A DNA stretch of 64,000 nucleotides, from the NCBI RefSeq assembly GCF_008014645.1, contig NZ_VOWY01000007.1:62001-126000 (forward strand), in the 5' to 3' direction. This DNA is from Collinsella sp. BA40. GTDB lineage: Bacteria; Actinomycetota; Coriobacteriia; Coriobacteriales; Coriobacteriaceae. Below, one piece after another: positions 1 to 64,000 of this stretch. The position numbers and the translations under genes are program-made. Within the stretch, counting starts at the first letter, position 1, and every line of letters starts with the position of its first letter. The notes under the pieces were generated by a model. That model was not told where the DNA came from, made no database searches, and worked only from the letters and a program-made list of their open reading frames with translations.

Positions 1-1
1 T

Positions 2-1150
2 GATAAAGCTCAGCTCGAGCAGGTTTCCAAGCTGTCGGGCGAGTTCGTCCAGAGGTTTATCACCGCCTGGTTGCCCGCGCATGGCGAGGGTCTGCGCCCC
101 GGCGCCCCCGATTTCGGCGAGAAGCTCGTAGGGCAGTTCCTCGCATACGCCAAGAGCGACGCTCCCGAGGGCGGCGCGGGCCTCCTCGAGCAGGTCGAGG
201 CCGTCGCCGGCAAGCCCGTGGCCGATCGTTTGGATAAGATCGTGCGCGCCTACGTCCAAGACGACCTGGCGCCCTATATGACCACGGCCCTCAAGGGCGT
301 GGCGGACCAGGTCTCGCGCCAGCTCGCCGACGCGATCGGCAGCCAGCTGCAGGCGGGGCTCGGCCGGGCCATGGCGGCTATGGCGCCGCAGCTCGGACAG
401 CGCCTTGCCGCGTCCCTCCAGGGCGCCTTCTCGGTGGACGGCGCGGCCTTCGCCAGCGCGATCCATTTCAACATGGATGCCGAGGACCTGGCGTCGCTCA
501 TGGCGAGCTACGCCAACGCGGGCAAGCTCACATACGAGAACAACCTGGCGACGCTGGGATACGCCGACGCCGCCGACCCCCAGGCCGTGAGCATCTACCC
601 GGTCGACTTCCAGGCCAAGGACTCGATCTTGGGCGCTATCGACCGCTATAACGACGAGATGCGCGCCGCGGGCAAGGACGACCGGGTCATCGTGTACACG
701 GACTACATGGGCGTGCTCATGGGCAGCGTGACCAGCATCGTCAACATGATCTCGCTCGTGCTCATCGCCTTCGTCAGCATCTCGCTCGTGGTGAGCTCCA
801 TCATGATCGGCATCATCACCTACATCAGTGTTCTCGAGCGCAAGAAGGAGATCGGCATCCTGCGCGCGATGGGCGCGTCCAAGCGAAACGTTGCCAACGT
901 CTTCAACGCCGAGACCTTCATCGAGGGGCTCATCGCCGGCGTGCTGGCCATCGCCGTGGTGGTCCTCGCCTCGTTCCCGATCAACGCCTGGGCGCTCGCC
1001 GAGTACCAGGTCGAGGGCGTGATGCGCCTGCCTGTCGAGTCCGCGCTCGCGCTGATCTTGGTATCCGTCGCGCTCACGGTGGTCGCGGGCCTCATCCCGA
1101 GTCGCTCCGCTGCCCGCCGCGATCCCGTCGAGGCCCTGCGCAGCGAGTAG
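2..1150 (+). CDS. FtsX-like ABC transporter permease, C-terminal part (5' end outside window)
   Basis: The reading frame is open from the first bases, so this is the 3' part of a longer gene. The visible 382 or so residues begin with a long soluble Ala/Gln-rich stretch, probably the extracytoplasmic domain. A membrane helix follows near the motif LISLVLIAFVSISLVVSS, then the cytoplasmic signature ERKKEIGILRAMGASKRNV, which is diagnostic of MacB/FtsX-type permeases, then two more helices and a basic tail (SRSAARRDPVEALRSE). Such proteins act in the membrane with an ATPase as export or mechanotransmission systems. The ATPase domain or partner must lie upstream of the window. The stop falls two bases before a REP unit. 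Confidence 0.85.
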   Translation, partial: DKAQLEQVSKLSGEFVQRFITAWLPAHGEGLRPGAPDFGEKLVGQFLAYAKSDAPEGGAGLLEQVEAVAGKPVADRLDKIVRAYVQDDLAPYMTTALKGVADQVSRQLADAIGSQLQAGLGRAMAAMAPQLGQRLAASLQGAFSVDGAAFASAIHFNMDAEDLASLMASYANAGKLTYENNLATLGYADAADPQAVSIYPVDFQAKDSILGAIDRYNDEMRAAGKDDRVIVYTDYMGVLMGSVTSIVNMISLVLIAFVSISLVVSSIMIGIITYISVLERKKEIGILRAMGASKRNVANVFNAETFIEGLIAGVLAIAVVVLASFPINAWALAEYQVEGVMRLPVESALALILVSVALTVVAGLIPSRSAARRDPVEALRSE

Positions 1151-1151
1151 C

Positions 1152-1239
1152 CTCGAATTGGGGACAGGCACGTTTCCGAGAGGTAGCCGAACCTCGGAAA
1201 AGTGCCTGCGCTCAGAAAAGTGCCTGTCCCTTTTTCGAG
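1152..1239. repeat. Inverted pair of 29-nt REP units (REPIN-like)
   Basis: Two 29-nt units lie at 1152-1180 and 1211-1239 in opposite orientation. The first carries the core GGGACAGGCAC, the second its complement GTGCCTGTCCC. Each is bounded by CTCG/CTCAG and CGAG ends. A partial unit (CTCGGAAAAGTGCCTG) lies between them. The pair fills the space between two convergent genes and could also fold as a bidirectional terminator. Same family as the units around the RAYT gene at 46829-47617. Confidence 0.85.
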
Positions 1240-1242
1240 CGC

Positions 1243-1947
1243 CTAGAGGCGCTGCATGCGGTAGCCGACGCCCACATGCGTCTGGATCATCGTGGGATGG
1301 GAGGGGTCGGCTTCTATCTTCTTGCGCAGGGTTCGCATGAACACGCGCAGGCTGGCGACGTCGCTATCCCAGCTCGTCCCCCAGATCTCGTGGGTGATGA
1401 AGGTGTGGGTGAGCACCTTGCCGACGTTGCGCGCCAGGAGCACCAGCAGCTTGTATTCCGTGGGGGTGAGGGCGAGCTCGGTGCCGTTTACGAAAGCGCA
1501 GCCGGACGCGTAGTCGATATGGAGCGGGCCGTTGTCGAAGGTGCTGGCCTCGAGTGCCTCGTGGGCGCCCATGGTCGAGCGCCGCAGGCTCGCGCGCACG
1601 CGCGCCAGGAGCTCCTCGACGGAGAACGGCTTGGTGAGGTAGTCGTCCGCGCCGGCGTCGAGTGCGCCGATCTTGTCGGCGTCCTCGGTGCGCGCCGAGA
1701 TGACGATGACGGGGGCGGTGGACCAGCTGCGCAGCTTCTCCAGCACCTTGACGCCGTCCATATCCGGCAAGCCCAGGTCCAGCAGGACCAGGTCGGGGTT
1801 GCCCGAGGCCGCGGCCATGATGGCGGTGTCTCCGCTATCGGCCGTCTCGACGCGGTAGTCTCGCAGGTCGAGCGCGGTCGTTACAAGGTTTCGTACAGCG
1901 GGGTCGTCTTCTACGACCAGGATGCGCGCGTGGGCGTTCTCACTCAT
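1243..1947 (-). CDS. kdpE: KdpE, potassium-responsive response regulator
   Basis: A 234-residue OmpR-family regulator that would activate the divergent kdpFABC operon when phosphorylated by KdpD. The receiver domain (about residues 8-120) has the acidic pocket VVEDD, the phospho-acceptor Asp57 in LVLLDLGLPDMDG and the conserved Lys in LTKPF. A winged-helix DNA-binding domain follows (about 137-234) with LTPTEYKLLVLLARN and the C-terminal VGVGYRM. The start overlaps the kdpD stop by 8 bp, so the two are translationally coupled. Length and domain order are normal for the family. Confidence 0.96.
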   Translation of the reverse strand: MSENAHARILVVEDDPAVRNLVTTALDLRDYRVETADSGDTAIMAAASGNPDLVLLDLGLPDMDGVKVLEKLRSWSTAPVIVISARTEDADKIGALDAGADDYLTKPFSVEELLARVRASLRRSTMGAHEALEASTFDNGPLHIDYASGCAFVNGTELALTPTEYKLLVLLARNVGKVLTHTFITHEIWGTSWDSDVASLRVFMRTLRKKIEADPSHPTMIQTHVGVGYRMQRL

Positions 1948-4675
1948 GGATATCTATCTCCTCGGCGGGCAGGGTGAAGCGGAACAGCGCTCCCTGGGGT
2001 TGGTTGTCATCGACCTCGATGATACCCCCGTGGGCCTCGACGATTGAGCGGCACAGGGAGAGGCCCAGGCCGAAGCTTCGGTGGGAGTCGACCGGAGACG
2101 CGTCGCCGGCGGTGAAGAAGCGGTCGAAGATTCGCGGTTTATCGGCATCGGCGATTCCGGGGCCGTTGTCGGCGACCTCCACGACGACCCAGCCGCCTTG
2201 CTTCTCGGCTCCCACGGTGATCACCGAGCCCTCGGGGGTGTACTTGAACGCGTTCACGATGAGGTTGGTGAGCACCTGCATGATGAGGTGGACGTCGATA
2301 CGGACCAGGAGGAGGTCGTCGGTGTGCGCGACCTCCACGCGGTGGCCGTGGGCCTCGCGCGCCACATGGCTGAGGGCGGCAACGATGACCTCGTCCATCA
2401 ATTCCGACGTGAGATTGAGGCGCATGTCCTCGTCCTCCACGCGCGTGATGGCCAGGAGGTTCTCGACGGTGTCGATCAGCCAGAGGGAGTCGTCGCAGAT
2501 GGCCGCGGCCAGCTCGCGGCGCTTCTCGGCGGGGAGCTTCTCGCCGTCCTCGCACAGGAGGGCCGCGGAGCCCGAGATGGCGGTGAGGGGCGTGCGGAGG
2601 TCGTGTCCGATGGAGCGCAGGAGGTTGGCGCGGAGCTGCTCGTTCTTGGCGAGGACGGCCGCCTCCTCGCGCTCGCGCGCAGCCTGGTCGCTTTCGAGTG
2701 CGAGCGCGCACTCGCCCACGATGGATAAGACGATGGAGTGCTCGAAAGCCTCCAGCTTCCTGCGCTGCAGGTCGATCCCGATTACGCCGAAGACCTCGTC
2801 GCCCGCGCGGACGGCGAGGTAGAGGCACTGGGCCTCGGGCAGGGTGCGGGTGCTCGCCCCGGCGTGCTTGTTGTTGGTGAAGGTCCACGTGGCGACCGCC
2901 CGCTCGTAGTCGGAGAGGAGCGCGGCCGATCGGTCCTCGGTGCCCGCGGGCTCATAGAGCGCATCGCCCAGCAAGCCGTGATCGGCGGGATAGAAGACCA
3001 CGTCGAGCTTGAGGAGCTTGATGAGCTGGCTCATGGCGACGCGGGCGCGGGCCTCGGCGCCGTGGGCCTGCTGCAGAAGTTGGTTGGTCTCGAGGAGGAC
3101 GCGGGTACGGAAGGCGTTTTTGGCTGATGCGCGGGCGTTGTCGGCGATGCGCGCGGTGAGCTCGGCGGCGACCATGGCGGTCGCGAACATGATAGCGAAG
3201 GTGACGAGGTAGCTGCGGTCGTAGCTATCGAGGGAGAACAGGGGCGTGACGAAGCAGAAGTTGTACAGCACCACCGAGAGGATGCTCGACAAGATCGTGC
3301 AGATGCGCCCCGTCGTGGTGACGGCGGTGAGCAGTGCGGTGAGGATGTAGAGGGATATGATGCTCGAATCTGCGAATCCCAGGCGATGGAAGAGCGCGCC
3401 GATCGCCGTAGCGGCGAGGGAGAGGCCGAGCGTGCGCAGGACATCCCGTCCGCTGGGCGGCTGGAACGCGGAGGGCTCGCGCTGCGCGGCCGGTCGCGGC
3501 ACGGGCTCGGCTTGGTCGGGGATGATGTAGATATCGAGGTTCGGGGCGATCGAGATGAGCTGTTCGACGAGGGACTTGCGGCCGAAGAGCGCTTGGCGCA
3601 TGCCGTGCGGCTCGCCCGAGCGCCCCATGACGATCTTCGAGATGCCCGAGAGGCGAGCGAACTCGGAGATCTGGAACGCTATGTCGTCGCCGTAGACGGT
3701 CTCCATATGGGCGCCGAGCTGTTCGGCCAGCGCGATGTTCGCCGCGAGCTCGGCGCGCTCGTCGTCGTCCATGGTCTGCGTGCGCGGGCTCTCCACGAAG
3801 AGCGCGACGAGCTCTCCGCGGAACGCCTTCGCCATACGCGAGGCGGCGCGGACGATACGCGGATTCGTAGGGGCGGGGGAGACGCAGACGAGGATGCGCT
3901 CGCTGGTGTAGTAGTCGCGGTTGCCCAGTACACGCGCGGCGTCGGCGAGCCGTCCGGTGCGGTCGGCGCAGCGGCGCAGGGCGATCTCGCGGAGCGCTGT
4001 GAGGTTCTCGACGGTGAAGAAGTTGCGCTGCGCGCGGTCGGCTTGCGGGGCGCGGTAGACGAGGCCTGCTTTCAGGCGCTCGAGCAGGTCTTCGGGCTCG
4101 ATGTCCACGAGCTCGACCTGGTCGGCGTCGTCGAAGATGCGGTCGGGGATGCGCTCGCTCACGATGATCCCCGTGATGGCGGCCACCATGTCGTTCAGGC
4201 TCTCGATATGCTGCACGTTGACGGTGGTGTAGACGTCGATGCCGGCGCGCAATAGCTCCTCGACATCCTGGTAGCGCTTTTCATGGCGGCATCCCGGCGC
4301 GTTGGTATGGGCTAGCTCGTCAACGAGGACGAGCTGGGGGGAGCGCACGATGGCGGCGTCGAGGTCGAACTCGGTGAGCGTGATGCCGTTGTGCTCGACG
4401 AGCTCGTGCGGAATCTGCTCGATGCCCTCCATGAGGCGCGCCGTCGCGGGTCGCTCGTGCGGTTCGATATAGCCGGCGGCCACGTCCACGCCCCGCCGCT
4501 GCGCCTCGTGGGCGGCTTGGAGCATCGCATAGGTCTTGCCCACGCCCGCTGCGTAACCGAAGAAGATCTTGAGGTGTCCCCGGCGCGTGCGGGCCTCGGC
4601 CGAGGACGCATCGCGCTCGACGGCCTTGAGCAGCAGGTCGGGGTTGGCTCGGACGTCCGATGCGGTGCGCGGCAT
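1940..4675 (-). CDS. kdpD: KdpD, osmosensitive potassium-channel histidine kinase
   Basis: A 911-residue membrane sensor kinase for the Kdp system. In order: N-terminal KdpD domain with Walker A GYAAGVGKT (residues 40-48) and Walker B LVLVDELAHTN, a universal-stress-protein-like domain (about 250-370), four membrane helices (about 395-490), a GAF-like domain, a HisKA domain with phospho-acceptor His691 in SIGHDLRTPL, and an ATPase domain with N and G boxes (NLIVNAFKYTPEG, DNGPGI, GLGLSL). The start at 4675 is chosen because AGAAAGG lies 8 bases upstream; a longer frame runs to 4792 but has no comparable ribosome site and a non-conserved N-terminus. Confidence 0.96.
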   Translation of the reverse strand: MPRTASDVRANPDLLLKAVERDASSAEARTRRGHLKIFFGYAAGVGKTYAMLQAAHEAQRRGVDVAAGYIEPHERPATARLMEGIEQIPHELVEHNGITLTEFDLDAAIVRSPQLVLVDELAHTNAPGCRHEKRYQDVEELLRAGIDVYTTVNVQHIESLNDMVAAITGIIVSERIPDRIFDDADQVELVDIEPEDLLERLKAGLVYRAPQADRAQRNFFTVENLTALREIALRRCADRTGRLADAARVLGNRDYYTSERILVCVSPAPTNPRIVRAASRMAKAFRGELVALFVESPRTQTMDDDERAELAANIALAEQLGAHMETVYGDDIAFQISEFARLSGISKIVMGRSGEPHGMRQALFGRKSLVEQLISIAPNLDIYIIPDQAEPVPRPAAQREPSAFQPPSGRDVLRTLGLSLAATAIGALFHRLGFADSSIISLYILTALLTAVTTTGRICTILSSILSVVLYNFCFVTPLFSLDSYDRSYLVTFAIMFATAMVAAELTARIADNARASAKNAFRTRVLLETNQLLQQAHGAEARARVAMSQLIKLLKLDVVFYPADHGLLGDALYEPAGTEDRSAALLSDYERAVATWTFTNNKHAGASTRTLPEAQCLYLAVRAGDEVFGVIGIDLQRRKLEAFEHSIVLSIVGECALALESDQAAREREEAAVLAKNEQLRANLLRSIGHDLRTPLTAISGSAALLCEDGEKLPAEKRRELAAAICDDSLWLIDTVENLLAITRVEDEDMRLNLTSELMDEVIVAALSHVAREAHGHRVEVAHTDDLLLVRIDVHLIMQVLTNLIVNAFKYTPEGSVITVGAEKQGGWVVVEVADNGPGIADADKPRIFDRFFTAGDASPVDSHRSFGLGLSLCRSIVEAHGGIIEVDDNQPQGALFRFTLPAEEIDIHE

Positions 4676-4924
4676 GGTGCGGCCTTTCTCGTGCAGGATG
4701 GTCGACGCCCGGTGCGGATGCGGTCCGGCCGGGGCGGTACAAGTGTCGAGTATAGTCTTCGTCATCCCACCGGTATAGCCATCTACCTGCATCTTTATGT
4801 CATCTTAAGGCCGAGGCGGCCAACCCTAATACCACCTTTATGCGCGAAGTCGTTTACTGATCATGTGCATCCGCTTGAAGGGCCGGGTGTACGAGGGCTA
4901 TCCGCACTTGGAAAGGTTGGAAAC
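4676..4924. promoter_or_regulatory. Divergent kdpDE / kdpFABC control region
   Basis: This 249-bp stretch separates kdpD from kdpF and must carry the promoters for both directions and the KdpE site. It is locally AT-richer around 4790-4860, with two CTTTATG motifs about 50 bp apart (CTTTATGTCATCTTAA and CTTTATGCGCG). They resemble the T-rich half-sites bound by KdpE in other bacteria, but I cannot fix an operator. No c-di-AMP riboswitch pattern was recognised. GGAAAGGTTGGAA serves as the kdpF ribosome site. Confidence 0.45.
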
Positions 4925-5011
4925 ATGAACGTCCTCATCCCGATCATCGGCATCACCTGTATCGGACTCTTGATCTACTACATCTACATTCTCATGAGGA
5001 GCGATTCGTAA
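4925..5011 (+). CDS. kdpF: KdpF, small stabilising subunit of the K+-transporting ATPase
   Basis: A 28-residue single-span membrane peptide beginning MNVLIPIIGITCIGLLIYY and ending in a short charged tail (MRSDS). KdpF peptides of about 25-30 residues stabilise the KdpABC complex. Identification rests on length, hydrophobicity and its place directly before kdpA, five bases away. The ATG follows a purine-rich site (GGAAAGGTTGGAAAC). Confidence 0.88.
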   Translation: MNVLIPIIGITCIGLLIYYIYILMRSDS

Positions 5012-5016
5012 CCATT

Positions 5017-6840
5017 ATGAATGCTGTGATTCAGTACGTACTGTACTTCGCCGTGCTCGTCGTCCTGGCCGTTCCTCTCGGGCGGTTCATGGCTCGTGTC
5101 ATGGACGGCGGGCACACGTTTCTCTCTCCCGTGCTCGGTCCGGTCGAGCGCGGCATCTACCGTCTGCTGCGCATCGATGATGCCGAGCAGATGGGCTGGA
5201 AGCGCTACCTGGTGAGCGTCCTTGCCTTCTCGGGCATCGGGTTCGTGGCGCTCATTGCGCTTCAAATGCTTCAGGCCGTCTTGCCGGGCAACCCGCAGCA
5301 CCTGCCGGGCGTGCCGTGGGACCTGTCGTTCAATACGGCGGCCTCCTTCATCACCAATACCAACTGGCAGTCCTATTCCGGCGAGACCACCCTGTCCTAC
5401 CTCGTGCAGTTCATGGGTCTCACCGTGCAGAACTTCGTTTCCGCCGGCACCGGTATCGCGGTCATGTTCGCGCTGATCCGCGGTTTCCGTCAGGTCAAGG
5501 AGCAGGGCCTGGGTTCCTTCTGGGTCGACCTCACCCGCACCGTCCTGTATGTGCTCATCCCGCTGAACCTCGTGTTGGGCGTCTGCCTGGCTGCCGGTGG
5601 CGTCATCTCCAACTTCCAGCCGGCTCGGAAGGCTGAGCTCGTAGAGCCCGTCGCCGTCCAGCCTAATGCAGACGGCGGCTGGAGCGTCATCGACGGCGCC
5701 CAGATCGAGGGTGACACGGTCAAGGTCGATGGCAAGGTCGTTGAGGGCGCGCGCGTGGTCACCGAGCAGTTCCTGCCCCAGGGTCCCGCGGCTCCTCAGG
5801 TCGCCATCAAGCAGTCCGGCACCAACGGCGGCGGCTTCTTCGGCGTGAACTCCGCCCATCCGTATGAGAACCCCAGTGCCTTCACCAACATCATCGAGAT
5901 GACCAGCCTGTTGCTGATCCCGGCCGCCTGCTGCTTCACCTTCGGTATCGGCGTCAAGAACACCAAGCAGGGCAAGGCCATCTTTGCCGCCATGTTCATC
6001 TTGCTGGTGATCTTCACCGGCACCATCGCCGTCAACGAGCATGCGGGTACCCCGCAGCTGGCCGATGGCGGAGCGGTCAATATCGAGATGACCGACGGCC
6101 AGGCCGGCGGCAACATGGAGGGCAAGGAGAGCCGCTTCGGTATCGCCGCCTCCTCCACGTGGTCGGCTTACACCACCGCCGCTTCCAACGGCTCGGTTAA
6201 CTCCATGCACGACTCCTACACCCCGCTGGGCGGTTTTGTCCAGATGCTTCAGATGGCTCTGGGCGAGGTCGTCTTCGGCGGCGTGGGCTGCGGCCTGTAC
6301 GGCATGATCGGCTTCGCCATCCTCACGGTGTTCATCGCCGGCCTCATGGTCGGACGCACGCCGGAGTTCCTGGGCAAGAAGATCGAGCCGGGCGAGATGC
6401 GCTGGGCAGTTGTCCTGTGCCTGGCAACTCCGTTTGCCATTCTGGTGTGCTCGGCCATCGCTTGCATGGTGCCCGGTCTTGCCGACCAACTCAACAATGG
6501 CGGCGCGCACGGCTTCTCCGAGGTGCTGTATGCCTTCACCTCATGCGGCGGCAACAACGGCTCGGCGTTTGCAGGCATGAACTGCAACATTCCCTGGATC
6601 AACGTCATGCTCGGCCTCGAGATGCTATTCGCCCGCTTCATGCCCATCATCGGCACGCTGGCTATCGCCGGCTCGCTGGCCAAGAAGGGTAAGGTCGCCG
6701 AGAGCGCCGGCACCCTGTCTACCACCAACGGCATGTTCGTATTCCTGCTCGTGTTCATCGTTCTGCTGATCGGTGCCCTGAGCTTCTTCCCGGCCCTGGC
6801 GCTTGGCCCCGTTGCCGAGTTCTTCCAGATGATTGCGTAA
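5017..6840 (+). CDS. kdpA: KdpA, potassium-binding channel-like subunit
   Basis: A 607-residue polytopic membrane protein of the superfamily of K+ transporters that forms the selective pore of the KdpFABC P-type ATPase. About ten hydrophobic helices can be seen. Filter-region motifs include [31 protein letters not shown] and [15 protein letters not shown], all conserved in KdpA. Length is somewhat above the usual 560, mainly because of an extracytoplasmic insertion around residues 195-260. GAGGAG inside the end of kdpF is the likely ribosome site, at a rather long distance from the ATG. Confidence 0.97.
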
Positions 6841-6856
6841 AGGAGGGCGCAGATTT

Positions 6857-8911
6857 ATGGCTATGCAAAAAGACATGATGGGCCGCGCGGTCCGCGACTC
6901 GTTTGCCAAGCTGGATCCTCGCGTCCAGATTCAAAACCCGGTCATGTTCCTGGTGTGGCTTTCCGCCGTCATGACCTCCGTCCTGGCCGTCGCTTCCATC
7001 TTCGGTGTGCAGGACGCGGGTGTGCCCACCTACTATGTGGTCGCCATCGCGGTCATCCTGTGGCTCACCGACCTGTTCTCGAACTTCGCCGAGGCGCTTG
7101 CCGAGGGCCGCGGTAAGGCTCAGGCCGATTCCCTGCGTGCGGCCAAAAAGGATGTCGAGGCCCATCGCATCGAGTCCGTTGAGGATAAGGAGCACTTCAC
7201 CGTCGTTCCCGGCACCGAGCTCACGCGCGGCGACCTGGTGATCGTACGCGCCGGCGAGCAGATCCCCGGCGACGGCGACGTCATCGAGGGCGCTGCCTCC
7301 GTTGACGAGTCCGCCATCACCGGCGAGTCCGCTCCCGTGGTCCGCGAGGCCGGCGGCGACCGCTCTGCCGTTACCGGCGGTACCACGGTGCTGTCCGACT
7401 GGATCGTCGTCAAGATCTCCAGTGAGCCCGGCCAGAGCTTCCTGGACAAGATGATCGCGATGGTCGAGGGTGCCGCGCGCAAGAAGACTCCCAACGAGAT
7501 CGCTCTAGAAATCTTCCTGGTGGCCCTCTCCATCGTCTTTATCCTGGTCACGCTGGCCCTGTATTGCTACTCCTGCTTCTCGGCCGGTCTTAACGACATG
7601 GTCAACCCCACGGCCGTGACCACGCTTGTGGCGCTGCTCGTGTGCCTAGCTCCCACTACCATCGGTGCGTTGCTGTCCGCCATCGGCATCGCCGGCATGA
7701 GCCGTCTGAACGAGGCCAACGTGCTGGCCATGTCCGGTCGCGCCATCGAGGCCGCCGGCGACGTCGACATCCTCATGCTCGACAAGACCGGCACCATCAC
7801 CCTGGGTAACCGCCAGGCCGCCGAGTTCATCCCGGTCGACGGTGTCGATCCCGCGGAGCTGGCCGATGCCGCTCAGCTTTCCTCGCTGGCCGACGAGACT
7901 CCCGAGGGCCGTTCCATCGTCGTGCTCGCCAAGGAGCAGTTCGGTTTGCGCGGTCGCACGCTTGAGGATAAGGGTATGGAGTTCATCCCGTTCACCGCGG
8001 CAACGCGTATGTCCGGCGTGAACTACGAGGGCAATGAGATCCGCAAAGGCGCTGCCGATTCCGTGCGCACCTATGTGGAGGCAGCCGGCGGCGTGTTCTC
8101 CCAGGAGTGCGACGAGGTCGTCGAGCGCATCGCCAAGGCCGGCGGCACCCCGCTGGTCGTGACCAAGAACTGCCGCGTGCTGGGCGTTGTGTACCTCAAG
8201 GACATCATCAAGTCCGGCGTTAAGGAGAAGTTCGCCGACCTGCGCCGCATGGGCATCAAGACCATCATGGTGACGGGCGACAACCCGCTCACCGCCGCGG
8301 CAATCGCCGCCGAGGCCGGCGTTGACGACTTCCTGGCCGAGGCCACCCCTGAGGGCAAGCTCGAGAAGATCCGCGAGTTCCAGCGTGAGGGCCACCTGGT
8401 CGCCATGACCGGCGACGGCACCAACGACGCGCCCGCTCTGGCCCAGGCCGACGTCGCCGTGGCCATGAACACGGGCACCCAGGCTGCCAAGGAGGCCGGC
8501 AACATGGTCGACCTCGACTCCAGCCCCACCAAGCTCATCGAGGTTGTGCGTATTGGCAAGCAGCTGCTCATGACCCGCGGTTCGCTCACGACCTTCTCGG
8601 TGGCCAACGACGTGGCGAAGTACTTCGCTATCATCCCGGCCCTGTTCTCGCCGATCTACCCGGGCCTTGGCGCGCTCAACATCCTCGGTCTGGCAAGCCC
8701 GCTGTCCGCGGTTCTTTCGGCCATCATCTATAACGCGCTCGTTATCGTCGCGCTGATCCCCGCCGCGCTGAAGGGCGTTAAGTACCGCGAGGTCCCGTCC
8801 GGACAGCTGCTGACCCACAACCTGCTCGTGTGGGGTCTGGGCGGCATCGTTGCCCCGTTCGTATTCATCAAGCTCATCGACATGCTGCTCGCGTTCTGCG
8901 GCATTATGTAA
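6857..8911 (+). CDS. kdpB: KdpB, P-type ATPase catalytic subunit
   Basis: A 684-residue P-type ATPase that powers K+ uptake. The phosphorylated residue is Asp309 in [11 protein letters not shown]. Also visible are the actuator motif TGES ([10 protein letters not shown]), the hinge [16 protein letters not shown], and [10 protein letters not shown]. Seven or so membrane helices fit the family. The start at 6857 follows AGGAGG by 10 bases; an upstream in-frame start at 6833 overlaps kdpA and is less likely. Length matches E. coli KdpB closely. Confidence 0.97.
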
Positions 8912-8923
8912 GTGGAGGTTTGT

Positions 8924-9514
8924 ATGTTCAAAGGTGTTGCATCGCGTGCACTGGGTGTGTTCGCGCTGTTTACCGTTGTCTGCGGCCTGGGCTATACGCT
9001 CGTCGTGACCGGCATCGCCCAGGTTGCGTTCCCGTATCAGGCGAACGGTTCGCTCATCAAGGTCGACGACAAGATCGTGGGCTCCGAGCTGATCGGTCAG
9101 AACTTTGAGGATGAGGACCACATGTGGGGCCGTATCCAGAACGTGACTATCGTCGAGGGGGAGGACGGCGGGCTCATGGCCTACGGCGCTCCGTCCAACC
9201 TCTCCCCGGCGAGCGAGGAGTACCGGCAGCTTGTGGACGAGCGCGTCGAGAAGATTCGCGCCGCCAATCCCGACGCCGGCATGGATGCCGTGCCCGTCGA
9301 CCTGGTGACGTGTTCCGGCTCAGGGCTCGACCCCGAGATCTCTCCCGATGCTGCCGAGTACCAGGTACCGCGCCTGGCAAAGGCTACCGGCAAGAGCGAA
9401 GGCGAGGTGCGTGACATCATCGCCCAGTGCACCAAGGGCCGATTCCTGGGCGTCTTCGGCGAGCCCACGGTCAACGTGCTCAAGGTGAACCTCATGTTGG
9501 ATGGCGTGCTGTAG
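8924..9514 (+). CDS. kdpC: KdpC, accessory subunit of the K+-transporting ATPase
   Basis: A 196-residue protein with a single N-terminal membrane helix (about residues 8-30) and a soluble domain. Family motifs include the start of the domain (ANGSLIKVDDKIVGSELIGQ), the segment PVDLVTCSGSGLDPEISP and the C-terminal VNVLKVNLMLD. KdpC joins KdpA and KdpB in the complex. GTGGAGG just before the ATG is the ribosome site. It is the last gene of the operon and is followed by a strong terminator. Confidence 0.96.
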   Translation: MFKGVASRALGVFALFTVVCGLGYTLVVTGIAQVAFPYQANGSLIKVDDKIVGSELIGQNFEDEDHMWGRIQNVTIVEGEDGGLMAYGAPSNLSPASEEYRQLVDERVEKIRAANPDAGMDAVPVDLVTCSGSGLDPEISPDAAEYQVPRLAKATGKSEGEVRDIIAQCTKGRFLGVFGEPTVNVLKVNLMLDGVL

Positions 9515-9540
9515 GCGGCGTTTTCGACTAGAGATGCTTG

Positions 9541-9580
9541 CATGCCCCCGGTGCGATCGCGCCGGGGGCATGATTGTTTT
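9541..9580 (+). terminator. Terminator of the kdp operon
   Basis: A GC-rich hairpin with arms CATGCCCCCGG and CCGGGGGCATG follows the kdpC stop and is followed by a T-rich tract (ATTGTTTTAA). It marks the end of host-like sequence before the AT-rich acquired segment. Confidence 0.85.
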
Positions 9581-9945
9581 AACCAGCGGTTAGATTTCCT
9601 GCCGAAATGCTCATGTACGGTAAAGAAGCAAGCAACCGAAAACAATAGATAGACCGCCAGCACTACACTATTCCGAACCAAAGACCAAAAGATAAGCATT
9701 TTGAGAAAATCTAAACTTTTGGATTTTCCTACAATGCCGACTACGGCGGAATCCCTCCCACTCCTTATATATTTCTTTCTGTATACATTGAATTTGTATT
9801 TAGTAAAATGCAGACAACACCACGGATCGGCTTTTGGCTGGACAATTCCAACCAAACACCGCAGCAGACAGTAGAAACCATTCTGAACGTTAGGAAGCCG
9901 GTATGATTGTTACATATAAGGGGAAGAAAAATTTCTTTTAGATAC

Positions 9946-9974
9946 TTGTTTTCCTAAAACTGATGTGATATAAT
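9946..9974 (+). promoter_or_regulatory. tet(W) promoter
   Basis: TTGTTT (9946-9951) and TATAAT (9969-9974) are 17 bases apart, in an AT-rich background, about 300 bases before tet(W). The long leader that follows fits attenuated ribosomal-protection tet genes. Confidence 0.75.
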
Positions 9975-10003
9975 AATTCAAAACCAGAAAAGGAGTAAAA
10001 AAT

Positions 10004-10248
10004 ATGCAGCAAGGTATTCTTAAATAAAACTATAATCAAATAGTGGGAACAAAGGATTATGATAGTCCCTTTTGTAGGGGCTTAGTCTTTTGTACCCAAT
10101 TTAAGAATACTTTTGCCTTATCAATTTTGACATATCCCCAAAAACAGCACTCACAAACAGGTGTATGCTGTATATGTGTATGTCCGAAATTATCATCCCC
10201 AGTGGTAAAAGTATTTTACTGCTGGGGATTTTTATGCCCTTCGGGGCA
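10004..10248 (+). promoter_or_regulatory. tet(W) leader: short peptide, competing stems and intrinsic terminator
   Basis: A mini-ORF MQQGILK (10004-10027) has a good ribosome site (AAAAGGAG). Bases within it (GTATTCTTAAAT, 10014-10025) are the exact complement of ATTTAAGAATAC at 10099-10110. A terminator hairpin with arms CCCCAG and CTGGGG and an extended AT stem lies at about 10194-10228 and is followed by TTTTT. A second hairpin (TGCCCTTCGGGGCA) lies at 10235-10248. A second leader frame starts at 10165 (MLYMCMSEIIIPSGK) and runs across the terminator. This is the arrangement expected for transcription attenuation relieved by tetracycline-slowed ribosomes, as described for tet(M). Confidence 0.75.
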
Positions 10249-10267
10249 GTAAAGGGAGGACAATCAC

Positions 10268-12187
10268 ATGAAAATAATCAATATTGGAATTCTTGCCCAT
10301 GTAGACGCTGGAAAGACGACCTTGACGGAGAGCCTGCTATATGCCAGCGGAGCCATTTCAGAACCGGGGAGCGTCGAAAAAGGGACAACGAGGACGGACA
10401 CCATGTTTTTGGAGCGGCAGCGTGGGATTACCATTCAAGCGGCAGTCACTTCCTTCCAGTGGCACAGATGTAAAGTCAACATTGTGGATACGCCCGGCCA
10501 CATGGATTTTTTGGCGGAGGTGTACCGCTCTTTGGCTGTTTTAGATGGGGCCATCTTGGTGATCTCCGCTAAAGATGGCGTGCAGGCCCAGACCCGTATT
10601 CTGTTCCATGCCCTGCGGAAAATGAACATTCCCACCGTTATCTTTATCAACAAGATCGACCAGGCTGGCGTTGATTTGCAGAGCGTGGTTCAGTCTGTTC
10701 GGGATAAGCTCTCCGCCGATATTATCATCAAGCAGACGGTGTCGCTGTCCCCGGAAATAGTCCTGGAGGAAAATACCGACATAGAAGCATGGGATGCGGT
10801 CATCGAAAATAACGATAAATTATTGGAAAAGTATATCGCAGGAGAACCAATCAGCCGGGAAAAACTTGTGCGGGAGGAACAGCGGCGGGTTCAAGACGCC
10901 TCCCTGTTCCCGGTCTATTATGGCAGCGCCAAAAAGGGCCTTGGCATTCAACCGTTGATGGATGCGGTGACAGGGCTGTTCCAACCGATTGGGGAACAGG
11001 GGAGCGCCGCCCTATGCGGCAGCGTTTTCAAGGTGGAGTATACAGATTGCGGCCAGCGGCGTGTCTATCTACGGCTATACAGCGGAACGCTGCGCCTGCG
11101 GGATACGGTGGCCCTGGCCGGGAGAGAAAAGCTGAAAATCACAGAGATGCGTATTCCATCCAAAGGGGAAATTGTTCTGACAGACACCGCTTATCCGGGT
11201 GAAATTGTTATCCTTCCCAGCGACAGCGTGAGGTTAAACGATGTATTAGGGGACCCAACCCGGCTCCCTCGTAAAAGGTGGCGCGAGGACCCCCTCCCCA
11301 TGCTGCGGACGTCGATTGCGCCGAAAACGGCAGCGCAAAGAGAACGGCTGCTGGACGCTCTTACGCAACTTGCGGATACTGACCCGCTTTTGCGCTGCGA
11401 GGTGGATTCCATCACCCATGAGATCATTCTTTCTTTTTTGGGCCGGGTGCAGTTGGAGGTTGTTTCCGCTTTGCTGTCGGAAAAATACAAGCTTGAAACA
11501 GTGGTAAAGGAACCCTCCGTCATTTATATGGAGCGGCCGCTCAAAGCAGCCAGCCACACCATCCATATCGAGGTGCCGCCCAACCCGTTTTGGGCATCCA
11601 TAGGACTGTCTGTTACACCACTCCCGCTTGGCTCCGGTGTACAATACGAGAGCCGGGTTTCGCTGGGATACTTGAACCAGAGTTTTCAAAACGCTGTCAG
11701 GGATGGTATCCGTTACGGGCTGGAGCAGGGCTTGTTCGGCTGGAACGTAACGGACTGTAAGATTTGCTTTGAATACGGGCTTTATTACAGTCCGGTCAGC
11801 ACGCCGGCGGACTTCCGCTCATTGGCCCCGATTGTATTGGAACAGGCATTGAAGGAATCAGGGACGCAACTGCTGGAACCTTATCTCTCCTTCACCCTCT
11901 ATGCGCCCCGGGAATATCTTTCCAGGGCTTATCATGATGCACCGAAATACTGTGCCACCATCGAAACGGTCCAGGTAAAAAAGGATGAAGTTGTCTTTAC
12001 TGGCGAGATTCCCGCCCGCTGTATACAGGCATACCGTACTGATCTGGCCTTTTACACCAACGGGCAGAGCGTATGCCTTACAGAACTGAAAGGGTATCAG
12101 GCCGCTGTCGGCAAGCCAGTCATCCAGCCCCGCCGTCCAAACAGCCGCCTGGACAAGGTGCGCTATATGTTTCAGAAGATAATGTAA
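10268..12187 (+). CDS. tet(W): Tet(W) tetracycline resistance ribosomal protection protein
   Basis: A 639-residue EF-G-like GTPase that releases tetracycline from the ribosome. The N-terminal GTPase domain has G1 [12 protein letters not shown], the switch region RGITIQAA, G3 DTPGHMDF and G4 NKID. Domains II-V follow, and the C-terminus [16 protein letters not shown] is the Tet(W) ending. From memory it matches Tet(W) with only scattered differences (for example Lys instead of Glu in NNDKLLEKY). GGGAGGACAATCAC precedes the ATG. It is AT-richer than its neighbours, as expected for transfer. Confidence 0.97.
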
Positions 12188-12221
12188 CGTCTTGCGCAAT
12201 GCAAGCGTTCATTGCTGGCTA

Positions 12222-12464
12222 TTGCGAAATATCATTGTGCAGGAGGAACTTTCCAAGTCGCAGGCCGCCACCGTCAACGCCGAGAAATTCATGGGGATTG
12301 TGAGAAAGCACCTTGCTTTTGAAGAATTGACCCCCACCCTCTTGCGGGAAATGATTGAGAAAATCGTCGTGCATGAGTGCAGCTATGACGAGAACGGCAC
12401 CCGCAGGCAGGACATTGAGATTTATTACAGCTTTGTCGGCAAGATAGACTTGCCGGAAGCCTAA
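12222..12464 (+). pseudogene. C-terminal remnant of a large serine recombinase (DUF4368-type)
   Basis: The frame downstream of tet(W) encodes QEELSKSQAATVNAEKF, MGIVRKHLAFEELTPTLL, EMIEKIVVHE and DIEIYYSFVGKID. These are the closing motifs of large serine recombinases found on Firmicutes mobile elements. The catalytic N-terminal domain is absent, so the piece cannot act. It directly follows tet(W) and suggests that the resistance gene was inserted within, or carried by, a recombinase-bearing element. There is no convincing start codon. Confidence 0.82.
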
Positions 12465-12471
12465 CGCCTGA

Positions 12472-12516
12472 CCTATCCGACACAGCCCTAAGTGCCGGAT
12501 AGGAACGGCATAATTT
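12472..12516 (+). terminator. Hairpin ending the tet(W) segment
   Basis: Arms CCTATCCG (12472-12479) and CGGATAGG (12496-12503) are followed by an AT-rich stretch with TTTTTT at about 12514-12519. It probably ends transcription from tet(W). Confidence 0.6.
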
Positions 12517-12647
12517 TTTACACTTCTATTACTTCTTTATCGCACATTAGCAAAACATGAGGGCGTGTCAATTGTGCTGACGGTCGCTAGCTGATGAAAT
12601 GGATGCTAAGCAGCTGCGGTATATCGTCTTTAGGCGAAAGGAAAGAC

Positions 12648-13703
12648 ATGCACATCTCAGAGATAATTCGCTCTCGCCGTCGTGAGCTCGGTATGACTCA
12701 GGAGCAAGTGGCGCAGCGTCTCGGTGTTTCGGCTCCGGCGGTCAACAAATGGGAGCGCGGGATATGCTATCCGGATATCACGCTCATCCCTTCGCTTGCC
12801 CGCCTGTTCGAAACGGATGCAAACACGCTGTTGTCGTTCGAGCCGGAGTTGGGAGAGGAAGAGAACCTGGCAATACAGCGCGAGGTCGATCGACTGGTGC
12901 GTGAAGAGGGATACGAGGCGGGCTTCGATTACGCGCAGGAGAAGATGCGCCTATATCCGACGAGCGATGAGCTGGCTATCGTTCTTACGCAGTATCTCGA
13001 CGGTTCGCTCATGCTTCGGCAAATACCGGGTGCCGAGGGGTATCGGCCCGTGCTTGACGATGCGTATGCGCGTTTGGCGAAGAGCGTTGTGCCGGCAGTG
13101 AGGGATCAGGCGTCCGCAATGCTCATCGCGAAAGCCATGCAGGAAGAGCGGTATGAGGATGCCCAGCGTATCCTGGACGGCATCCCCGACCGCACGGTGG
13201 ATAAGGAGGAGCGCCAGGCGATCTTGTATGCGCGCGAAGGAAAGGACGAGGACGCCGCGCGCACTTGGGAGGCCCGCGTGATTCGCATTGCCGCCGATTT
13301 GATGGGGGCGATTGTCGGGTTGATCGAAATTGCGTTGAGGGATGGCCGCAAAGACGATGCGCTCGAGTGCGCGCACCGCGCTCAGCTGGCATTCGAGGCA
13401 CTTGGTCAGCCTGCATGGATGAGTCTGATGCCGCGGCTGGCGGCCGTGACGGCATCGGGCGATTCTGGTGAGGCGATTGAGCTTCTTGACGCCGTCATGG
13501 CCTCGTTGCATGGGGGCGACTCCGCGGCACTCCAGGGTCCGCTTTACCGTTATTCGGACCTGAATGACTTGACCGACTTGACGTCCAGGATGGGTGCGCT
13601 GCTGCTTTCGGAAGTCGAGAATGAAGACGAGTATGCTTTTGTGCGCGCAGTCCCCGCCTACCGTTCGTTCGTGGAGAAATGGAAGGCCGTGGGTTCGGTG
13701 TAG
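12648..13703 (+). CDS. XRE-family helix-turn-helix protein with a helical repeat C-terminus
   Basis: A 351-residue protein with an N-terminal HTH (residues 1-60, EIIRSRRRELGMTQEQVAQRLG and NKWERGICYPDITLIPSLARLF), then about 280 mostly helical residues rich in Ala, Arg and Glu, resembling TPR or solenoid repeats (EEGYEAGFDYAQEKMRLYP, RYEDAQRILDGIP, GRKDDALECAHRAQLAFE). No membrane segment. The domain plan recalls quorum-type RRNPP regulators, but no peptide-pocket motif can be named. GAAAGGAAAGAC sets the start at 12648. It is the first host-like gene after the tet(W) segment. Confidence 0.8.
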   Translation: MHISEIIRSRRRELGMTQEQVAQRLGVSAPAVNKWERGICYPDITLIPSLARLFETDANTLLSFEPELGEEENLAIQREVDRLVREEGYEAGFDYAQEKMRLYPTSDELAIVLTQYLDGSLMLRQIPGAEGYRPVLDDAYARLAKSVVPAVRDQASAMLIAKAMQEERYEDAQRILDGIPDRTVDKEERQAILYAREGKDEDAARTWEARVIRIAADLMGAIVGLIEIALRDGRKDDALECAHRAQLAFEALGQPAWMSLMPRLAAVTASGDSGEAIELLDAVMASLHGGDSAALQGPLYRYSDLNDLTDLTSRMGALLLSEVENEDEYAFVRAVPAYRSFVEKWKAVGSV

Positions 13704-13889
13704 GGAACTCGGTCCGGTCATCCAAAGTGCGGGTGTTTTCGGTCGTGAACGGAGCGGTTATCTTTACTTTGGTTCGCTTCGAGGATGAGAGCCTTACATT
13801 TTCGTATGCCGCGCGTAAGCCGAATCGATGGCACGGGAGGGACGAGTTCACGAGAATGGGTGCGGTAATAACCCTTGGAAGGACTCGCC

Positions 13890-15260
13890 ATGCAGCTATA
13901 TCTCAAGCTCGCCCTCGGCAACGTGCGTCGCGGCGCACGTGACTACTCGGTGTATTTCGCGACGCTCGGGTTCGCGGCATGCCTGCTGTACTCGTTCGTC
14001 GCCTCGACCGACCATCTGCGCGCCATGGGGCTCTCGCCCGAGCAGCTGGGCGTGCTGGGGAGCGCGGGCGATATCCTGCAGGCGTTCTCCGTCTTCACGG
14101 TGCTCGTGTTCCTCTTCCTGGTGCGGTATGCCAATCGGTTCCTGCTCCGCCGGCGCAAGCGCGAGTTCGCCCTCTACGAGCTGTGCGGCATGGGGCGCGG
14201 TGCGGTATCGGTCGTGCTCGTGGCCGAGACGGCGCTCGTGGGTGCCGGCGCGCTGGCGTGCGGTTTGGCGGCGGGTGCGGCACTGTCGCCCGCGTTCGGC
14301 GCGGTCGCGGCCTTCGTGTTCGACGCTCCCTGGCGGCTCGCGTTCTCCTTCTCGCCCGACTCCGCGGCATGGACCGCCGGATGCTTTGCCGTGGTGTTTG
14401 CGGTGAACGCTGTGGACGGCGCGCGCGATATCGCGCGGCGCCCGCTGATCGAGCTCATGTCCGCTGAGCGTGCGCCGGAGCGCATGCGCCTCGGCGGTCG
14501 GGTCGTTCGGGGCGGCCAGGCGGTGCTCGCCGCGGTCCTGCTCGCGGTCGTATGGGGCTCGTGCGTGTTCCAACCGGTGTACTTCATCGCGTTCATCATC
14601 CCCATGGGCTTCGCCGCCTGCTTCGCCACGTCGCTCGTCGCGCGCCTGGGCGTGGCCGCATGGGGTGAGCGGGCGCGCGAGCGCTCCGAGCGGTACTGGG
14701 ACGGGCTCACCGGCTTCACGGTGCGGCAGGTCGAGGCGCGCGTGTCCAGTACCTCGATGGCGCTCGCCTGCGTATGCGTGCTCGTCGCCGTCGCCGTGTG
14801 TATGATGGTCGCGGGATTCGTCTTCAGCATCGGGCTGCGCACGCCCGAGATGGTCTCGGCCGGCATCGCGGCGTCGATGGCGCCGATCGGCTACATCGGC
14901 ATCTTCTACGGGGCGGTGTTCCTGCTAAGCGCCGTCGCGGTGCTCGCACTCCAGCAGCTTTCGGGCGCGGTCGATGCACGGCGCGCGTACGGCGTGCTGG
15001 GGCAGCTCGGGTGCGACCGCGCCCTTATGCGCGCGTCCGTGCGCCGGCAGCTCGCGCTCTACTTCGCCGCGCCGCTCGCCGGGGCTCTCGTCCACGATGT
15101 ATTCGGGTTGTTCCTCGTCGCGTTCCTCGCGTTCGCGCTCGGTGCCGAGGGCCTGTTCGCGATCGTTGCGGGTGTGCTCGCCTTCACGGTCGGCCTCATG
15201 GCGACGTACGGGGCGATCACCGCCCGCGCCGTCGAGCGGGTGGTGCTGCCGAGGGTATGA
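13890..15260 (+). CDS. FtsX-like ABC permease without an adjacent ATPase
   Basis: A 456-residue membrane protein. The N-terminus MQLYLKLALGNVRRGARDYSVYF, a first helix, and the pair RRRKREFALYELCGMGRGAV match the bacitracin-type (BceB-like) FtsX permeases of peptide-sensing exporters. About eight hydrophobic segments are visible. It is shorter than a typical BceB (about 650 residues), mainly because the large extracytoplasmic loop is missing. The usual ATP-binding gene does not lie next to it, so the partner is elsewhere or the system is reduced. GGAAGGA places the ATG at 13890. The C-terminus carries two more helices and TARAVERVVLPRV. Confidence 0.75.
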   Translation: MQLYLKLALGNVRRGARDYSVYFATLGFAACLLYSFVASTDHLRAMGLSPEQLGVLGSAGDILQAFSVFTVLVFLFLVRYANRFLLRRRKREFALYELCGMGRGAVSVVLVAETALVGAGALACGLAAGAALSPAFGAVAAFVFDAPWRLAFSFSPDSAAWTAGCFAVVFAVNAVDGARDIARRPLIELMSAERAPERMRLGGRVVRGGQAVLAAVLLAVVWGSCVFQPVYFIAFIIPMGFAACFATSLVARLGVAAWGERARERSERYWDGLTGFTVRQVEARVSSTSMALACVCVLVAVAVCMMVAGFVFSIGLRTPEMVSAGIAASMAPIGYIGIFYGAVFLLSAVAVLALQQLSGAVDARRAYGVLGQLGCDRALMRASVRRQLALYFAAPLAGALVHDVFGLFLVAFLAFALGAEGLFAIVAGVLAFTVGLMATYGAITARAVERVVLPRV

Positions 15261-15301
15261 TTATCGGACTATGTCACTCCGCGTGACGGGAGGTCCGTCT
15301 C

Positions 15302-16021
15302 ATGATTTGGTTTACATCGGACACGCACTTCGGCCATGCCAACGTGCTGAATTTCACCGATCGCCCATTTGGCGATATCGCGCATATGAATCGCGCGCTC
15401 ATCAACGCGATCAACGAGCGTGTGGCGCCCACCGACGACCTGTACATCCTCGGTGATTTCTCGTATCAGATGACCGCGGTCGAGGCGGCGGCGCTGCGCT
15501 CGAAGATCAATTGCCGCAAGGTGCACATCGTGCCGGGCAATCACGACAAGGACTGGACGCACAAGGACGTGGCGGGGACGTTCATCGTCGAGCCGCCCAT
15601 CGTGCGTATCAACATCCACGGGCAGAAGATTGTGCTGTCGCACTATCCGCTCATGGAGTGGCAGTCCATGTCGCGCGGGTCCTGGCATCTACATGGGCAT
15701 ATCCACAGCGCGGGTAGCGTGTATAACGAGCTCAACCGCAAGCAGGGCCTCATGCGCTATGACGTGGGCGTGGATGCGAACGACCTGGCGCCGGTGAGCC
15801 TGGAAGAGATTCGCGCCTGGTTCGAGGGCGTGGAGTTCTACGGCCGTGCCCGCTGGTGGGAGTGGGTGAACGGGACGGGTGATCCTGCGGTGGCCGAGGA
15901 TTGCGAAGCGGTCCGCGAGCTCATGGTCGAGGTGGATCGCGACCATGCGACCGCGCAGGAGTCTGCGGAGGCGTCGCGGCGTTGCGCCTCGGCGCTGCGG
16001 GAGCTCGGACTCGGACGCTAG
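15302..16021 (+). CDS. Calcineurin-like metallophosphoesterase
   Basis: A 239-residue cytosolic phosphoesterase. Metal ligands are visible as D-x-H in FTSDTHFGHANVLNF (residues 6-8), GDFSYQ, GNHDKDW, and the late histidines in LSHYPLMEW and HLHGHIHSAG. These fit the small YfcE/YmdB-like class often found in phages and bacteria, acting on phosphodiester or phosphomonoester substrates that cannot be deduced here. The C-terminal 80 residues are an extra helical tail. Ribosome site GGGAGG precedes the ATG. Confidence 0.87.
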   Translation: MIWFTSDTHFGHANVLNFTDRPFGDIAHMNRALINAINERVAPTDDLYILGDFSYQMTAVEAAALRSKINCRKVHIVPGNHDKDWTHKDVAGTFIVEPPIVRINIHGQKIVLSHYPLMEWQSMSRGSWHLHGHIHSAGSVYNELNRKQGLMRYDVGVDANDLAPVSLEEIRAWFEGVEFYGRARWWEWVNGTGDPAVAEDCEAVRELMVEVDRDHATAQESAEASRRCASALRELGLGR

Positions 16022-16080
16022 CACCACGCGGAGCACCGGCCTTCACCGCGGCCTTCGCTTCGAATGCATGGGACTTCAAC

Positions 16081-16109
16081 CTCAAATTAGGGACTGTCCC
16101 TCATTTGAG
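16081..16109. repeat. Single 29-nt REP unit
   Basis: A perfect-length 29-nt palindrome with ends CTCAAATTAGGGAC and TCCCTCATTTGAG. It is more symmetrical than the other units because its core is GGGACTGTCCC rather than GGGACAGGCAC. It lies between the phosphoesterase gene and pyrG. Confidence 0.75.
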
Positions 16110-16169
16110 GTTGAGAGGGGCAATCGTTTCCAGTGCGTGAATTCGCCATGCTCCCCATCGTCATGGTAG

Positions 16170-17852
<1,683 letters not shown>

Positions 17853-17881
17853 GCGTGCCACGTTCTCCACGAGTCTTTTAG

Positions 17882-18046
17882 TTATGCGCCCCAGACCTCC
17901 TCGGCGATGCTGCGCACGAGCGCGATCTTGGCCCACTGTTCGTCTTCGGTGAGCTTGTTGCCGATCTCGCAGCTGGCAAAGCCGCACTGCGGGGAGAGGC
18001 AGAGGTCCTCGAGCGGGACGAAGCGCGCGGCCTCGTGGATGCGGCT
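17882..18046 (-). pseudogene. C-terminal fragment of a MetE-like (YxjG/YxjH type) methyltransferase
   Basis: Read on the minus strand, this stretch encodes about 54 residues including IHEAARFVPLEDLCLSPQCG and FASCEIGNKLTEDEQWAKI, then a TAA stop. The pattern LCLSPQCGFAS with the zinc-binding Cys, followed by LTEDEQWAKI, is the terminal signature of cobalamin-independent methionine synthase-like proteins. Everything upstream is missing: the frame stops matching at 18046, where a different fragment begins. It is therefore a gene remnant. Confidence 0.75.
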
Positions 18047-18195
18047 TGGGCTGCAAGATCGCGAGCTACAGCGCCGACGACGGCTACAGCCCCATGGGCA
18101 ACGGGACCTACGCGCTCGAATGGGATGGCTCCGATCCGTGCTTCACCGCTCTTGGTACCCCTGCGAACCCGGTGAGGATGTATCCTGCGGATTGA
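18047..18195 (+). pseudogene. C-terminal fragment of an unidentified protein
   Basis: In frame from about 18049, the plus strand reads GCKIASYSADDGYSPMGNGT, then YALEWDGSDPCFTALGTPAN and PVRMYPAD, followed by TGA at 18193-18195. The composition looks like a real folded domain and not a shadow frame, but it has no start codon or ribosome site and abuts the MetE-like remnant on the other strand. I do not recognise the family. Confidence 0.5.
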
Positions 18196-18377
18196 AGTTG
18201 GCTCGCGTTACCCCGGCGCCGCGGATTGGTGCTGCGCCGAGCCGGTGAATCTCGCGCATGCCGACCCTTTCTTTCTTTTACCGAACCGCCGTTATGGGTT
18301 GTTTCGCCACGTGCTAGATTCGTCTGAATCATCGGCCCGGGGACGGATCCGGGCCGTCCGGACACGAGCGAGGCGCC

Positions 18378-19205
18378 ATGGCACGTTTAACCACCGCACG
18401 GGATCGCAAGCAGGGCGCTGCCGCCATCATCGGCTGCGTGTTCCTCTTCACCGCGTTCGGCGTGCTGGTCTACGGCCGCTTCGCCACCAGCGTCGGGGCC
18501 TTCGCGCTGTACAACCGCGCCGCGGTCGGCGTCGGGTTCATGCTCTTCGGCGTCTCGTTGCTGTGCTTCACGCCCCTTCTCTACCTGCAGCGCATGCATC
18601 GCCGCCACGTCGATCCGGCTGACCTCGCCCGCGAGCTCAAGGGCATCGCGCTCGGGTTCCTCTGCTACGTGGTCCCGTTCTTCCTCGCCATGGGCGCCCT
18701 CTCCTCTGCGGACAGCACCGGGATGTTCGGGCTCGCGCTCATGGTCGCCTTCGGCGCGATCCCCTTCGTCTACCGCCGCCACCGCAAGAAGGATCCCATC
18801 TCCTACAAGCACACCGGGTCCGCCGCGCTCATATTGTTCTGCGTCGCGATGGCGGGCTTCGCGTTGGTTGGCGGCGCGTTCTCCTGCAGCGAGATGCTCG
18901 ATGACCTCGAGGGCGGCTGGAAGCAGGAGCGCTTCGCTTTCTACGAGGCCGAGATCAACCGTCCGCGCGGCCGCGGGGCGGCGTTGTCGCCCACCACGTT
19001 CGAGGTCTCGCTCTACAAGGACGGCGAGTCTGTCAGGACCGGGCACGTGGACGCGCGCCTCAGCGTCAACGCCGACGAATGGCCCGAGGTCGCCCTCGTG
19101 CTCGACGAGCCGATGGCGGAGGTGCGCTGGTATCCCAGGACCCGTACCCTTGTGGGCGCGCAAGACGTCGACGGACCCGCCACCGCGGGCGACCCGATAG
19201 GGTAG
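18378..19205 (+). CDS. Membrane protein of unknown function
   Basis: A 275-residue protein with about six hydrophobic segments in the first 180 residues (for example AAIIGCVFLFTAFGVLVYG and SAALILFCVAMAGFALVGGA) and a soluble C-terminal domain of about 95 residues, probably beta-rich (TTFEVSLYKDGESVRTGHVD). The C-terminal part resembles DUF3592-type outside domains in general character only. GAGCGAGGCGCC precedes the ATG. It begins a run of five closely spaced membrane-protein genes (18378-21386) that probably form one transcript. Confidence 0.7.
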   Translation: MARLTTARDRKQGAAAIIGCVFLFTAFGVLVYGRFATSVGAFALYNRAAVGVGFMLFGVSLLCFTPLLYLQRMHRRHVDPADLARELKGIALGFLCYVVPFFLAMGALSSADSTGMFGLALMVAFGAIPFVYRRHRKKDPISYKHTGSAALILFCVAMAGFALVGGAFSCSEMLDDLEGGWKQERFAFYEAEINRPRGRGAALSPTTFEVSLYKDGESVRTGHVDARLSVNADEWPEVALVLDEPMAEVRWYPRTRTLVGAQDVDGPATAGDPIG

Positions 19206-19212
19206 GGGGGCG

Positions 19213-19554
19213 ATGATGCCTGGTAATGAGCCCGAGGGCCCTCTTGCCGCCGTGTCCGGCGGCTGCCCGCGCCATAGGGGAGCCGGGCGCCTGTACAGTC
19301 CCGGCGGCTGCGGGTGCGCCCTGCTCATGGCGCCCGTCGTGGCATTGGGCGCGGGCATCGCGCTGGTGCTGATGGGGATGGCCGCCGTGGCGCTGCTCGG
19401 ATTCGTCATAGCCATCGTGCTGACGGTGCGCGAGGCGCGCCGGGCCCGCGCGGGCTCGAGCGCTCGGACGGGCATGGTCGTCTTGATCGGCGCCCTGTAC
19501 CTTCTGTGCGTCCCGTATCTAGCGTTCTTCACGTGGTTCTGGTTCATTGATTAG
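19213..19554 (+). CDS. Small membrane protein of unknown function
   Basis: A 113-residue protein with two or three hydrophobic helices (about residues 35-75 and 90-112), separated by a basic loop (EARRARAGSSARTG). A Cys/Gly-rich N-terminus (GGCPRHRGAGRLYSPGGCGC) precedes the first helix. Seven bases after the previous gene, with GGGTAGGGGGG as ribosome site. No family recognised. Confidence 0.6.
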   Translation: MMPGNEPEGPLAAVSGGCPRHRGAGRLYSPGGCGCALLMAPVVALGAGIALVLMGMAAVALLGFVIAIVLTVREARRARAGSSARTGMVVLIGALYLLCVPYLAFFTWFWFID

Positions 19555-19573
19555 CGATCGAGGGGAGCTTGCC

Positions 19574-19912
19574 GTGATCGGATTTTGCATCGCGCACATG
19601 GATGAGGATGTTCGCCGCGGCATTATCGCGGCGCGCTATTCGGAGATGGAGCTCGAGGGCGTCCGTTGCCGTCTCCAAAGGCAGGTCGAGGAGCGCACCA
19701 GGGCCATGTCCGGGGTGCTGGCGGTCTTCGCCGCCTTCGATGGGATGCTGATCATGACGGGCTCGTCGCCCTTCGTGCTGGCAGGTATGCTCGCGGTCGA
19801 GGGGATCGCCCTCTATGTCGCCTGGTATCTGCAGGCCGGCCGCCTGAAGAGCCAGTACAACGCCGCGCTCCGCCGCGGATACCCGGGCCTCGAGCGCCTG
19901 AGGATTCGCTAG
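19574..19912 (+). CDS. Small membrane protein of unknown function
   Basis: A 112-residue protein. The N-terminal half is helical and charged (HMDEDVRRGIIAARYSEMEL). Two hydrophobic helices follow (about residues 55-95), then a basic tail (LRRGYPGLERLRIR). The GTG start at 19574 is chosen because GAGGGGAG lies 8 bases upstream; an upstream TTG would overlap the preceding gene. Family unknown. Confidence 0.55.
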   Translation: MIGFCIAHMDEDVRRGIIAARYSEMELEGVRCRLQRQVEERTRAMSGVLAVFAAFDGMLIMTGSSPFVLAGMLAVEGIALYVAWYLQAGRLKSQYNAALRRGYPGLERLRIR

Positions 19913-20010
19913 ATCCTTCGTTCGGCGCCCGTCGAGTTGTCTCGCGCTGTTTCGGACGGTGCCTTCCGGATGGGATACAATCCCCTCAACGTATTTTGGA
20001 GATGGTGACG

Positions 20011-20916
20011 ATGAACGAGAAACCCGTACCGCCCGTTTTTGCGCCCGAGCCCGACCAGCCGCAAGGCGCCCCCGCGCAAGGGGAGGGCCGCTCGGCGTAT
20101 GGCGGCATGAGCGCCCAGGAGACCGTGGACGCCTATCTCGGGCGGCTGCGCTCGATTAAGGCGCAATCCATCGCGCTGGTCATCGCGAATGCCGTCGCGA
20201 TGGTCTGGTTTATCGAGAGGGGGCACGTCGCCTTATATTTCTTCGGCTTCGTCCTCCTGTTCGCCATCGTGCTCATCGCGCGGGCGCGCATGGCGTCGCT
20301 GTTCGTCAAGCTGAGCGAGGTGGTGTCGCAGGATTGCGACCCTGCGCGCTACCGCGCCGTGCTCGACGTCCTCTCTGCGCGCGACCGCTTCGGCCGCTCC
20401 GCGAACGCCATTGCCATCGAGCTCGCGTACTGCGATTACCTCGAGCTCGACAGCGCCGGCGCGCTGAGCCGGCTCGGATCCGTCTCCTTCAAGCGGCCGG
20501 ACAATCCGAGGTGGTTTCGCGTCATGCAGGTCGAGTTTCTGAGCCGCGTCGACACCGGCGACCTCGACGGCGCGCGCGACACGCTGTCCAGGCTCTCGGC
20601 GTTCCGTACGAGCTTCAAGGAGGGTTCGCGCAACCGCGCCGTCATCGATTCCCAGATCGCCGATTTCACCGTCCTGGTCCGCCCTCCCGCCGAGCGGGAC
20701 GCCGCCGACGCTGCGCGTATGCGTGAACGCATGGCTCTGGCCGATTACCACCAGCAGCGCGCGAACTGGCAGCTCTACCTTGCCGAGTACGAGCTGCTAC
20801 ATGGATCGCCCGAGGAGGCGGCGCGCCTGGCGTCCGATGCCTTCCTCGAGCCGCTCACGCCCCGCATGGAGCGCCTGCGCGCCGATGTCCTGTCAGGGCT
20901 GGAGGTGAGCGCGTGA
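20011..20916 (+). CDS. Membrane-anchored protein with helical repeats, unknown function
   Basis: A 301-residue protein: a proline-rich cytosolic N-terminus, two adjacent hydrophobic helices (about residues 53-90, SIALVIANAVAMVWFI and LYFFGFVLLFAIVLIA), and a long helical, TPR-like cytosolic C-terminus with ANAIAIELAYCDYLELDSAG, VEFLSRVDTGDLDGARDTLS and YLAEYELLHGSPEEAARLA. Probably a scaffold or sensor. The start at 20011 follows TTTTGGAGATGG. Its stop overlaps the next start by one base. Confidence 0.65.
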   Translation: MNEKPVPPVFAPEPDQPQGAPAQGEGRSAYGGMSAQETVDAYLGRLRSIKAQSIALVIANAVAMVWFIERGHVALYFFGFVLLFAIVLIARARMASLFVKLSEVVSQDCDPARYRAVLDVLSARDRFGRSANAIAIELAYCDYLELDSAGALSRLGSVSFKRPDNPRWFRVMQVEFLSRVDTGDLDGARDTLSRLSAFRTSFKEGSRNRAVIDSQIADFTVLVRPPAERDAADAARMRERMALADYHQQRANWQLYLAEYELLHGSPEEAARLASDAFLEPLTPRMERLRADVLSGLEVSA

Positions 20917-21386
20917 TGGAATACGCCGTCTTCAGGCTCGCGATGCGATCGCTGGTCTTCCTCGTCGCGTTTGTCTTCTGCGTCTCGCACCTCGTGCGCA
21001 AAAGGGACTTCATCGACGCCGTCTTCCGGAGCCCGGACGAGGTGAGGAAGAGTTTCAGCGGCAGGAACGACGTCCTGTTCCTGAGGGTTTTGAACATCGT
21101 CCCGATGGTCGTGGCGGTCGCCACGGCGGCCTTCCTCGTCTGCGCCCTCCTCGACGTGCCCCGGATCATGGGCGGGGATTACCTCAGGGTCGAGGGCGTC
21201 GCGGTCGGCCGCGCGCACGGCGGGGCGGACGTTCCGAGCGAGCGCCGAGGCATCTCGGTGCGCGACGGCGAGACCGGCGAGGTCGTCGACCTCACGGTGT
21301 TCTCCGGATACGTCGACGACGGCGAGGGGCTCGCGGTGGAGTACCTGCCGCACACGGGCTACGGCGCGATCGTCGAGCGGGGCTGA
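20916..21386 (+). CDS. Membrane protein of unknown function
   Basis: A 156-residue protein with two hydrophobic helices (about residues 8-25 and 64-85) and a C-terminal soluble part of about 70 residues (LRVEGVAVGRAHGGADVPSE). ATG 20916 overlaps the TGA of the preceding gene, so the two are translationally coupled; a GTG three bases earlier is also possible. Last gene of the 18378-21386 run. The following 265 bp to the next gene contain no gene. Confidence 0.6.
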   Translation: MEYAVFRLAMRSLVFLVAFVFCVSHLVRKRDFIDAVFRSPDEVRKSFSGRNDVLFLRVLNIVPMVVAVATAAFLVCALLDVPRIMGGDYLRVEGVAVGRAHGGADVPSERRGISVRDGETGEVVDLTVFSGYVDDGEGLAVEYLPHTGYGAIVERG

Positions 21387-21651
21387 CGGATATTTGATAT
21401 GTTCGCTGACCGCATCGAAAGAGATGCTTGCGGAAGAAGCAGGCGGGCTTCTGCTTGCTTGATGCCCGAATGCTCGTCGACCTCCTGTTGGCAGCGGCTC
21501 GCAAACCGGTCTCAGATGCTTAGATCATACCGTTCATCTAATTTAAAAGCGCAGGTGAGCCGCTTGATAAGTATTTTTACGGACGCTTTCCGGTCCATGT
21601 GCTATAACCATCTGAAACATCTCCGGGGATGCATGAAGCGAAGGAGGGGCA

Positions 21652-22281
21652 ATGGAGGTCGGAAACCGGATTCGTCGTGAGCGGCAGCGGCTTGGGATTT
21701 CTCAAGAGGAACTTTCTCACCGAGCATATGTATCGCGCCCGACGCTTTCGCATTGGGAAACGGGCAGGACGCTCCCCGACGCGCAATCCCTGCTGGTTCT
21801 TTCCGAGATATTCGGAACGAGCATTGATGAGCTCGTGAAAGGGGATGTTGCAGAAATGGAAGAGATTGTCGATCGCGAAGCGCGGGTGGCCATAGGTAGG
21901 ACGCTCGCGCTTGCCTGCGTTGCCGTAGGTGCGGGAGTCTGTCTTGTCGCGGTCTCTTTTACCGCGCGCTATCTGGTGGGTTCCGTCGCATTTTACTCGA
22001 TGACGCTTTTGAGCATGGTGATGGGCTTTACGGTGATGACACGGGCGGGCGAGAGGGCCGTATCCGCTGCATCAGCCGCCGGGGTGCTTGCCGAGTTGGC
22101 TGCGGGCAAGTGCGCCGCTGCGGAAAAGGTCGTGCTTCGTGAGCGATTGGCCCACGAGATCGCGCGCGATGGCGTGCGCGACCCATACGCTCGCCTTGTA
22201 TTGAGCGCAGCGTGTGCGGTAGATATCGCATGCATGCTCGTGTGGTTTGCGACACTTATCCGGCCTGGTTTATTTGCGTGA
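21652..22281 (+). CDS. XRE-family regulator with a membrane C-terminus
   Basis: A 209-residue protein: HTH at residues 1-65 (RIRRERQRLGISQEELSHRA, LSHWETGRTLPDAQSLLVLS, SIDELVKGDV) followed by a linker and three hydrophobic helices (about 85-130 and near the C-terminus). The layout resembles paralogues at 24969-25589 and 26516-27136. Such proteins can sense membrane state or bind a partner there while holding DNA. AAGGAGGGGCA fixes the start. Operator not identified. Confidence 0.85.
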   Translation: MEVGNRIRRERQRLGISQEELSHRAYVSRPTLSHWETGRTLPDAQSLLVLSEIFGTSIDELVKGDVAEMEEIVDREARVAIGRTLALACVAVGAGVCLVAVSFTARYLVGSVAFYSMTLLSMVMGFTVMTRAGERAVSAASAAGVLAELAAGKCAAAEKVVLRERLAHEIARDGVRDPYARLVLSAACAVDIACMLVWFATLIRPGLFA

Positions 22282-22371
22282 TGTCGCCGTTCCGACGCAC
22301 GCGCTTGCCTTGCGCTTAATCGGGGTCGCTATGATGGGCCTGGTTTATTTCGGAGGTCATTGGGGACATCA

Positions 22372-22806
22372 TCAATAGCCCCAGTCGACAACCTTCCATG
22401 GGGCGCCTTGCGAGGGCCTGGTGAGAATCCATTGCCAGCCTTCGTATCTTTCGTTCGGCGAGAAGCCCTCGTCAGCTGCCCGCCAGTCTGTCGTGAATTC
22501 GGATAGCACGACGATGAGGTCCCCTTCGCCTTTTTGCCCATGCTCGAGCATTTCGTCCAGATGCCGGGTTTCGACTTCGCCGTCATAGCGGACCTCATCG
22601 AGCGTGCATCCCTCGAATTCCGACGCGAACTCCGTCTCGATGGCATTGAATGCGGCGAGGATATCGGCTTCGGTATAGCGGTCCGTGGATTGCGCGATGC
22701 GCTCGACAGATTTCACGTTTCCACCGGAGGGGCCGACGAGCGCCACCAGGATGCCAAGAGCGGCAAAAGCGCCCGCTATCGCGACGAGAGCCGTTTTCCT
22801 GTTCAT
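22372..22806 (-). CDS. Exported or membrane-anchored protein, DUF4829-like
   Basis: A 144-residue protein with an N-terminal signal anchor (residues 5-28, TALVAIAGAFAALGILVALV), no lipobox, and an extracytoplasmic domain. The pattern SEFTTDWRAADEGF ... YEGWQWILTRPSQGAPWKVVDWGY resembles small secreted proteins annotated as DUF4829 in Gram-positives. Function is unknown. It stands alone on the minus strand, convergent with the preceding XRE gene. GGGGGCGCA precedes the ATG. Confidence 0.65.
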   Translation of the reverse strand: MNRKTALVAIAGAFAALGILVALVGPSGGNVKSVERIAQSTDRYTEADILAAFNAIETEFASEFEGCTLDEVRYDGEVETRHLDEMLEHGQKGEGDLIVVLSEFTTDWRAADEGFSPNERYEGWQWILTRPSQGAPWKVVDWGY

Positions 22807-23082
22807 TGCGCCCCCTTGGGATTGCCGGGTTGAGTGCTCGGATCAAGATTCCTCAACGGTAGGTGACATCGATGTGAATTGCAACGCGGCGAGACCCGCT
22901 TTGTTTTGAATTCCGCAAGCTGTAGCGAGCGGTTTGAGGCGTACTTTCTTTGCAGGGCGGGGCTGCGCCGAGCTGTTTTGTCGCAACGCTGGGGCCCGAT
23001 CATTAGAAAACGGCGCCGAGCTCGCGTAGCCCGGCGCCGCCCAGAAACCCGCGGGTGGCGTGCAGGGGCGCCGGAAAGCGGG

Positions 23083-23210
23083 TATACTGGTAACGACTAG
23101 GGAGGCGTACGCCCTCCTGGATTTAGCTGGTGGGGTGAAACCCGCACGAACAGCCGCTCCTGCCAGGGCGGCTGTTCCCTTATGTGGCGAGTCTCACCCC
23201 TCGGCCGTTA
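23083..23210 (+). ncRNA. Candidate structured RNA convergent with the small hydrophobic peptide gene
   Basis: A promoter-like GGTATACTGG (TATACT at 23083-23088) would start an RNA near 23095. The downstream sequence has no ORF but several inverted repeats: GGCGTACGCC (about 23105-23114), AACAGCCGC with GCGGCTGTT, and GGGGTGA with TCACCCC enclosing the latter. The RNA would run into the 3' end of the peptide gene at 23208-23288. It contains CCCTCCT, complementary to that gene's ribosome site AGGAGGG. I infer an antisense antitoxin; the 3' end is not defined. Confidence 0.45.
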
Positions 23211-23288
23211 GAGAACGGCAAGAACAAATAGCGTGATCGATAGAACGAGCACGGCAGCTGCGAGCAGCATTGCGGTGAACTTCGCCAT
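23208..23288 (-). CDS. 26-residue hydrophobic peptide, candidate type I toxin
   Basis: Starts MAKFTAMLLAAAVLVLS and ends TLFVLAVL: one positively charged residue, then a single membrane helix to the C-terminus. The start has the best ribosome site in the neighbourhood (AGGAGGG, 6-7 bases upstream). A CCCTCC in the leader, about 20 bases upstream, could mask that site. The promoter carries a LexA-like box. These properties parallel TisB-type and holin-like type I toxins, which depolarise the membrane. There is no sequence identity I can claim. It could instead be a harmless small membrane peptide. Confidence 0.6.
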   Translation of the reverse strand: MAKFTAMLLAAAVLVLSITLFVLAVL

Positions 23289-23346
23289 GGGAACCCTCCT
23301 AACCCCCTGCAAGGACTCGGAGGGCACCGCCCATGTCGCTATGTCC

Positions 23347-23375
23347 AGTATACCATATAATACGAACATATGTTC
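23347..23375 (-). promoter_or_regulatory. Promoter with LexA-type SOS box before the small peptide
   Basis: On the minus strand TATACT (23347-23352) is a -10 element within GGTATACTGG, the same decamer as in the convergent promoter. GAACATATGTTC (23364-23375) is a perfect dyad fitting the GAAC-N4-GTTC core of Gram-positive LexA operators and overlaps the -35 position. Repression by LexA and induction by DNA damage are inferred. Confidence 0.6.
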
Positions 23376-23501
23376 TAGTTGGTAAGTGGTGGCCTGTCCT
23401 GACGGCATCGGGCGGTGCGATTCCGCATTGCGCTTCTGCTGTACCTTGTCTCCCTGGGGAATTGGGGTGCAATCCTTCTCATTTGACGTCTGGTCAATCT
23501 A

Positions 23502-23522
23502 CCTGCGGTTTGCAACCGCAGG
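23502..23522. promoter_or_regulatory. Perfect inverted repeat upstream of the XRE gene
   Basis: CCTGCGGTT and AACCGCAGG, nine bases each, are separated by TGC. It lies about 180 bp before the XRE membrane protein at 23701 and may be its operator. The rest of 23376-23700 shows no gene. Confidence 0.4.
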
Positions 23523-23700
23523 GTGCCTGCAAGTTGCGTAAAATGAAGCGCTAAGTTGGTGGTTCTCGCCGTGCGGCAACCGTAGTGTGTAAGTCGCCGG
23601 CAGGAATAACACCAAATGCTGGGATGCCGAACCCGAGTCGCAGCATTGCCTTGGCGCTGCGTCTCACGAGTCCTCGCGCCAGCCAACGAGAGGACCCATC

Positions 23701-24870
23701 ATGAGCTTCCGCACCAACCTGCAATATCTGCGCGCAGAGCGCCGCATGACCCAGGAGCAACTCGCTATGTTGCTCGGGGTGTCCCGCCAATCCGTCACCA
23801 AATGGGAGGCCGAGAAGTCCTACCCGGAGATGGACAAGCTCATCAAGATGTGCCAGGTCTTCGAGTGCTCGCTGGACGATCTGGTGACCGGGGACGTGTC
23901 CAGTCGCGGGGTTTCTGGCCGGGAGGACCTGGACGGCCGCTCCGTGGCGTGCGCGCCCACACCGATTGTCGACGGCGATATGCCTGCAGCCTCGTTGGTC
24001 GTCGCGGCGCACGACGCTTCCCTCGGCGCGCCCGCGGGGCCTGCGCGCGCACGTTTCTCCGCTGGTGCCTGCGCTATTCCCGCCGGTCCAGCTTCGGATG
24101 TATGTGGTTACGACGAGCATATGGTCACCTTTGCTCGCAAAATCGCGATCGGCGTCGTGCTTTTTATTCTCGGTGCGGCGGCCGCCATCTTCACCGACGA
24201 GGTCATGCATTCGGACGGTATCGTCCTCCTCGCGACGTTCGCGTTCGTTGCCACCGGCCTCGCATTTACCATTCCCGCGGGGATCGACCACGCCGCATTT
24301 GCCAAGGCGCACCCCTACGTCGCCGATTTCTATACGGTGGAGGAGAAGGCGACGGCCCGCCGCCGCGCGTCGATCGCGATCGTGGCCGGCATCGCGATGA
24401 TTCTGCTCGGGGTCGCGTTGGCCGGTTTGTTCGAGGTCGAGTTCAACGTGCAGGTATACGGCGATTCGCTGATGATGGTGCTGGTCGCGCTCGGCGTCGG
24501 GACGATCGTCTACTGGGGCATGCTCTGGGGGCGCACGGACCTTGCGGACTACAACAAGGAGTGGCTCGAGACCGTTGAGCTGAGCGATGACGAGTTGGCG
24601 CAGCTCGACCAACAGAGCCGCGAGGCGTACCTGCGCGTTAGCAACCCCAGGCATCGCGGCGCCGCCGATCGCAAGGAGAAGGCCTGCATGGTGATCATGC
24701 TCGTCGCCACGATGGTGGCGCTGGTATGGCTTTTCGGCACGTCCGCCATAGGCGCGTCCGAGGGTGTCTCCGGTCTGTTCTGGCTTCCCTGGCTCGTTGG
24801 CAGCCTGGCTAGCGGAATCGCTCTGGTCGTCATCGACGATGACGACGTCCAGCCTGGGAGCGATTGCTAG
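23701..24870 (+). CDS. XRE-family regulator with a multi-span membrane C-terminus
   Basis: A 389-residue protein. HTH at residues 1-70 (NLQYLRAERRMTQEQLAMLL, VTKWEAEKSYPEMDKLIKMC, LDDLVTGDV), then a low-complexity linker of about 70 residues, then at least five hydrophobic helices in two groups (about 145-200 and 220-275, then 325-380). The second half looks like a membrane domain of the type seen in DUF1700-like or HAAS-like proteins but is not assigned. GAGAGGACCCATC precedes the ATG. One of four XRE proteins within 6 kb. Confidence 0.82.
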   Translation: MSFRTNLQYLRAERRMTQEQLAMLLGVSRQSVTKWEAEKSYPEMDKLIKMCQVFECSLDDLVTGDVSSRGVSGREDLDGRSVACAPTPIVDGDMPAASLVVAAHDASLGAPAGPARARFSAGACAIPAGPASDVCGYDEHMVTFARKIAIGVVLFILGAAAAIFTDEVMHSDGIVLLATFAFVATGLAFTIPAGIDHAAFAKAHPYVADFYTVEEKATARRRASIAIVAGIAMILLGVALAGLFEVEFNVQVYGDSLMMVLVALGVGTIVYWGMLWGRTDLADYNKEWLETVELSDDELAQLDQQSREAYLRVSNPRHRGAADRKEKACMVIMLVATMVALVWLFGTSAIGASEGVSGLFWLPWLVGSLASGIALVVIDDDDVQPGSDC

Positions 24871-24922
24871 GCGACGGCTCCTCCATCGTGCCATTGGTTC
24901 ATCGGACGAATCGTGTCCTTCT

Positions 24923-24963
24923 CGCGCCCCGCGGCACCGAGCATTCGGCCGCCGCGGGGCGCG
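24923..24963. terminator. Bidirectional hairpin between convergent XRE genes
   Basis: Thirteen-base arms CGCGCCCCGCGGC and GCCGCGGGGCGCG enclose 15 bases. No long T-run on either side. Its place between two converging stops supports a terminator role. Confidence 0.6.
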
Positions 24964-24968
24964 TCCGT

Positions 24969-25589
24969 CTAATTCAGCAGCCCCCACGCGGTAAAGCCGA
25001 GTGCACCGCCGATGAGCGCCGCGGCGAGGAAGGTCAGTAGGTCATACGCCAGTCGGTGCTTCGTCGGCCATGCGCGGCGGGGGAGTGCCCGCGGATCGCG
25101 CTCGATCTCTGCTTCGCCGTTCATGAACGCGAGGATCTCGCGGTAGGTCACCAGGTCGTTCTCGCGCTTGATGCGCTCCAGGACCGTCGCGACGAGAAGC
25201 GCGCCAACCGCCGGGGCAAACACCATCCCCGCTGCAAGGCCCGTGCCCCAAGCCCTTTCCAGCCAAGTAAAGGCGGGCGACAACAGCAGGGCAAATGCCA
25301 AGACAAGTAGTGCGACCATGAGCAGGGCGAGCCGTACCATGCGCTTTCCCGCGAGCTTGCGGTCCCTCTCGACAGCCTCTTCCATAACGGTCACGTCTCC
25401 CTTCACGAGCGTGTCTATGGAGGTGTCGAACAGGATGCTCAGCATGAGCAGGCTCTGGACGTCCGGATACGTCTTGTCCCGCTCCCAGTTCGAGATGGTC
25501 TGGCGCGATACGTAGAGCTTTTCGGCGAGCTGCTCTTGCGAGAGGCCCATCGCCTCGCGACGCGTCTTGATCTGGTTGCTGATGTCCAT
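24969..25589 (-). CDS. XRE-family regulator with membrane C-terminus
   Basis: A 206-residue protein: HTH (residues 1-65, QIKTRREAMGLSQEQLAEKL, ISNWERDKTYPDVQSLLMLS, SIDTLVKGDV), a short helical linker (EEAVERDRKLAGKRM), two hydrophobic helices (about 88-140), the motif LERIKRENDLVTYREILAFMNGE, and a last helix. The same plan, the same length and shared motifs (DLVTYRE-LAF-GE) occur in 26516-27136, so the two are paralogues. GGGAGGTGACG supports the ATG at 25589. Confidence 0.85.
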   Translation of the reverse strand: MDISNQIKTRREAMGLSQEQLAEKLYVSRQTISNWERDKTYPDVQSLLMLSILFDTSIDTLVKGDVTVMEEAVERDRKLAGKRMVRLALLMVALLVLAFALLLSPAFTWLERAWGTGLAAGMVFAPAVGALLVATVLERIKRENDLVTYREILAFMNGEAEIERDPRALPRRAWPTKHRLAYDLLTFLAAALIGGALGFTAWGLLN

Positions 25590-25836
25590 CGTCACCTCCC
25601 GGTTGTGAAGGAGCGTCCCGCGGTCGCCGCGGCCGCGCCATCAAATCTGCCGTACATCTTACGCGGATGGGGTCATTCCTCGCTGCAAAATCTGTTTTGC
25701 ACGCGCCTGATCTGCATGTTCACCGATCTGGAGCGTCTGACGATACGAGACGGTCGAAGCGGTGCGGAAAACGGGTGCGCTTGGGGCCGAGTGCTTTTGA
25801 GCCGGGCGTTTCGCGCTGCGTGTCCGTCAGAGTGGA

Positions 25837-25991
25837 GCTCTCACCCCCGAAGTGAGTGACTTTTTCAGAGAGGCGTCGGTACACTGCACTGTGAGAAAGT
25901 GCTCATCTGGGAATATGTCGCTACTATTTAGCTTGCGCATACGCTGTTCATCGGGTGCCCGGGAAAAGTCACTCACTTCGGGGGTGAGAGC
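25837..25991. repeat. 155-bp element with perfect 28-bp terminal inverted repeats
   Basis: The left end (25837-25864) begins GCTCTCACCCCCGAAGTGAG and its exact complement ends the element at 25964-25991. The 99-bp centre has no ribosome site or plausible gene and lower GC content than the ends. The shape is that of a MITE or other non-autonomous element, or of a large structured RNA. I could not see target-site duplication. It sits in a 600-bp gene-free stretch (25590-26192), which otherwise shows nothing recognisable. Confidence 0.75.
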
Positions 25992-26192
25992 CGCAGCCGT
26001 GCGTAATGTGAGCGCGTATGCGCATGGCGGCACGGCCGATCGCGGCGTGGGCGATGCCGCAAGGACTCATTTTAGGGACAGAAACTAAACTGGGCGGGCG
26101 CAAACGTCGGCCGCCGTCTGATCGCGGCGCTTAATCATCCGTGGTGCGTTAGCATAGGGTTAATATATGTGGTGCGTTGAAGGGGTGCTGAG

Positions 26193-26447
26193 ATGAGAAA
26201 AATCACCTTCGGTGCGCAGATGATCGCCTGCTTCGCCGTCGCGGTTGCCGGACAGTATGCCGCCGCCGCGTTTGATAGTCCCATCCTCTTCAATATCGCC
26301 TCTGCTCTCGGCGGTATCGTCTTTGCCGTCCATCCCGTTTTGCCCACATGGGTCACCTGGGGAAATAAGAAAACTATGCTCAACGCGGTGAGGGTGGGCG
26401 GCGTACTTTCGGTTGCGCTCTCATGGCTGATCCGCTTTGACATATAG
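26193..26447 (+). CDS. Small membrane protein of unknown function
   Basis: An 84-residue protein with three hydrophobic stretches (about residues 8-26, 33-53 and 64-82), including IACFAVAVAGQYAAAAF and ALGGIVFAVHPVLPTWVTW. GAAGGGGTGCTGAG precedes the ATG. It lies between the inverted-repeat element and an XRE gene on the other strand. It resembles the membrane halves of small regulators, but has no HTH. Family unknown. Confidence 0.6.
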   Translation: MRKITFGAQMIACFAVAVAGQYAAAAFDSPILFNIASALGGIVFAVHPVLPTWVTWGNKKTMLNAVRVGGVLSVALSWLIRFDI

Positions 26448-26515
26448 GAGGGACGTGGGTCCAATATCTAGTTGGACGGGGCGATCGCCGGTTGCGAAAT
26501 GCGCCAAGTCTGCTG

Positions 26516-27136
26516 CTAGGCGAGGATCTTGATGAGCATGCCGATTCCGATGCCGATCGCTGCGCCCACGGCGGCGCCGAGGATGATCTTCAGGCTGTTG
26601 AGCACGCCCTTCTTCCATGGTTGCATCTCGCGCGCGTGCTGTCCGGCGAGCGTGCTGCGGTCCACGTGCTCCCCGCGGCTGAACGCCAGCACCTCGCGGT
26701 AGGTGACCAGGTCGTGCTGCTTCTTCAGGTGCTCGAGATTGGCGAACGCGATCAGCATGACGAACAGCGCCGCGAGCGCGAACACCACCGTGGGGATCGC
26801 GTGCCCGCCCCATCCCCATTCGTACTGAAGCGCGCCCCAGATCCCGAGCAGGAGAAACGCGACCGCACTCACCACCGCTACCGTCGAGAGGTTGTTGTAC
26901 TTCTTGACCGCCTCGTTCATTACCTGTGCCATGGTTTCCACATCTCCTTTGATGAGGGAGTCCACGGTCACCCCGAACACGTTGGAAAGCAGCAGCAGGC
27001 TCTGGACGTCCGGATACGTGCGGCCGCACTCCCAGTTGCTGATGGTCTGGCGCGACACGTAGATGCGCTCCGCCAAATCGTCCTGGGAGAGCCCGAGCTC
27101 CGTGCGGTGCTCCTTGATGTGCGAGCCCAGCTCCAT
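26516..27136 (-). CDS. XRE-family regulator with membrane C-terminus, paralogue of 24969-25589
   Basis: A 206-residue protein with HTH (residues 1-65, HIKEHRTELGLSQDDLAERI, ISNWECGRTYPDVQSLLLLS, TVDSLIKGDV), a helical linker (MAQVMNEAVKKYNNLS), two helices (about 85-140), LEHLKKQHDLVTYREVLAF and a final glycine-zipper-like helix (ILGAAVGAAIGIGIGMLIKI). AAGGGAGC upstream of ATG 27136. It is divergent from the efflux gene at 27494, whose control region it could bind. Confidence 0.85.
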   Translation of the reverse strand: MELGSHIKEHRTELGLSQDDLAERIYVSRQTISNWECGRTYPDVQSLLLLSNVFGVTVDSLIKGDVETMAQVMNEAVKKYNNLSTVAVVSAVAFLLLGIWGALQYEWGWGGHAIPTVVFALAALFVMLIAFANLEHLKKQHDLVTYREVLAFSRGEHVDRSTLAGQHAREMQPWKKGVLNSLKIILGAAVGAAIGIGIGMLIKILA

Positions 27137-27318
27137 GCGCGTGCTCCCTTGGGGTTCGGGGTGACCCCTGTCGAGAGTCACCATGGCATTGACGGGCAAA
27201 TCGTACCATCAAAGGTCTTTATGACCTGCCGCTGAGGGGTCGAGCCGGGTTGTCAAAAGGCTTTATAGTTGTGATGTACCTGGGGAAACGATATCTACGG
27301 AGCGTAGGGAGCATCGCG

Positions 27319-27346
27319 TTGCGCGGCGGGGCATGTTGCGTATAAT
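27319..27346 (+). promoter_or_regulatory. Promoter of the Mef-like efflux operon
   Basis: TTGCGC (27319-27324) and a perfect TATAAT (27341-27346) are 16 bases apart. The transcript would start near 27353, giving a leader of about 140 nt before the pump gene. Confidence 0.65.
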
Positions 27347-27400
27347 ATCCTGCACTCACGACCCGCTGCATAATCGACTATGGGAAAGGGGGGCTGCACC

Positions 27401-27430
27401 ATGCTTGCTTCCATGAGGATTTGGCTCTAG
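27401..27430 (+). CDS. Leader peptide MLASMRIWL upstream of the efflux gene
   Basis: Nine codons with a strong ribosome site (AAGGGGGG, 7 bases upstream of the ATG), ending in TAG 63 bases before the pump gene. The ASMR core recalls the leader peptides of macrolide-inducible genes (MTASMRLR of mef and msr), where drug-bound ribosomes stall around the Arg. The similarity is short but sits in exactly the expected place. Function is inferred. Confidence 0.6.
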   Translation: MLASMRIWL

Positions 27431-27434
27431 CCAC

Positions 27435-27461
27435 GGTCGCGTGAGCGACCGGTACTTCGCT
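27435..27461 (+). promoter_or_regulatory. Mutually exclusive hairpins in the efflux leader
   Basis: GGTCGC/GCGACC (27435-27440 and 27445-27450) with a GTGA loop overlaps an alternative stem AGCGA/TCGCT (27444-27448 and 27457-27461). Only one can form at a time. This is the architecture of an attenuator, though no T-run marks a terminator, so translational control or loss of RNA stability is as likely. Confidence 0.45.
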
Positions 27462-27493
27462 GCATATCACCGATCGCATCAAAGGATTATTCC

Positions 27494-28744
27494 ATGACAC
27501 AATCGAATCCTCGCGCTTCTTGGAGGCGCTCGCTCGCCATCGTCTGGATCGGCGAGTTCTTCTCCGTGCTCACGAGCTCCATCTTGCAGATGGGCCTCAT
27601 CTGGCACGTCACCCTCACCACCGGCTCCGCGAGCGCCCTGTCGTTCGTGAGCCTCGCGGCCTTCTTGCCCATGGCGCTCCTCGGCGCCTTCGCGGGCACC
27701 ATCGTGGACCGCACGTCCATCAGGCGTCTCATGATCGGCGCCGACCTCTTCATCGCGGCCGTGAGCCTCACGCTCGTCTTCGGCTCGCTTCAAGGCGACC
27801 TTTCCGTCGCCGCCGTGGCGGCGGTGCTGTTCGTCCGTGCGCTGGGCAGTACGCTCCATACGCCCGCCTTCAACGCGCTCACGCCGCTCGTCGCCCCGCC
27901 CGAGGCGCTCGGCAAGCTGGCGGGCATGCTGCAGTTCATGCAGTCGGGCAGCTACATCATCGGCAACGCCATCGCCGCGGTGATCTACCCGGCGTTCGGC
28001 CTGACCTTCATGATCGCTCTCGACGTCGCCGGCGCGGTGCTCGCGAGCATCGCGGTTGCGGTCTCTGGCATCAAGACGCCGGCGCCCGAGCGTCGCACGC
28101 CCGAGGAGAACGCCGAGGCGTCGCGCCATGCGGTGCGGGCCTTCCTATCGGAGACGGCAGGCGGCTATCACGAGCTCAAGCGCCATCGCGGCCTGTTCGC
28201 CATGCTCTGGATCGGCTTCGCGTTCTCGGTGCTGTTCTCGCCCATATCCGCGCTGTTCCCGCTCATGGTGTTCGACCATTTCGGGGGCACTGCAACGCAG
28301 TCGGCCATCGCGGAGATCGCGTTCTCGGTCGGCATGATCGCGGCGAGCGGCTGGATCGGGGCGACGGGCGGCCTCAAGAACCGCGCACTCTCGTTCACGC
28401 TGGCCATCGCCCTTTTCGGCGCGGTTACGCTCGCGGGCGGCCTCGTGCCCCCTTCGGCGCTCGTCGTTTTCTTGGGCCTCACGTTCGCGATGGGCGTGTC
28501 GAGTCCGCTCTACAGTGCGCCGCAGATGGCGCTCATGCAGGAACGCGTCGATCCCGAGTGCATGGGCCGCGTCTTCGGCCTGTACGGGGCGGTCTGCAGC
28601 TGGGCCATGCCCGTGGGCCTTATCGCATCGACCCTGTTTGCGGACGCCATCGGCGCGAGCGTGTGCTTCGTGCTCATCGGTGCGGCGATGATGATTCTCG
28701 CGGGAATCACCTGGGCGATCCCGAGCATCAGGAAGATCGGGTAG
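27494..28744 (+). CDS. MFS efflux transporter, Mef-like
   Basis: A 416-residue, 12-helix major facilitator. The N-terminus (VWIGEFFSVLTSSILQMGLI, ASALSFVSLAAFLPMALLGA, GTIVDRTSIRRLMIGADLFI) follows Mef(A) macrolide pumps motif by motif: the TSSILQM segment, the SLAAFLP helix and the D-R-x-x-x-x-x-x-M-I-G-A-D loop. It should export a drug by proton exchange; a macrolide is the best guess given the leader peptide. AAAGGA precedes the ATG. GC-rich like its neighbours, so an indigenous or long-resident member. Confidence 0.82.
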   Translation: MTQSNPRASWRRSLAIVWIGEFFSVLTSSILQMGLIWHVTLTTGSASALSFVSLAAFLPMALLGAFAGTIVDRTSIRRLMIGADLFIAAVSLTLVFGSLQGDLSVAAVAAVLFVRALGSTLHTPAFNALTPLVAPPEALGKLAGMLQFMQSGSYIIGNAIAAVIYPAFGLTFMIALDVAGAVLASIAVAVSGIKTPAPERRTPEENAEASRHAVRAFLSETAGGYHELKRHRGLFAMLWIGFAFSVLFSPISALFPLMVFDHFGGTATQSAIAEIAFSVGMIAASGWIGATGGLKNRALSFTLAIALFGAVTLAGGLVPPSALVVFLGLTFAMGVSSPLYSAPQMALMQERVDPECMGRVFGLYGAVCSWAMPVGLIASTLFADAIGASVCFVLIGAAMMILAGITWAIPSIRKIG

Positions 28745-29001
28745 CGCTTCGGAGGAGCGCGTTTCGTTTCGGGCGGCGCGTAGGGTCGCTGCGACGTGAG
28801 GGGCGGTCGACGGTGTGCCCACGAGGGCGCCGTCGGCCGCCCTTCTGCTCGGCGCGGAGGGCCTGGAGCCGCTTCCCGTCCGGTCGGTGAGCGCCTGCTG
28901 TTCCGCCGCTTGCCGACGCTCGGCGCCTTGCGATGCGCGAACCCTATCGGTCTGGTAGTGTTTCCTGCAGTTTATCTCCAGAGCCCGAGGTGGTGGTTTC
29001 C

Positions 29002-30096
29002 TTGAGTGACCTGTTTGAATCCCTTCTGCGCGTCGCTATGACCGTGTTCATCGTCGGCCCCCTCATCGCATGGGTCGCCCGCCGCGGCGCGCGCGAGCGC
29101 AGCGAGGCGACGGACAGTCTCGACCGCTTCACCGTGCGCATGCCCGCCGCCGTCCGCGTGGTCATCGCCTGCTGCGCGGTCGCGTTCGAGCTTATCATGC
29201 TCGGCGTCTACGTTTGGCAGGGCGTCTCGCTGGGGGAGTGGGACCACGAGCTCGTGTGGTTCGGCCATGCCATGGCGCTCGCCGGCATGTCCATATGGGC
29301 CCTGCTGAGCATCCCGCGCCTCGACGTCGACGGCGACCGGGTCGTGTCGCGCAACGTCTTCGGCGCGCGCAGGGAGACGACTTTCTCCAATATCACCCGA
29401 GCGACGCTGCATGCGCAGATGATGAGAATCGACCTGTTCGAGGGCGAGCGGAAGTTCTGCTCGATCAGCCTCGAGGGCGTGTGCTCGCTCAACTTGATCG
29501 CGCGCCTCGAGGAGGAGGGCATCGAGATCTTCGATGCTGTCGAGCGCCCTATGACCAAGGTGGGGCTTTGCTGGGCGGCCATCAAGCCGCTCGCGCTCGT
29601 GTTCAACGGCATGGCGTTCGTCTTCTCGCTCGTGATCGCGTTCATGGCGTTCTTCACCGACGAGGGCGTGCGCCTGCTCGCGCTCGTCCCGTTCCTGTTC
29701 CTGTTCATAGGGGTCGCGCTGCCGCTGTTCATGCTCAGCATGCCTGCCCGCGGCATCCTCGAGATCGGCAGGCAGGAGCGCGAGCTTGGCTTTTCCTTCG
29801 CCGAGGAGATGGCTGCCCGTGGCGCCACGGGCACCTCGTTCGTCGACGACGACTGGTTTATCGAGATCGTCAACGCCCGCATCGTGGCGTTCCGACGCGA
29901 CTACCTCAAGAAGGTCGCGGCGTATGAGGGGAGCGAGAGCGGGGACCGCTGCTCGATCACGGCAGCGGACGGCCGTAAGTTCAAGGTCTACGCTGCCGGG
30001 AGCACCCTGGAAGACCTGCGCACGTGGTTCAAAGAGGGCGCACGGTCCCGATCGGCCATCGATCGCGCCGAGGATTCGCTCGAGGCGATCGGCTAA
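29002..30096 (+). CDS. Membrane protein of unknown function with PH-like segment
   Basis: A 364-residue protein. N-terminal helix (about 10-25), then two helices (about 55-105), a beta-rich soluble segment (RLDVDGDRVVSRNVFGARRE and ITRATLHAQMMRIDLFEGER) that resembles a bacterial PH domain, two more helices (about 195-255), and a C-terminal soluble part with SITAADGRKFKVYAAGSTLE. The TTG start at 29002 is chosen for GAGGTGG 8 bases upstream; GTG 28993 is an alternative. No family assigned. Confidence 0.6.
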   Translation: MSDLFESLLRVAMTVFIVGPLIAWVARRGARERSEATDSLDRFTVRMPAAVRVVIACCAVAFELIMLGVYVWQGVSLGEWDHELVWFGHAMALAGMSIWALLSIPRLDVDGDRVVSRNVFGARRETTFSNITRATLHAQMMRIDLFEGERKFCSISLEGVCSLNLIARLEEEGIEIFDAVERPMTKVGLCWAAIKPLALVFNGMAFVFSLVIAFMAFFTDEGVRLLALVPFLFLFIGVALPLFMLSMPARGILEIGRQERELGFSFAEEMAARGATGTSFVDDDWFIEIVNARIVAFRRDYLKKVAAYEGSESGDRCSITAADGRKFKVYAAGSTLEDLRTWFKEGARSRSAIDRAEDSLEAIG

Positions 30097-30560
30097 GGGC
30101 TGCATGAACCTGACCTGTGAGTGCTGGGGCGAGACCGTTGGCAGGAATTGTCGATTTTGAGTCTTTTTGCGCGCATGAATGGCCGATGTATAACGGCAAG
30201 GGTGCCGTGCGAGGATATTCGGCATGTTCTCAGCGATGGATTCATGGACAGGTGCAAGCGTTTCCGGTTGCTGGTAGCGCGATTGGATGCGACGTGTTTT
30301 GGCGGGGCTGTTGTCTCATGCGGTGAGGTGACTCAAAATGTGCAAATAATGCCAGCGGTCTACGAAAGAGGCATCAAGATTAGCAATAAGCGACATCTGT
30401 AATTTATCTGTATGCACTTTAGATACAGTTCTATGCAATCTATGTAGCGTAGCGTGTTTTCCTCATCAATCTGAATTATGTAATGGCATGAGGTAATAAT
30501 CTAAAGGTCATTAACGGGGTTACCTACCGATGGCGCAATGGACCGGACTGGAGGCTTGCT
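30097..30560. other. Gene-free stretch upstream of the MarR gene
   Basis: No coding frame with a ribosome site. GC content is lower than in flanking genes, especially 30340-30530. An inverted repeat CTGTAT-N9-ATACAG lies at 30408-30428 and could be a regulator site. GGAGG at 30550 is the ribosome site of the MarR gene. Confidence 0.5.
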
Positions 30561-31004
30561 GTGGCAACAGAAGAGCAGGTAACGGAGATGATCCGCCTGG
30601 CGGAACGCGTTCACTCCTCGGAGGCGTTTCGCTGCATGGATGAGGCGAACGCGGGAATCGGCGGCACGATGCGCATGCTGGCCGAAGCGCGCAAGTCGGG
30701 TACGGTCGTCACCGCCGGCGCCATCGCGGAGAAACTCGGCGTGTCTACGCCGCGTGTAGCGGCCCTGCTCAAGCGCCTGGAGTCCAAGGGCTTGATCGCG
30801 CGCCGCCGCAGCGCGGTGGATGCGCGGGTGACGGAGGTCGTCCTTACCGAAGAGGGCGCTGCGCGCGTGGAGACGTTCAGAAGCGAGGTGCGGGCCCAGG
30901 TCGCTATGTTGATCGACGAGCTCGGCGAGGAGCGCTTGCGCGAGTTCTTCATAACCGCATCGGAGATCCGCACCCGTCTGCGTCCTCCCACCATGCAGAT
31001 CTAG
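30561..31004 (+). CDS. MarR-family transcriptional regulator
   Basis: A 147-residue winged-helix regulator starting with GTG after GGAGG. The DNA-binding core is GTVVTAGAIAEKLGVSTPRV with AALLKRLESKGLIARRRSAV and the wing DARVTEVVLTEEGA. N- and C-terminal helices would form the dimer. It precedes a two-gene ABC exporter, the usual arrangement for a repressor that senses the exported compound. The short IR at 31195-31214 is a candidate operator. Confidence 0.9.
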   Translation: MATEEQVTEMIRLAERVHSSEAFRCMDEANAGIGGTMRMLAEARKSGTVVTAGAIAEKLGVSTPRVAALLKRLESKGLIARRRSAVDARVTEVVLTEEGAARVETFRSEVRAQVAMLIDELGEERLREFFITASEIRTRLRPPTMQI

Positions 31005-31194
31005 GACGCGCCGCTATGGGGCGCCGATGGGGGGATCCACGGCTGATGCCCCAGCGCGCCGAATCGGAGGCGGGGGCCGGTCGCTCGGGGTGCTCGAAGC
31101 GGTCCGGTGGGCTTGATCGCCGCCGCACCCGCGGTGTTCCGCCAATTTCCCCTGAACTACGAGTGATTCCGATGGCAAATCGTGCTTATAAATA

Positions 31195-31214
31195 CCTTAT
31201 GGGGTTAGATAAGG
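31195..31214. promoter_or_regulatory. Inverted repeat over the ribosome site of the ABC exporter genes
   Basis: CCTTAT and ATAAGG are separated by GGGGTTAG. The right arm is part of the ribosome site AAGGAG. It may be a MarR operator or a hairpin that limits translation. Confidence 0.45.
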
Positions 31215-31218
31215 AGAG

Positions 31219-32982
31219 ATGTCGTTGTTTAAGCTATTTCGAAATCTGACGAAACGGGAATGGGGGCTGGCCGGCTTGGCATTGGCGTTCATCGTCGTGC
31301 AGGTTTGGCTGGACCTCAAGTCCCCGGAGTATATGGCCGAGATCACGCGGCTCGTGCAGGTCGAGGGGTCGACCATGCCGCAGATTCTCGCCGCGGGCGG
31401 CAAGATGCTCGGCTGCTCGCTCGGCAGCTTGCTTGCGGCGGTGGCAACGGCGGTGTGCTCCGCTCGCATCGCCACCGGGTTCGCGGGCACCGTTCGCTCG
31501 AAGCTCTTTGCAAAGGTGCAATCGTTTTCCATGGAGGAGATCGGGCGCTTTTCCACGCCGAGCCTCATCACGCGTTCCACGAACGATGTCATGCAGGTCC
31601 AGATGCTTATCGTTATGGGTTTGCAGATGCTCATCAAGGCCCCCATCACCGCGGCGTGGGCGATCACCAAGATCGCCGGCAAGCGATGGGAGTGGACCGT
31701 CGCCACCGGCGTCTCCATCGTGGTGCTGCTCCTCGTGGTCGCCGTGTGCCTCGTGATCGCGACGCCGCGCTTCCGTCGCATGCAGCGCCTCACCGACGAC
31801 CTCAATCGCGTCTCGCGCGAGAACCTGTCCGGCCTGTCCGTTATCCGCGCGTACAACGCCGAGGGCTACCAGGAGCGCCGATTCGGCCAGGTCAACGATA
31901 CGCTCACCAACAACCAGCTGGTGGGCTACCGCACCATGGTGTTTCTCATGCCCACTATCCAGGCAGCGATGAGCGGGCTGTCGCTGGCCATCTACTGGAT
32001 CGGTGCGGCGCTTATCGATTCCTCGGCCATGGCGGGCAAGATCGCGCTGTTTTCCGACATGATGGTGTTCTCGCAGTACGCCATCCAGGTCGTCATGGCC
32101 TTCATGATGCTCGTGATGATCTTCATGATCCTGCCGCGCGCCCAGGTGGCAGCCGGCCGCATCAACGAGGTCCTCGACACCGAGGCGTCGATCGGGGATG
32201 GAGCCCGCGAGCAGGGCGAGGCGGGTCTTCGCGGCGAGATCGAGTTCCGCGACGTGACCTTCCGCTATCCGGATGCCGAGGGAAGCATGCTGCGCCATGT
32301 CTCGTTCAGCGCGCATCGCGGCGACACCGTCGCCTTTATCGGTGCGACCGGCTCGGGTAAGTCGACGGTCATCAACCTCATCCCGCGCTTCTACGACGCC
32401 ACCTGGGGCCAGGTGCTGGTCGATGGCGTTGACGTGCGCGACTATTCCGTTCGCGCGCTGCGCAACAAGATCGGCTACGTCTCCCAGAAGGCAACGCTGT
32501 TCGGCGGCACGGTCAGCACCAACGTGGCGTACGGCGACAACGGCCGCGGCCCCGTGAGCGAGGCGGATGTCGCCGACGCCATCGACACCGCGCAGGCCGC
32601 GGAGTTCGTCCAGAAGATGGAGGGCGCCTACCATGCCCAGGTGGCTCAGGGCGGCGCAAACCTCTCCGGCGGCCAGCGCCAGCGCCTGTCGATCGCCCGC
32701 GCCATCGCGCGCAAACCCGAGATCTTGATCTTCGACGATAGCTTCTCCGCGCTCGATTACAAGACCGACCGCGTGCTGCGCGATGCCCTTGCCCGCGAAT
32801 GCGCCGATACAACGCGCATCATCGTGGCCCAGCGCATCGGCACCATCCGCGATGCCGACCTGATCGTCGTGCTCGAGGACGGCCGTGTGGTGGGGCAGGG
32901 CACCCATGCCGAGCTGATGCGCGATTGCGAGACCTATCAGCAGATCGCCCTGTCCCAGCTGAGCGAAGAGGAGTTGATGTAG
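31219..32982 (+). CDS. ABC exporter subunit with degenerate nucleotide site
   Basis: A 587-residue type IV ABC half-transporter: six helices (about 15-310) and an ATPase domain with Walker A GATGSGKST, signature LSGGQ and Walker B ILIFDDS. The catalytic Glu after Walker B is Asp and the switch His is Gln (VAQRIGTI, not AHR). These changes are typical of the inactive-site half of heterodimeric exporters such as BmrCD or TM287/288. It would pair with the next gene to export drugs or lipids. Confidence 0.93.
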   Translation: MSLFKLFRNLTKREWGLAGLALAFIVVQVWLDLKSPEYMAEITRLVQVEGSTMPQILAAGGKMLGCSLGSLLAAVATAVCSARIATGFAGTVRSKLFAKVQSFSMEEIGRFSTPSLITRSTNDVMQVQMLIVMGLQMLIKAPITAAWAITKIAGKRWEWTVATGVSIVVLLLVVAVCLVIATPRFRRMQRLTDDLNRVSRENLSGLSVIRAYNAEGYQERRFGQVNDTLTNNQLVGYRTMVFLMPTIQAAMSGLSLAIYWIGAALIDSSAMAGKIALFSDMMVFSQYAIQVVMAFMMLVMIFMILPRAQVAAGRINEVLDTEASIGDGAREQGEAGLRGEIEFRDVTFRYPDAEGSMLRHVSFSAHRGDTVAFIGATGSGKSTVINLIPRFYDATWGQVLVDGVDVRDYSVRALRNKIGYVSQKATLFGGTVSTNVAYGDNGRGPVSEADVADAIDTAQAAEFVQKMEGAYHAQVAQGGANLSGGQRQRLSIARAIARKPEILIFDDSFSALDYKTDRVLRDALARECADTTRIIVAQRIGTIRDADLIVVLEDGRVVGQGTHAELMRDCETYQQIALSQLSEEELM

Positions 32983-35136
32983 ATGATGCACGGACATGCC
33001 CCTCACGGCGCGCGCGGGCGCGATGGCGCGCCGCAGCGCGTCGACCATGCGACCTGGGGCAAGCTGCTGCGGTACTGCAGGCGCTACGTCCCCGCGGTCG
33101 CGGTGGCGCTCGTGTGCGCCATGGTCGGCACCGTCCTTACGCTGCTTGGCCCCAATATGCTCTCCGATATCACGGATGCGGTGCAAAACGGTATCGCGCC
33201 CGATACCGAGGCGCTCGAGCGGGTCGTCCAGACGGTGACGGAGAACATCGAGGCAAACGCCGGTGCCCGCGCGCGGCTGCAGGCCGGTGGCCCGGGCGAG
33301 GCGGCCGGGGATGCGGCCGGATCCGGCCTCGATGCAGGGGGCGCGGCAGCACCCTCGCTCGATGACCTGCCCGCCATGCCCGCGGAGGCGCGCACGGCGC
33401 TGCTCTCCGATGTCGAGGTGGATGGGGTCGTCATCACGGCGGCGGACCAGAAGAAGCTTCTCGATATCTTCGAGCATCTCGATATGAACGACACCGAGGC
33501 CGCCATGGCGGCTCTCGACGATCTTCCGGCATCGGTAAAGGGGCTCGTGGAGCCCGGTATAGACATGGGCTTCGTGTGCCACGTGGCGCTCACCCTGGTG
33601 AGCTTCTATGTGGCGAGCTACCTGCTCACCGTGCTGCAGGGCTGGATCATGACGACGGTCACGCAGCGCATTGGCCAGAGCATGCGCGCCGACATCTCGG
33701 CCAAGATCAACCGCCTGCCCATGTCCTACTTCAACACGGTGCCCAAGGGCGATATCCTCTCGCGCATCACCAACGACGTGGACATGCTCGGCCAGTCGCT
33801 CAACCAAAGCGTCGGCACGCTGCTGTCCGCGGTGGTTCTGTTCGCGGGCAGCCTGTTCATGATGGTCACCACCAACGGCTGGATGACCCTGGCCGCCGTG
33901 GGCGCGAGCTTGCTGGGTTTCGCGCTCATGATGGGCATCATGGGTCGCAGCCAAAAGTACTTCTTGCGCCAGCAGTCGGCCCTCGGCGCGCTGTCCGGCC
34001 ATATCGAGGAGTCCTACACCGGCCACTCGGTCATCGCGGCGTACAACGCCGAGGATCGCGTCCGCGCCGAGTTCGACCGCATGAACGGCGAGCTGGTCGA
34101 CGCGGGCTTCCGCGCCCAGTGCCTCTCGGGCCTCATGATGCCCATCATGATGTTCATCGGCAACTTCGGCTACGTGGCGGTGTGCGTCGTGGGCGGCGCG
34201 CTGGCGCTGGACGGCCAGATCGGCTTCGGCGTGATCGTGGCCTTCATGCTCTACGTGCGCTACTTCACCCAGCCGCTGTCGCAGATCGCCCAGGGCGTGC
34301 AGGCGCTCCAGTCGGCGGGCGCCGCGGGCACGCGCGTCTTCGAGTTCCTGGAGGCTCCCGAGATGGCCGACGAGTCGGCGAAGCCGGCGCTGGCGGCCGG
34401 GTCCGTGCGCGGCGAGGTCGAGTTCGACCATGTTCGCTTCACGTACCCCGGCTCCGATAAGCCGGTCATCAAGGATTTCTCGGCGCACGCGTTCCCGGGG
34501 CAGAAGGTCGCCATCGTGGGTCCCACGGGTGCCGGTAAGACCACCATGGTCAACCTACTCATGCGCTTCTTCGAGATCGACGGCGGACAGATTCGCATCG
34601 ACGGCGTGCCGACCAGCGAGATGCGTCGCGAGGACGTCCACGCGCTGTTCTGCATGGTGTTGCAGGATACCTGGCTGTTCGAGGGCACGGTGCGCGAGAA
34701 TCTCGTGTACCGCGACGAAGGCGTGACGGATGAGAAGATGCAGCGCGCATGCCGCTCCGTCGGCCTCGACCACTTCATCCGCTCGCTGCCCCAGGGTTAC
34801 GACACGGTGCTGAACGACCAGGTCAACCTCTCCCAGGGTCAGAAGCAGCAGATGACCATCGCCCGCGCGATGATCGCCGACAAGCCCATGCTCATCCTCG
34901 ACGAGGCGACCTCCAACGTCGATACGCGCACCGAGCTCAAGATTCAGCAGGCTATGGACGAGCTCATGAGCGGCCGCACGAGTTTCGTGATCGCGCACCG
35001 TCTCTCAACGATCAAGAATGCCGACCTCATCTTGGTGATGAAGGAGGGCGACATCATCGAGAGCGGCACGCATGAGGAGCTGCTGGCGGCAGGCGGCTTC
35101 TACGCGGACCTGTACAATTCCCAGTTCGCCGAGTAG
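32983..35136 (+). CDS. ABC exporter subunit with canonical catalytic site
   Basis: A 717-residue half-transporter. Between helices 1 and 2 it has an insertion of about 120 residues (about 70-190, Ala/Asp-rich), a long extracytoplasmic loop that accounts for the extra length. The ATPase domain has Walker A GPTGAGKTT, Walker B LILDEATS with catalytic Glu, and AHRLSTI with the switch His; its signature is the non-consensus LSQGQ. Together with LSGGQ in the partner, this gives one competent and one degenerate ATP site. The ATG directly follows the previous stop. Confidence 0.93.
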   Translation: MMHGHAPHGARGRDGAPQRVDHATWGKLLRYCRRYVPAVAVALVCAMVGTVLTLLGPNMLSDITDAVQNGIAPDTEALERVVQTVTENIEANAGARARLQAGGPGEAAGDAAGSGLDAGGAAAPSLDDLPAMPAEARTALLSDVEVDGVVITAADQKKLLDIFEHLDMNDTEAAMAALDDLPASVKGLVEPGIDMGFVCHVALTLVSFYVASYLLTVLQGWIMTTVTQRIGQSMRADISAKINRLPMSYFNTVPKGDILSRITNDVDMLGQSLNQSVGTLLSAVVLFAGSLFMMVTTNGWMTLAAVGASLLGFALMMGIMGRSQKYFLRQQSALGALSGHIEESYTGHSVIAAYNAEDRVRAEFDRMNGELVDAGFRAQCLSGLMMPIMMFIGNFGYVAVCVVGGALALDGQIGFGVIVAFMLYVRYFTQPLSQIAQGVQALQSAGAAGTRVFEFLEAPEMADESAKPALAAGSVRGEVEFDHVRFTYPGSDKPVIKDFSAHAFPGQKVAIVGPTGAGKTTMVNLLMRFFEIDGGQIRIDGVPTSEMRREDVHALFCMVLQDTWLFEGTVRENLVYRDEGVTDEKMQRACRSVGLDHFIRSLPQGYDTVLNDQVNLSQGQKQQMTIARAMIADKPMLILDEATSNVDTRTELKIQQAMDELMSGRTSFVIAHRLSTIKNADLILVMKEGDIIESGTHEELLAAGGFYADLYNSQFAE

Positions 35137-35361
35137 CTCGCGCGAGCGCGACGAAGGGGTTTTGATCGACCGGCCCGGGCCTTTGGGAGCGCTCGAGCCG
35201 GTCTATTTGTGCAATTCTGTCGACTTCTCCCACCGATTTGCCAAATTCGCGAGTAGGCTCTCCTTGGGAGACTGGGAAAGCCCTGGTCATGGAATTGCGG
35301 CAACGATGGTGTACAAACGATATCTGAACTTTGATGTGTAAAGTCGGCGCTATTGCGCATG

Positions 35362-35394
35362 AACGGGCGTCGGTTTGCTGATCGGCGCCCGTTT
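35362..35394. terminator. Hairpin between convergent exporter and MGMT genes
   Basis: AACGGGCG (35362-35369) and CGCCCGTT (35386-35393) flank 16 bases, followed by TT on the plus strand. The rest of 35137-35464 shows no gene. Confidence 0.5.
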
Positions 35395-35464
35395 CGCTAC
35401 CCTCCACCCGTCCCGTCGACGCGGTCTGCGCGATTTCTACGAGCCGGTCCAGTGGCGTGCGGTG

Positions 35465-35812
35465 CTATTCGATGCCGGCGGTCCAACGGCTGACGGCAAG
35501 GTCCACGCGTCCATCGGGCAGGAATGCTACCCCCTCGGCTTCGAGCATCGCTCGCTGGGCCTCGGGTCCGCCGAAGGCGAAGCCGTCTGCCAGGCGTCCG
35601 TCGGCGAAGACGATGCGATGGCAGGGGATGGGCCCGGGATCCGGGTTGACATGGAGCGCGTAGCCCACGTAGCGTGCCCGTCGTGGGGCGCCGTTGAGGG
35701 TGGCTATCTGTCCGTATGTCGCTACCGTACCGCGGGGGACCTGCTTGACCATGTCGTACACGGCGGCAAAGAAGCCGTCGCGGGCGCTATCGGTGGTGCG
35801 GGTTCGTGCCAT
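35465..35812 (-). CDS. MGMT-family DNA base alkyltransferase-like protein
   Basis: A 115-residue protein consisting only of the C-terminal domain of O6-alkylguanine alkyltransferases: QVPRGTVATYGQIATLNGAP (recognition helix region), RYVGYALHVNPDPGPIPCHR with the acceptor Cys, and LADGFAFGG. The short form resembles ATL proteins, but ATLs usually have Trp in place of the Cys. It may therefore still transfer alkyl groups, or act as a damage flag. GAAGGGAGCTCC fixes the ATG; a longer upstream frame has no support. Confidence 0.88.
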   Translation of the reverse strand: MARTRTTDSARDGFFAAVYDMVKQVPRGTVATYGQIATLNGAPRRARYVGYALHVNPDPGPIPCHRIVFADGRLADGFAFGGPEAQRAMLEAEGVAFLPDGRVDLAVSRWTAGIE

Positions 35813-35867
35813 GGAGCTCCCTTCAGAGCGGCTGGAATGCATGTCGGTACGTCCCATCATATCAACG

Positions 35868-35909
35868 CAGTGCAGGCCCGTCGCCATGAGCTGCGACGGG
35901 CCTGCACTG
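35868..35909. other. Perfect 17-bp stem-loop upstream of the MGMT-like gene
   Basis: Arms at 35868-35884 and 35893-35909 (CAGTGCAGGCCCGTCGC and its complement) enclose eight bases. No T-run follows on either strand. It lies about 60 bp before the start of the MGMT-like gene, in a 320-bp gene-free stretch (35813-36132). It could be an operator, a 5' UTR hairpin or the terminator of an unseen transcript. Confidence 0.6.
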
Positions 35910-36132
35910 AGGTACACGTTGGAACCGCGCAGAGGGGAGGGACGCGATTCGCAAAACAAATTGGTCTTTAATAATTCGCCTGCGACCACTTTGTTCGCCT
36001 CTTACTATACGTAACAGTTAGCCAAAGGTAACTATGAATCTCGAGCACATAACGTCTCCATAAGTTACCCACGGCTTACTAATCGCAGCACGACGTAGGG
36101 CCCTTGACACGCCGGTGGTGCCTGCACCCTGC

Positions 36133-36978
36133 TCATCGCTGGTGCATCGCTGGCTCGAGATAGCGTTCGACCAGCTCTTCGAAGGCCCCTGCCATACCCG
36201 TGGTGTCGAGCACGACGTCGCAGTAGGGGCGGACGTCGTCGGTGACGTTCGCCACGCCTACGCCGAGCCCTGCCGTCGCGATCATCTCAAGGTCGTTGGC
36301 CGAGTCGCCAACGCCCACGCACTGTTCGAGCGGGATACCAAGGAGCGCGGACAGGCGCCGCAGCCCCTCGCCCTTGTCGATGCCGGCGGGCATGAACTCG
36401 AGATAGCGTCCGGAGGAATAGGTGGTCGCGAGCCCGAGCGCTGCGGCGCGTCCGCCCAGCTCGCTGCCAACGCGTTGGAGCGCAGGAAAATCGCCGTCCA
36501 TGAATATGACCTTGACGAGCCGCTCATGCGAGAGGAACGCGAGCGTGTCGTGCTCCTTGGCATCGAAGAAGCTCACAAAGGACAGGCTCGAGAGATAGCG
36601 ATGCTCGTCGGCGGGCGCATCGCACACGTAGACGGTCCCGGACTCGGCGTAAACATGCACGCACAGGTTGCGCTCGAGGCCCAGGCGATAGAGCTCGTTG
36701 GCGGTATCGAGGGAGATGCCGCATCGGGTGAGGGGCTCGTCGACGCCGTAGCGGTTGATGAAGCCGCCGTTGTAGGAGACCACATACAGGTCGCGCAGGA
36801 GATGCTCCGGCAGCTCGGCGAGGTTTTCCGCTATCGAGGCGTACGGGCGTCCCGAGGACGGGGCGAAGCGTATGCCCAGGTCGTGCATGCGTTCCAGCGC
36901 GCGTATATTCGCGGCGGGAATCCGGTGGTTCTCATCGAGAAACGTCTCGTCCATATCGCTTACCACGAGTTTGTACAT
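36133..36978 (-). CDS. HAD-superfamily Cof-type phosphatase
   Basis: A 281-residue cytosolic phosphatase. HAD motif I is VSDMDETFLDE with the nucleophilic Asp, motif II SSGRPYAS, motif III with the conserved Lys in PAGIDKGEGLRRLS, and motif IV GVGDSANDLEMI. The large C2 cap between them (about residues 85-190) assigns it to the Cof/YidA subgroup, which dephosphorylates sugar phosphates or nucleotides. GAGAGGAGCACG precedes ATG 36978. Confidence 0.92.
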   Translation of the reverse strand: MYKLVVSDMDETFLDENHRIPAANIRALERMHDLGIRFAPSSGRPYASIAENLAELPEHLLRDLYVVSYNGGFINRYGVDEPLTRCGISLDTANELYRLGLERNLCVHVYAESGTVYVCDAPADEHRYLSSLSFVSFFDAKEHDTLAFLSHERLVKVIFMDGDFPALQRVGSELGGRAAALGLATTYSSGRYLEFMPAGIDKGEGLRRLSALLGIPLEQCVGVGDSANDLEMIATAGLGVGVANVTDDVRPYCDVVLDTTGMAGAFEELVERYLEPAMHQR

Positions 36979-37106
36979 CGTGCTCCTCTCGCTTGATAGA
37001 AGAAACGGGAGCCCGGCATGCGCGCTCCCGTCTAAATCCGTAGGGGCTGTAGGCGTCCGGTACCCGTAATCGGGGAAGGACGCCATGGGCGAGTATCCCA
37101 GCGGGC

Positions 37107-38156
37107 CTAGTAGACCATGCCCATCGCCTCGCGCACCTCGGCGAGCGTGGCCTCGGCCACCTCGTTGGCGCGGCGGTTGCCCTCGCGTAGGACGTCCTTG
37201 ACGTAGTCCATATCCTGGACGAGCTCCTCGCGGCGGGCACGGATGGGGGCGAAGTACTCGTTCACGCTCTCGGTGACGTACTTCTTCAGCTGGCCGGAGC
37301 CGCCCATGCCGATCTCCTCGGCGATCTCGACCTCGGAGCGACCCGTGCAGATCGCGGCGGTGGAAAGCAGGCCGGACACGCCGGGACGCGCCTCGGGATC
37401 GAAGGTGATCATGCGCTCGCCATCGGTCTGGCTCTTCTTGATGCGCTTGGCGGTCTCCTCGGCGGTCATCGAGATGTTGATGGCGTTACCGTAGGACTTG
37501 CTCATCTTGCGACCGTCCAGGCCGGGCAGCAGCGGCGTGTCGGACAGCAGCGCGTCGACCTCGGGGAACACGTCGCCGTAGCGGTTGTTGAACTTGCGCG
37601 CGATGGTGCGGGTGAGCTCGATATGCGGGAGCTGGTCGCGGCCGACCGGCACGACGTTGCCCTTGCAGAAGAGGATGTCGCACGCCTGGTGGACGGGGTA
37701 GGTGAGCAGCAGGCCCGTGAGCTCGTGGCCGCTGGCCTCCATCTCGGCCTTGACGGTGGGGTTGCGCTGCAGCAGCGCCTCGGAGACGAGGGAGAGGAAG
37801 GGCAGCATGAGCTGGTTGCATGCGGGAACCGCGGAGTGCGTGTAGATCATGGTCTTATCGGGGTCCAGGCCGCAGGCAAGGTAGTCGATGACCATGTTGT
37901 AGACGTTGTCCTGGATGTTGTCCGTGCTGTCGCGGTCGGTGATGACCTGGTAGTCGGCGATGAGGACGTTGGTGTGCACGCCCAGCTCCTGCAGTTCGAC
38001 GCGGCTCTTGAGGGTGCCGAAGTAGTGGCCCAGGTGCAGGCGGCCGGTGGGGCGGTCGCCGGTGAGCATGGTGTATTTCTCGGGGTGCAGGGGCAGGTCG
38101 GCGCGGATCTGGTTGCTGCGCTCCAGGCTGACTTCGTAGCTGAGCTCGTTGGGCAT
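37107..38156 (-). CDS. trpS: Tryptophanyl-tRNA synthetase
   Basis: A 349-residue class I synthetase charging tRNA-Trp. HIGH-type motif GDRPTGRLHLGHYFG (about residues 33-47), the tryptophan pocket DYQVITDR, PVGRDQLPHIELTR, and GRKMSKSYGN as the KMSKS loop. Length is close to the 330-350 norm. AAAGGAGTCATC precedes the ATG. No T-box leader was recognised between 38157 and 38210. Confidence 0.97.
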   Translation of the reverse strand: MPNELSYEVSLERSNQIRADLPLHPEKYTMLTGDRPTGRLHLGHYFGTLKSRVELQELGVHTNVLIADYQVITDRDSTDNIQDNVYNMVIDYLACGLDPDKTMIYTHSAVPACNQLMLPFLSLVSEALLQRNPTVKAEMEASGHELTGLLLTYPVHQACDILFCKGNVVPVGRDQLPHIELTRTIARKFNNRYGDVFPEVDALLSDTPLLPGLDGRKMSKSYGNAINISMTAEETAKRIKKSQTDGERMITFDPEARPGVSGLLSTAAICTGRSEVEIAEEIGMGGSGQLKKYVTESVNEYFAPIRARREELVQDMDYVKDVLREGNRRANEVAEATLAEVREAMGMVY

Positions 38157-38210
38157 GATGACTCCTTTGGTCGCAGGGATGTTCGATTCGTTGAGAGGTG
38201 GGACCGTATG

Positions 38211-39527
38211 CTAGTTGCGAGGTTGCTTACGGTTCCTGATGTCGAGCTTCGAGCGGATTTTCTCGTGCTGCTCGCGTTCCGCCTCGACCTCGTCGGCGAA
38301 GCCCGGGTCTTCGGGGGTGACGATCTCGTCCTGTTGCGTCTTGGGGTTGTAGTGGTGGCGCAGGACGGGCTCGAACAGATGGAGCCGCATGGCGAAGCCG
38401 GCTGACAGCGCGAGCAGCGCGATGAAGATCACGATGCGCCACTGGACCTCGACCTGGTTGATCGCTGCGGCGCCCAGGTTGAGCAAGATGCACCAGAGGT
38501 AGATGAGGATGACTGCCTGGCGCTGGTCGTAGCCCTCTTCGATGAGGCGATGGTGGATGTGGCCCTTGTCTGCCTGGCCGATGCTGACGTGCGCGCGCAT
38601 GCGGCGGATGATGGCCGAGAACGTATCGATGATGGGGACGCCGGCCACCAGCAGCGGGATGATGAGCGTGGTGAGGGCGGCCGTGCGCGTAACGTTGAGC
38701 AGGGAGATGGACCCCAGGGCGAAACCGAGCAGCAGCGAGCCCGAGTCGCCCATGAAGATGCTGGCGGGATGGAAGTTATAGCGCAAGAAGCCAAGGCAGG
38801 CGCCAACGAGGGCGATGGATAGCGCGGCGGCATCCGCGCGGCCGCCCAGGATGGCGAACGAGAACATCGAGCACGCCGCGATGGCGCTGATGCCGCATGC
38901 CAGCCCGTCGAGCCCGTCGATGAGGTTGATGATGTTGGTGTAAGCGACCAGGTACACGATGGTGATGGGGTAGGCGAGCAGGCCGAGCGATACCTCGCCG
39001 CCCGACGCGAACGGGTTGACCACCACGTTGATGAGCAGGCCGCTCGTCGCGGCGATCACGGCGGCGATGACCTGGCCCGCGAGCTTCGCTTTGGGCGTGA
39101 GCTGGAAGATATCGTCTGCGGCACCCGTGGCGAAGACGACGAGGAAGGCGAGGCCGAGCAACGGGTAGTTGATCTCCATGCTGGGATGCGGGATGAGCGC
39201 CGAGGGCCATCCCCAGTTGAGGGTGCCGAATATCTGCAGCGCGCATGCCACGAAGAGTCCGGCGAAGATGGCCAGGCCCCCTAGACGCGGAGTGGGCTTC
39301 GTGTTGATGCGGCGCTTGGACGGATAGTCAACGGCGCCCAGGCGCACGGCGATCTTCTTGGCAAGCGGCGTGAGGGCCAGCGTTGTCACAAGCGCGGCGG
39401 CTGCCAGGCATATGTAGGGAAGGGCAAGCGTCACGGAAGATCCCACTATCAGTAGAAAAGCCAATAATGGACCTATGATACCGAAGTTGGGCAGCGTGCG
39501 CTCCGCGCTTCCTATAATCACGGTCAT
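38211..39527 (-). CDS. Undecaprenyl-phosphate sugar-1-phosphate transferase (TagO/WecA family)
   Basis: A 438-residue, roughly 11-helix membrane enzyme that moves an N-acetyl-hexosamine phosphate to the lipid carrier, starting a cell-wall polymer or glycan. Catalytic motifs are visible: PRLGGLAIF, NLIDGLDGLACG (Mg site), FMGDSGSLLLG and KGHIHHRLIEEG, the last diagnostic of the WecA/TagO branch. The C-terminal tail of about 60 residues is charged. Start 39527 is the first Met before the hydrophobic region; the ribosome site is weak, so the start is uncertain. Confidence 0.9.
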   Translation of the reverse strand: MTVIIGSAERTLPNFGIIGPLLAFLLIVGSSVTLALPYICLAAAALVTTLALTPLAKKIAVRLGAVDYPSKRRINTKPTPRLGGLAIFAGLFVACALQIFGTLNWGWPSALIPHPSMEINYPLLGLAFLVVFATGAADDIFQLTPKAKLAGQVIAAVIAATSGLLINVVVNPFASGGEVSLGLLAYPITIVYLVAYTNIINLIDGLDGLACGISAIAACSMFSFAILGGRADAAALSIALVGACLGFLRYNFHPASIFMGDSGSLLLGFALGSISLLNVTRTAALTTLIIPLLVAGVPIIDTFSAIIRRMRAHVSIGQADKGHIHHRLIEEGYDQRQAVILIYLWCILLNLGAAAINQVEVQWRIVIFIALLALSAGFAMRLHLFEPVLRHHYNPKTQQDEIVTPEDPGFADEVEAEREQHEKIRSKLDIRNRKQPRN

Positions 39528-39622
39528 AGCAGAATAGCTCTGGTCGGGTGCGCGTTCGCGGCACGGTCGTCGTCGGCGCGGGCGCACGATGGACGCCTTC
39601 GTATGAAATTTGGCATTTCCCA

Positions 39623-39650
39623 TTGACACGCGCCGGGCGATGAATACAAT
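39623..39650 (+). promoter_or_regulatory. Promoter of tRNA-Ala
   Basis: TTGACA (39623-39628) and TACAAT (39645-39650) with 16-base spacing, 14 bases before the tRNA. Confidence 0.85.
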
Positions 39651-39663
39651 TAAAACCTGTCCT

Positions 39664-39739
39664 GGGGACGTAGCTCAGCTGGGAGAGCGCTGCCGTCGCA
39701 TGGCAGAGGCCGAGGGTTCGATTCCCTTCGTCTCCACCA
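39664..39739 (+). tRNA. tRNA-Ala (anticodon CGC)
   Basis: A 76-nt cloverleaf with the CCA end encoded. Acceptor arm GGGGACG pairs with CGTCTCC and includes the G3-U70 pair that identifies alanine tRNAs. The D arm is GCTCAGCTGGGAGAGC, the anticodon stem CTGCC/GGCAG encloses GTCGCAT (anticodon CGC, codon GCG), and the T arm has TTCGATT. It is single, with its own promoter and terminator. Confidence 0.95.
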
Positions 39740-39750
39740 CAGGATCGTTC

Positions 39751-39780
39751 AAGGGTCGCCTTCGGGCGGCCCTTTTTGTT
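39751..39780 (+). terminator. Terminator of tRNA-Ala
   Basis: AAGGGTCGCC-TTCG-GGCGGCCCTT followed by TTTGTTT: a tetraloop hairpin with T-run, 11 bases after the tRNA. Confidence 0.92.
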
Positions 39781-39956
39781 TGGCATTCCGCACCGGCGCA
39801 CGATCCGGATGCCGTCCTCATGTATCTCCGTGTGAAGGCGATGCGCGGGCGGTTGCCCCTGCCGCGGGCGGCGGTCGGTGCGCGCACGCGGACGGCTTGG
39901 CGGATATTCGGTTGCGAAAGCGATGCGCGCCGCGATGATCGGGACGTCGCGGCATG

Positions 39957-40125
39957 AAAAAACCGTCCCCCACGTTGCGAAATGAACCCACCTACTACCA
40001 GGTGGGTGCCCTCATCGTCCTTTCCAGCGTCCTTAACAACGAAGGATACCTGTAGCAGAAACGACTGTGTGGGCTCCCTAGAAAAACGCGACGGTTCACC
40101 CAGTTGCTCCGCGGGGGGCGGAATA
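39957..40125 (-). ncRNA. ssrS: Probable 6S RNA
   Basis: Minus-strand transcript of about 169 nt. The 5' end CCGCCCCCCGCG (40110-40121) pairs with the 3' end CGTGGGGGACGG (39963-39974) with one mismatch; a second stem TGAACC/GGTTCA follows inside. A large internal bubble then carries, on its 3' side, a hairpin CCCACCT/AGGTGGG, and the terminal part folds with TCCTT/AAGGA. The closing stem is followed by TTTTTT. A -10-like TAAGAT lies at 40131-40136. Closing stem, bubble with 3' hairpin and terminal stem is the 6S layout. No covariance model was run. Confidence 0.55.
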
Positions 40126-40298
40126 CCTTTATCTTAGGGCGCGCCGTTCGCAATACCAGTCTTGACTTGAAAAAATCAGTGCAGGATGATTAGCGATACG
40201 CGCGCGAATCGACGTCGCAAGGCCCCCTTTCTAACCTATATCTAACAGGTGCTTCCTGGTTGTTTGGATGTGCTTCCTTTCCGGTGGCACAAAATATA

Positions 40299-40346
40299 TG
40301 AACTCTGTTCATTCTCGGTGAACGTTGTTCATAAGTTGGGTATAGT
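40299..40346 (+). promoter_or_regulatory. Promoter with two tandem TGAAC-N3-GTTCA operators
   Basis: TGAACTCTGTTCA (40299-40311) and TGAACGTTGTTCA (40319-40331) have centres 20 bp apart, thus on the same face of the helix. TATAGT (40341-40346) is the -10 element; the second operator covers the -35 position. A repressor acting on the downstream DUF2871 gene is inferred; its identity is unknown. The rest of 40126-40298 shows no gene. Confidence 0.7.
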
Positions 40347-40380
40347 GCCTCTAACCTGTTGTTCCACCATTGGAGGCATC

Positions 40381-40800
40381 ATGAAAAAACTTGCGAACCT
40401 CTCCATCGTCTATGCCGTCCTCGCGTTGGCGGGTGGTGTGTTCTATCGCGAATTCACCAAGTTCAACGGTTTCGAGGGCGCCACGTCGCTGGGATTCGTC
40501 CACCCGCACTACCTCGTGCTGGGTGCTTTGTTCTTCGTGGTGCTTATGACGCTGGAGAAGAATTTCCAGGTATCGCGGAAGCTCGGCCGCCTGCTGGTGC
40601 CGTATCAGATCGGACTCAACCTCAGCGTCGTGATGATGCTTGTCCGCGGCGTGACGCAGGTTCTGGCCGTGCCGCTCTCCGCGGGCACCGATGCCGCCAT
40701 CTCCGGCATCGCCGGCCTGGGCCACATCATCTTGGGCGTCAGCCTGGTCATGGTGCTCTTCAAGGTTCGCGATGCCGCCTGCGCCGGCGAGTCGAACTAG
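40381..40800 (+). CDS. DUF2871 family membrane protein
   Basis: A 139-residue protein with four hydrophobic helices. The family pattern is visible: GVFYREFTKFNGFEGATSLG, FVHPHYLVLGALFFVVLMTL, LVRGVTQV. The histidines in FVHPHYL could bind a metal or haem, but function is not established. GGAGGCATC precedes the ATG. In related organisms such genes often lie near a MarR or TetR regulator, which fits the operators here, although no regulator gene is adjacent. Confidence 0.82.
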   Translation: MKKLANLSIVYAVLALAGGVFYREFTKFNGFEGATSLGFVHPHYLVLGALFFVVLMTLEKNFQVSRKLGRLLVPYQIGLNLSVVMMLVRGVTQVLAVPLSAGTDAAISGIAGLGHIILGVSLVMVLFKVRDAACAGESN

Positions 40801-40924
40801 GTTTGATGTCCTGTGCCCGCGTGCGTGCGCGGCCGCGGTCGGCGCTACAATAGGAACGATGCACGTTGGCGCGCGTTCGGCTTCGAGGCCGGTCGCGCGC
40901 CTCTACTATGGAAAGGGGCCCTGC

Positions 40925-41917
40925 ATGCCCGCGCCCGATCTTCTCCAGCCCTCCGCCCTCGAGCGCTGTGCGCTCTGTCCGCGCCGCTGCGGTGCCGCCC
41001 GCGCCCAGGGTGCCCGCGGAATCTGCGGTGCCGGTGCGGAGCTCAAGATCGCCCGGGCGGCCTTGCATATGTGGGAGGAGCCGCCTATCTCCGGGGAGGC
41101 TGGTTCCGGCACCATCTTCTTCAGCGGATGCCCGCTCAAGTGCGTCTATTGCCAGAACCACGAGATTTCGACGGGGAACTTCGGCCTTGAGGTCTCCGAG
41201 GACCGTCTGGTCCAGATCATGCTCGAGCTCCAAGAGCAGGGGGCCAACAACATCAACCTGGTAACGGCGACGCATTTCGCCCACCTGGTGCCCGGTGCCG
41301 TGGCCCGCGCCTGCCAACGGGGCATGGCGCTGCCCATCGTCTACAACACCAGCGGCTACGAGCGCGTGGAGGCCGTGCGCGCCTTGGCCGATACGGTGGA
41401 TGTCTGGCTCACCGATTTCAAATACGCCGACGCCGCCCTGGCGCGACGGTTGTCGCACGTGGCCGATTACCCGCTTGTCGCCCAGCGAGCACTGGAAGCC
41501 ATGGCGAAGCAGGTGGCCGATCGCGGCGGCGAGCTCTGGGATGCGGACGGGGCCCTGATGAAGCGCGGCATCATCGTGCGCCATCTGGTGCTTCCCGGCC
41601 ATGCGGACGATTCGTGCGCCGTGCTCGACCTGATCTGGAAGACGGTCGGCGACGTGCCCATCTCGGTGATGAACCAGTACACGCCCAACGAGCGCGTTCG
41701 GGCGGCAGGCGGCGAGCTGGCGCGCGCCGTGACCGAGGACGAATACGAGCTTGTCCTCGATCACGCGGACGAGCTCGGTTTCACCACTATGTTCTGGCAA
41801 GAAGGGGGAGCGGTCGACGAGAGCTTCACGCCCCCGTTCGATACCACGGGCGTGTTGCGCTCTGCCGCCAGTTGCGGGGATGGCGCCGCGCCGGGTGATT
41901 CGGCTCCCGCTCGCTAG
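40925..41917 (+). CDS. Radical SAM protein (pyruvate formate-lyase activating enzyme-like)
   Basis: A 330-residue protein. The radical SAM cluster motif is GCPLKCVYCQNHEIS (C-x3-C-x2-C, around residue 75). The N-terminus has four Cys (CALCPRRC and RGICGAG), a probable second metal site as in the AmmeMemoRadiSam/PflA-like uncharacterised group. The barrel contains INLVTATHF, VYNTSGYE, WLTDFKYA and MNQYTPN. The substrate is unknown; it may modify or activate a protein under anaerobic conditions. GGAAAGGGGC precedes ATG 40925. Confidence 0.88.
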   Translation: MPAPDLLQPSALERCALCPRRCGAARAQGARGICGAGAELKIARAALHMWEEPPISGEAGSGTIFFSGCPLKCVYCQNHEISTGNFGLEVSEDRLVQIMLELQEQGANNINLVTATHFAHLVPGAVARACQRGMALPIVYNTSGYERVEAVRALADTVDVWLTDFKYADAALARRLSHVADYPLVAQRALEAMAKQVADRGGELWDADGALMKRGIIVRHLVLPGHADDSCAVLDLIWKTVGDVPISVMNQYTPNERVRAAGGELARAVTEDEYELVLDHADELGFTTMFWQEGGAVDESFTPPFDTTGVLRSAASCGDGAAPGDSAPAR

Positions 41918-42080
41918 CAACGAGGCCTATGGGCGCTGCCGCGTCGCCGGCGCACGGCATCGTCGCGGCGGCGCTCGTCCCCTCCGCGGTGGAACCGCTC
42001 GAAACGGGTATACTTTCTTCCAAGTTTTTCGCATGCACGGCGACGCACCATGTCGCTGCCCTAAATAAGGAGGTCGGCAT

Positions 42081-42461
42081 ATGACCGATCAGCAGGATAC
42101 GCCGCTCACCGCCGAAGAGCGCGCCGAGCTCGAGGAGCTCCGTGCCGAAAAGGCCCGCCGCGAGGCCGAGGAGCGCGCCCGCCGCGAGCGCGCCGAGCTC
42201 GAGCAGCTCCGTGCCGAACGCGCCGCCGCCGAGGCACCGCAGCCGGCCCCGGGCCCCGCGCGTGCGCGTCGCGTTGCCGACGAACCGCCCGCGGTCAATC
42301 CGGAGAACCTCACCTTCGGCCAGAAGATGGTCATGACCAAAGACGAGGTGGACGACGACGGCATCCCGCCCATGCCGCCCGCGCAGAAGATCATCATCGT
42401 GGTCGCCTTGGTGGCGCTGGTCGCCGGCATGTGGTGGCTCGTGCAGGGCAATCTGGGCTAG
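42081..42461 (+). CDS. Coiled-coil protein with C-terminal membrane anchor
   Basis: A 126-residue protein. Residues 8-55 are a highly charged Ala/Glu/Arg coiled coil with near-repeats (AELEELRAEKARREAEERAR and AELEQLRAERAAAE). A Pro/Ala linker follows, then a segment NLTFGQKMVMTKDEVDDDGI and a single C-terminal helix (about 104-122). Probably a cytosolic protein tethered to the membrane; function unknown. TATACT at 42009-42014 is the likely promoter -10, and AAGGAGGTCGGCAT gives the ribosome site. Confidence 0.75.
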   Translation: MTDQQDTPLTAEERAELEELRAEKARREAEERARRERAELEQLRAERAAAEAPQPAPGPARARRVADEPPAVNPENLTFGQKMVMTKDEVDDDGIPPMPPAQKIIIVVALVALVAGMWWLVQGNLG

Positions 42462-42475
42462 CAGCAGGTTATACG

Positions 42476-42507
42476 GCCGCCGGCGCTTCGGTGCCGGCGG
42501 CTTTTCT
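42476..42507 (+). terminator. Terminator after the coiled-coil gene
   Basis: GCCGCCGGCGC-TTCG-GTGCCGGCGGC followed by TTTTCT. Confidence 0.9.
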
Positions 42508-42575
42508 ATATCGAAATGCTTCGGGAGCCGGCGGCACTCGTCCGCGCGGCCCCGCACACGACGGGAGGAGAAGAG

Positions 42576-44093
42576 ATGGCGCTCACCGACACCGCGTACA
42601 CCACGGACGTCGCCATGCTCACCGATCTATACGAGCTCACGATGGCGCAGGGCCTGTGGGAAAACGGCAAGCTCGATGAGGAGGGCTGTTTCACGGCCTT
42701 CTACCGCGATCATCCGTTTGGAAGCGCGTTCGCCGTTATGTGCGGCACCGCCGAGCTGCCCGAGCTCGTCGAGAGCCTGCGCTTTACCGCAGAGGACATC
42801 GCGTATCTCGCCGGGCTCACGGCCCCGGGTGGCGGCGCGCTGTTCAACCCCGCGTTCCTCGAGTACCTACGGGATTTCCGCATGCATGTGGATATCGACG
42901 CGGTGCCCGAGGGCGAGCTGGTGTTCCCGCGCGAGCCCATGGTGCGCGTGACGGGCTCGGCGCTGGAGTGCCAGCTCGTCGAGACCGCGCTGCTCAACAC
43001 CATCAACTTCCAGACGCTGGTGGCGACCAAGACCGCGCGCGTGGTGCAGGCGGCCAAGGGGCGCCCGGTTGCGGAGTTCGGCTTGCGCCGCGCCCAGGGT
43101 CCCGACGGCGGCCTGGCGGTGGCGCGCGCGAGCTACGTGGCGGGATGCGCCTCGACCTCCAACGTGCTGGCGGGCCGTCGCTACGGCATCCCGGTGTTCG
43201 GCACGCATGCCCATAGCTGGGTGATGAGCTTCGATTCCGAGCTCGAGGCGTTCCGCGCCTTCGCGCGGTCCATGCCCAACAACTGCACGCTGCTCATCGA
43301 TACCTATGATGTGCGCGAGGGCGTGGAGAACGCCATCGTGGTCGCCAAGGAGATGGAGGCACGCGGCGAGCGCCTGTCGGCCATCCGCATCGATTCGGGC
43401 GATCTGGCCAAGCTGTCGGGCTACGTCCGCTCGCGTTTCGACGAGGAGGGCCTGGGCTACGTCAAGATATCGGTTTCCAACGACCTGGACGAGTACACGA
43501 TCCAGTCGCTGCTCGACCAGGGCGCGCCCATCGACTCGTTCGGCGTGGGCACCAAGCTCGCCACCTGCTACGACCAGCCCGCCCTGGGCGGCGTCTACAA
43601 GCTCACGGCGCGCCGTCGCGCCGGCGAGGCGGCGTGGACGCCCGTGGTCAAGCTCTCCGAGCAGCCGTATAAGCGCACCATCCCCGGTATCCAGCAGGTG
43701 CGCCGCTACGAGGACGGCTCGGGGACCCCGGTGTGCGACATGATCTACGACGAGGCGTACCTTGCAGGCGAGGGGGCTTCGCGCGGCTCGACGCTCGTCG
43801 CGGTCAACGACGCGGCGCTCGTAACCGATGTATCGGGTTATGCGTACCGCGAGCTGCTACAGCCATGTGCGCGCGACGGCCGGGCCGTGGCCCCGCGCGA
43901 GGACCTGGCGCTCGCCCGCGACCGCTGCTCGAAGGCGCTGGCGAGCCTCGACCCCGCGTATAAGCGCTTTTTGTACCCGCAGTCGTATGTGGTCGGCATG
44001 GAGTCGGGCCTGGCGCGCGTCCGCGACGAGCTCGTGCGCGAGCGCATGGCCGAGGCGTCCGGTTCCCTGCCGTGGAAGACGACCAAGTTCTAG
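42576..44093 (+). CDS. pncB: Nicotinate phosphoribosyltransferase
   Basis: A 505-residue cytosolic enzyme that makes nicotinate mononucleotide from nicotinate and PRPP for NAD salvage. Family motifs: MLTDLYELTMAQGLWENGK near the N-terminus, VEFGLRRAQGPDGG-like EFGLRRAQGPDGGLA, the phospho-histidine region FGTHAHSWVMSF, LIDTYDVREGVENA, IRIDSGDLA and FGVGTKLATCYDQP. Length fits the Gram-positive long form. GGGAGGAGAAGAG sets ATG 42576; the longer frame is not supported. Confidence 0.95.
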   Translation: MALTDTAYTTDVAMLTDLYELTMAQGLWENGKLDEEGCFTAFYRDHPFGSAFAVMCGTAELPELVESLRFTAEDIAYLAGLTAPGGGALFNPAFLEYLRDFRMHVDIDAVPEGELVFPREPMVRVTGSALECQLVETALLNTINFQTLVATKTARVVQAAKGRPVAEFGLRRAQGPDGGLAVARASYVAGCASTSNVLAGRRYGIPVFGTHAHSWVMSFDSELEAFRAFARSMPNNCTLLIDTYDVREGVENAIVVAKEMEARGERLSAIRIDSGDLAKLSGYVRSRFDEEGLGYVKISVSNDLDEYTIQSLLDQGAPIDSFGVGTKLATCYDQPALGGVYKLTARRRAGEAAWTPVVKLSEQPYKRTIPGIQQVRRYEDGSGTPVCDMIYDEAYLAGEGASRGSTLVAVNDAALVTDVSGYAYRELLQPCARDGRAVAPREDLALARDRCSKALASLDPAYKRFLYPQSYVVGMESGLARVRDELVRERMAEASGSLPWKTTKF

Positions 44094-44204
44094 CATCGCT
44101 CCACTGCGTGTTCGCACGCTCTGCGCTATGATGGGCAGACGAATCAAACCCGGCGCGTCGCCGCATCTCCGCGGCGGCGCGCCCTCGTATTACGGAGGTG
44201 CCCC

Positions 44205-45329
44205 ATGACGGCGCAGCGCAAGACCATGGTGGTCAAGATCGGTTCCTCCACGCTGGTGGGGGACGACCGCCGTATCCGCCGTGATTTCATCGCCGACCTG
44301 GCGCGGCAGGCGCGCGCCCTGCGCGATATGGGATGGAATCTCGTGGTAGTGAGCTCCGGTGCCATCGCGTGCGGCGCGCCCAAGCTCGGCTTCGCGTCGA
44401 GGCCGGCTGATATGCCGAGCCTCCAGGCCTGCGCATCGGTGGGGCAGTGCATCCTTTCGGCCGTCTACGACGAGGAGTTCCGCGCGCAGGAGCTGCTCAC
44501 CTCGCTGGTCCTGCTCACGCGCCACGATACCGCGCGGCGCACGTCGTACCTTCATGCGCGCGACGCCCTCACGCGCCTGGTGGACCTGGGCGTGGTGCCC
44601 GTGGTCAACGAGAACGACACGACCACGGTCGACGAGATCAAGTTCGGCGATAACGATACGCTTGCGGCGTTGGTGAGCTGCCTGGTCTCGGCCGACCTGT
44701 GCGTCACGCTTTCCGATATCGACGGGCTGTACACGGCGAACCCCTCGCTCGATCCCACGGCGACGTTCATCCCCCGCGTGACCAAGATCGATGCGGCCAT
44801 CATCGGCTCCGCGGGCGATTCCACCACGTCGGTGGGCACGGGCGGCATGATCACGAAGATCCGCGCGAGCCGCATCCTCATGACGGCGGGCATCGCGAGC
44901 GTTATCTGCAGCGGCGAGGAGCGCGACGCGCTGGTGCGCCTGGCGGCGGGCGAGTCGGTTGGCACGCTGTTCGCGCCGCCCGCCGATCGCCTGGATATCG
45001 CCCCGCGCAAGCTCTGGATCGCGCTGGGCGATTCCGCCCATGGCAGCGTGGTGGTGGACGAAGGGGCCGCGCGCGCGGTGGTGGAGTGCGGAAGCTCCCT
45101 GCTTCCGGTTGGCATCCGCAGCGTGCAGGGCACGTTTGCTGCGGGCGACGTGCTCGACGTGCGCGACGCCGACGGTTTCGTGATCGCCCGCGGGCGCGCG
45201 GCCGCGGGGTCCGACGAGCTGGAGCTCGCGTGCGGCCGCCGTCAGGACGATATCGCGCGCAACCACCTGCTCGCCGCACTGGCCGGTAAGCCCGCCATTC
45301 ATCGCGACGAGCTGATCGTGTTCGCTTAA
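44205..45329 (+). CDS. proB: Glutamate 5-kinase
   Basis: A 374-residue enzyme for the first step of proline synthesis. The amino-acid kinase domain shows VVKIGSSTLVGDD, SSGAIACGAPKLGF, NENDTTTVDEIKFGDNDTL and DIDGLYTANPSLD. A C-terminal PUA domain (about 285-374) has VVDEGAARAVVECGSSLLPV and DDIARNHLLAALAGKPAIH-like elements. ATG follows GGAGGTGCCCC. It precedes proA by 149 bp, where TTGACA suggests that proA may also have its own promoter. Confidence 0.96.
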   Translation: MTAQRKTMVVKIGSSTLVGDDRRIRRDFIADLARQARALRDMGWNLVVVSSGAIACGAPKLGFASRPADMPSLQACASVGQCILSAVYDEEFRAQELLTSLVLLTRHDTARRTSYLHARDALTRLVDLGVVPVVNENDTTTVDEIKFGDNDTLAALVSCLVSADLCVTLSDIDGLYTANPSLDPTATFIPRVTKIDAAIIGSAGDSTTSVGTGGMITKIRASRILMTAGIASVICSGEERDALVRLAAGESVGTLFAPPADRLDIAPRKLWIALGDSAHGSVVVDEGAARAVVECGSSLLPVGIRSVQGTFAAGDVLDVRDADGFVIARGRAAAGSDELELACGRRQDDIARNHLLAALAGKPAIHRDELIVFA

Positions 45330-45478
45330 GGCCCGTCCGCCGCGATTCCCATGTGCGGGCTGCGCGACGGTGTGCATAGAGATTCGGGGTCGATCGCGCG
45401 CGCTGGTCGAAGCACCTGTGTTCTCGCGCGCGATTCGAGTACCATGTTGACAGTATTTTCTGCGAGAGGAGCCAGGGT

Positions 45479-46747
45479 ATGGCGGATAACATCGCTGCAT
45501 ATGTAGAGACGCTCGCGAGCGCGGCTAAGGCTGCCTCCAAGGAGCTTGGCTTCGCATCGAACGAGGAACGCCAGGCTGCTGTTCGGGCGATGGCGGCCGG
45601 TCTGCGCGAGCATGCCGGCGCTATCATCCGCGCGAACGAGCAGGACATGACAGCGGCTGTCGAGGCGGGTACCGCCGACGGCCTGCTGGACCGCCTGCTG
45701 CTAACGCCGCTGCGGATCGAGGCTATGGCCGAGGGCCTGGACGCGCTGGCCGACCTGCCCGATCCGGTGGGCCGCGTGATCGAGCGTCGCACGATTGACT
45801 GCGGCCTCAAGCTGCAGAAGGTGAGCGTGCCGCTGGGCCTGGTTGCCATGGTGTACGAGGCTCGCCCCAATGTGACGGCGGACGCCGCGGGCATCTGCAT
45901 CCGCACGGGCAACGCATGCGTGCTGCGCGGCGGCTCGCTGGCGCAGAACTCCTGCGTCGCCATCGCGCACGTGCTCGCCGACGCCGTCGAGGCCTGCGGG
46001 TTCTCGCGCGACTGCGTGAGCATCGTCGAGACGACCGACCGTGCGGCCGCCGACGTGCTGATGAGCCTGCGCGGCGTGGTCGACGTGCTCATCCCGCGCG
46101 GTGGCGCCGGGCTCATCCGCCACTGCGTCGAGAACGCGAAGGTCCCCGTCATCGAGACGGGCACCGGCAACTGCCATATCTACGTGCATGAATCCGCCGA
46201 TTTCACCAAGGCGCGCGCCATCGTGATGAACGCCAAGACGCAGCGCGTGGGCGTGTGCAACGCCGCCGAGACGCTGCTGGTCGACGAGGCGATCGCCGAC
46301 GAGTTCCTGCCCGAGATGCTGTCGGAGCTCGATGCCGCGGGCGTTCTGGTCCATGGCGACGAGCGCACGCGCGATTTGGCGGACATCGTCAACTTCGTCG
46401 ATGCGACCGATGAGGACTGGGCTCGCGAGTACCTCGCCATGGAGCTCGCGGTGAAGTGCGTGAGCGGCGAGGACGAGGCGCTCGAGCACATCGCCCGCTA
46501 CGGCACCGGGCATTCCGAGGCCATCGTGGCCAAGAACAAGGCCGCCATCGAGCGTTTCCTGCACGAGGTCGACGCCAGCTCGGTCTATGCCAACGCGAGC
46601 ACCCGCTTCACCGATGGCGCCGAGTTCGGTCTGGGCGCCGAGATCGGCATCTCCACCCAGAAGCTCCATGCCCGCGGCCCCTTCGCCGCCGAGGCCCTTA
46701 CCAGCTACAAGTACGTCATCCGCGGCACCGGCCAAGTCCGCCCCTAA
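45479..46747 (+). CDS. proA: Gamma-glutamyl phosphate reductase
   Basis: A 422-residue NADPH-dependent enzyme of the aldehyde dehydrogenase fold that reduces glutamyl-5-phosphate to the semialdehyde. Motifs: VPLGLVAMVYEARPNVTADA, CVLRGGSLA, LIPRGGAGLI, VIETGTGNCHIYVHE, and the catalytic Cys in RVGVCNAAETLLVDE. The C-terminal FGLGAEIGISTQKLHARGP is characteristic. GAGAGGAGCCAGGGT gives the ribosome site. Downstream lie two REP units. Confidence 0.97.
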   Translation: MADNIAAYVETLASAAKAASKELGFASNEERQAAVRAMAAGLREHAGAIIRANEQDMTAAVEAGTADGLLDRLLLTPLRIEAMAEGLDALADLPDPVGRVIERRTIDCGLKLQKVSVPLGLVAMVYEARPNVTADAAGICIRTGNACVLRGGSLAQNSCVAIAHVLADAVEACGFSRDCVSIVETTDRAAADVLMSLRGVVDVLIPRGGAGLIRHCVENAKVPVIETGTGNCHIYVHESADFTKARAIVMNAKTQRVGVCNAAETLLVDEAIADEFLPEMLSELDAAGVLVHGDERTRDLADIVNFVDATDEDWAREYLAMELAVKCVSGEDEALEHIARYGTGHSEAIVAKNKAAIERFLHEVDASSVYANASTRFTDGAEFGLGAEIGISTQKLHARGPFAAEALTSYKYVIRGTGQVRP

Positions 46748-46752
46748 CCCCT

Positions 46753-46824
46753 CTCGGATTAGGGACAGGCACCAATCTGAGAGGCGGCGCGCGCTCTCAG
46801 ATTAGGGACAGGCACTAATCTGAG
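46753..46824. repeat. Two direct 29-nt REP units left of the RAYT gene
   Basis: Units at 46753-46781 and 46796-46824, both with core GGGACAGGCAC in plus orientation and CTC-GA/CTGAG ends. They end 4 bp before the 3' end of the transposase gene and are inverted relative to the pair on its other side. Confidence 0.9.
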
Positions 46825-46828
46825 AGGC

Positions 46829-47617
46829 CTATTGGGAGGTGCGGTTGCTTGAGCGTCGCGCGATTCGGCCGACGGCCTTGCGGATCGTCCATTCCCCGAT
46901 GCCGGTGAGTCGCTGAACGTGGGCGATCGAAATGCCGCCGTCGCACAGGGCGCTAAGGACGCGGTCTCTCGTTTCCTTCGGCAGCTCCTTTATGCTCGTG
47001 GCTGTACATCCGAATGCGTTGAAGACGCTGCGCGCCACCTGCTCGCGCTCGTCGGCGTCGGCGTATTTTCGAAAGGCGGGGCGGTACGGTTCCGGATCCT
47101 CTTGCAATGAAAATGCTGTGAACCCCTGCACGCCTCCGAGCATGTCGAGCAGGCTGTCGATGTCGGCGTACGTCGACGCGCCGGAAGCGTATTCCGAATA
47201 GCTGCACCAAGGGTAGCGGCCGGGGGAGATGCCCATGCCTCGGAGCGGATTATCATGAACGTAGCGCACCGCGGCAAGCAGCTGCTTGTCATCGCGGATG
47301 GGAACGCTTCGGTAACGCCCTTCGAACACGTGCCCCGTGTGGCCGGTCTCGTGGTTGAAGTGCGCCGCATATGTCGTCGTCACCCGGTGAAGTGCTTCGC
47401 TTATATGGTCGTGGGGGTCGTCGATGACGAGATGTATGTGGTTGCTCATCAGGCACCACGCGATAAGCGAGATCTCGCGGCATGTAAAAGAAGACCGGAC
47501 GGCATCCAACAACGCCGTCCGGTCCGTATCGGTCTCGAACAAGTTCTGCTTTCCGTTGCCCCTCAGGGTCACGTGGTAATAGCCGGTTTCCGATCGTTGT
47601 CGCGGCGCTCGTGGCAT
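46829..47617 (-). CDS. REP-associated tyrosine transposase (RAYT)
   Basis: A 262-residue Y1 transposase of the IS200/IS605-related TnpA_REP group. The single-strand nuclease domain shows TGYYHVTLRGNGKQNLFETD, the metal-binding HUH motif in CLMSNHIHLVIDD (His-Ile-His), GHVFEGRYRS, and the catalytic Tyr in AAVRYVHDNPLR. The C-terminus has an HTH (ISIAHVQRLTGIGEWTIRKA). RAYTs are immobile single-copy genes that act on REP sequences in trans. AGGAGCTGCA fixes ATG 47617. The four flanking REP units are its likely substrate. Confidence 0.92.
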   Translation of the reverse strand: MPRAPRQRSETGYYHVTLRGNGKQNLFETDTDRTALLDAVRSSFTCREISLIAWCLMSNHIHLVIDDPHDHISEALHRVTTTYAAHFNHETGHTGHVFEGRYRSVPIRDDKQLLAAVRYVHDNPLRGMGISPGRYPWCSYSEYASGASTYADIDSLLDMLGGVQGFTAFSLQEDPEPYRPAFRKYADADEREQVARSVFNAFGCTATSIKELPKETRDRVLSALCDGGISIAHVQRLTGIGEWTIRKAVGRIARRSSNRTSQ

Positions 47618-47749
47618 TGCAGCTCCTGTTCCATGTCGCGTGTGGATGTGCGTTCCGAGTTCGTGCAACTCTGGACAGGCTTCCCACATTAGCACGTTAT
47701 CGCGCGCGCGGGCGCGGCCGCCTTTTCATCCACAACCCCCGGTCCACCT

Positions 47750-47836
47750 CTCAGAAAAGTGCCTGTCCCTAATCTGAGGTTTTTGCTCGCTGGCGCCACC
47801 CTCGCCTCTCAGAAAAGTGCCTGTCCCTAATCTGAG
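47750..47836. repeat. Two direct 29-nt REP units right of the RAYT gene
   Basis: Units at 47750-47778 and 47808-47836 with core GTGCCTGTCCC, that is, in minus orientation. Together with the pair at 46753-46824 they bracket the RAYT gene as inverted pairs. Beyond them, 47837-48168 has no gene but holds a nine-base inverted repeat GTTCGCCGA/TCGGCGAAC (47909-47940) and a run of C. Confidence 0.9.
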
Positions 47837-48168
47837 CGATCTGGTGGGCAGGGTGGTTCAACCCCCCCCCTCTGAAATAGGAAAAATAGCATTTCAAGCG
47901 CCTTTTCCGTTCGCCGATGCCAGCGTGTCGTTCGGCGAACGGCACACGACGTCGCGCGTGGGGAACGGCATGATGGCGGTACCGAACAATTTGCGCTCGC
48001 ACGCGGGCGGACCCGATCGGGTTGATGGACCGGCGAACTGTCGCCCGGCTCATTTTTTTGTGCCGATTTTGGCCGATATCGCGTGCGGCGCTTCGTGAAA
48101 AGGGGGGGAATGCGCAGTTTTGGCTGTACTCGTTGGATGGAATGGCATGTAGGAAAGGAGTTTGCGAG

Positions 48169-51100
48169 ATGAATAGGAAGCATACCGTTCTCGCGACGAC
48201 GGCGGGGTTGGCGCTCGCCTTGACCCTGGGGGGATGCGCGGGCGGATCGGTTCCGGCCGTCACCTTCCAAAACGTAACCGAGGGCGTGGACGCATCCGCG
48301 CCCGACAACATCACGATGCTCGAGGCGCGTTCGTTCGAGGCGACGGTACCCGTCTCGGGCAAGTCGGCCGACGACCTGGCGGCCCTTATCGACGCGGGCA
48401 AGGTCGAATGGACGCTGCAGCGCGAGGAGCTGCCGCGCGACACCGAGCAGTTCCCGTACCAGTACAAGGGCGGCGCGCTGTCCGAGTGGAAGACGGTCGC
48501 GACCGAGATCCAGCCTTCGACCGAGTTCTTCACCAACATCAAGAACGAGCCCACCGAGGTCGATGGCAAGACGGCGCTCAAGCTCACCTTCGATTCCGGC
48601 ATGTTCTACGGCTATGACGGCTTCGATGGCCGCGAGGGCGACCTCATGAACGACTCGCTGCTGGACTACACCGGCACCTATGAGCTGTCGTGCACGATCG
48701 ATGGCAAGGAAGCCGGTACGGCCGAGGTCGACTTCCGTCCCTATGACACCTTCCGCACGCAGGAGGAGGTCGACGCCGAACTTCCCGAGCTGGTGAAGCA
48801 GGCAAACGAGAACGGGCTGTTCGCAAAGGTCGAGAAGATCGGCGAGTCCGCCCAGGGCCGCGATATCAACGCGGTCTTCGTCGCGAAGTCCGAGGCCGAC
48901 CTGGATACCTACCTCGAGATGACCGACAAGATGGAAGCCGCTCCCGAGGAGCTGCAGAAGCAGGTCGAGGCGGGCGAGCTCGAGTACAAGGTGCCCGTCG
49001 TATACAGCAACATCCATTCCGACGAGATCATCGGTACCGACAGCGTGATGGAGTTCCTGCGCCTGCTCGCCGCCAACAAACCGGTCGATTACCGTACCGT
49101 GGCGAGCCTGACCGATCACGGCAAGGCGACGCTTTCGAGCGAGATGGAGCAGGACGGCACCGTGTGGTCCGAGATCATCAAGGACCAGGCGACCGGCGTG
49201 GGCTATATCCAGGGCAACGGCGCCAAGAACCCCACGGACACCGAGGAGAACCCGCACCATACCGTCGATATGACCGACGATGAGTTCCAGAGCTACTACA
49301 ACCTCGAGGATCGCACCTTCGACGTCGAGAAGGCGCTCGACGACATGTTCTTCATCCTGGTGCCCACCGAGAACCCCGATGGTCGCGCCATCACCATGCG
49401 CACCGGCGGAAACGGCTTCGACCTCAACCGCGATAACACCTACCAGACGCAGCCCGAGACCCAGGCCATGACCGCCATGATCGCCAAGTGGAACCCCATC
49501 TCCCTGCATGAGATCCACGGGTACTACACCCAGTACCAGGTCGAGCCCTGCTCGCCCACGCACGACCCCAACAACGAGTACGACCTGTTCATCGATACCG
49601 CCATGGGACAGGGCGAGGCGTTCGCCGCGGCTTCCATCTCCAACAACGAGACCATCAACGCCGTCCAGATCCCCTTGCGCGACTACCTGGCCCGTGATGA
49701 GGACGGCACCCTCAATTGGAGTCCGTTCGACGACATGTCCTCGAGCTACACCCCGCAGTACGCCATGCTCCACGGCGTGAACGCCTACACGGTCGAGCTG
49801 CCCTACGGTCATGAGGATGCCGTGACGGCTACCAAGTACGGCTTCATCGGCAATGCCGACTATATTTCCAAGAACAAGGATCAGATGTTCCTCAACCTCC
49901 TCGAGCGCTACGAGCGCGGCATCAAGAACATCGATCCCGAGGAGATGCGTCCCTACTACGTGGACCAGCACGACGTCCTGGGTGCTGAGGCAGAGGTCTT
50001 CCGTCCCCGCTATGCGGAGAACGGCAGCTTCTTCCCCGAGTACTACGTGATCCCCACGTCCGTCGAGGGCCAGCACGACCGCGCCGCCGTGGGCGAGATG
50101 GTCGACTACCTGCTGCGCAACGATGTGAAGGTCAAACAGCTCGCCGAGGACTTCTCGTTTGGCGATAAGAGCTATGCCAAGGGCGACCTGGTGGTCGATA
50201 TGCACCAGGCGAAGCGCAACATGGCCAACGCCGCCCTGTATAAGAACATGGTCATCAGCGGCTGGGATTCGCTGTACTCCGAGCCCGTGACCAACTTCCC
50301 CGATCAGCGCGGCTTCGACATGGACATCATCACCACGCCGGGCGCCTTCGCCGACGCCTCCCTCGACGAGGTCGACAAGGGCATCGAGCTCAAGACCGTC
50401 GTCGATGGCGAGGGTGAAACCGTTCGTCTCGAGAACAGCGGCGTCGAGTCCATTCGCGCCGTCAACGCCCTGCTCGCCGATGGCAAGACCGTCGGTCTGG
50501 TAACCGAGGGCGAGTTCGCGGGCGATTACGTGCTGTCCGCGAAGGACTTCGGTTCGATCCAGGACAAGTTCGTGCTCGATGCGCATAAGACCGACGACGT
50601 TCCCGCCGCCAAGGTGATCAAGAACGACATCAAGGTCTACATTCCCGGCGCCGCGCCCGAATTCCTTACCGACGCCGCCGGCAACGAGTTCGGCGTGAAG
50701 AACTTCGAGAACCGCCACAACACCGAGCTCAACTGGGATAGGTTCGCGCTCGGTAACCAGATGGGCTTCACGGTCGTGGATAGCGCCGAGGAAGCCGACG
50801 TCATCGTGGGCAACCAGGGTCTGTCCGAGGACGAGATCGCCGCGGTCGCCAAGGGAAAGCCCTACGTCGGCTACACCCTGGGCGCGCTTGAGTCCGTGGC
50901 CCAGATGGGCCTGGGGCTCGAGTACAACGACGAGGCCGATATGATGTACGACGCGCTGACCACGGTGGAGTACCCCGAGCAGAGCCTGGCGACCGCCACC
51001 TATGTGGGCGAGGGCGACGACCTGGTATACGGTTACGGCGGCAGCTTTATCACGGCCGTGCCCGAGGGCGCGCGCGTGATCATGAAGACCACCAGCGCCG

Positions 51101-51300
51101 ACCCCATCGAGGGCTTCATGAGCGGCGAGCACATCGCCAAGTACAAGGGCACCATCCAGGCATTCGATTACGCCCAGAACGGTATGGACATGACGATCTT
51201 CGCCAACACCCTTACCAACAAGGGCCATCAGCAGGATGACTACCGCTTCCTGAGCGGCGCCCTGTTCAGCAAGATGCTGGGCGACGACTACAAGGCATAA
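48169..51300 (+). CDS. Secreted lipoprotein with M14-type zinc carboxypeptidase domain
   Basis: A 1043-residue lipoprotein: signal peptide with lipobox LGGC (Cys23), a beta-rich N-terminal region (about 40-200), then an M14-like domain. Zinc ligands are probably HSDE in VVYSNIHSDEIIGTD and the His in ISLHEIHGYYTQ; substrate contacts NPDGR and GFDLNRDNTYQTQPET match carboxypeptidase A-type motifs. The C-terminal 450 residues are an extra region. It likely trims peptides or glycopeptides at the cell surface for uptake. AAGGAG precedes ATG 48169. Paralogue of 52764-56438. Confidence 0.9.
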   Translation: MNRKHTVLATTAGLALALTLGGCAGGSVPAVTFQNVTEGVDASAPDNITMLEARSFEATVPVSGKSADDLAALIDAGKVEWTLQREELPRDTEQFPYQYKGGALSEWKTVATEIQPSTEFFTNIKNEPTEVDGKTALKLTFDSGMFYGYDGFDGREGDLMNDSLLDYTGTYELSCTIDGKEAGTAEVDFRPYDTFRTQEEVDAELPELVKQANENGLFAKVEKIGESAQGRDINAVFVAKSEADLDTYLEMTDKMEAAPEELQKQVEAGELEYKVPVVYSNIHSDEIIGTDSVMEFLRLLAANKPVDYRTVASLTDHGKATLSSEMEQDGTVWSEIIKDQATGVGYIQGNGAKNPTDTEENPHHTVDMTDDEFQSYYNLEDRTFDVEKALDDMFFILVPTENPDGRAITMRTGGNGFDLNRDNTYQTQPETQAMTAMIAKWNPISLHEIHGYYTQYQVEPCSPTHDPNNEYDLFIDTAMGQGEAFAAASISNNETINAVQIPLRDYLARDEDGTLNWSPFDDMSSSYTPQYAMLHGVNAYTVELPYGHEDAVTATKYGFIGNADYISKNKDQMFLNLLERYERGIKNIDPEEMRPYYVDQHDVLGAEAEVFRPRYAENGSFFPEYYVIPTSVEGQHDRAAVGEMVDYLLRNDVKVKQLAEDFSFGDKSYAKGDLVVDMHQAKRNMANAALYKNMVISGWDSLYSEPVTNFPDQRGFDMDIITTPGAFADASLDEVDKGIELKTVVDGEGETVRLENSGVESIRAVNALLADGKTVGLVTEGEFAGDYVLSAKDFGSIQDKFVLDAHKTDDVPAAKVIKNDIKVYIPGAAPEFLTDAAGNEFGVKNFENRHNTELNWDRFALGNQMGFTVVDSAEEADVIVGNQGLSEDEIAAVAKGKPYVGYTLGALESVAQMGLGLEYNDEADMMYDALTTVEYPEQSLATATYVGEGDDLVYGYGGSFITAVPEGARVIMKTTSADPIEGFMSGEHIAKYKGTIQAFDYAQNGMDMTIFANTLTNKGHQQDDYRFLSGALFSKMLGDDYKA

Positions 51301-51331
51301 CGGCTGCCGCGTAGAGGCGACCGCGCATGCA

Positions 51332-51365
51332 AGAAGGGCTCGGACCATCTCGTCCGAGCCCTTCT
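51332..51365 (+). terminator. Terminator after the lipoprotein peptidase gene
   Basis: AGAAGGGCTCGGAC and GTCCGAGCCCTTCT form a perfect 14-bp stem with a six-base loop. Only a short T-rich tail follows. Confidence 0.8.
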
Positions 51366-51388
51366 GCTGTACCGCGGGGCCTTCAGCT

Positions 51389-51527
51389 CTCAGAAAGGGG
51401 ACAGGCACCTTTCAGAGGACGGGCACGTTTCCGAGACGAAAATGCTCGGAAACGTGCCTGCTCAGAAAAGTGCCTGTCCCTAATCTGAGAGGTGCCTGCT
51501 CAGAAAAGTGCCTGTCCCTAATTCGAG
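51389..51527. repeat. Cluster of three 29-nt REP units plus partial copies
   Basis: Full units at 51389-51417 (plus), 51461-51489 (minus) and 51499-51527 (minus). Between the first two lie diverged halves with CGTTTCCGAG and CTCGGAAACG that pair with each other. The last unit contains the final two codons and the stop codon of the HD-domain gene on the minus strand. Confidence 0.85.
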
Positions 51528-52120
51528 GGGAAGGTGTCGCGGTCGGGGGCGAAGGACTGCATGGCCTCGATGGTGCGGGCGAACAGGTCGTCCAGCTCCC
51601 AGCCCAGCATCTCGGCGCCGGAGCGGATGACGTCGCGCGATACGCCGGCGGCGAAGCGCTTGTCCTTGAACTTCTTCTTGAGCGACTTCACGTTGAAGTC
51701 CATCACGCTCTTGGAGGGGCGCATCACCACGGCGGCGCCGATGAGGCCCGTGAGCTCCTCGGTGGCGAACAGGATCTTCTCCATCATGAGCTCGGGCTTG
51801 GGCAGCGCGGTGTTGAAGTCGCTCGTGTGCGTCTGGATGGCGCGGATGAGCTCGGCGCTGCCGCCGGCGGCCTCGATGTCCTTGGCGGCGTAGATGGTGT
51901 GGTTCATGGGATCGTCGTCGTGCTCTTCCCAGTCGAGGTCGTGCAGCAGGCCGACGATGCCCCAGAACTCCTCGTTCTCGGGGTCGTACTCGCGTGCGAA
52001 GTAGCGCATCGTCTGCTCGACCGTCTCGGCGTGCTCGATGTGGAACGGATCTTTGTTGTGTTCCCCGAGCAGTGCAAAGGCTGCATCGCGCGTCATGCCG
52101 GCGTTCAAGGCTTCGCCCAT
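51518..52120 (-). CDS. HD-domain hydrolase
   Basis: A 200-residue cytosolic protein with the HD metal-dependent phosphohydrolase pattern: His in HIEHAETVEQTM, the HD pair in VGLLHDLDWEEH, and the later His/Asp in AIQTHTSDFNT. Substrate unknown; related proteins hydrolyse nucleotides. AAAGGAGCCATC precedes ATG 52120. The C-terminus (SN-stop) is encoded inside a REP unit, so the native end of the protein was probably changed by the repeat. Confidence 0.87.
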   Translation of the reverse strand: MGEALNAGMTRDAAFALLGEHNKDPFHIEHAETVEQTMRYFAREYDPENEEFWGIVGLLHDLDWEEHDDDPMNHTIYAAKDIEAAGGSAELIRAIQTHTSDFNTALPKPELMMEKILFATEELTGLIGAAVVMRPSKSVMDFNVKSLKKKFKDKRFAAGVSRDVIRSGAEMLGWELDDLFARTIEAMQSFAPDRDTFPSN

Positions 52121-52122
52121 GA

Positions 52123-52763
52123 TGGCTCCTTTCATTCAAGCGTATGAATCAAGGAAAGGGTAGCGCGAAAGGGTTACACGATGATGAACGAATCGAGCAA
52201 CGGCTATTGTTTACCTATGTTAACAGGAGATTTTCGAGAACGGCTACGATCGACCGTGGACGGTTGTGCCCCATTGCCATCATCAAAATGCAAAAAATAG
52301 GAAGATTTCCGTATAACGAACGAAACCGTACGTTCGCCGAGCGGGGTTAGGAAACTCGGTCAAACGGTCGATAATGAAGTCGCAAGGCCAATTGAGTCCA
52401 ATGCATGCGAGCGCGTCCCCAACGCATAGGAGCCGGATCATCGTGCCGGATGGAGTTGAATCGAGCGGACGGGGCAAGCCGATGCCTTGGGCGTGTGAAA
52501 GGAGTGGTGTGCAGGAGGCAAAACGAGAGGTGCGTAGGAAATAGCGATCGATCTTCGATCGTGTTCTCGCGAAATCTGTTTCCGGCCGACCGCCGCATGA
52601 TTCACGCCGATGTTTGTTGGTAGCTTACGACCGGCGAGAATCAATGCGAACAAGCGTGGCGACGATCGACATTTGACAGATTATAGCTAGCGTGTTCTTG
52701 CCTGCGAGGACAATCATTCCTACACACAAAATCACCCCCACCCTAGGAACAGATTGGAAAGAG
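52123..52763. other. Long gene-free stretch before the SLH peptidase gene
   Basis: About 640 bp between divergent genes. Lower GC than the flanks, no frame with a ribosome site and coding character. CGAAC and GTTCG around 52317-52335 form an imperfect dyad. It presumably carries the promoters for both genes and a long 5' UTR; no riboswitch was recognised. Confidence 0.5.
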
Positions 52764-55700
52764 ATGAAGAAGAACGCATTTGGAGCGATCGTCGGTACGG
52801 CCGCGATTACCGCCGCCCTGACCGTCGCCCCCGCTTTTACCAATTTCGCATGGGCGCTGCCCACCTTCCCCGACGTGACGGTCAACACCGATCACCATGA
52901 GCACATCTCGTGGCTGGCGGGCACCGGTATCACCAAGGGCTACCCCGATGGCAGCTTCCGTCCCATGGAGATGGTCTATCGCCAGGATATGGCCGCCTTC
53001 CTGTATCGCATCGCGGGCGAGCCCGTTTTCACGCCCACCGAGGACCAGAAGGCCGCGTTCTCCGATGTTACCGAGGCCACGCCGCACGCGAACGAGATCT
53101 GGTGGCTCGCAAGCACCGGTATCTCCACCGGCTATCCTGATGGGACCTTCCGTCCCGAGGAGAAGGTCTACCGCCAGGATATGGCGGCGTTCCTGAACCG
53201 TCTCGCCACCTATCTGGGCGATAAGGATGCCAAGAAGTTCACGCCCGAGTCCTACGACGTCTTCACGGATGTCAACGCCGACTCCGATCACGCCCGCGAG
53301 ATCATGTGGCTCAGCTCCGAGGGCATCTCCACCGGCTATAAGGACAAGACGTTCCGCGGCATGACCCCCGGCTTCCGCCAGGATATGGCCGCCTTCCTGC
53401 ATCGTCTGCAGGTCAACGTCGACGAGATGCTCAACGCCAACCCCGACGCCAAGGTCATCTCCATGACGCGTCGCGGCGCCTACAGCATCACCGTTCCGGT
53501 CGAGGGGGTCTCCTATGAGGACCTCGAGAAGGCCGTCGACGGCGGCAAGGTCGAGTGGACCCTCACCCGCGAGAAGGGCATCCGCGATATCAAGGACTTC
53601 CCGTATCAGTGGCTGGGCGGCAGGCTCGACGCCTGGAAGACGTTCAAGACCAAGTGGCAGGACGCCCAGAGCTTCTTCACCGGCGTTCGCACCGAGGCCA
53701 CCAAGGTCGACGGCAAGCCCGCGCTGCTCGTCCGCTTCAACACCGAGATGTTCTACGGCGTCGACGGCATCGACGGCCGCGACCGCGCGTACCTGCGCAA
53801 CTCCATGCTGGACTACACCGGCCTGTACGATCTTACCGCCAAGGTGAACGATAAGGCAGCCGGCTCCACGCAGCTCAACATGCGCGCCTACGAGTCCTAT
53901 CGCACCCAGGAAGAGATCGACGCCGAACTGCCCCGCCTCGTCGAGGAGGCTAAGAAGAACGGCCTGCACGCCGAGCTCAAGACCATCGGCAAGTCTGCCC
54001 GCGGTCGCGACATCCAGGCCCTCTTCGTGTCCAAGAAGGCTTCCGACCTCACTGATTACCAGGCGCTGACCGAGCAGATGGAGACGACCCCCGGCGAGCT
54101 GCAGGAGCAGGTCGAGGCCGGTACGCTCCAGTACAAGGTCCCGATCATGTACTCCAACGTCCATGCCGACGAGATCATTGGTTCCGACGGCGTCCTGGAG
54201 TTCGCCGAGGCGCTCGTGAAGAACAAGCCCATCGCGTTCGATACCATCGAGAGCCTGACCGAGACCGGTAAGGAGACCCTCAAGAAGGAGATGAAGGAGG
54301 ACGGCCGCGTCTGGTCCGAGCTCATCAAGGACGACGTCACCGGCGTCGGCTACATCCAGGGCGAGGGCAGCAAGAACGCCTCGGGCGCCGGCGCGCACGC
54401 CGCCGTCGACATGACCGAGGAGGAGTTCGCGAAGTACTACAACGTCGATTCTCGCGAGCTCGATCCCTCCAAGCTCTTGGACGACGTCTTCTTCATCCTG
54501 GTTCCCTCCGAGAACCCCGACGGTCGCCATGATAACCTCCGCACCGGCGGCAACGGTTTGGATCTGAACCGCGATAACACCTATCAGACCCAGCCCGAGA
54601 CCCGGGCGATGACCCACCTCATCGCTACCTGGAACCCGATCTCCTTCCACGAGATCCACGGCTACTACACCCAGTACCAGGTCGAGCCCTGCTCGCCCAC
54701 GCATGACCCGAACAACGAGTACGACCTGTTCATCGACACCGCCCTGCGTCAGGGCGAGGCCTTCCAGGCCGCGTCGATCTCGAACAACGAGTCGATCAAC
54801 TCCTCCCAGATGCCCATGCGCGACTACCTCTCCATCGATGAAGAGGGCAACCGCCACTGGGAGCCGTTCGACGACATGTCCTCGAGCTACACCCCGCAGT
54901 ACGCCATGCTCCACGGCGTGAACGCCTACACGGTCGAGCTGCCCTACGCCAACGAGGACGCCGTCACCGCCACCAAGTACGGCTTCGTTGGCAACGCCGA
55001 GTTCGTGGCCAACAACAAGGACGAGATGTTCATGAACCAGCTCGAGCGTTACGAGCGCGGTATCAACAACTTCGACTCCGATGACATTCGTCCCTGGTAC
55101 GTGAGCCAGTCTGACGAGATCGGCGCCGACGCCGAGGTCTTCCGTCCGCGCTACGAGGAGAACAACAACTTCTTCCCCGAGTTCTACGCCATCCCCACCG
55201 GTGCTGGCGTCCAGCAGGATCGCGCCGCCGTCAACGAGATGGTCACCTACCTGCTGCGCAACGACGTCAAGGTTCAGCGCCTCACCGAGGATCTCACCGT
55301 CGGCGACAAGACCTTCAAGGCCGGCGACCTGATCGTCGACATGCACCAGGCCAAGCGCAACATGGCTAACGCGGCTCTCTACAAGAACATGGTTGTGGAG
55401 AACTGGACCGACATGTACTCCGAGCCCGTCACCAACTTCCCCGACCAGCGCGGCTTCGACGTCGAGATCGTCACCACCAAGGGTGCGCTCGACAACGCCA
55501 AGCTCGAGGCCGTTACCGGCGACCTCGGCCTTAAGACCGCCGTCGACGGCGAGGGCAAGTACGTCCGCATCGAGAACAGCGGCGTCGAGGCCATCCGCGC
55601 CGTCAATGCGCTCCTGGGCGCCGACGTCAAGGTCGGCCTCATCACCGAGGGCGAGTTCAAGGGCGATTACCTGGTGGCGGAAGCGGACTTCGGCAAGGTT

Positions 55701-56438
55701 TCCGAAGAGTTCGTGCTCGATGCCCACAAGTCCGCCGAGGCTCCCAAGGCCAAGACCATCAAGAGCGACATCAAGATCTACGTCCCGCTCGGCTATAGCG
55801 AGTTCATGAGCAACCGTGAGGGCAAGCCCTTCGGTCTTAAGAACTACAACAACCGCCTGAACACCGATTACAACTGGGATCGCTTCGCTCTGACCGAGCA
55901 GATGGGCTTCACGCTGGTGAGCAGCCCCGAGGAAGCCGATATCATCGTTGGTAACCAGGGTCTGTCCGACGAGGCCGCCAAGCTCGTCAAGGAGGGCAAG
56001 CCCTACGTTGGCTACACCTCCGGCGCCATGGCTTCCGTCAAGGAGCAGATCGGTCTCGACCTCGACTTCTACGAGGGCCGGGGACACGACGCCCTGACCA
56101 CCGTCGAGTACGTCGACCAGGACAGCATGACCACCGCCACGTATCGCGGTGAGGGCGACGACCTTGTGTACTTCTATGGTGGCTCCCACATCAACAAGCT
56201 TCCCGAGGGTGCCGTCGAGCTGCTGAAGATCACCGACGAGAAGTTCGTCGAGGGTTGGATGCCGCCTGAGGTCCAGGCCGAGTACAAGGGCTCCACGCAG
56301 GCCTTCGATTACGCCGAGAACGGCATGAACATGACGATCTTCGCCAACACGCTGACCAACAAGACGCACCAGCAGGACGATTACCGCTTCCTGACGAGCG
56401 CTCTGTACAGCAAGATGCTCGGCGAGGACTTCAAGTAG
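52764..56438 (+). CDS. SLH-anchored surface protein with M14-type zinc carboxypeptidase domain
   Basis: A 1224-residue exported protein: signal peptide (about 1-31, ending NFAWA), three SLH repeats (about 32-220) each with a TFPDV/AFSDV/VFTDV start, a GITKGYPDG-type core and YRQDMAAFL, then the same architecture as the 48169 lipoprotein. Zinc site candidates are HADE in SNVHADEIIGSD and the His in ISFHEIHGYYTQ; NPDGR and GLDLNRDNTYQTQ follow. SLH repeats bind secondary cell-wall polymers, so this copy sits on the wall while its paralogue sits on the membrane. GGAAAGAG precedes the ATG. Confidence 0.92.
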   Translation: MKKNAFGAIVGTAAITAALTVAPAFTNFAWALPTFPDVTVNTDHHEHISWLAGTGITKGYPDGSFRPMEMVYRQDMAAFLYRIAGEPVFTPTEDQKAAFSDVTEATPHANEIWWLASTGISTGYPDGTFRPEEKVYRQDMAAFLNRLATYLGDKDAKKFTPESYDVFTDVNADSDHAREIMWLSSEGISTGYKDKTFRGMTPGFRQDMAAFLHRLQVNVDEMLNANPDAKVISMTRRGAYSITVPVEGVSYEDLEKAVDGGKVEWTLTREKGIRDIKDFPYQWLGGRLDAWKTFKTKWQDAQSFFTGVRTEATKVDGKPALLVRFNTEMFYGVDGIDGRDRAYLRNSMLDYTGLYDLTAKVNDKAAGSTQLNMRAYESYRTQEEIDAELPRLVEEAKKNGLHAELKTIGKSARGRDIQALFVSKKASDLTDYQALTEQMETTPGELQEQVEAGTLQYKVPIMYSNVHADEIIGSDGVLEFAEALVKNKPIAFDTIESLTETGKETLKKEMKEDGRVWSELIKDDVTGVGYIQGEGSKNASGAGAHAAVDMTEEEFAKYYNVDSRELDPSKLLDDVFFILVPSENPDGRHDNLRTGGNGLDLNRDNTYQTQPETRAMTHLIATWNPISFHEIHGYYTQYQVEPCSPTHDPNNEYDLFIDTALRQGEAFQAASISNNESINSSQMPMRDYLSIDEEGNRHWEPFDDMSSSYTPQYAMLHGVNAYTVELPYANEDAVTATKYGFVGNAEFVANNKDEMFMNQLERYERGINNFDSDDIRPWYVSQSDEIGADAEVFRPRYEENNNFFPEFYAIPTGAGVQQDRAAVNEMVTYLLRNDVKVQRLTEDLTVGDKTFKAGDLIVDMHQAKRNMANAALYKNMVVENWTDMYSEPVTNFPDQRGFDVEIVTTKGALDNAKLEAVTGDLGLKTAVDGEGKYVRIENSGVEAIRAVNALLGADVKVGLITEGEFKGDYLVAEADFGKVSEEFVLDAHKSAEAPKAKTIKSDIKIYVPLGYSEFMSNREGKPFGLKNYNNRLNTDYNWDRFALTEQMGFTLVSSPEEADIIVGNQGLSDEAAKLVKEGKPYVGYTSGAMASVKEQIGLDLDFYEGRGHDALTTVEYVDQDSMTTATYRGEGDDLVYFYGGSHINKLPEGAVELLKITDEKFVEGWMPPEVQAEYKGSTQAFDYAENGMNMTIFANTLTNKTHQQDDYRFLTSALYSKMLGEDFK

Positions 56439-56491
56439 TCGTTGCGGATATCGACCATGTGCTAGGGAAGCGCACGGCTTTCCAGGGCACC

Positions 56492-56528
56492 GAGAGGGGG
56501 TCGGACGGTATGTCCGGCCCCCTTTCTC
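56492..56528 (+). terminator. Terminator after the SLH peptidase gene
   Basis: GGGGGTCGGAC-GGTAT-GTCCGGCCCCC with one wobble pair, followed by TTTCTC. Confidence 0.9.
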
Positions 56529-56539
56529 ATGGCGCGTCG

Positions 56540-56595
56540 CGGCAACAAGAAGCCTCCCGGCATCGCATATACGGAGCAAGGCGATGCCGGGAGGC
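56540..56595 (-). terminator. Terminator of the carD gene
   Basis: Fifteen-base arms at 56552-56566 and 56581-56595 (GCCTCCCGGCATCGC and its complement). In minus direction the stem is followed by TTCTTGTT, fitting termination of carD. Confidence 0.75.
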
Positions 56596-56633
56596 GTAAG
56601 GGGAGCGTGTAGGGGCTGCGCGCTCCGTACAGG

Positions 56634-57134
56634 CTAGTTGAGCGAGGGTGCGAACTGGTCGAACGCATCGACCATGCGGGTTTCGATTTCTTCTTCGGAG
56701 CAGCCGATGGCCACCGAGAGCTCCTCGAGCGCGCGGCGGTGCGCTTCTTTGAGCACGCGCGCGTAATAGCTGTTGGGCTTCTTATCGTGCGCTTGCGCGT
56801 CGTGGATGCGCCGGCGCATCGTCTTGGCCACGCGGACCGTTTCGGGGGCACCGTGCTTGAGCTGCTGCTTGAAATAGCTTTCTTCGAGCGAGCTGTTGCG
56901 CTCGGTAAAGGGGTCGCACTCGATGGCATCGTAGTTGTCTATAAGGTCTTGGGCGAGCTCGCGCGAGATGCAGCTGTGCAGGCGATCCTGCATGGCCACG
57001 GGATACATCATGCGTGTCTTGGCGTGGCCGCTCTTGGCCTCGAGTACGATCATGGGTGCAGGTGTTTCCTCGAAACCCATGACGGTGCAAACGCCCTGGC
57101 CCGGGTGGATAACGTGCTCTCCGATACGAAACAT
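56634..57134 (-). CDS. CarD/CdnL-family RNA polymerase-binding regulator
   Basis: A 166-residue protein. The N-terminal Tudor-like RNA polymerase interaction domain is seen as MFRIGEHVIHPGQGVCTVMG with MMYPV; the C-terminal helical DNA-binding domain spans about 75-160 (RRIHDAQAHDKKPNSYYARV, LKEAHRRALEELSVAIG). CarD stabilises open promoter complexes, chiefly at rRNA promoters, in actinobacteria and others. GGAAGAGC precedes the ATG. The following 57135-57513 holds no gene; it contains the argS promoter region with TAGAGTATAGGA. Confidence 0.93.
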   Translation of the reverse strand: MFRIGEHVIHPGQGVCTVMGFEETPAPMIVLEAKSGHAKTRMMYPVAMQDRLHSCISRELAQDLIDNYDAIECDPFTERNSSLEESYFKQQLKHGAPETVRVAKTMRRRIHDAQAHDKKPNSYYARVLKEAHRRALEELSVAIGCSEEEIETRMVDAFDQFAPSLN

Positions 57135-57513
57135 GCTCTTCCTCCAACGTTACTGCTCTGCTATGCTTTGAAATTTCCACTTTTTAAGAATACCACTGCG
57201 CCGTGTGAAAGTGCAAATGCTCGATACATAAAACACGAGGTATAGGGCATAGTTTACGTTGATAAGCACGGGGTTGGGCATGCAGGGGCCCACGGGGTGC
57301 ACGGCCGGCGGGGCTTCGAATGGACGGGGTGCGCGGGACTCGTGGAGCCGGTTCGTGTAAGCGTATGCATAGAAGTCTGTCAGCATGCCGATGAATATCG
57401 ACCGAATGCATAGAAACACTACCAGCGCGTACGTCAGTGTGGTAGAGTATAGGACAATTTTATGCAGGTGCCCTGCGAGACCACCATCTCAGGGCGTATG
57501 AAAGGGAGAGCTT

Positions 57514-59382
57514 ATGCCTGAGAAGATTGAAGAGCTGGTACGCGCCGCGCTCGCCGCCGCGCAGGAAGCGGGAGACGTTCCCGCGTTCGACCTCGAGGAT
57601 TGTGGTCTCGAGCGACCTGCCGACACTTCTCATGGCGAGTGGACCTCCACCTGCGCGATGAAGTCCGCCAAGCTCGCCCACTGCGCGCCGCGCAAGATCG
57701 CCGACGCCATCGTGGCCCATATGCCCGAGGACGCTTCCATCTCCAAGGTCGAGGTCGCCGGCCCCGGCTTCATCAACTTCTACCTCAACGCCGCCGCCAG
57801 CAACGCCGTTCTGGCCGAGGCGCGTGCCCAGGGCAGGGATTTCGCCAAGTCCAACGTCGGCCAGGGCCTCAAGACCCAGGTCGAGTTCGTTTCCGCCAAC
57901 CCCGTGGGCCCCATGCACGTGGGCCACGGCCGCTGGGCCGCTCTGGGCGATTCGCTCTGCCGCGTGATGAGCCATGCCGGCTACGATATCCAGCGCGAGT
58001 TCTACATCAACGACCACGGCTCGCAGATGGACGTCTTCGGTAACTCCATCTCGTATCGCTATATGCAGCTCATCGAGATCATGGAGAAGGAGGGCCTCGA
58101 TATCGACGGCGCTCGCGACTTCCTGGCCAAAGATCGCGACAACTACGTGCAGGACGAGGCCGACGAGCACCTGGATTCTCATCCCTACATGGATGCGTTC
58201 ACCCAGGGCCTGGGCGGCAACGCGTACGGCGGCACCTATATCATCGACGAGGCCGCTACCTTCTATAAGGCCGACGGCGACAAGTGGGCCCATGTTTCCG
58301 ACGAGGAGCGCGTGCTGTATTTCCGCGAGGCCGGCTACGCCAAGATGGTCGACAACATGCGCGAGCTCTGCCACGAGGTTCGCTGCGACTTCGATAAGTG
58401 GTTCTCCGAGCGCACCGTCTACATCAAGGACACCGAGGGCGAGAACGCCGGCACCTCCGCGGTCGACCGCGCCTTCGCCAAGCTCGACGAGATGGGCTAC
58501 CTCTACAACAAGGACGGCGCCCTGTGGTTCCGTTCCACCGACCTGGGCGACGACAAGGACCGCGTCCTGGTAAAGGCCAACGGCGAGTACACCTACTTCG
58601 CTTCCGACGTTGCCTATCACTGGGATAAGTTCCAGCGCGTCGACCATGTTATCGACATCTGGGGCTGCGACCACCACGGCTACATCAACCGCGTCCGCTG
58701 CGTCTGCGACGCCCTGGGCTATCCCGGCAAGTTCGAGGTTCTGCTGGGCCAGTTCGTCAACCTGCTGCGCAACGGCAAGCCCATCCGTATGTCCAAGCGC
58801 AAGGGCACCATGGTCACCTTCCGCGAGCTCGTGGACGAGGTCGGCGCCGATGCCACGCGCTACACGCTGATCTCTCGCTCCTCCAACCAGGCCATCGACT
58901 TCGATATCGAGGCCGTTAAGGAGAAGAGCTCCGATAACCCGGTGTACTACGTGCAGTATGCTCATGCACGCGTGTGCTCCATCCTACGCAAGGCTGCGGG
59001 CGTCACGCCCGAGGAGGCCGCCGAGATGGGTATGGAGGCCGTTGCCGCCAAGGCTATCGGCGAGAACGTGGACTACTCGCTGCTCACCGATCCCACCGAG
59101 CTCGCGCTGTCCCGTAAGATCTCCGAGCTCGAGGATCTTATCGCCAGCTGCGCTCGCGATCGCGCGCCGTTCCGCCTGACGCACTTCGCCGAGGAGCTCG
59201 CTGCCGGTTTCCACAGCTTCTATCAGGCCTGCCAGGTGCTTCCGAGCGAGGGCCGTCCGGTCGACGAAGAGCTTTCCCGTGCACGCCTGGCTGCATGCGA
59301 CGCCGTTCGCTCCGTGCTCGATCTGGTGCTGAGCCTCATCGGCGTGTCCGCGCCTGCCGTGATGCAGCGCGAGGAGAAGTAA
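57514..59382 (+). CDS. argS: Arginyl-tRNA synthetase
   Basis: A 622-residue class I synthetase. N-terminal additional domain (about 1-115), HIGH-type motif NPVGPMHVGHGRWAALGD, the sequence REFYINDHGSQM, the variant KMSKS loop IRMSKRKGTMVTFRELVDE, and the C-terminal anticodon-binding DALR domain (about 500-622) ending with LDLVLSLIGVSAPAVM. GAAAGGGAGAGCTT precedes the ATG. Length is on the upper side of the normal range. Confidence 0.97.
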   Translation: MPEKIEELVRAALAAAQEAGDVPAFDLEDCGLERPADTSHGEWTSTCAMKSAKLAHCAPRKIADAIVAHMPEDASISKVEVAGPGFINFYLNAAASNAVLAEARAQGRDFAKSNVGQGLKTQVEFVSANPVGPMHVGHGRWAALGDSLCRVMSHAGYDIQREFYINDHGSQMDVFGNSISYRYMQLIEIMEKEGLDIDGARDFLAKDRDNYVQDEADEHLDSHPYMDAFTQGLGGNAYGGTYIIDEAATFYKADGDKWAHVSDEERVLYFREAGYAKMVDNMRELCHEVRCDFDKWFSERTVYIKDTEGENAGTSAVDRAFAKLDEMGYLYNKDGALWFRSTDLGDDKDRVLVKANGEYTYFASDVAYHWDKFQRVDHVIDIWGCDHHGYINRVRCVCDALGYPGKFEVLLGQFVNLLRNGKPIRMSKRKGTMVTFRELVDEVGADATRYTLISRSSNQAIDFDIEAVKEKSSDNPVYYVQYAHARVCSILRKAAGVTPEEAAEMGMEAVAAKAIGENVDYSLLTDPTELALSRKISELEDLIASCARDRAPFRLTHFAEELAAGFHSFYQACQVLPSEGRPVDEELSRARLAACDAVRSVLDLVLSLIGVSAPAVMQREEK

Positions 59383-59411
59383 TCGCTGCCAACCTGTTGC
59401 GTGGTACATCG

Positions 59412-59449
59412 AACCGCCCAAAAGCCGTGCGCTTTTGGGCGGTTTTCTT
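59412..59449 (+). terminator. Terminator of argS
   Basis: AACCGCCCAAAAGC and GCTTTTGGGCGGTT with a five-base loop, followed by TTCTTATTTC. Confidence 0.93.
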
Positions 59450-59739
59450 ATTTCCGGCCTCCCCGGTACTTCCGGCTCGGGTCGCGTGGGGGGCGGGTTT
59501 CGCCACATCCTTGGCACCTTCGTGCGCAAACAGCCGAAGCGTATGGGCCCATGCCCCTCGTACTGCAGTTTTGGTAATTTTCAGCCAGGTGCGAGAACGG
59601 CTGTGATACACTCACGATATGCATGGTACGGACATGCACCCTCGCATATTCCTCAAATCCCAATGATGAGCATTTGAATAACGCCTTGTTTTCGCTTGTT
59701 GTCATATCCGTGTAAACGGGGGAAATAGGAGGTCCCATC

Positions 59740-60420
59740 ATGAAGTTCTTCATCGATACAGCGGATTTGGCGGAAATCGCCGAAGCAAAGAGCTGGGGCT
59801 GCCTGGCGGGCGTCACCACCAATCCGTCGCTGTACGCGAAGACCGGGGGCAAGCTCGCCGATTTCGAGTCGCATATGCTCAAGATCGCCGATCTGTGCGA
59901 AGGCTTGCCGGTATCGGTGGAAACCACCGCGTCCACGGTGGAGGGCATGGTCGAAGACGGCCTGAGGTTCTCTTCGCTCGCTCCCAATATCGTGGTCAAG
60001 GTCCCCATATGCGAGGCCGGCCTGGCGGCGTGCCGCATGCTGGCCGACAAGGGCGTTCGCGTGAATATGACGCTCGTGTTCTCCGCCACGCAGGCGCTGC
60101 TCGCAGCCAATGCGGGCGCTCGATACGTGAGCCCGTTCATAGGCCGTTTCGACGATATCGCGGAAGACGGCATAGCCCAGCTTGCAGACGTTGTGGCCTG
60201 TTTGGGGAACTACGACTGGAGCGGGAAGAACGTGGACAGTCGCGTCGAGATCATCGCTGCATCGGTTCGCACGCCGCTGCATGTGACCAAGGCCGCGTTG
60301 CTGGGTGTCGACATCGCTACCGTGCCATTCAAAACGCTGAGCAAGTGCCTCAAGCATCCTCTGACGGATCGGGGAATCGCACTGTTTGAGGCCGACTGGA
60401 AGAAAGTTGAGCAGGCATAG
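59740..60420 (+). CDS. Transaldolase / fructose-6-phosphate aldolase family protein
   Basis: A 226-residue TIM-barrel enzyme of the short (TalC/FSA) class. Motifs: KFFIDTADLAEIAEAKSWGC, GVTTNPSL, PVSVETTAS, the Schiff-base Lys87 in IVVKVPI, and VNMTLVFSATQALLAANAGA with YVSPFIGRFDD. It moves a dihydroxyacetone unit in the pentose phosphate pathway; distinguishing transaldolase from aldolase activity needs biochemistry. GGGAAATAGGAGG precedes the ATG. The stop overlaps the GTG of rho by one base, so the two are cotranslated. Confidence 0.93.
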   Translation: MKFFIDTADLAEIAEAKSWGCLAGVTTNPSLYAKTGGKLADFESHMLKIADLCEGLPVSVETTASTVEGMVEDGLRFSSLAPNIVVKVPICEAGLAACRMLADKGVRVNMTLVFSATQALLAANAGARYVSPFIGRFDDIAEDGIAQLADVVACLGNYDWSGKNVDSRVEIIAASVRTPLHVTKAALLGVDIATVPFKTLSKCLKHPLTDRGIALFEADWKKVEQA

Positions 60421-62852
60421 TGACTGAAGAGAATAGGGACGAAGTCGCTTCGATGCCGGCGCAGATGCCGGCGCCCGTCGAGGCGGGTGATGGCGCCATG
60501 CGCCCGCGCCCCGTTGAGTCGGCGGAGGGCCAGGGGCCCCTGGATGGCGGGGAAGCGCCCGCGCCCGCGCCCCGTCGGCGCGGCAGGAAGCCCAAGGACG
60601 CCCGTCCCCAGGCCGATGCGAAGGCTTCGCAGGTTTCCGGGGATGCCCGCGAGCAGCATGATGCTGTAGCGGATCCTGCGCGCGAGGACGCGGCCACTGC
60701 CGAGAAGCCGGCGCCCAAGCGCACGCGCAAGCCGCGTGTGAAGAAGGCGGCGCCCGCGGCAGCGGCGGAGGGCGAGCCCTCTGCCGAGACGCTGCAGGCT
60801 CGTGCGCTCGCCCAGATCTCGCAGGCATCGGTCGAGCGCCGTCAGCGCCGTATCGAGAAGCGCGCCGTCGAGATGCTCGCCGGCGGGGATGCTCCGGCTC
60901 CCGTCGAAGACACGGGATCGGCCGGCGTTGCGGACGCGACGGAGGAGAAGCCGGTCGCCGTGAGGCGTGCCGCTGCGCGCAAGAAGCCCGCTCGTGCGGC
61001 TTCGGCGGACGCGCCCGTTTCGGATGGCGCCCCGTCTGCAGCGGAGCCGGCGGCGCCCGCGCCCACGGACGAGGCGCCCGCGCCCGCGCCCGCCATCGAG
61101 ATCCCGTTCGTCGACCCCGCCCTGCGTCCGAATCGCCGCGGCAGGAAGCCTAAGGCGTACGTAGAGGCGGAGCGCGCCGCCGCCGCGGCCCTCGAAGCCG
61201 CTCAGCGCGCCGCGCTCGAGGCCGCCCAGCGAGATGCGGCTGCAGGCGAGGGCGATACGGCTGCCGCCGAGCAGCGCTCGCCCGAGACCGAGCAGCAGGC
61301 GGCATCCGATTCGCGCGAAGCCAAGGCCGAGCGCGATGTGCGTCCCGGCAGGAGCCGTCGCGCCTCCAAGGAGAAACGCGACGGCGAGCAGGTTGCGCGC
61401 AACGACGAGCAGGCCGCTTCGGAGGGTAAGGCCAAGCGCGCCCATAACGACCGCAAGCGCGCGCACGGCGAGGACCGCGCCGAGCAGAAGCAAGGCGCCG
61501 GCGATCGCGCCGACAAGCGTGCCAACCGCCAGCAGAACAACCGCAAGAATCGCAACAACCGCTTCAACGCGCCCTCCGAGCCCTCGCTCTCGCGCGAGGA
61601 GCTTGCGGGTTATAAGGTGGCCGAGCTGCGCGAGAAGGCCAAAGAGCTCGAGATCGACTATGCCGGCATGAAGAAGGCCGAGCTCGTCGAGGAGGTCTAT
61701 ACGGCCGCTGCGCGCGCCGAGGGCTTCCGCGACCTCGAGGGCATCCTGGATATCACGCACGACGGCTTCGGCTATATTCGCGCTCGCGGCTATATGCCCA
61801 GCCGTGACGACGCCTTCGTTCCCGCGAACATGATCCGCGGCATGGGCCTGCGTGCGGGCGACTACATCTGCTGCTCGCTGCGTCCGTCGCGCGCGAACGA
61901 CAAGTTCCCCGGCGTGGCCAAGATCGCCAGCGTCAACGGCAACGACCCCGAGACGATGAAGCGCCGCCCCAAGTTCGCCGACCTTACGCCGATCTACCCC
62001 AATGAGCCGTTGAAGATGGAGCACGGCCGCGATTCCATCACCGGCCGCGCGATCGATATCGTGGCCCCGGTCGGCAAGGGCCAGCGCGGCCTCATCGTGT
62101 CCCCGCCCAAGGCGGGCAAGACCACGATCTTGAAGAAGATCTGCCAGGCCATCGCTACCAACAATCCCGAGGTGCACCTGATCTGTCTGCTGGTTGACGA
62201 GCGCCCCGAAGAGGTCACCGATATGCAGCGCTCCATCAAGGGCGATGTGGTGGCTTCCACGTTCGACATGCCCGCCGACAACCACACGCGCGTGGCCGAG
62301 CTTGTGATCGAGCGCGCGAAGCGCCTGGTCGAGATGGGTGAGGACGTCGTGGTGGTCCTCGATTCCATTACGCGCCTCGCGCGTGCCTACAACCTCGCGG
62401 CTCCCGCGTCCGGCCGTATCCTGTCCGGCGGCGTGGACTCGGCCGCGCTGTACCCGCCCAAGCGGTTCCTGGGCGCCGCCCGCAACATCGAGAACGGCGG
62501 ATCGCTTACGATCTTGGCGTCTGCGCTGGTCGATACGGGTTCCAAGATGGACGAGGTCATCTTCGAGGAGTTCAAGGGCACCGGCAACATGGAGCTCAAG
62601 CTCGACCGCGACCTGGCCGATCGCCGCATCTTCCCCGCGATCGATCCGGTCCAGTCCGGTACGCGCAACGAGGACCTGCTGGTCGAGAAGAGCATGCAGC
62701 CTTTCGTATGGGGCATCCGCCGCATCCTGGCAAACATGAACAACACCGAGCGCGCCGCCGCGGCGTTCATCAAGGGGCTGAAGGGGACCGATACCAATCA
62801 GGAGTTCCTGATCCGCTCTGCGAAGAAGGCGGCCGATCACGAGGTCATGTAA
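60420..62852 (+). CDS. rho: Transcription termination factor Rho with long N-terminal extension
   Basis: An 810-residue hexameric RNA helicase. Residues 1 to about 385 are a low-complexity Ala/Pro/Arg/Lys extension with RRGRKPK-like repeats, typical of actinobacterial Rho. Then a Rho_N domain (SREELAGYKVAELREKAKEL), the cold-shock RNA-binding domain (GILDITHDGFGYIRARGYMP), Walker A PPKAGKTTILKK (about 562-573), Walker B VVVLDSITRLARAYN, the Q-loop and R-loop region GGVDSAALYPPKRF and EFKGTGNMELKLDR. Start is GTG overlapping the transaldolase stop. Confidence 0.95.
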   Translation: MTEENRDEVASMPAQMPAPVEAGDGAMRPRPVESAEGQGPLDGGEAPAPAPRRRGRKPKDARPQADAKASQVSGDAREQHDAVADPAREDAATAEKPAPKRTRKPRVKKAAPAAAAEGEPSAETLQARALAQISQASVERRQRRIEKRAVEMLAGGDAPAPVEDTGSAGVADATEEKPVAVRRAAARKKPARAASADAPVSDGAPSAAEPAAPAPTDEAPAPAPAIEIPFVDPALRPNRRGRKPKAYVEAERAAAAALEAAQRAALEAAQRDAAAGEGDTAAAEQRSPETEQQAASDSREAKAERDVRPGRSRRASKEKRDGEQVARNDEQAASEGKAKRAHNDRKRAHGEDRAEQKQGAGDRADKRANRQQNNRKNRNNRFNAPSEPSLSREELAGYKVAELREKAKELEIDYAGMKKAELVEEVYTAAARAEGFRDLEGILDITHDGFGYIRARGYMPSRDDAFVPANMIRGMGLRAGDYICCSLRPSRANDKFPGVAKIASVNGNDPETMKRRPKFADLTPIYPNEPLKMEHGRDSITGRAIDIVAPVGKGQRGLIVSPPKAGKTTILKKICQAIATNNPEVHLICLLVDERPEEVTDMQRSIKGDVVASTFDMPADNHTRVAELVIERAKRLVEMGEDVVVVLDSITRLARAYNLAAPASGRILSGGVDSAALYPPKRFLGAARNIENGGSLTILASALVDTGSKMDEVIFEEFKGTGNMELKLDRDLADRRIFPAIDPVQSGTRNEDLLVEKSMQPFVWGIRRILANMNNTERAAAAFIKGLKGTDTNQEFLIRSAKKAADHEVM

Positions 62853-62878
62853 CGCCTCGCTCCTTCATTGGTCATATG

Positions 62879-62918
62879 ACGACGCCCTGCCGTGTATTGG
62901 TATACGGCAGGGCGTCGT
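62879..62918. terminator. Hairpin after rho
   Basis: Perfect 15-bp arms ACGACGCCCTGCCGT and ACGGCAGGGCGTCGT around a ten-base loop, between the convergent rho and SDR genes. No T-run on either side. Confidence 0.7.
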
Positions 62919-62953
62919 GCTTACACAGAAGGTATCGCAAGAGGGGCGGGGCG

Positions 62954-63730
62954 CTAGAAGACGCCCAGGGCGCGCTCGATCTTGAGGGCGAGCTCGTAGG
63001 GGGCTATGCGAGAGATGGCGTAGAGGGCTTTCATGTCGAGCGCCGGGATGCACAGGCTCTTGCCCGCGCGGGAGGCTTTGAGCGCGGCGTGCGCGACGTC
63101 GGCGATGCGCTCGAATCCGATGACGGTCATCGCACGCGCCGCCTCGTCGTCGCCCGGGGCGTCGAGGAATTCGGTCTTCATGAACTTGGGGCACACGGCG
63201 GTTACATGGATGCCGACTTCGCGGAGCTCGGCATCGAGGGAGCGGGAGAGGTCCAGGATGAAGCGCTTGGCTGCGGAGTAGACGGCCAGGCGGGGCTGGG
63301 GGACGAATGCCGCCACGCTGGCGATATTGATGATGCGCGACCCTTCGTGCATGAAGGGGAGGCTGCGGTAGATGAGTTCGACCGGGGCCTGCATGAGCAG
63401 CTGCATCATGCCGCGGGACGCGCTTGCGTCCTGGCAAGCGAAGTCTCCGAAGGAGCCGAAGCCCGCATTGTTGACGAGCAGCGCCACGTGGATATCGTCG
63501 CTTTCCTGCAGGGCGTGCTCGATGGTGTCGAACGAGTCCGATTGGGTAAGGTCGAGGCAGAAGCCGCGAATGGCGGTGGCGCAGGTGCGCTCGAGCGCCT
63601 CGAGACGTTCGGCGCGTCGCGCGACGACCCAGATCTCGTCGAGCGGGCCCATCTCGCCGCGGTCGAGCCTGAGAACGAATTCACGACCCAGTCCCGATGA
63701 GGCGCCCGTTACGATGGCGATATGCTTCAT
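62954..63730 (-). CDS. Short-chain dehydrogenase/reductase
   Basis: A 258-residue Rossmann-fold oxidoreductase: cofactor motif VTGASSGLGREF, NNAGFGS, the catalytic Ser in INIASVAAF and Tyr-x3-Lys in YSAAKRF. The Arg after the second strand (VVARRAERL) suggests NADP. The closest general class is the DltE/YqjQ-like SDRs; substrate unknown. AAAGGATGCACC precedes ATG 63730; an upstream in-frame Met is not supported. Confidence 0.9.
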   Translation of the reverse strand: MKHIAIVTGASSGLGREFVLRLDRGEMGPLDEIWVVARRAERLEALERTCATAIRGFCLDLTQSDSFDTIEHALQESDDIHVALLVNNAGFGSFGDFACQDASASRGMMQLLMQAPVELIYRSLPFMHEGSRIINIASVAAFVPQPRLAVYSAAKRFILDLSRSLDAELREVGIHVTAVCPKFMKTEFLDAPGDDEAARAMTVIGFERIADVAHAALKASRAGKSLCIPALDMKALYAISRIAPYELALKIERALGVF

Positions 63731-63889
63731 GGTGCATCCTTTTGCGTAGTAGGTGTTCGGCATACGTTCTTGTTCCCGAAAGCGCGTCGCACCATACGGA
63801 CGAGCGCGCGCCGGACGCGGCGTGTTTTATTGCAAATACCCGCGGGTTCTCGCATAATAGCGGGTAATGTTCGCGACGGAAACACACAG

Positions 63890-63994
63890 ATGAAACGAAC
63901 TCCAATCCGTTGCACGCGCGGCGCGCCCTCGGGCTCGCCCCATCACTTCTCCTCGCGGGCGTTGCGGGTGGCCGTTGCGGCGGCTGCCGGATAG
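63890..63994 (+). CDS. Possible small basic ORF at the window end
   Basis: A 34-codon frame beginning MKRTPIRCTRGAPSGSPHHF and ending in an Ala-rich stretch. GACGGAAA upstream is a weak ribosome site and CATAAT near 63853 a possible -10. It could be the leader of a gene beyond the window or mere chance. The remaining 63731-63889 shows no gene. Confidence 0.25.
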   Translation: MKRTPIRCTRGAPSGSPHHFSSRALRVAVAAAAG

Positions 63995-64000
63995 ATGCAT

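Follow-up and report, generated by a model that had tools for sequence, protein, structure and literature searches.

Organization of the locus

The window, that is, the whole stretch of 64,000 nucleotides that was analysed, belonged to a Collinsella genome, with C. intestinalis DSM 13280, C. phocaeensis, and C. tanakaei as its relatives. At the locus, a gene for a small hydrophobic peptide on the minus strand faced a gene for a structured RNA on the plus strand. The features, numbered by position in the window, were as follows:

23005..23038, minus strand: presumed toxin mRNA terminator, a G+C-rich hairpin and then TTTTCT, varied yet kept in close relatives
23047..23083, minus strand: 3' hairpin of the presumed toxin mRNA, ACCCGC...GCGGGT, with the loop CCCCTGCA (23061-23068)
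23083..23088, plus strand: -10 element TATACT of the convergent small-RNA promoter, with no exact LexA box near
23095..23183, plus strand: convergent structured small RNA (presumed antitoxin), three hairpins, about 90 nt
23111-23117, plus strand: GCCCTCC in the small RNA
23148-23177, plus strand: terminal hairpin of the small RNA
23208..23288, minus strand: peptide ORF (presumed toxin), 26 residues, hydrophobic, MAKFTAMLLAAAVLVLSITLFVLAVL; homologous peptide in 43 loci
23289..23340, minus strand: toxin mRNA leader, about 52 nt, with an SD-masking hairpin
23294-23300, minus strand: ribosome site (SD) AGGAGGG of the peptide ORF
23304..23311, minus strand: leader hairpin loop TGCAGGGG, complementary to the 3' hairpin loop
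23319-23325, minus strand: anti-SD word GCCCTCC of the leader
23347..23375, minus strand: presumed toxin promoter, extended -10 TGG-TATACT (-10 at 23347-23352), read from the sequence and recurring in relatives
23364..23375, no strand: LexA (SOS) box, dyad GAACATATGTTC, predicted from sequence comparison

The 26-residue hydrophobic peptide with a strong ribosome site, named in the original prediction, was recovered. Its consensus was MxKLTxLLLAAAVL..., a basic residue mostly lying close to the start, and a single membrane span is presumed. The differences between homologous ORFs at codon positions 1, 2, and 3 were 261, 120, and 359, respectively, with the fewest at position 2. Moreover, dN was lower than dS in all 46 peptide pairs of moderate distance (medians 0.15 vs 0.61), which is a trend and not a formal test because the pairs overlap. 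Judged by this pattern of substitution, the peptide ORF is a gene under purifying selection, and a small hydrophobic ORF under selection is what a type I toxin gene should present. No family in Pfam or NCBIfam matched the peptide, and Rfam found only a tRNA over the window.

The decamer GGTATACTGG was common to both facing promoters, as had been proposed. The overlap of the toxin promoter with the dyad was likewise found, the -35 position, 17 nt upstream of the -10 (23370-23375), lying inside the LexA box. Both the box and the toxin -10 region recurred in relatives of the window locus. The scanner placed a promoter-like site at 23357-23385, but the extended -10, which relatives share, was considered the more likely promoter.

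The convergent RNA had been predicted to be structured and to run into the peptide gene. The first part held: the RNA folded with a z of -3.0 against dinucleotide shuffles, and its terminal hairpin had compensatory changes. The second part did not, since the terminal hairpin ended at about 23177, ahead of the stop codon, and the RNA should therefore not enter the ORF unless read through. The last hairpin was without a clear U-run, so that the 3' end of the small RNA is uncertain. The predicted CCCTCCT, complementary to the SD, was found in the RNA at 23112-23118. For the peptide mRNA, a strong minus-strand hairpin with a T-run at 23005-23038 suggested that it spans the whole small-RNA gene; it probably runs past 23083 to about 23005, and with this presumed extent the entire small-RNA gene would be antisense to the toxin 3' UTR. 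An antisense RNA complementary to the toxin mRNA was conserved with the peptide gene, the complementarity being given by position and the transcripts being predicted ones.

Within 6 kb around the module, four genes (window 21652-22281, 23701-24870, 24969-25595, and 26516-27199) each encoded a protein with the DNA-binding domain HTH_3 at its N terminus and a hydrophobic part at its C terminus.

The LexA box and probable SOS control

The motif GAAC-N4-GTTC was found 83-99 nt before the start in 40 of the 43 homologous loci; it was exact in 24, carried one mismatch in 16 (GTTT or AAAC forms), and was missing in three. Among 2698 background windows of equal width, none had an exact box and 1.5% had one with at most one mismatch. 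Peptide and upstream box, on whose conservation in relatives the original prediction had depended, were both conserved. Around six of the seven Collinsella copies, the half-sites GAAC and GTTC were kept and the centre varied (ATAT, AGAT, ATGT, ATTA, ACAC).

Furthermore, in each of the 16 genomes tested, which represented six genera, three sites of the same motif stood before lexA and one exact site before recA. The lexA sites comprised two exact boxes and one GAAC-N4-GTTT in 13 of these genomes, and all three had one mismatch in the three genomes of family f2. Because the motif precedes both lexA and recA in every genome, GAAC-N4-GTTC was taken as the LexA box, in agreement with the earlier proposal. 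The peptide promoter shares its box with the lexA and recA upstream regions of its own genomes, as a member of the SOS regulon should. The predicted LexA control of the peptide gene, with LexA presumed to bind the box, is strongly supported by this comparison. None of the 43 loci had an exact box in the small-RNA promoter region, and a response to damage is therefore expected from the toxin side alone.

Three loci with an intact peptide were boxless, namely L208 (deletion), L110 (changed upstream region), and L202 (ordinary promoter, TTGACG-TAGAAT). The last of these (G145:C3:140722-142214) had a similar peptide, MDKLIVLLLTAALLVVSIVVFIVIR, an SD-masking leader, and a facing RNA; since it combines the lack of a box with an ordinary promoter, a non-SOS form of the module may exist.

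Two further observations concerned the box elsewhere. Upstream of lexA in these Coriobacteriales (regions L140-L155), three regularly spaced boxes were seen, with starts about 28 nt apart in most, which reads as a dense autoregulatory array. Apart from the module's own box, the genome had a single exact GAACATATGTTC (L001:1501-1914, G000:C3), about 52 nt before an ORF of 116 residues, MENAVKDQVVLYREEVDDE..., a candidate for an uncharacterised SOS gene.

Leader structure and loop complementarity

In the window leader, GCCCUCC pairs with the SD and CAUGGG pairs with CCCAUG at the start codon. Of 40 leaders, 37 had 80% or more of the SD paired in their minimum-energy fold, which agreed with the masking ability that had been ascribed to the CCCTCC leader. 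The window leader folded only mildly better than its shuffles (z = -1.68), and the SD/anti-SD pairs hardly varied across loci and thus give no covariation support. The relatives' leaders carried GGCGGYGCCCTCCGAGTC. The small RNA has the same GCCCUCC, so that leader and antitoxin share one anti-SD word.

In addition, the leader-hairpin loop was complementary to that of the 3' hairpin, which lies immediately past the small-RNA promoter; in the window the two loops read TGCAGGGG and CCCCTGCA, respectively. Both loops changed together across loci, where TGCAGGGG, CGCAGGGA, AACAGGGA, AACGGGG, AGCAAGG, and TGCAGGAA occurred with their complements. For 21 distinct loops, cognate pairs formed 6.5 bp on average vs 5.0 bp for shuffled partners. 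With one member per sequence cluster (21 clusters), the values were 6.5 and 4.8 bp, respectively (p 0.002, the floor of the test). The complementarity was weak or absent at L075, L109, and L087. The covarying loops suggest a 5'-3' lock like that of hok and aapA, but the SD is masked by a different element, and such a lock requires an mRNA reaching the 3' hairpin, an extent that is presumed here.

The complementarity might instead be an inverted repeat at the DNA level or part of the small-RNA promoter, with no RNA lock, for the 3' loop lies directly upstream of the small-RNA -10 and, in the window, about where a -35 would be. The distance from this loop to the -10 ranged from 12 to 16 nt across loci, unlike a -35, and the loop changed in step with the leader loop, which makes the explanation rather doubtful. 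Furthermore, it touches one part of the mechanism and is compatible with a type I module.

Distribution, decay, and nature of the module

A protein search found the peptide in five of 43 Collinsella genomes, in seven copies; C. intestinalis and C. phocaeensis each had two. A search of 396 genomes of the class with a covariance model built on the small RNA revealed many more loci, and a second model, built from 34 diverse small RNAs, matched 31 of 65 Coriobacteriaceae genomes. Loci with an intact peptide numbered 43 in the census and came from Collinsella, from further Coriobacteriaceae, and from another family of the order; such counts are not independent because the homologous loci are related. 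Each locus had a hydrophobic peptide of 25-33 residues and a facing small-RNA gene, and nearly always an SD-masking leader. In the relatives, the peptide started about 100-110 nt before the small-RNA end on the facing strand, and an SD, a leader, and a LexA-like box were present. RNA and leader were the better probes, as the protein search alone finds only the closest loci. Outside the order, the best small-RNA match had an E of only 2.6e-4 and was treated as chance. Most peptide profile matches outside Collinsella (E 0.02-1) were pieces of long frames, and only the family f2 matches adjoining a small RNA were retained. None of the relatives was found on phages, plasmids, or viral contigs, so a role in mobile-element addiction is unsupported here.

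The leader was also sought by pattern, with at most one mismatch and without using the small RNA. All 28 near-exact leaders lay 130-231 nt from a strong small-RNA match. An intact peptide was missing beside 14 of the 47 strong small RNAs, vs no leader without RNA (0/28), with a Fisher p of 0.0007 that serves as a guide only, since the two sets overlap and the loci are related. Toxin remnants were seen beside several solo RNAs (L076, L094, L105, L112, L198). One of the two C. intestinalis copies (L007/L208, G015:C3:153478-154967) had the box, the promoter, and most of the leader deleted, with ORF and RNA intact. An antitoxin that is kept when the toxin is lost or silenced, and not the reverse, is the pattern that toxicity predicts, being expected of such modules and not strictly defining. 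From its co-occurrence with the leader and this asymmetric decay, the role of the facing RNA as a type I antitoxin is supported.

The locus is thus very probably a chromosomal SOS-controlled type I toxin-antitoxin module, one of a Coriobacteriales family, in which toxicity is predicted. Its conservation, the identity of the box, the structures of leader and small RNA, the covariation of the loops, and the asymmetric decay are established by comparison. In the proposed mechanism, LexA on GAACATATGTTC would cover the -35 region and hold the peptide gene off, and DNA damage would release it. The toxin mRNA would be made in a locked form, with the leader hairpin hiding SD and start codon; its loop would pair with the 3' hairpin loop, and this kissing would stabilise the local SD-masking hairpin. 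The small RNA, lacking a LexA box, would pair over its whole length with the 3' UTR, and also with the SD through CCCUCCU, and would in this way neutralise the mRNA. When the SOS-induced mRNA outruns the small RNA, the single-span membrane peptide would be made, presumably depolarising the membrane and slowing growth. The transcripts, LexA binding, unlocking by processing, toxicity, and growth arrest are what we infer for this scheme.

The box, the selection on the ORF, and the antisense layout alone do not prove toxicity, and the peptide might be a useful, non-toxic small membrane protein (e.g. a stress-response helper) under LexA control and tuned by a cis-antisense RNA. This is quite improbable in view of the loss of the toxin while the RNA stays (14/47), the leader not being seen without the RNA, the concealment of a very strong SD in an elaborate lock, and the presence of several modules per genome (e.g. 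G029, G060). A mainly trans-acting regulatory role of the small RNA, with the peptide gene among several targets, is highly improbable. Solo copies whose promoters are intact (L072, L101, L079, L120) persist and might be free-standing regulators, and CCCUCCU could bind many SDs, but in all leader-bearing loci the RNA faces the peptide mRNA at a nearly constant distance, and several solo copies have toxin remnants, as in decayed modules.

The proposed type I module can be compared with several known systems. TisB of the TisB/IstR-1 system in Escherichia coli is, like the window peptide of 26 residues, a hydrophobic peptide under LexA control, with 29 residues. Translation of the full tisB mRNA is restrained, and both this and an antitoxin RNA that does not respond to damage are predicted for Collinsella as well. 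In E. coli, DNA damage does not induce the antitoxin RNA IstR-1, whose gene is divergent from tisB and which pairs with 21 nt in the 5' UTR (PMC4147584). In contrast, the Collinsella genes converge, with the small-RNA gene downstream of the ORF and not divergent, and the RNA lies antisense to the 3' UTR and also has a match to the SD. The two systems belong to different phyla, no sequence relation was detected, and the peptide matched no curated small-toxin family in Pfam or NCBIfam. DinQ/AgrB of E. coli has a LexA-controlled single-span toxic peptide and several transcripts, of which only one is translated (PMC3567139). It resembles the present module in LexA control, small membrane peptide, and RNA antitoxin, and differs in antitoxin placement, in its unrelated sequence, and in phylum. 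The convergent layout, together with the lack of any detected sequence relation, was the reason for not counting the module as a member of TisB/IstR-1 or DinQ/AgrB. The absent family match and the convergent layout fit the original prediction of a system analogous to TisB/IstR-1 and independently built.

In TxpA/RatA, BsrG/SR4, and Fst/RNAII of Firmicutes, the two genes also converge, and the antitoxin RNA overlaps the toxin mRNA in antisense on its 3' side. To our knowledge, none of these has a LexA box, and their peptides are unrelated to the Collinsella peptide and mostly longer. The hok/Sok and aapA/IsoA systems likewise have a cis-antisense RNA; their full-length mRNA is inert through a 5'-3' long-distance interaction, and LexA control is no part of the systems as described (PMC6733600). 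There, the long-range pairing itself sequesters the SD (PMC6733600), whereas in Collinsella a local hairpin hides it and the loop appears to kiss the 3' loop.

According to a 2025 paper, type I modules were earlier found only in Proteobacteria, Firmicutes, and Tenericutes, to which it adds a cyanobacterium (PMC12390103). The SOS-controlled type I examples named in reviews were all from E. coli (including PMC4147584), and the open-licence literature held no report of type I modules for Collinsella, Actinobacteria, or Actinomycetota. Within that literature, this is provisionally the first type I family in the phylum. It is somewhat more likely than not that this is an order-wide and previously undescribed Actinomycetota family of SOS-triggered type I modules, evolved independently of TisB/IstR, with a two-layer RNA lock in which the SD is concealed by a local hairpin whose loop kisses a second hairpin, on the 3' side beyond the antitoxin gene. 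If independent, an SOS-linked family in gut Actinomycetota would suggest that the coupling of damage to a membrane peptide evolved more than once. The module offers a clean test of damage tolerance in Collinsella, and with the covariance model and the box the family can easily be found in further genomes.

Solo small RNAs with an intact promoter and no peptide gene (the four named above and L122) might neutralise modules elsewhere. In two Collinsella genomes, a diverged small-RNA-like element stood in the same setting with no peptide (L083, G021:C33; L086, G001:C1), possibly re-used for another task.

Follow-up and report, generated by a model that had tools for sequence, protein, structure and literature searches.

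A nine-codon open reading frame (ORF), MLASMRIWL, lying ahead of a Mef(A)-like efflux pump gene in Collinsella sp. BA40 is best explained as a macrolide-sensing leader of the ErmDL/MefAL type that carries Arg6-x-Trp8 and controls this chromosomal pump, a reading to which we give a probability of about 0.74. It was preferred because the leader is kept in six species, the pump's clade is sister to that of Mef(A), and Arg-x-Trp has been published as an erythromycin arrest motif. The analysis covered a 64,000-nucleotide stretch of contig NZ_VOWY01000007.1 (the window), to which all unlabelled coordinates refer; features lie on the + strand unless stated otherwise.

The leader ORF (27401–27430) reads ATG CTT GCT TCC ATG AGG ATT TGG CTC and ends in TAG. 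A strong ribosome binding site (AAAGGGGGG, 27385–27393) precedes it, with the ATG 7 nt downstream. The −10 box, read directly as TATAAT, is at 27341–27346, and transcription probably starts around 27354, at the candidate start sequence ACTCACG. A consensus promoter scan of the window did not call this promoter, since the −35 element (TTGCGC, 27319–27324) is weak and matches the consensus at only three of six positions. In four other species the same place as the −10 box is occupied by TATAAT, TACAAT or TAGAAT, and the ACTCACG just 3′ of the box is kept in all six leader-bearing species. An Rfam search of the leader gave no match. The original prediction, made on the letters of the sequence, had pointed to a perfect TATAAT, a nine-codon ORF with a strong ribosome site and a pump gene 63 bp past the leader; all three were found as described, the pump starting at position 27494.

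The pump gene (27494–28744) specifies, by homology, a Mef(A)-like MFS protein of 416 amino acids, so that an SD-led short ORF stands directly ahead of a putative macrolide resistance gene. The protein scored 316 bits (E 3.3e-94) against the NCBIfam Mef(A) model, which is below the curated cut-off of 675, and was 40–42% identical to plasmid Mef(A). That the pump is Mef-like, as had been proposed, was confirmed in the sense that the Coriobacterial pumps branch as the sister group to Mef(A) with support of 100/99, while Mef(B), Mef(F) and other MFS pumps fall elsewhere in the tree. In a sample of 396 genomes from across the phylum, family members at ≥50% identity were confined to Coriobacteriales. 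The 23S rRNA of the window's genome keeps GGAAAGACC, i.e. A2058, so macrolides should bind. No match to an Msr-type ABC-F protein was obtained in this genome at E 1e-20, and no msr gene adjoins the pump. A divergent XRE-type gene (26516–27151, minus strand) was considered as a regulator of the pump and set aside, because in relatives different genes lie upstream of the leader-pump block. A second copy of the window-type pump, incomplete and adjoining an assembly gap, was noticed in C. provencensis (L138 3582–4456).

A pattern search recovered the exact leader in 6 of 43 Collinsella genomes, every time with the orthologous pump 63–65 nt downstream. Across these six species the leader codons showed a single change, the synonymous CTT to CTC in C. 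intestinalis, and every one of them keeps GGAAAGGGG as the ribosome site. The window and C. tanakaei have 57 consecutive nucleotides in common, from CACCATG to GACCGGT, covering the leader and the first hairpin, and a second conserved piece, ACCGATCGCATCAAA, lies ahead of the pump; the pumps themselves agree at 73% of residues, 72.5% of nucleotides and 51.6% of fourfold sites. By these comparisons the peptide appears to be under purifying selection. DNA homology with C. provencensis, C. tanakaei and C. intestinalis starts at 27381–27383, at the leader ribosome site, and the upstream neighbours in these three species differ, indicating that leader and pump have been kept as one unit. Such a pattern is what would be expected of a functional leader and pump. 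Recombination of the leader alone is possible; it would have to spare both flanks. When the pattern ATGYTNGCNWSNATGMGNATHTGG was sought in 84,980 species genomes, 32 stretches matched; SD-led nine-codon ORFs were limited to the five from Collinsella, and the remaining 27 matches look fortuitous.

Conservation of the leader among orthologues, which had been proposed as a check, held for the nearest orthologues but not further out, the leader being absent from pumps of ∼60% identity in Collinsella and related genera. Going by the sequences, MLASMRIWL is a trait of one pump subclade and not of all orthologues. No convincing candidate emerged when leaders were sought before more distant pumps (31–35% identity). 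A variant with Val at position 6 (genome G215) was not used; it lies at a contig end, in a genome with no pump match. In genome G033 a sister pump (80% identity) has another candidate leader, the GTG-started MPIPMLAF (loci L006 and L159), which contains Ile-Pro-(Met), an XP(X) context.

The peptide resembles two known leaders. The ASMR core that had been noticed at the outset is indeed shared with MefAL/Mef(E)L, MTASMRLR, of mef(A/E)-msr(D) (Chancey 2015, PMC4335068), with Ala3, Ser4, Met5 and Arg6 matching position by position; in both cases a short SD-led leader stands ahead of a Mef pump, with hairpins in between. The window's leader differs in having Ile7-Trp8-Leu9 in place of Leu7-Arg8, and its setting differs in the 63-nt intergenic region, the lack of a U-run terminator and of an adjoining msr gene, and the location in a chromosomal Collinsella subclade. 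With ErmDL (MTHSMRLRFPTLNQ; PMC8298421) it shares Ser4-Met5-Arg6 and a stall predicted to occur while residue 7 occupies the P site; it differs in placing Trp8 in the A site, and the target of ErmDL is a methyltransferase rather than a pump. ErmDL and MefAL both have Arg6-x-Arg8 where the window's leader has Arg6-x-Trp8. According to PMC8298421, telithromycin arrests ErmDL only if both position 6 and position 8 are Arg or Lys, and R8W abolishes this arrest, while erythromycin arrest depends mainly on the N-terminal part, Ser4/Met5, with position 8 accepting almost any residue and Ser4 being critical, replaceable only by Ala or Gly. In a published table of macrolide leaders of Mef, Msr and ErmD-type genes, nearly all entries have the form Arg/Lys-x-Arg/Lys (PMC4335068). 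The motif +X(W) is listed, however, among the erythromycin-dependent arrest motifs obtained by inverse toeprinting with E. coli ribosomes (Seip 2018, PMC6238534), and Arg-Ile-(Trp) fits it; those motifs came from a synthetic random library, whereas the one described here would belong to a natural regulatory leader. A literature search, with most subscription journals outside its coverage, did not turn up any account of a naturally occurring Arg-x-Trp macrolide leader. MsrDL (PMC10314930) is similar in being a macrolide-stalled leader that governs a resistance gene through transcription attenuation, and differs in its unrelated peptide, its stall chemistry and its ABC-F target. Applied to known genes, the same reading of leaders recovered MTASMRLR ahead of Mef(A) and MTHSMRLRSLSLNK ahead of Mef(F), the latter being an SD-led ORF 408 nt before mef(F) of Macrococcoides canis (L161) that resembles ErmDL. 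On an E. coli plasmid (L160), an ORF reading MYLIFM, the peptide of MsrDL, was seen 189 nt upstream of mef(B).

A second leader with the same arrangement, MVGLFRTWMSA, precedes Mef-like pumps of ∼51% identity in three Coriobacteriales families, behind the ribosome site AAGGAGG. Its pattern occurred in 19 of 392 Coriobacteriales genomes, 18 of them without mismatch, and a hairpin with a U-run located 3′ of it scanned as an intrinsic terminator. In one of these genomes (G095, L135 4284–9754) the product of the gene after the pump belongs to the Msr family of ABC-F proteins (672 bits against a cut-off of 680), and beyond this gene a Tet(M/W/O/S)-type gene lies on the other strand. In a diverged copy (genome G121), 35 of 36 leader bases were kept, as against 94 of 120 upstream bases. 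Plasmid records contained no near match to the mef-msr region; the leader-pump unit was also seen once in a contig of a viral collection (L152). MLASMRIWL and MVGLFRTWMSA are unrelated in sequence, yet both have Arg6 and Trp8, and Arg-Thr-(Trp) fits +X(W) as well. In the tree, leaderless pumps separate the subclade with MVGLFRTWMSA from that of the window, which suggests separate origins for the two leaders. A set of 89 distinct SD-led ORFs of 8–15 codons, with both leaders included, was drawn from 323 kb comprising only the window and related loci; within it, these two alone had +6 and W8, a combination predicted at 0.24% from composition; the comparison was made after both leaders had been seen and is descriptive, not a prior test. 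The second leader lacks Ser4-Met5, and any arrest on it would depend on +X(W) alone. The existence of a second Coriobacterial mef/msr operon with an Arg6-x-Trp8 leader strengthens the macrolide reading of the first. The chances are about even that Coriobacteriales recruited Arg-x-Trp at least twice, in unrelated leaders with Arg at 6 and Trp at 8, as sensors that respond to cladinose macrolides but not to ketolides.

The drug that is sensed could be a different one. MLASMRIWL might stall the ribosome in response to another compound acting on the tunnel or the peptidyl-transferase centre (a lincosamide, streptogramin or phenicol), or to several classes, with the pump as a general exporter. Mef-like pumps do vary, that of the window falls far under the curated Mef(A) cut-off, and PMC12121999 describes a uORF that responds to several classes of antibiotic. 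However, Ser4-Met5-Arg6 and Trp8 coincide with the positions studied specifically for erythromycin, and the second Arg-x-Trp leader heads an operon containing an Msr-type gene; this explanation is considered unlikely.

Two overlapping stems had been claimed for the region between leader and pump, and both exist, with segment B in common. Hairpin A:B (27434–27451), directly 3′ of the leader stop, pairs CGGTCGC (27434–27440) with GCGACCG (27445–27451) across gtga, while the alternative stem B:C (27445–27477) pairs GCGACCGGT (27445–27453) with ACCGATCGC (27469–27477) at 8 of 9 positions. The ribosome binding site of the pump, AAAGGA, was read directly at 27481–27486. Folding models gave A:B a probability of 0.91–1.00 in the free RNA of all six sequences, and the probability of B:C rose to 0.66–0.97 once a model ribosome covered segment A. 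By the sharing of segment B and by this shift, the two structures are predicted to be mutually exclusive. With the model ribosome set at Ile7/Trp8, B:C reached only 0.07–0.59, a partial shift; the switch is weak in the model because a ribosome there barely touches segment A, reaching only its first one or two bases. A segment as complementary to B as C is, counted in Watson-Crick pairs, appeared in 0.2% of dinucleotide shuffles of the window's spacer and in 0.06% of those of the C. tanakaei spacer. Segment C is identical in C. tanakaei, whereas the spacer between B and C has diverged (9 of 15 positions identical). The whole-leader RNA is not unusually stable (z = 0.12), so the case for structure is built on conservation and mutual exclusion rather than on folding energy; the six sequences, which are closely related, show no compensatory base changes in the stems. 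A 5′-end pairing seen by eye, CUCACG:CGUGAG, was discarded, its probability in the folding models being 0.00.

Whether these stems form an attenuator, as had been suggested, received a mixed answer: conserved, mutually exclusive stems are present, but the scan found no intrinsic terminator with a U-run between leader and pump in the window, of the kind known from mef(E)/mel, and modelling did not support sequestration of the ribosome site of the pump, the predicted accessibility of this site changing little between the two states. In genome G033 a similar hairpin at the position of A:B has a U-run, and the scan called it an intrinsic terminator. From the stems and the terminator-bearing relatives, we infer by analogy that the window's alternative stems would act as an attenuator; transcription attenuation may be the more ancient arrangement.

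According to the macrolide-leader reading, a ribosome carrying a cladinose macrolide, e.g. erythromycin, would synthesise MLASMRI and stall with Ile7 in the P site, as Trp8 in the A site could not be joined. The stalled ribosome, lying against segment A, would disfavour A:B and let B pair with C, and in the B:C state the pump message would be completed or stabilised. Without the drug, the ribosome would complete the nine codons, A:B would form and expression would be held down. We infer that the leader stalls the ribosome and that the stall raises expression of the pump. Since Ser4, Met5 and Arg6 are kept and Trp8 is present, the leader is predicted, by analogy with ErmDL, to answer erythromycin and to respond poorly or not at all to telithromycin, with cladinose macrolides being more effective than ketolides.

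The absence of a terminator and the nearly unchanged accessibility of the pump ribosome site would also suit a translated short ORF that merely aids message stability or translational coupling, with no drug sensing, as would the shortness of the untranslated gap (63 nt). This was judged improbable: the peptide is invariant while synonymous sites of the pump are near saturation, and coupling requires no particular peptide, whereas the peptide matches known arrest positions specifically. Still less probable is a functionless chance ORF, for although the frame is short and short ORFs are common, six-species conservation with one synonymous change and a 57-nt identical block would not be expected of one. 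An amino-acid attenuator sensing Trp, for which the conserved Trp8 and the downstream hairpins might speak, was rejected as scarcely credible, there being a single Trp codon, a pump as the target, and an Arg6 shared by two unrelated leaders that both precede Mef-like pumps.

The macrolide-leader reading has consequences beyond the window. Searches tuned to +X+ leaders would overlook Arg-x-Trp leaders, and the one that bears a terminator is linked to a Mef/Msr operon over three families, in one genome near a tetracycline-resistance gene. If the leaders work, they would yield a clean prediction of drug selectivity, on with erythromycin and off with telithromycin, and an arrest motif that has so far come from random libraries would be in natural use in common human gut bacteria.
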